NCBI GenBank assembly: GCA_014239355.1
Contig: JAAZYZ010000058.1
Coordinates: forward strand, 1-16,030
Origin: Fidelibacterota bacterium
Lineage (GTDB): Bacteria > Marinisomatota > Marinisomatia > SCGC-AAA003-L08 > TMED6
Direction of reading: 5' to 3'
Length of the DNA: 16,030 bases
The position numbers and the translations under genes are program-made. The notes under the pieces are model-generated. The model was not told where the DNA came from, ran no database searches, and saw only the letters and a program-made list of their open reading frames with translations. Of this stretch, positions 1 through 16,030 are shown piece after piece. Positions within the stretch are counted from its first letter, which is position 1; every line of letters starts with the position of its first letter.

Positions 1-3
1 CAT
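1..3 (-). CDS. Start codon of a truncated downstream gene
   Basis: Only an ATG is inside the window. It lies 9 bases after the thiolase stop codon. An AAGGA motif that begins within that stop codon sits 6 bases before the ATG, which is good Shine-Dalgarno spacing in a region where such motifs are rare. It is probably the next gene of the same minus-strand operon. Nothing can be said about its product. Confidence 0.4.
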
Positions 4-12
4 AACCAATCC

Positions 13-1194
13 TTATAAATCATAATTTTCAATAATCATTGCAGAAGCCTCACCTCCACCAATGCAAATTGATGCTAACCCATATTTTAATTTTCTATTT
101 TTTAATGCATTTAATAAAGTTACCAATATTCTTGTCCCTGAGGCTCCTATAGGATGTCCCATAGAAACAGCCCCTCCATTGACATTGACCTTATTTGATG
201 GTATTTTTAATTGATCTATTGCAACCATTGGAACGCATGAAAATGCTTCATTTATTTCAAATAAATCAATATCATCTAATTTTAAATTAGATAGAGCTAA
301 TACTTTTTTAATGGCATGAATTGGTGCTTTTGTAAAGTATAAAGGTTCCATAGCAAAAGAGCAATGAGCAACTATTTTTGCTAAAGGTTTTAATGCATGA
401 TTATTTACTTCTTCTTCTGAAGCTAATAAAACAGCTGCAGCTCCATCACTTAAACTGCTTGCATTTGCTGCTGTAATAGTTCCATCTTTGCTAAAAGCCG
501 GTCTTAATTGTGATATTTTATCTTCCCTGAATTTTAAAGGTTCTTCATCAGTATCAAAAATAATATCTTCTTTTTTATTCTTGATAATTACTGACTCTAT
601 TTCATTCTTAAATTCTCCATTTTTAATTGCTCTATTAGATCTTTTATACGATTCTATTGCATAATTATCTTGATCTTCTCTAGAATATTTTTCTTCTTTA
701 CATAAAACTTCACCACAATTTCCCATCGCAAAATCACTATATGGATCCCATAAACCATCTTTTAATATAGAATCAATACTTTGTTGATGACCAAAACCTA
801 TTCCAGTTCTTGATTTTTCAAGATAATGTGGCGCTAAACTCATATTCTCCATTCCACCTGCAATTGAAATTTTAGCATTACCTAATCTTATTGATTGATC
901 TGCTAGCATCACAGATTTCAATCCGGATCCACACACTTTATTTATTGTCATACACTCTACATTTTTATCTAAATCAGCCCCTAAAGCAGCTTGCCTTGCT
1001 GGAGCCTGACCAAGATTTGCTGATAAAACATTACCCATGATTACTTCATCTATTTTATTTCCATCAATCATAGCATGTTGTAAAACTGATTTAATAACAA
1101 TTGAGCCAAGCTTTGTAGCCTTAATATTACTTAATGAACCTTGAAATGCTCCTATTGGGGTTCTTTTATATGCACAAATAAATGTATTATTCAT
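13..1194 (-). CDS. atoB: Acetyl-CoA acetyltransferase (thiolase)
   Basis: Cytosolic thiolase that condenses two acetyl-CoA to acetoacetyl-CoA, or runs the reverse reaction in fatty-acid and ketone metabolism. Family landmarks are complete: nucleophile Cys88 in NKVCGSGLK, GGMENMS near residue 116, NEAFS, the catalytic His in GHPIGASGTR, and the second catalytic Cys in CIGGGEA close to the C-terminus. The frame is open for 7 more codons upstream, but those codons contain AGGAGG (1198-1203), so I start at the ATG at 1192-1194. This gives 393 residues, the usual length for the family. The start overlaps the phoH stop by 8 bases, so the two are probably translationally coupled. The sequence resembles AtoB/biosynthetic thiolases more than FadA, but the direction in vivo cannot be read from sequence. 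A stop (TAA) and then the start of another gene follow closely. Confidence 0.94.
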   Translation of the reverse strand: MNNTFICAYKRTPIGAFQGSLSNIKATKLGSIVIKSVLQHAMIDGNKIDEVIMGNVLSANLGQAPARQAALGADLDKNVECMTINKVCGSGLKSVMLADQSIRLGNAKISIAGGMENMSLAPHYLEKSRTGIGFGHQQSIDSILKDGLWDPYSDFAMGNCGEVLCKEEKYSREDQDNYAIESYKRSNRAIKNGEFKNEIESVIIKNKKEDIIFDTDEEPLKFREDKISQLRPAFSKDGTITAANASSLSDGAAAVLLASEEEVNNHALKPLAKIVAHCSFAMEPLYFTKAPIHAIKKVLALSNLKLDDIDLFEINEAFSCVPMVAIDQLKIPSNKVNVNGGAVSMGHPIGASGTRILVTLLNALKNRKLKYGLASICIGGGEASAMIIENYDL

Positions 1195-2140
1195 TTTCCT
1201 CCTCATTTTCAGCATAAGCTTTAATAATATTTTTAACTAAACTATGCCTTACGACATCAGATGAATCAAATTTCATATAACCAATTCCATCAATATTTTT
1301 TAATATATTGATAGCTTGAATTAATCCTGATAAATTTTTCTTTGGCAAATCAATTTGAGTTAAATCTCCTGTTATAATTGCTTTTGATGTAACTCCTAAT
1401 CTAGTTAAAAACATTTTCATCTGCATAGTTGTTGCATTTTGTGCTTCATCTAAAATAATAAATGCATTATGCAAAGTTCTACCTCTCATATATGCTAATG
1501 GAGCTATTTCAATTATACGATTATCAAGAAAAACTTTTAATTTTTCTTTTTCAATCATATCATTCAAAGCATCATATAATGGAGTTAAATATGGATCTAT
1601 TTTTTCTTTTAAATCTCCAGGTAAAAATCCTAAACTTTCACCTGCTTCAACGGCTGGCCTAGTAATAACAATTTTATTAACTATTTTATTTTTTAGCGCT
1701 GCCACTGCACAAGCCACTGCTTGATATGTTTTACCTGTTCCTGCAGGCCCAACAGCAAATGTGATATCGTAATTATTAACAGCATCTAAATATTTTTTTT
1801 GTCCATCTGTTTTGGCATAGACTACACCTTTATAGGTATGTAGAATAATCTTTTTATCAATAGAATCTTCAGATATTAATCCAGATTCAATTGTAGTATT
1901 TTGAATAAAGTTTAGAACATCATTTTCTTCTAACTGGCCTTTTATTTCTATTGTATTTAACATATTATTAAGTATTTTAGAAATTATCTCTAACTCATGC
2001 TTATCACCATCTAATTTTACTTTGTTTCCTCTGACAACAATACCTGCAGAAAAACTATTTTCTAATAATTTGATATTTTTATCATTTGGTCCCATAAATG
2101 ATAAAGGGTCTACTAAATGTATGTCAAAATTTTTTTTCAT
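1187..2140 (-). CDS. phoH: PhoH-family ATPase
   Basis: Cytosolic P-loop ATPase of the PhoH/YbeZ family, a group linked to RNA metabolism and to the endoribonuclease YbeY in many bacteria; the exact activity is unsettled. Visible motifs are Walker A GPAGTGKT (131-138), RPAVEAGESLGFLPGD (161-176), Walker B IILDEAQN (228-235) and the ITGDLTQIDLP block (256-266). The N-terminal ~115 residues match the usual PhoH leader, which often includes a nucleic-acid-binding-like part. The 317-residue length is normal. No Shine-Dalgarno is seen; the ATG follows a terminator-like hairpin by about 20 bases, so expression may depend on readthrough or a promoter in the 2141-2252 gap. ybeY is not in the window; the next gene is a thiolase instead. 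Confidence 0.93.
   Translation of the reverse strand: MKKNFDIHLVDPLSFMGPNDKNIKLLENSFSAGIVVRGNKVKLDGDKHELEIISKILNNMLNTIEIKGQLEENDVLNFIQNTTIESGLISEDSIDKKIILHTYKGVVYAKTDGQKKYLDAVNNYDITFAVGPAGTGKTYQAVACAVAALKNKIVNKIVITRPAVEAGESLGFLPGDLKEKIDPYLTPLYDALNDMIEKEKLKVFLDNRIIEIAPLAYMRGRTLHNAFIILDEAQNATTMQMKMFLTRLGVTSKAIITGDLTQIDLPKKNLSGLIQAINILKNIDGIGYMKFDSSDVVRHSLVKNIIKAYAENEEENE
1198..1203 (-). promoter_or_regulatory. Shine-Dalgarno site that sets the thiolase start
   Basis: AGGAGG lies 3 bases before the ATG at 1192-1194 and inside the end of phoH. It is the only full-strength Shine-Dalgarno motif I noticed in the window. It argues for the internal ATG over the one 7 codons upstream, because the longer reading would translate the ribosome-binding site itself. 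Confidence 0.7.
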
Positions 2141-2155
2141 AAATATTTAATAATT

Positions 2156-2191
2156 AAAAAAGCCCTTTATAGAAAAAAATCTAAAAAGGGC
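2156..2191 (-). terminator. Intrinsic terminator after aspS, before phoH
   Basis: A hairpin at 2162-2191 has a 7-bp GCCCTTT/AAAGGGC stem (2162-2168 with 2185-2191), an A-A mismatch, a further 4-bp TAGA/TCTA stem and a 6-base loop. On the minus strand it is followed by six T residues (2161-2156), so it is oriented to stop transcription coming from aspS. There is no T-run on the other side, so it is unidirectional. It lies only 15 bases before the phoH start codon, so it could instead be a leader attenuator for phoH. The rest of the gap (2192-2252) shows no gene; a weak TATAGA-like hexamer lies about 2210. Confidence 0.75.
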
Positions 2192-2252
2192 AAATTCATA
2201 TTTCTATAAAGCACTGAAATTTACGTAAAATTCTAATTAATTCAAACGTCAA

Positions 2253-4016
2253 CTAACTAGATTTTATATCTAATCCTAATTCATTTAATTGAGATTTATC
2301 AACATTGGAAGGAGAATTATCCATTAATGAAGTTGCAGATGTAGTTTTAGGAAAAGCTATTACATCTCTAATTTGATTAGAGCCAGCTAATAGCATTACA
2401 ATTCTATCAAATCCAAAAGCCATTCCTCCATGTGGTGGTGCTCCATATTTAAAAGCATCCATCAAAAAACCAAATTTTTCATTTGCCTCATCATCTGAGA
2501 TTCCAAGTATATCAAAAATATTCTTCTGAACTTCACTGCTATGTATTCTGATTGAACCACCACCTAATTCATAGCCATTCATTACTATATCATAAGCTAA
2601 TGATCTAACTTTTTCAGGATTAGAATTTAATAAATGTAAATCATCAGGATTCGGAGAAGTAAATGGATGATGTAATGAAAAATATCTATTTTCATCTTTT
2701 TCAAATAAAGGAAAATCTACAACCCATAACGGTGCCCACATATTTGAATCAATTAAGTCTTCCTTAACTCCTAATTTTAATCTTAAAGCTCCCATAGATT
2801 GAAGCGTCTTTTTCTTATTATCTCCAACCAAAAATACAATAGAATTATTTTTTATACTATTATCTTTAATAATTTGTGTCTGAATTTTATGGCTAAAAAA
2901 TTTACCTATGCCTCCATCAAATTCTTTCTGATTAACCTTAAACCACGCTAAACCTTTTACATCATAATATGTTTTTAATTCATCAGTCAATTCATCAATA
3001 ACTTTTCTAGAATAAGTATCAGCATTTGGACAAATAACAGCTTTAATAATTCCCCCTGAATCTATTACTGTTTTAAAAGTATTAAAATCAGACTCTAAAA
3101 TATATTTGTCAAAATCTAATAATTTCATATCAAAACGAATATCTGGCTTATCAGAACCATAATTATTCATAGCATCTTCATAGGTCATAATTGGAAACTC
3201 TTCATCTAATTTTACATCTAATATGTCATTCCATATATATCGGACTAAATCTGAACCCAATGAAATAATATCCTCTTGCTTTACAAAAGACATTTCAATG
3301 TCAATTTGAGTAAATTCTGGTTGACGATCAGATCTGAAGTCTTCATCTCTAAAACATTTAACAATTTGAAAGTACCTATCAAACCCTGAAACCATTAACA
3401 ATTGTTTATATGTTTGAGGGGACTGAGGTAATGCATAAAATTTTCCTTTGTGTAATCTACTTGGAACTAAAAAATCACGAGCTCCTTCAGGAGTAGATTT
3501 CATTAAAATTGGAGTTTCAATTTCAATAAATTTACTTTCAGATAAAAAATTTCTAGTTAAAATTGAAGTTTTATGACGAATCATTAAATTATTTTGAAGC
3601 TCTTTGGTTCTTAATTCAAGATATCTATATTTTAACCTATGGTCTTCCATAGCTGATTGCCTATCATTAATATCAAAAGGAGGTGTTAAAGATTTATTAT
3701 AAATCATAATATTTTTAACTTCAATATCGATTAATCCAGTAGGACTATTATCATTTCTAGCTTCATCTGGTCTTAATACTACTTTTCCTTCAATACCTAC
3801 GACATCTTCAAGACTCAATTTTTTAGCACTATTAAATGACTCTTTATCTATATCAATATTAAAAACTAATTGAGTTTTTCCGTATCTATCTCTTAAATCT
3901 GCAAATACAACACTTCCTAAATCACGTACTTTTGAAATCCATCCATTCAATACTACTGACTGATTTACAGAATCTTTACTTAAAACTCCACATGTATGTG
4001 TTCTAATCTTTATCAT
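2253..4016 (-). CDS. aspS: Aspartyl-tRNA synthetase
   Basis: Class II aminoacyl-tRNA synthetase that charges tRNA-Asp in the cytosol. Domains in order: N-terminal OB-fold anticodon-binding domain (about 1-105, with GWISKVRDLGS), catalytic core from about 140, motif 2 (about 221-243, CFRDEDFRSDRQPEFTQ), a bacterial-type GAD insertion (roughly 285-410), and motif 3 GGMAFGFDRIVMLL near the C-terminus. The 587 residues match the bacterial form (E. coli has 590). The Leu in RDLGS matches the E. coli-like tRNA-Asp-specific enzymes rather than the His of described non-discriminating ones, a weak hint only. The start codon lies inside the last codons of the upstream peroxiredoxin (14-base overlap) and has no Shine-Dalgarno, so translation is probably coupled to that gene. 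It ends with TAG before a terminator. Confidence 0.97.
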   Translation of the reverse strand: MIKIRTHTCGVLSKDSVNQSVVLNGWISKVRDLGSVVFADLRDRYGKTQLVFNIDIDKESFNSAKKLSLEDVVGIEGKVVLRPDEARNDNSPTGLIDIEVKNIMIYNKSLTPPFDINDRQSAMEDHRLKYRYLELRTKELQNNLMIRHKTSILTRNFLSESKFIEIETPILMKSTPEGARDFLVPSRLHKGKFYALPQSPQTYKQLLMVSGFDRYFQIVKCFRDEDFRSDRQPEFTQIDIEMSFVKQEDIISLGSDLVRYIWNDILDVKLDEEFPIMTYEDAMNNYGSDKPDIRFDMKLLDFDKYILESDFNTFKTVIDSGGIIKAVICPNADTYSRKVIDELTDELKTYYDVKGLAWFKVNQKEFDGGIGKFFSHKIQTQIIKDNSIKNNSIVFLVGDNKKKTLQSMGALRLKLGVKEDLIDSNMWAPLWVVDFPLFEKDENRYFSLHHPFTSPNPDDLHLLNSNPEKVRSLAYDIVMNGYELGGGSIRIHSSEVQKNIFDILGISDDEANEKFGFLMDAFKYGAPPHGGMAFGFDRIVMLLAGSNQIRDVIAFPKTTSATSLMDNSPSNVDKSQLNELGLDIKSS

Positions 4017-4563
4017 TTATTAAATTATTTTTCTCAAAAATTTGAATAATTTTATTAGCATAATTATCTAAGCTTATATTCTTAATTATATCAAAAACTA
4101 CACCATCTTTATTAATTAAAAAAGTAACTCTTTTAGGGAAAAAATAGGTGTCAACTCCATATAATTTTGATACAGAAGCATCTGAATCTGATAATAATGG
4201 AAATGAAAGATTATATCTATCAGAAAAATTTTTTTGTCTTTTTTGATTATCGTAACTTATACCAATAATCTCTATATTGTATTTATTATATTCTGAATAT
4301 TCATCGCGGAACCCGCAAGCCTGTTTAACTCAACCAGGGGTAAATGCTTTTGGAAAAAAATATATGACCAAATTCTTACCTTCATAATCAGATAAAGAAA
4401 TTAATTTACCATTTTGATTGAATAATTGAAATTCAGGAGCTTTAACGCCAATCTTCATATTATTAGAAGAAGAACTGGAAAATGATAATAATAGGAATAA
4501 AGAAATAATAATAGTAATAAAAAATAAAATATACATTTTAATATTAGCTCTTAATTTTTTCAT
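4003..4563 (-). CDS. bcp: Selenocysteine-containing Bcp-type peroxiredoxin (UGA at codon 78), membrane-anchored
   Basis: Thiol/selenol peroxidase of the Bcp (PrxQ) family, which reduces H2O2 and organic hydroperoxides with thioredoxin. The frame reads 77 codons, then UGA at 4330-4332, then 108 codons to TAG at 4003-4005: 186 residues if UGA is read as Sec. The UGA sits where Bcp has its peroxidatic Cys: YFFPKAFTPG-U-VKQACGFRD, against YFYPKAMTPG-C-TVQACGLRD in E. coli as I recall it. The resolving Cys is kept as C83, five residues on. After the UGA come IIGISYD, FPLLSDSDASVSKLYGV and RVTFLINKDG, all normal Bcp blocks without a frame shift. Residues 1-35 are an added N-terminus with a basic start, one hydrophobic helix (about 10-28) and a Ser-rich linker; the Bcp domain begins near M36, so the enzyme probably faces the periplasm. 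It starts 21 bases after the preceding gene and overlaps aspS by 14. Selenocysteine incorporation is inferred; the selenium machinery is not in the window. Confidence 0.88.
4304..4332 (-). promoter_or_regulatory. UGA-Sec codon with putative bacterial SECIS hairpin
   Basis: The recoded UGA is 4330-4332. Downstream in the mRNA a hairpin forms from 4318 to 4304: UUGCGG, loop GUU, CCGCGA. The pairs are four GC, one U-G wobble and one U-A. The loop begins with G and lies 17 bases after the UGA. Described bacterial SECIS elements have a short stem, a G in the first two loop positions and roughly 16-37 bases from UGA to loop, so the geometry fits. It is one of the most GC-rich short stretches in this window, in a place where synonymous AT-rich codons would be expected. 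Function is inferred from position and shape. Confidence 0.72.
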
Positions 4564-4584
4564 GTTTAATTTTAATTAGATACC

Positions 4585-6348
4585 TTAGTCTATTTTAACT
4601 AAAATATAATCTTTAAAAAAGTAAGTTCTAAAATCTGTATTTGATATATTATAAATCCATAAATCATAGTCATCATCTTGTTTAATAGAATCAGGTTCCC
4701 CTAAAATAGATTCAATTTCATAAAAACTCATTCCAAGTGTGATATTATTAATTAAGGATTGTATTTTTTTTCTTCTACGCTCTTCTACATATTCTTTTAA
4801 ATTCAATTTTGTAATAGTACTATCATAATTTTTTAACTTTTGATCAATTTCAACTACATATTGATATAAACTGTCTGAATATTTAGGCTTCAAACTAATA
4901 ATTGTTTCTAAATATTCTTTAACTAGCTTTAACTCATTAGCATCAGTAGTATCATTTATATCATTTAAAATATATCTAATTAATTCTGTGTATTTATCAT
5001 TTATTTTGATGAATAAAGTTGGGTCTAATTCAAGTGCTTGTTGATAAAAATCAATAGCTTCTGAATAATTATTTAAGTTTTTTAAAATATCACCTTTTTT
5101 AAGAAAAATTTGAGCTTCAACTTTATCAGTTTCAGGCCACAAATATGGCGATATTTTACGAGCCTTATTTAAATTGTTAATTGAGCTAAAAAATGTATTT
5201 TTATCTAAATTTTTATTAGTTTTATTAATAAGTTGTTGAGCAATATCTCTTTTATAAGATTCAATCTCTAATATTAAGGCAGGATCTGCAGTTTGCTCAG
5301 CTTTATTAAAATTTTGTAATGCTTGATTATATAGGCTATCATTAAAAAATGTAATAGCCATTTCAAAATATTGATATGGAATCTGTGTATAACAAAAATT
5401 TAACATTTTTTTTGCTTTGTTAAATCTAAAGTTATAATTATAAATATTCAAAAATTGTTTGAATTTGTTTGCTGCATTAATATAATCTTTATCTAGCATT
5501 AATTGAAAAGCTTGATCACCTTTAGTATCTTTCCCTCCAAATAAAGTACCAAAAGTAAAAAATACACCTAATGTATTCATATCTAAGCCAATAATAGGAG
5601 TTTCATCCTTATCATCATATATTTTATTAATATAAGTTCTTCCTGCTCTTAGCTCTAAACCAATAGCATAATTATATGGTAAAGAAGATCTCTTTATTAC
5701 ATGCTTATAACCCATAGATAAATTTTCATTAAAACCAGAACCATAAATATACTTTTTTTGACTTAATGACTCATAAATTGATGCATAACTTAGACCAAAT
5801 GAATAATAACTATAAAAATAAAATTTTGATGAAAATTGACTTATAAAAGACAAATTTAAAAAACCATCAATAATAGAAGGTCGAAAACGATAACTTTCAT
5901 TGTTGTTAATATCATTAATATAAATGGGAGCTAATGGATTTGACAAAATATTTGAATACCTTAAACCAGTACCAATATGAAAATCAATTAAATTTTGATG
6001 ATATAATTTTTCTAAGAAATTATATTTCATTATATCTACTTCAATAAAATAACCTGTTCTTGAATCAATAGAAGAGACAAATGAATTATTAATATCTTGA
6101 TTATCTAATATAATGGGGTTTGAATCTAAATCAAAACTTCCCTGAATTGCATTTTGAAAGTAGTTAGGGCCACCATAACTAAATAATCCTATTTTTAATT
6201 CATAAGGAATTAAATAAAATGGCTCCCTAAATGTCATTTTCCTAAAATTATGATTTATAAAGTTATCAATTGGCGTACTTGACCAATTGCTTTGTGATGG
6301 AAAAGGAAAAGTGACTAGACATAAAACTATTAAAAAATATTTACTCAT
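4585..6348 (-). CDS. Secreted envelope protein: putative outer-membrane region, TPRs and BamE/SmpA-like C-terminus
   Basis: Protein of 587 residues with a clear signal peptide (1-20, hydrophobic LIVLCLVTFPF, likely cleavage near SQS-N). Residues about 40-270 are rich in alternating aromatic and polar residues, with repeated Gly/Tyr segments such as FYSYYSFGLSYAS, as in an outer-membrane beta-barrel. From about 285 to 510 there are helical repeats; the clearest TPR is near 424-443 (NYSEAIDFYQQALELDP). The last ~55 residues (LGMSFYEIESILGEPDSI, then DLWIY and a final aromatic strand) resemble the SmpA/OmlA (BamE) fold, which binds partners at the outer membrane. I do not recognise the whole protein. 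It is first in a minus-strand operon 21 bases ahead of the selenoprotein. No lipobox is visible. The domain calls are by eye; a barrel is the least certain part. Confidence 0.8.
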   Translation of the reverse strand: MSKYFLIVLCLVTFPFPSQSNWSSTPIDNFINHNFRKMTFREPFYLIPYELKIGLFSYGGPNYFQNAIQGSFDLDSNPIILDNQDINNSFVSSIDSRTGYFIEVDIMKYNFLEKLYHQNLIDFHIGTGLRYSNILSNPLAPIYINDINNNESYRFRPSIIDGFLNLSFISQFSSKFYFYSYYSFGLSYASIYESLSQKKYIYGSGFNENLSMGYKHVIKRSSLPYNYAIGLELRAGRTYINKIYDDKDETPIIGLDMNTLGVFFTFGTLFGGKDTKGDQAFQLMLDKDYINAANKFKQFLNIYNYNFRFNKAKKMLNFCYTQIPYQYFEMAITFFNDSLYNQALQNFNKAEQTADPALILEIESYKRDIAQQLINKTNKNLDKNTFFSSINNLNKARKISPYLWPETDKVEAQIFLKKGDILKNLNNYSEAIDFYQQALELDPTLFIKINDKYTELIRYILNDINDTTDANELKLVKEYLETIISLKPKYSDSLYQYVVEIDQKLKNYDSTITKLNLKEYVEERRRKKIQSLINNITLGMSFYEIESILGEPDSIKQDDDYDLWIYNISNTDFRTYFFKDYILVKID

Positions 6349-6413
6349 TACATTATAAAATAAACAAATCTTTCATTTCTTTTAAATTAATATTAATTCA
6401 TTTAATTTAAAAT
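6349..6413. promoter_or_regulatory. Divergent promoter region
   Basis: This 65-base AT-rich gap separates the minus-strand operon from the plus-strand DUF4159 operon, so it must hold at least one promoter for each. A perfect TATAAT on the minus strand (4 bases from the start codon, 6352-6357) would put transcription at or very near the ATG of the envelope gene, giving a leaderless message, but no convincing -35 partner is present. No Shine-Dalgarno precedes either start. In such AT-rich DNA a TATAAT match can be chance, so the exact promoters stay unassigned. Confidence 0.4.
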
Positions 6414-7145
6414 ATGGTTTTAAGATTTATAGTGCAAGCAATTATACTGCTAGTATACTTATCTAGTATTACAGCTCAAAATAATTATACCCAAAATTTT
6501 CACTTTAAAATTGGATTAGTCGAATATGAACCAGGTGACTGGAATTCTGACCAAACAGCCCTATCAGAATTGATAAAATTTATTAATAAAAATACTAATA
6601 TACCAATCATTGCTCCAAATAGAGATGATGAATTAAAAATGAAAATTGGAAGTAATGATTTTTTTAAAACTCAATACATTTATATGACAGGGCATGGGGA
6701 ATTAAGAAAAAATGGGTCTTGGCAAGGTATTAAATTAAAAGAAAATGAAATCAAAGCATTAAGAAAGCATCTTTTAAATGGTGGTTTTTTACATGTAGAT
6801 GATAACTATAACTTTGATAAAACATTTTTTTCAGAAATAAAAAAAGTATTTCCTGATAAAGAATGGGTGCCTCTATCAAATAAACATGAAATATTTAATA
6901 TATATTATAAGTTTGATAATGGTTTACCTAAAATTCATACACATGATAATAAAAAGCCAAAAATATTTGCTCTATTCCATAATAATAAAATAATAGCACT
7001 ATATACTTTAGAAAGTGATTTAGGAGATGGTTGGGAGTCAAATGAAGAACACGAAAGAATTACAGGAAAAAGATTAAGCACACAAAAAAGATTAGAAGCT
7101 CTGAAAATGGGTACGAATATATTAATATTTGCGTTGAGTCAGTAA
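6414..7145 (+). CDS. Secreted DUF4159 protein
   Basis: Protein of 243 residues with an N-terminal signal peptide (about 1-21, ending SSITAQ). The mature part carries the DUF4159 landmarks: GDWNSDQTALSEL (41-53), YMTGHGELR (90-98), LNGGFLHVDDN (121-131), the H158-E-I-F motif, and DLGDGWE (202-208). DUF4159 is a family of unknown function that I believe is related in fold to class I glutamine amidotransferases; here the turn after GGFL carries Asp-Asp rather than a nucleophilic Cys, so amidotransferase chemistry is not expected. First gene of a four-gene operon; its stop is 2 bases before the next start. Family members commonly travel with DUF4175-type proteins, as here. Family assignment is confident, function is not. 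Confidence 0.88.
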   Translation: MVLRFIVQAIILLVYLSSITAQNNYTQNFHFKIGLVEYEPGDWNSDQTALSELIKFINKNTNIPIIAPNRDDELKMKIGSNDFFKTQYIYMTGHGELRKNGSWQGIKLKENEIKALRKHLLNGGFLHVDDNYNFDKTFFSEIKKVFPDKEWVPLSNKHEIFNIYYKFDNGLPKIHTHDNKKPKIFALFHNNKIIALYTLESDLGDGWESNEEHERITGKRLSTQKRLEALKMGTNILIFALSQ

Positions 7146-7147
7146 AA

Positions 7148-10100
7148 ATGGAATCTATACAAAAATTTCTAAAAATATATCTCAATCAGAAAATTAAAAT
7201 TTATAATATTAATGCGATAATTAATTTTTTGATCTTTGGTTTTTCACTTTTAATTATCATTATTAAAATTGAAGAGAGTGCTTATTTTTCTCCATATATA
7301 AAACATAGAATATTAACTGCATCATTAATATTATCTTCTTTGAGTATTTTATTTTTAATACTGAGAACTTTAATCCATAAATATAATTTATGGGAAAATT
7401 CAAACCCTCAAGCTCTAGCTTATCAATTAATTGATAAGATTCCAACTAAAGATCGTATAATTAATGCATTGCAAATTTATTCTAAATTAGATTTAAACAA
7501 TTCTTATTCTGACTTAACAATCAATTCTATTAATCAATTAGAAGATGATATAAAAAAAATAAATCTTAACAAAATTAAAATTTATTTTCCATATAGAAAA
7601 TTTTATACTTTAATCATATTATTGCTAGTCTTTATTTCTTTTATTTTATTATCAGAACAATATTATTATTCTATTGATAGATTGCTAAAAAAAGAGATTA
7701 AATTCAATAAACCTCTACCCTTTAAAATAATGTTTGAAAATTACAAAAATGAAGTTTTTGTTTTTAAAGATGATAAGTTAACTGCAGTAATTAAGGGTGA
7801 AGGAATTACCCCTGAAAAAATAATTTTAAATATTAAAACAAATAATAAAATAGACCAAGTAGAAATTAATAATATTAATCAGTCCTATTCATATACTTTA
7901 AAAAAAATAAAGAATAATACAAAAATTTGGGCTAGTTATATAAATAAATCAATATTACCATATAAACGTTATAAGATTGTAACTGACACCTTAAATATTA
8001 ATTTAAAAACAAGACCTGAATTTAAAGACCTAAAAATCAATATAATTCCACCCATATACACTAATATAACTGAAGTTGAACATAATCAAAGCCTAAGAAC
8101 AATTCAATTATTAAATGGTTCTAATTTAAAAATAGAAGGAATCCTAAATAAAAAAATAAAAGATGCTAAATTAAAATTTAACAATGATAGCATTATTAAT
8201 ATGAATGTTATTAATAATAATATCAATGTAGAATGTCAAATAGTAGAACCTTTAGAATTTGAAATTATATGCACTGATTTTGAAAGAAATCAAAATATAC
8301 CTATAAACTATTCTATAATAATAAATGATGATTTAAAGCCTTATGTAAATATAAAATATCCAAATGATAATTTAAAAATTAATGAAAAAAAGAATATCAA
8401 ATTAGAGGTCGAAATTGTTGATGATTTTGGGATTAAAGAAGCATTTCTAGAATACTATATTTTAAAGCCATACTATCTAGACCAAGACACAACTTTAAAT
8501 AATATCCAAATTTTTAATACTTCAAAAAATAAAAAAAATCAATTTATTAGTTATAATTGGGATATTAAAGATTTAAACATTGGTCCAGGAGATGAGATTT
8601 TTTATTGGGTTAAAGCACTTGACAACAATACAAAAACTGGACCTGGTATTGGAAAATCTAAGATATTAAAGGCTTACTTTCCTAGCTTAGAAGAACTATA
8701 CTTTGAAGTAGAAGAAGAGCAAGAAATTGTTGAACAAAATTTTGGAGATATGATTGATTCTATAGATGATATTAAAAATATGTACAAAGAAATATCCAAT
8801 GATGTTTTAAAAGAAAAAACAGGTTTTGAACAAGAACAAACAACAAAAAAAATATCAACAGAACTAGAAGAAATATCAGAAAAAATTAAAGATTTAGAAA
8901 ATACCATAAAAACAATTGATGAATTAAATGATAAAAATAATTTGATTAATGATGCCTTGGGAGATAAGATTCAACAATTGCAAAATATGTTTAAAGATAT
9001 TATTAGCTCTGAATTAATGGAAGCACTTCAAAATATACAACAGTCATTAGATGATGATGATTTTAAAAAATCATTAGAAGAGTTAAATGACTTTAATTTT
9101 GAAATAAATGATTTAGAACAACAGGTAGATAGGATGATTGATTTATTCGAACAAATAGTAGCCGAACAGAAGTTAAATGAATTAACAAAGAAATTAGAAT
9201 CAATGTATGATTTGCAAAAAGAAATTTCAGAAAAAATAAATGAAGACCATCGAAATAAAAATATAAAACCGATGGAGAATAAACAAAAAAATAATTTAAA
9301 TGATTTAGAAAATGTGTTTAATCAAACAAGTGATATAATGAAAAATATTGATCAAAAAATATCAGAAGAAATAAATCAACTAAGTTCTAGCAAAGAATTT
9401 TCAGATACAAAAAAAGATATAAATTCTATTTTAAATTCACAAAATAGTAAATCAAATATGAATCAAAACTCTAATAATATTGAAAAGAATTTAAAAAAAA
9501 TGAGCTCCGAATTAGAAAAAATTATAGAAGAATATCAACAAAAATTAACTCAAGAAATGCTTAATATGTATTCTAGAATTATAAAGAACTTAATTGATAT
9601 GTCATATGGACAAGAAGAATTAATTGAAATCGCAAAAAATGTAAAATCGAAAAAAGACAATACTAATATTACTGAATTAAAATCTAAAGAAAATGTTCTA
9701 TTACAACAATATAAAAATATTTTTATTCAAATATCTGATTTAACTAAAAAAAGTTTTCATATATCAGCAGAGACTTCAAAAACATTTAGTCAAATATTTA
9801 ATCATTTAATCAAAACTATCAATGCTTTTGAACAAGGTGAAATCAAAAATGCTAAAAAAAATCAAATAGCAGCCATGGAATATATTAATAAAACTATTTT
9901 ACTATTAATTGATGCAATGGAAAATATGCAATCATCTGGAGAAGCTTCAGGATACAGCCAATATTTAGAATCAATGGAGAATTTAATGTCAGGACAACAA
10001 TCTCTTAATCAAGGTATGAACTCACTAATCCCTATGCCATTTGGACAACAACCTGGACAACAAGGTTTAATGCAAAGTTTAATGAAACAGCAACAAAATC

Positions 10101-10516
10101 TTAAGAACCAATTAGAAAAATTAATGAAAGAAAATTCATTTTCATCTAGCGAAAATCAAGGAGAAGGTTTAGGCAAAGCATTAGAAAATATGGATAAAAT
10201 TATAAAAGATTTTGAAAATAATAATATTTCACAAGAAAGTATAAATAGAGGAGAACAGGTATATAGAAAATTATTAGAACATAAAAATTCATTAAGAAAT
10301 AGAGGCTTTAATGAAAACTGGGAAGCAGAACAAAATGATAATAATTTATTAGATAATAATTTAGATAAAATTGAAAACTCTAATAATATTGAATTAAAAA
10401 AATTATATAAAAAATTAGATGAATTAGATAATAATAAAAATATAACTAGAGAAAATAAAAGTATAATTCAAGAGTATTTACGAATATTAATTGAAGAGAA
10501 AATAAATGAAAAATAA
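7148..10516 (+). CDS. DUF4175-like inner-membrane protein with long coiled-coil domain
   Basis: Protein of 1122 residues. It has hydrophobic helices at about 22-41 and 55-72 and a third at about 150-170, then a periplasm-type region (about 170-510) of short beta segments with a PPIYTNI motif and the DDFGIKEA block around 425. From about 515 to the end it is almost entirely charged and Gln/Asn-rich coiled coil, with a Gly/Gln/Met-rich break near residue 965 (FGQQPGQQG). Size and layout match DUF4175-family proteins, which are often found with DUF4159 and MoxR/Bat-type genes in FCB bacteria. Probably a structural envelope component anchored in the inner membrane; no catalytic motif is seen. The stop overlaps the next gene by 11 bases. 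Sense-strand codon use is extremely A-rich, like its neighbours, so there is no sign of transfer. Confidence 0.82.
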   Translation: MESIQKFLKIYLNQKIKIYNINAIINFLIFGFSLLIIIIKIEESAYFSPYIKHRILTASLILSSLSILFLILRTLIHKYNLWENSNPQALAYQLIDKIPTKDRIINALQIYSKLDLNNSYSDLTINSINQLEDDIKKINLNKIKIYFPYRKFYTLIILLLVFISFILLSEQYYYSIDRLLKKEIKFNKPLPFKIMFENYKNEVFVFKDDKLTAVIKGEGITPEKIILNIKTNNKIDQVEINNINQSYSYTLKKIKNNTKIWASYINKSILPYKRYKIVTDTLNINLKTRPEFKDLKINIIPPIYTNITEVEHNQSLRTIQLLNGSNLKIEGILNKKIKDAKLKFNNDSIINMNVINNNINVECQIVEPLEFEIICTDFERNQNIPINYSIIINDDLKPYVNIKYPNDNLKINEKKNIKLEVEIVDDFGIKEAFLEYYILKPYYLDQDTTLNNIQIFNTSKNKKNQFISYNWDIKDLNIGPGDEIFYWVKALDNNTKTGPGIGKSKILKAYFPSLEELYFEVEEEQEIVEQNFGDMIDSIDDIKNMYKEISNDVLKEKTGFEQEQTTKKISTELEEISEKIKDLENTIKTIDELNDKNNLINDALGDKIQQLQNMFKDIISSELMEALQNIQQSLDDDDFKKSLEELNDFNFEINDLEQQVDRMIDLFEQIVAEQKLNELTKKLESMYDLQKEISEKINEDHRNKNIKPMENKQKNNLNDLENVFNQTSDIMKNIDQKISEEINQLSSSKEFSDTKKDINSILNSQNSKSNMNQNSNNIEKNLKKMSSELEKIIEEYQQKLTQEMLNMYSRIIKNLIDMSYGQEELIEIAKNVKSKKDNTNITELKSKENVLLQQYKNIFIQISDLTKKSFHISAETSKTFSQIFNHLIKTINAFEQGEIKNAKKNQIAAMEYINKTILLLIDAMENMQSSGEASGYSQYLESMENLMSGQQSLNQGMNSLIPMPFGQQPGQQGLMQSLMKQQQNLKNQLEKLMKENSFSSSENQGEGLGKALENMDKIIKDFENNNISQESINRGEQVYRKLLEHKNSLRNRGFNENWEAEQNDNNLLDNNLDKIENSNNIELKKLYKKLDELDNNKNITRENKSIIQEYLRILIEEKINEK

Positions 10517-12122
10517 TATTACTATAATACAGACTCTCATTATTTTTATAGTTATTGGATTTTGCAATACAATCGAAAATGAATACGAGGTGTGGAAAAG
10601 GGCTGAAATATTAAATCATCAAAAAAATAAAGATGAAGCATTGAAATTATACTTAGAAATTTTTCAAAAAAATAAAACTAATTATAAAGCTCTAACAAAA
10701 ATAAAAGAAATATTAATAGAAAAACAAAACTATACTCTTTTAATAGAATACTATAATCAGTATTTAAATAATAAATTAAATTTAAAACATCAATTTGAAG
10801 CAGAAGTAGAACTATTAGAAATAAAACTATGGATTCAAGATATACAATGGATTAATGATCTATATACATTAGAAAAAAAATATACTAATGATCAAAATAA
10901 AAAAAATAAATTTGAATTTATTTTGCATCAATTATTTAAAAATAAAAAAATAGAAGAAGGATATAATTTTGTCCTATATATAAGGGAAAAACATAATATG
11001 CCCTCCTTTTTTTCTAGAAAACTTATATCTATATTTAAAAAAAATAAAGAATATAAAAATTCAATAAATGAATCAATTATCTATTTAAATGAAACATCTA
11101 AAACTAATAAACAAAATAGTATCAGCCAGAAAATATTAATAGAACAAATATTTGATTTAATACAAAAATTACTTCTAGAAAGTAGATTGAATAAAACATA
11201 CTTACCTATAAGCTATAAACAATTATCATCTAATAAAATTTTAAATCTAAAACAAAATAATGAATATCAAATAGAAACTATAAATTATATAAATGATATT
11301 TATGAAAAATTAATCAAATATAATTTAGAACCGGAAATAGCAAAAATAAAATTAGCAGCTATACAATATAATATATTTAGTGATGTAGATAGTGCTTATA
11401 AAATATTGAACCAGCTTCAAGATAATTCATCTAAAATAGATATTAAAATTCAAACAATGCTAATGAAAAGTGATATTTTAATATCAAAAGGGTATTTAGA
11501 TTCTTCTATTAAATTAATTAATCAAAGTCAAAAAATTATTGATAAATATTATAAAAGAGATAAAAATTATGAAGCAAGGTTTAAAAATATAGAATTACTA
11601 CTTTATAAAGGAGATTATAGTAAAATGAATTTAGAAATTGATTCTTTAATATATGATTTTGAATTAGAGAATAAGGACTATAATGATTTACTAGAACTCA
11701 AAATGATTACACTATTTTTTAATAATGATATTGAACAATTTAAGAAATATGCCTCTATTCAGCATAAACTCAAAATGAATAAAAACTTTGAATCTATTTT
11801 AGAGTTAATTGATCTAATTAATTCAGATAATATTTTAATTTCAGAACTTTCTCAATTTCAATATGCATTAATTGAATTTCAAAAAGGAAATATTGATAAT
11901 ACTCAACAAATTATTGAAGATATGAAAACAAAAACAGTCTATTATGAAATTGCTTTGGTTTTAAATGCTGAAATAGAAGATTACATTAATCAAAACTATA
12001 AAAATGCCATTGAATTATATGAAAAAATTATTAAAATTTATCCAGATAGTATATATAAAGAAGATATTCTTAAACGATTAAATGAAATTTATAAAATAAT
12101 AGATAGTGAATTAGAATTATGA
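10506..12122 (+). CDS. Secreted TPR-repeat protein
   Basis: Protein of 538 residues with a basic, hydrophobic N-terminus (1-21, ending FIVIGFCNT) that looks like a signal peptide or anchor. The Cys there is preceded by Phe, so it is a poor lipobox. The rest is all helical with TPR-like units, clearest at the N-terminus (KNKDEALKLYLEIFQKNKTNYKALTKI, in pieces) and at the C-terminus (NYKNAIELYEKIIKIYPDS). TPR proteins are scaffolds that hold other proteins, so it may link the DUF4175-like protein to the other secreted products. It overlaps the upstream gene by 11 bases and its TGA overlaps the next start in an ATGA. The specific partner is unknown. Confidence 0.78.
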   Translation: MKNNITIIQTLIIFIVIGFCNTIENEYEVWKRAEILNHQKNKDEALKLYLEIFQKNKTNYKALTKIKEILIEKQNYTLLIEYYNQYLNNKLNLKHQFEAEVELLEIKLWIQDIQWINDLYTLEKKYTNDQNKKNKFEFILHQLFKNKKIEEGYNFVLYIREKHNMPSFFSRKLISIFKKNKEYKNSINESIIYLNETSKTNKQNSISQKILIEQIFDLIQKLLLESRLNKTYLPISYKQLSSNKILNLKQNNEYQIETINYINDIYEKLIKYNLEPEIAKIKLAAIQYNIFSDVDSAYKILNQLQDNSSKIDIKIQTMLMKSDILISKGYLDSSIKLINQSQKIIDKYYKRDKNYEARFKNIELLLYKGDYSKMNLEIDSLIYDFELENKDYNDLLELKMITLFFNNDIEQFKKYASIQHKLKMNKNFESILELIDLINSDNILISELSQFQYALIEFQKGNIDNTQQIIEDMKTKTVYYEIALVLNAEIEDYINQNYKNAIELYEKIIKIYPDSIYKEDILKRLNEIYKIIDSELEL

Positions 12123-13375
12123 TTAAAAAAAATATTTTCATAATATTTCTTCTCATAAATAGTATATTTTCAACACAAAAAATACTAATTCCAATGGATA
12201 AAAATCAAACAAACCATTTAAAGGCATATGGAATTGCATTCTCAAGTTTAGAAATGAATAATAAAGTAGATTGGTTATTAAATTATAGAGGAGGATCATT
12301 TGTGTTTGATGTTTCTAAACAGATTCAAAAAGAATGTTTATTAAAAAATGTATATTGTGAATTATTGTCAATTGAAGAAATTTCAATGATTTATTCTATG
12401 ATAGAACAAGAAAATATGGAATTAGTTATATTAGAAAAAACTCCAAAGATTGCTGTGTATTCACCTCCGAATCAACAACCTTGGGATGATGCTGTTACAT
12501 TAGCCTTAACATATGCAGATATAAAATATGATATTATATTTGATGAAGAAGTAATAAATGGTGACCTTTACAAATATGATTGGTTACATCTGCATCACGA
12601 AGATTTTACAGGGCAATATGGAAAATTTTATAGATATAGAAACCAACAATGGTATAAAGATATGGAAAATAGTTTTATTAAAACAGCTAACAAGTATGGT
12701 TTTGATAGTGTCCATAAATTTAAAAAATCTATTGCAATAAAAATAAGAGACTACATTAATAATGGAGGGTTTTTATTTGCTATGTGTTCTGCTACTGACT
12801 CCTTTGATATTGCTTTATCATATTACTCAATAGATTTTGCTCATTCTATATATGATGGAACACCAATTGAAGAAAAAAGTATAAATCAAGTTAATTATAA
12901 TAATGGTATCGCTTTTGAAAATTATGATTTGTATCTCGACCCTACTATTTATGAGTATTCAAATATAGATTTTCCATCTAGTCATCAACCAAACACTAGA
13001 AGTGCTGAATCAGACTATTTTACACTATCTAGTTTTTCCGCTAAATGGGACCCTGTTCCAACTATGCTTATTCAAAATCATGTTAGTAATATTAATGGTT
13101 TTATGGGGCAAACAACAGGCTATAATAAGAATTTTCTAAAATCACATATTCTAATACTTGGTGAAGATTTATATTCAGAACAAGTAAAATATATTCATGG
13201 TAATGTAGGTAAAGGTACATTTACTTTTTTAGGGGGTCACGATCCTGAAGATTATAGACATTTTGTTGGAGACCCACCAACTGATTTGGATTTACATAGA
13301 AACTCACCAGGATATAGATTAATTCTAAATAATATTTTATTTCCAGCTGCTAAAAAGAAAAAGAAAAAAACCTAA
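12119..13375 (+). CDS. Secreted 'asparagine synthetase B-like' protein of unknown function
   Basis: Protein of 418 residues with a signal peptide (about 1-19, ending SIFST). It resembles a Bacteroidetes/FCB family that databases often label 'asparagine synthetase B', although it is secreted and shows none of the AsnB synthetase motifs I would expect. Conserved-looking blocks are KILIPMDKNQTNHLKAYG (20-37), HLHHEDFTGQYGKF (157-170; H157, H159, H160, E161, D162), NGGFLFAMCSATDSFD (about 216-231, Cys223), and LGGHDPEDYRH near the end. Cys223 sits after a GGFL strand, like the nucleophile elbow of GATase1/ThuA-type folds, so it may be a hydrolase or a degenerate one. The C-terminus ends in six Lys and a Thr. 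Start overlaps the previous stop (ATGA). Function is unknown. Confidence 0.8.
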   Translation: MIKKNIFIIFLLINSIFSTQKILIPMDKNQTNHLKAYGIAFSSLEMNNKVDWLLNYRGGSFVFDVSKQIQKECLLKNVYCELLSIEEISMIYSMIEQENMELVILEKTPKIAVYSPPNQQPWDDAVTLALTYADIKYDIIFDEEVINGDLYKYDWLHLHHEDFTGQYGKFYRYRNQQWYKDMENSFIKTANKYGFDSVHKFKKSIAIKIRDYINNGGFLFAMCSATDSFDIALSYYSIDFAHSIYDGTPIEEKSINQVNYNNGIAFENYDLYLDPTIYEYSNIDFPSSHQPNTRSAESDYFTLSSFSAKWDPVPTMLIQNHVSNINGFMGQTTGYNKNFLKSHILILGEDLYSEQVKYIHGNVGKGTFTFLGGHDPEDYRHFVGDPPTDLDLHRNSPGYRLILNNILFPAAKKKKKKT

Positions 13376-14199
13376 AGTACAGGACCAGTATAGCTTTGTG
13401 CACTTTCATACCGTTTTAAACCAACTCTCCATAAAATACGTGTTGAATATAATAAAATTGATACTACTATAATTTGTGCCATAAAATATTTTTGATTCTG
13501 ATTAGTAAAACCATATAATAATAATCTAGCAGGTACTGAAGCTACCAAAGCCATAGGAAGAATTGTGAATAAGATTTTTCTAGTTAAGCCTTGATAAATA
13601 GTATCAGGTCTCATAGAAAACTTCATAACTTCATGAGTTAACCAACCTCCAGTTCTAAAATCTCTAAAATAGAAAGTTAAACATGAAGTTATAAATTCAA
13701 AACAGTACCAAATCAATGAGCCCATAAATAAAGAGCTTATAAATAAAAAAATATTTAAAAAATTAAGTGAATTTGGATGAAATATTATTAATATTTTATA
13801 TAAAATAATTGATAAAACTAATAAACTAACCAAAGTGTAGCTTCTAATATATCGAAATGAAATCAAAAATTGTGAATTAACTGGTCGCAATAAAATAAAA
13901 TCTAAACTTCCTGTTCTTATATGATCTCTTAGCTGTCCTGCCCCATCAAATAGCATCATAAAAATTGTATCAACAAAAAAAGTAGCAATTAAAAATACTA
14001 AAATAGCTTCTCTATCAAAATCTCCTAACATTGTTGTTTTTGAATAGATAACTTCAAAAAAATAATACCAAGTAATATAATATATTGTATCTACAAATAG
14101 ACTACCTATAAAATTAGTTTTATATTCCATATCACGAGATAAACTGTATTTAAATATGGAGAACCATAAATATATATATCTACGAACCATACGCTTCAT
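13372..14199 (-). CDS. ABC-2 transporter permease (second subunit)
   Basis: Integral membrane protein of 275 residues with about six transmembrane helices, of the ABC-2 permease group formerly called DUF990 (COG3694/COG4587 type). Diagnostic block: HIRTGSLDFILLRPVNSQF (about 93-111); the C-terminus ends with the family-like GLKRYES. It should pair with the permease just upstream to form the channel for the ATPase encoded first in the operon; substrates of this class are unclear. The start overlaps that permease by 20 bases. GAAGG lies directly before the first ATG (spacing 1) and 10 bases before a second ATG at codon 4, so either start is possible. Its TAG overlaps the TAA of the convergent 'asparagine synthetase B-like' gene by 4 bases, with no terminator between them. 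Confidence 0.9.
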   Translation of the reverse strand: MKRMVRRYIYLWFSIFKYSLSRDMEYKTNFIGSLFVDTIYYITWYYFFEVIYSKTTMLGDFDREAILVFLIATFFVDTIFMMLFDGAGQLRDHIRTGSLDFILLRPVNSQFLISFRYIRSYTLVSLLVLSIILYKILIIFHPNSLNFLNIFLFISSLFMGSLIWYCFEFITSCLTFYFRDFRTGGWLTHEVMKFSMRPDTIYQGLTRKILFTILPMALVASVPARLLLYGFTNQNQKYFMAQIIVVSILLYSTRILWRVGLKRYESAQSYTGPVL

Positions 14200-14995
14200 A
14201 CCTTCTTATACCAATACTATATACTAAACCACTTAATAATCTCATAATAACGCACCATAAGATTCCCATAAACATAAGGGTAACCCAATTATTTAAATCT
14301 GCATTCAATGACATTGCAATATCTACTGGGAACTTAATCAAATAAGGAATAGGAGTATAATTAATAAATTTAACATAATATTCAGGGAAAAAATCCAAAG
14401 GAATAATTTGACCTGCCAATACAAACATTGAAATATTATATGCAGCTAATAATGCTCTTACTTCACCAAACCAAAATGCAAAACAAACCATAAAAAAATA
14501 AATACTATAGGATAAATAAATTGATATTATAACAGCTAAGATAAAAAAAGGTACTTGAATAATATTAATAAATATTAAATCTTTAAAAATAATAGGAGCA
14601 CTTACAATTAATATAGTATAAGGAATATAGTACAAGATATTCGTACCAATAAAATTCATTAAATGATAACTAAAAAATGATATAGGTTTAACAATATATT
14701 GATTCATAAACCCCTGTCTTATCTGCATAATCATTTCATGCGATGTTACCCATGAAGATTTTAATTGCCCAATAATCATAGATAGAAAAATATAAGCAAT
14801 TAATCGATTAAATGTCCATCCATCAATAGTATAAGCTGAACCTTCAGATGTATATATCATGCTCAAAATTAAATATTCAATGAATAATCCTGTTAAAATA
14901 GCAAATAACCCTACTACACTATTAGCTTTGTATTCTAATGCTGTAATAATAGCAGCTCTTAATATTGAACTATATTTTTTAAACCAAGTAAACAT
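14180..14995 (-). CDS. ABC-2 transporter permease (first subunit)
   Basis: Integral membrane protein of 271 residues with about six transmembrane helices. It is a paralogue of the next permease: it carries the equivalent block IRQGFMNQYIVKPISFF (about 92-108) and ends GIRRYEAYG. This two-permease plus ATPase layout is typical of COG4586/COG4587/COG3694 systems, putative exporters of unknown substrate. Its start lies 5 bases after the ATPase stop, with a weak AGG five bases ahead, and its end overlaps the second permease by 20 bases, so all three are one operon. No substrate clue is visible in the sequence. Confidence 0.9.
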   Translation of the reverse strand: MFTWFKKYSSILRAAIITALEYKANSVVGLFAILTGLFIEYLILSMIYTSEGSAYTIDGWTFNRLIAYIFLSMIIGQLKSSWVTSHEMIMQIRQGFMNQYIVKPISFFSYHLMNFIGTNILYYIPYTILIVSAPIIFKDLIFINIIQVPFFILAVIISIYLSYSIYFFMVCFAFWFGEVRALLAAYNISMFVLAGQIIPLDFFPEYYVKFINYTPIPYLIKFPVDIAMSLNADLNNWVTLMFMGILWCVIMRLLSGLVYSIGIRRYEAYGS

Positions 14996-15000
14996 TAGAC

Positions 15001-15999
15001 CTATAAATAATCTTCAGGCTTTTCAAAAAATGAACGCATAGTTTCTTCAACAGGTAAATCTTCTATCAAAAAAGATTGTGAATTAGAAATATTAAATAAT
15101 TTTTTCAATAACTGGTTTAACAACTCATCATTTAAATGTGCAATTAAAATATTATTATCTAAAGTAAAAGTAAAATTTTCTTTTAAATCTTTTATAGCTT
15201 GATCATTTGGGAGTTTTTCAAATGTATATAATAATTTTTTAGTAGGATTAATTTTTTTTATTAAAGAAGAAAATTCTCCATCATAAAGGCCTTGTCCTTT
15301 ATTCATAACAAAAACACGTTTACACATAGAATCAATATCATTCATATAATGACTTGTGATTATAAAAGTAGCTTTATACTGATCATTATAATATTTAACA
15401 AACTCTCTAATTTTTGCTTGAGATATTACATCCAAACCTAGACTAGGTTCATCAAGCATAATAATTTTAGGTTTATGAAGCAACGATGCTATAATTTCCA
15501 TTTTCATACGTTCTCCAAGAGATAATCTCCTAACCTGTGTATGTAGCTTATCCTTTATATCTAATAATTCAACCATTTCATTTAAAATTTGATTATAGGT
15601 GTTATCTTCAATTTGATAAATTCGTTTATTTAATAAAAATGATTCTGAAGCTGGAATATCCCACCATAATTGATTTTTTTGACCCATTACTACAGTAATC
15701 ATTTTTAAAAAATCATTATTTCTATTCCAAGGTATATAATCATTAATATTTATACTACCTGAAGTTGGATGTAACAAACCAACCATTAATTTAATTAATG
15801 TTGTTTTACCTGCACCATTCTCACCAAGAATTCCTAAAATTTCACCTTCATCAATATTTAGATTAATATTTTTTAAAGCATGAAAATCTGTATACTTCCG
15901 ATTGAAAAAAGATTTTAAAGCTCCTTTGATTCCTGGATCTCTATTGTAAGTTTTAAATGATTTTGAAATATTACTAACTTTAATACTCAATGCAGTCAC
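15001..15999 (-). CDS. ABC transporter ATPase subunit
   Basis: Cytosolic ATPase of about 330 residues that powers the two permeases encoded downstream. All motifs are intact: Walker A GENGAGKT (59-66), Q-loop around Q107-Q110 followed by LWWDIP (111-116), signature LSLGE (159-163), Walker B IIMLDEP (179-185) with SLGLD, and the H-loop His217 in ITSHYMND. The length and the ~100-residue C-terminal extension fit the COG4586 group. I give the longest reading, from GTG at 15997-15999. However, that GTG is inside AGGTGA, a good Shine-Dalgarno placed 5 bases before TTG at 15988-15990, so TTG (three codons shorter) may be the true start. The promoter lies beyond the window. Confidence 0.93.
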   Translation of the reverse strand: MTALSIKVSNISKSFKTYNRDPGIKGALKSFFNRKYTDFHALKNINLNIDEGEILGILGENGAGKTTLIKLMVGLLHPTSGSININDYIPWNRNNDFLKMITVVMGQKNQLWWDIPASESFLLNKRIYQIEDNTYNQILNEMVELLDIKDKLHTQVRRLSLGERMKMEIIASLLHKPKIIMLDEPSLGLDVISQAKIREFVKYYNDQYKATFIITSHYMNDIDSMCKRVFVMNKGQGLYDGEFSSLIKKINPTKKLLYTFEKLPNDQAIKDLKENFTFTLDNNILIAHLNDELLNQLLKKLFNISNSQSFLIEDLPVEETMRSFFEKPEDYL

Positions 16000-16030
16000 C
16001 TATAAAATCAACATTTAATGCCATAGCATC
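15980..16030 (-). CDS. Possible C-terminal tail of an upstream gene
   Basis: From the right edge one minus-strand frame stays open for 16 codons and ends with TAA at 15980-15982, giving the tail ...MALNVDFIGDCIEY. The other two minus frames are closed within the same stretch. If real, it would overlap the ABC ATPase start by about 11-20 bases, in keeping with the tight gene packing here. Too short to assign a product, and an open run of this length can occur by chance. Confidence 0.35.
   Translation of the reverse strand, partial: DAMALNVDFIGDCIEY

Follow-up and report, generated by a model that had tools for sequence, protein, structure and literature searches.

The 16,030-nucleotide stretch of DNA analyzed here (hereafter the window) is, in our judgment, highly likely to encode a selenoprotein of the Bcp/PrxQ class, a probably membrane-anchored peroxiredoxin of a SAR406-like host in which UGA codon 78 is read as selenocysteine (Sec). 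The gene lies on the minus strand at 4563..4003, where a single Bcp-type peroxiredoxin frame of 186 codons comprises 77 codons, a TGA, 108 further codons and a TAG stop; its start was set at the ATG at 4563, the ATG at 4536 being possible too. The UGA (4330..4332, minus strand) takes the position of the peroxidatic Cys of the TPGC motif, both in the translation and in the alignment to relatives, and the motifs TPG-U-VKQACGFRD, FPLLSD and RVTFLINKDG are all read in the same frame. Five residues on, the TGC codon of Cys83 (4315..4317, minus strand), the putative resolving Cys of a U-x4-C arrangement, is invariant in alignment A1. The read-through protein matches PF00578 (AhpC-TSA) at 3.3e-37 with 127.6 bits, against a cut-off of 26. 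The plus strand at 4003..4563 was ruled out as coding, with many stops.

A sequence-only reading of this DNA had placed a UGA at the catalytic Cys, followed by 108 codons of family sequence up to a UAG; its coordinates are right and the translation of 4563..4003 agrees with it, the strand that it left unstated being minus. Despite the apparent split, the gene encodes one antioxidant enzyme, and the cell very probably decodes the UGA as Sec. The same reading had expected automatic annotation to call a 77-residue fragment and miss the rest. The database lists instead a 177-aa protein (P0002) with Trp at the UGA; the predicted 77-aa fragment was not what we found, and a protein of that size falls below the length needed for candidacy in our protein database search.

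Relatives carry either UGA or Cys at the catalytic site

A profile scan of GTDB genomes yielded 406 confirmed relatives, the best 80 of which were retained, so that the counts below cover the window and 80 genome loci. Among these 81 sequences, the codon at the aligned site is TGA in 36, TGC in 29, TGT in 16, and TGG or any other codon in none. The proposed check, that Cys in homologues should align with the UGA, therefore turned out as expected, with a Cys codon in all 45 of the 45 non-UGA sequences. TPGC is present in 38 of these 45 Cys loci, and most have a Cys five residues on. Every one of the 36 TGA genes stays open for 99 to 115 codons past the UGA. When the search was extended across the phylum, some match was obtained in 196 of 199 genomes.

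Selection on the two sides of the UGA was compared as pN/pS, with N-containing codons excluded. The six pairs formed by the window with the syntenic loci L001, L002 and L003 gave 0.25-0.37 before the UGA (40 codons) and 0.13-0.31 after it (100 codons), and eight further pairs gave 0-0.25 and 0.06-0.43, respectively, the top post-UGA value of 0.43 coming from the close pair L010/L025. Purifying selection after the UGA is thus about the same as before it. Decay of the downstream part in close homologues had been named as an observation that would speak against a selenoprotein; none was seen, given the 36 open frames out of 36 and the low post-UGA pN/pS. Together with the alignment of Cys and UGA, this undecayed downstream part supports the original proposal of a Sec-Bcp, as far as sequence comparison can.

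We also noticed a second Sec-Bcp subfamily in the phylum, represented by L166, L167, L168, L169, L170, L173 and L174 (in G175, G160, G172, G021, G135, G216 and G208, respectively). In these 7 of the 10 stretches examined, TGA stands at the same site and Gln, Lys, Glu or Ile replaces the Cys five residues on. Since that resolving Cys is replaced, the second subfamily is probably a one-Sec enzyme without it.

RNA-level constraint downstream of the UGA

We measured the synonymous G+C excess of each codon against the codon usage of its own locus, the rows of the alignment being related and not independent. At positions +5 to +8 past the UGA, which we take to be the expected place of a bacterial SECIS element, the codons of the TGA genes (n=36) have mean excesses of 0.55, 0.45, 0.78 and 0.86, against 0.06, 0.06, 0.08 and -0.07 in the Cys genes (n=45). 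The four TGA-gene values are the highest among about 130 positions (sd 0.16; the next, at codon -8, is 0.39). Together the four codons have an excess of 2.65 in TGA genes versus 0.13 in Cys genes; in the 12 Cys loci titled Neomarinimicrobiota this sum averages about 0.03. In the window these codons read TGC GGG TTC CGC (4306..4317, minus strand) within sequence of 25% GC (tail p 9e-6), and we regard them as the probable core of a bacterial SECIS within the coding sequence. Three TGA loci (L010, L025 and L031) are unexceptional here for their own locus, with tail p of 0.26-0.39.

Searches for the fold itself were less supportive. The folding energy of the UGA plus 42 nt relative to shuffles had a mean z of -0.18 in the 36 TGA genes and +0.21 in the 45 Cys genes, a marginal difference (one-sided p 0.033). 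RNAalifold returned no consensus pairs downstream of the UGA, and two hairpin registers had 84.3% and 66.9% of cells paired, which is the shuffle level, without covariation support. Rfam gave nothing at gathering on the window; for the 151 bases surrounding the UGA it returned a single weak and irrelevant lncRNA match (E 0.68). Because the codon excess is strong while fold, covariation and Rfam are unsupportive and some TGA loci are unexceptional, an RNA-level constraint at codons +5 to +8 is well supported, but an exact SECIS hairpin there is not.

The host lineage and its selenium machinery

The gene order around bcp is common to the window and L001, L002 and L003, which come from Neomarinimicrobiota SP108, bacterium TMED6 and Neomarinimicrobiota EAC25. 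Identity between the window and these loci is 68-82% for the DUF4159, 587-aa TPR, aspS, phoH and thiolase proteins, and 38-51% where covered for the coiled and second TPR proteins. From these comparisons we place the source bacterium near the Neomarinimicrobiota (SAR406) MAGs.

Selenium genes were searched for in the genomes of 48 relatives, namely 34 holding the 35 Sec loci and 14 with Cys loci (of the 45). Over the cut-off, selB was found in 28, selA in 27 and selD in 30 of the 34 Sec genomes, and ARAGORN called tRNA-SeC in 15; all four components were present in 10 of the 34 and none in one (G026). The 14 Cys-locus genomes had selB in 10, selA in 12, selD in 11 and tRNA-SeC in 12. We limited the tRNA-Sec counts to ARAGORN calls because RF01852 also matches ordinary tRNAs: 3 of 30 scanned matches were tRNA-Ser, at 48-50 bits. 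Across the 48 genomes, 40 of the 46 over-cut-off selD matches have one in-frame TGA each, wherever placed in the gene.

Among the three syntenic genomes (G001 to G003), selB and selD were over the cut-off in all three, selA in two, and an ARAGORN-confirmed tRNA-Sec in one. G002 holds the complete set of selA, selB, selD and tRNA-Sec, and G001 and G003 hold partial sets. G001 and G002 each have selA, selB and a mutS-like gene (identified by eye) side by side; G003 has selB next to the mutS-like gene, and the contig ends in a fragment of selA. The contigs with selA-selB or selB in these genomes have 24-25% GC and the G002 tRNA-Sec contig has 25.7%. In G001 and G003, tRNA-Sec was not found by RF01852 plus ARAGORN or by further searches: a second RF01852 search of 20 genomes, whose new matches did not undergo an anticodon scan, showed no further tRNA-Sec, nor did a DNA search of six genomes with the G002 tRNA-Sec, which was run without a positive control. 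We tentatively read the missing tRNA-Sec genes as gaps in incomplete MAGs.

A separate observation concerns G028, where selB on contig C28 (about 1278-3094) appears split in two, shows an in-frame TGA and a TAG, and adjoins an intact-looking selA; this may be either a decayed gene or the product of assembly errors. Three SAR406 single-cell genomes are classed as orphan SelD in the accessible part of PMC5029168. The selA and selB genes found here suggest, with respect to that part of the paper, that its assemblies missed these genes or that the lineages differ.

Alternative readings of the UGA

The protein databases appear to store a Trp variant of Bcp, which raises the alternative that the organism reads UGA as tryptophan under code 4. 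Residues were scored on the best 120 of the 876 relatives retrieved, and these have TPGW in 93, PPGW in one, TPGC in 21, TPPC in three and TPNC in two; all of the top 73 (P0002-P0074) have Trp at the site and none has Cys. P0002, the window's own entry, shows Trp for a codon that is TGA in the DNA, and another five Trp proteins share 91-98% identity with six genome loci that have TGA at that place. The Trp in 94 of the 120 is very probably a UGA that gene callers misread under code 4. Speaking against genuine Trp decoding are also the codon counts above, with 36 TGA and no TGG, and the 11 other genes of the window, which use 40 TGG and reach full length without needing TGA. That these 11 genes contain no internal TGA follows from their having been called with TGA as a stop; the conserved aspS, phoH and thiolase genes are full length nonetheless. 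In addition, the window gene at 10506-12122 terminates at TGA as an ordinary stop, and four Sec-bcp genes (L004, L033, L052 and L057) use TGA as their own terminal stop. Finally, peroxidatic Cys chemistry is beyond Trp, which, as established for peroxiredoxins, cannot replace it. Taking these points together, we judge Trp decoding extremely unlikely.

Two other readings were weighed. A lone in-frame stop commonly marks a broken gene, and a pseudogene or a sequencing error would mean that the second half of the protein is no longer produced; yet the same TGA recurs in 35 loci of 34 genomes with intact downstream frames, and pN/pS is as low after the stop as before it, which leaves this reading a negligible chance. 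Somewhat less remote, though still very unlikely, is a programmed read-through of the UGA that inserts another amino acid, without Sec. The weakness of the SECIS by fold and covariation would fit such a read-through, as would the 19 of 34 Sec genomes in which no tRNA-Sec was found, but the UGA sits exactly at the catalytic Cys, most genomes with a Sec locus carry selA, selB and selD, and the synonymous constraint coincides with the bacterial SECIS position. Decoding as Sec remains by far our preferred reading.

History and taxonomic spread of the Sec-type gene

On a tree built with the codon masked, the distribution of Sec needs three changes, compared with a shuffled mean of 26.8 (0 of 500 shuffles as low). 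One fork of 38 rows (88/91, not starred) unites every one of the 36 Sec rows with two Cys rows, L007 and L051. L007 has the motif TPPC and comes from the same MAG as the Sec locus L006, while L051 is on a long branch. The simplest reading of this topology would be a single gain of Sec with one or two returns to Cys, and L007, nested in the Sec clade, is likely to be such a return. Alongside L007 we noted the database proteins P0075, P0078 and P0085, as a Cys paralogue with the TPPC motif.

The titles of the 35 Sec loci name Neomarinimicrobiota or Marinimicrobia in 30, "bacterium" only in four, and Chloroflexi in one (L010). L010 groups tightly with a Marinimicrobia locus, and its contig or MAG is probably misassigned. 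By tree and titles, the Sec-Bcp genes form what we take to be one large, mostly SAR406 clade.

Structure, predicted mechanism and known relatives

The AlphaFold model of the protein, computed from 51 rows with Cys in the Sec position, has a mean pLDDT of 92.6. Its best fold match is Sulfolobus Bcp1 (3drn; TM 0.73/0.89), which is also the best PDB sequence match; the 3drn chain has Ser at both active-site positions, probably as mutants, and the second match, 5enu, does carry Cys there. Like this Cys-type Bcp/PrxQ, most Cys loci have TPGC, but the window protein differs from the Cys type in having Sec as the predicted peroxidatic residue and in its N-terminal hydrophobic helix. With Cys replacing Sec, it scores 129.2 bits on NF006960 (thioredoxin-dependent thiol peroxidase), below the cut-off of 140. 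The N-terminal hydrophobic stretch (residues 10-28; 4480..4536, minus strand) is helical in the model and is probably a membrane anchor or signal; it suggests an anchor, which would place the enzyme outside the inner membrane.

We propose that SelB and Sec-tRNA would decode the UGA at codon 78 as Sec, aided by a short RNA element in the coding sequence just 3' of it. The selenol would then attack H2O2 or an organic hydroperoxide. Cys83 may resolve the selenenic acid in the manner of two-Cys Bcp, and the resulting bond would be reduced, probably outside the inner membrane, by a partner of the thioredoxin type. The selenium in the protein, the catalysis, the location and the reductant are all inferred.

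PrxU of Eubacterium acidaminophilum is an established Sec peroxiredoxin and shares with the window protein the Sec in a peroxiredoxin. The window protein scores 54.9 bits on the PrxU model NF040737, below its cut-off of 270, and the two are assigned by sequence to different peroxiredoxin subfamilies. Closer kin are the marine Prx selenoproteins with TxxU, 253 of which are described in the GOS set in the available part of PMC2398784; the accessible excerpts of PMC9312934 and PMC13188914 give the TxxU motif for COG1225 (Bcp) and the motif PxxxTxxU, respectively. As far as these partial texts go, this family (pfam00578/COG1225) has in common with the window protein the peroxiredoxin fold, PxxxTxxU (here P71, T75 and U78), a marine setting and Cys homologues, a comparison by description and not by alignment. 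The descriptions, to the same extent, come without a SAR406 placement; what is added here is the clade, the membrane helix and the position of the gene beside aspS. A literature search covering few subscription papers and preprints found no paper placing Sec-Bcp in SAR406/Neomarinimicrobiota.

Gene neighbourhood and overlap with aspS

Profile matches and synteny identify the downstream neighbour as aspS, encoding aspartyl-tRNA synthetase (2253..4016, minus strand), and the upstream neighbour, in the same orientation, as a gene for a 587-aa TPR protein (4585..6348, minus strand). The last 14 nt of bcp are also the first 14 nt of aspS (4003..4016, minus strand), and all four syntenic loci have such an overlap (11 nt in L001, 14 in L002 and 11 in L003); no obvious Shine-Dalgarno sequence precedes aspS in any of them. 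If aspS depended on ribosomes arriving through bcp, decoding of the UGA would therefore set the level of aspartyl-tRNA synthetase, selenium would gate an essential gene, and selenium supply would be linked to growth. Gene overlaps are common in small genomes without such meaning, and we consider this coupling improbable.

Elsewhere in the window, 12119-13375 encodes a 418-aa protein that matches nothing in Pfam or NCBIfam and has a terminal poly-lysine run; it adjoins the TPR, coiled and DUF4159 proteins. In another locus, L191, the stretch 13607-14375 combines an S16-like start (by eye) with a long Arg/Gln/Lys-rich repeat at its end, in a stretch with some N.

Implications

Sec-type Bcp was already known from the sea, and strong sequence evidence makes the window gene a well-supported new member of that family. 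The analysis links a considerable group of peroxiredoxin selenoproteins with TxxU to a single phylum, uncultured and mostly marine, that carries Sec machinery. In public protein sets many of these apparently have a false tryptophan as the catalytic residue, which hides their function. The UGA and Cys gene pairs within this one phylum offer a natural comparison of what Sec contributes to Bcp.
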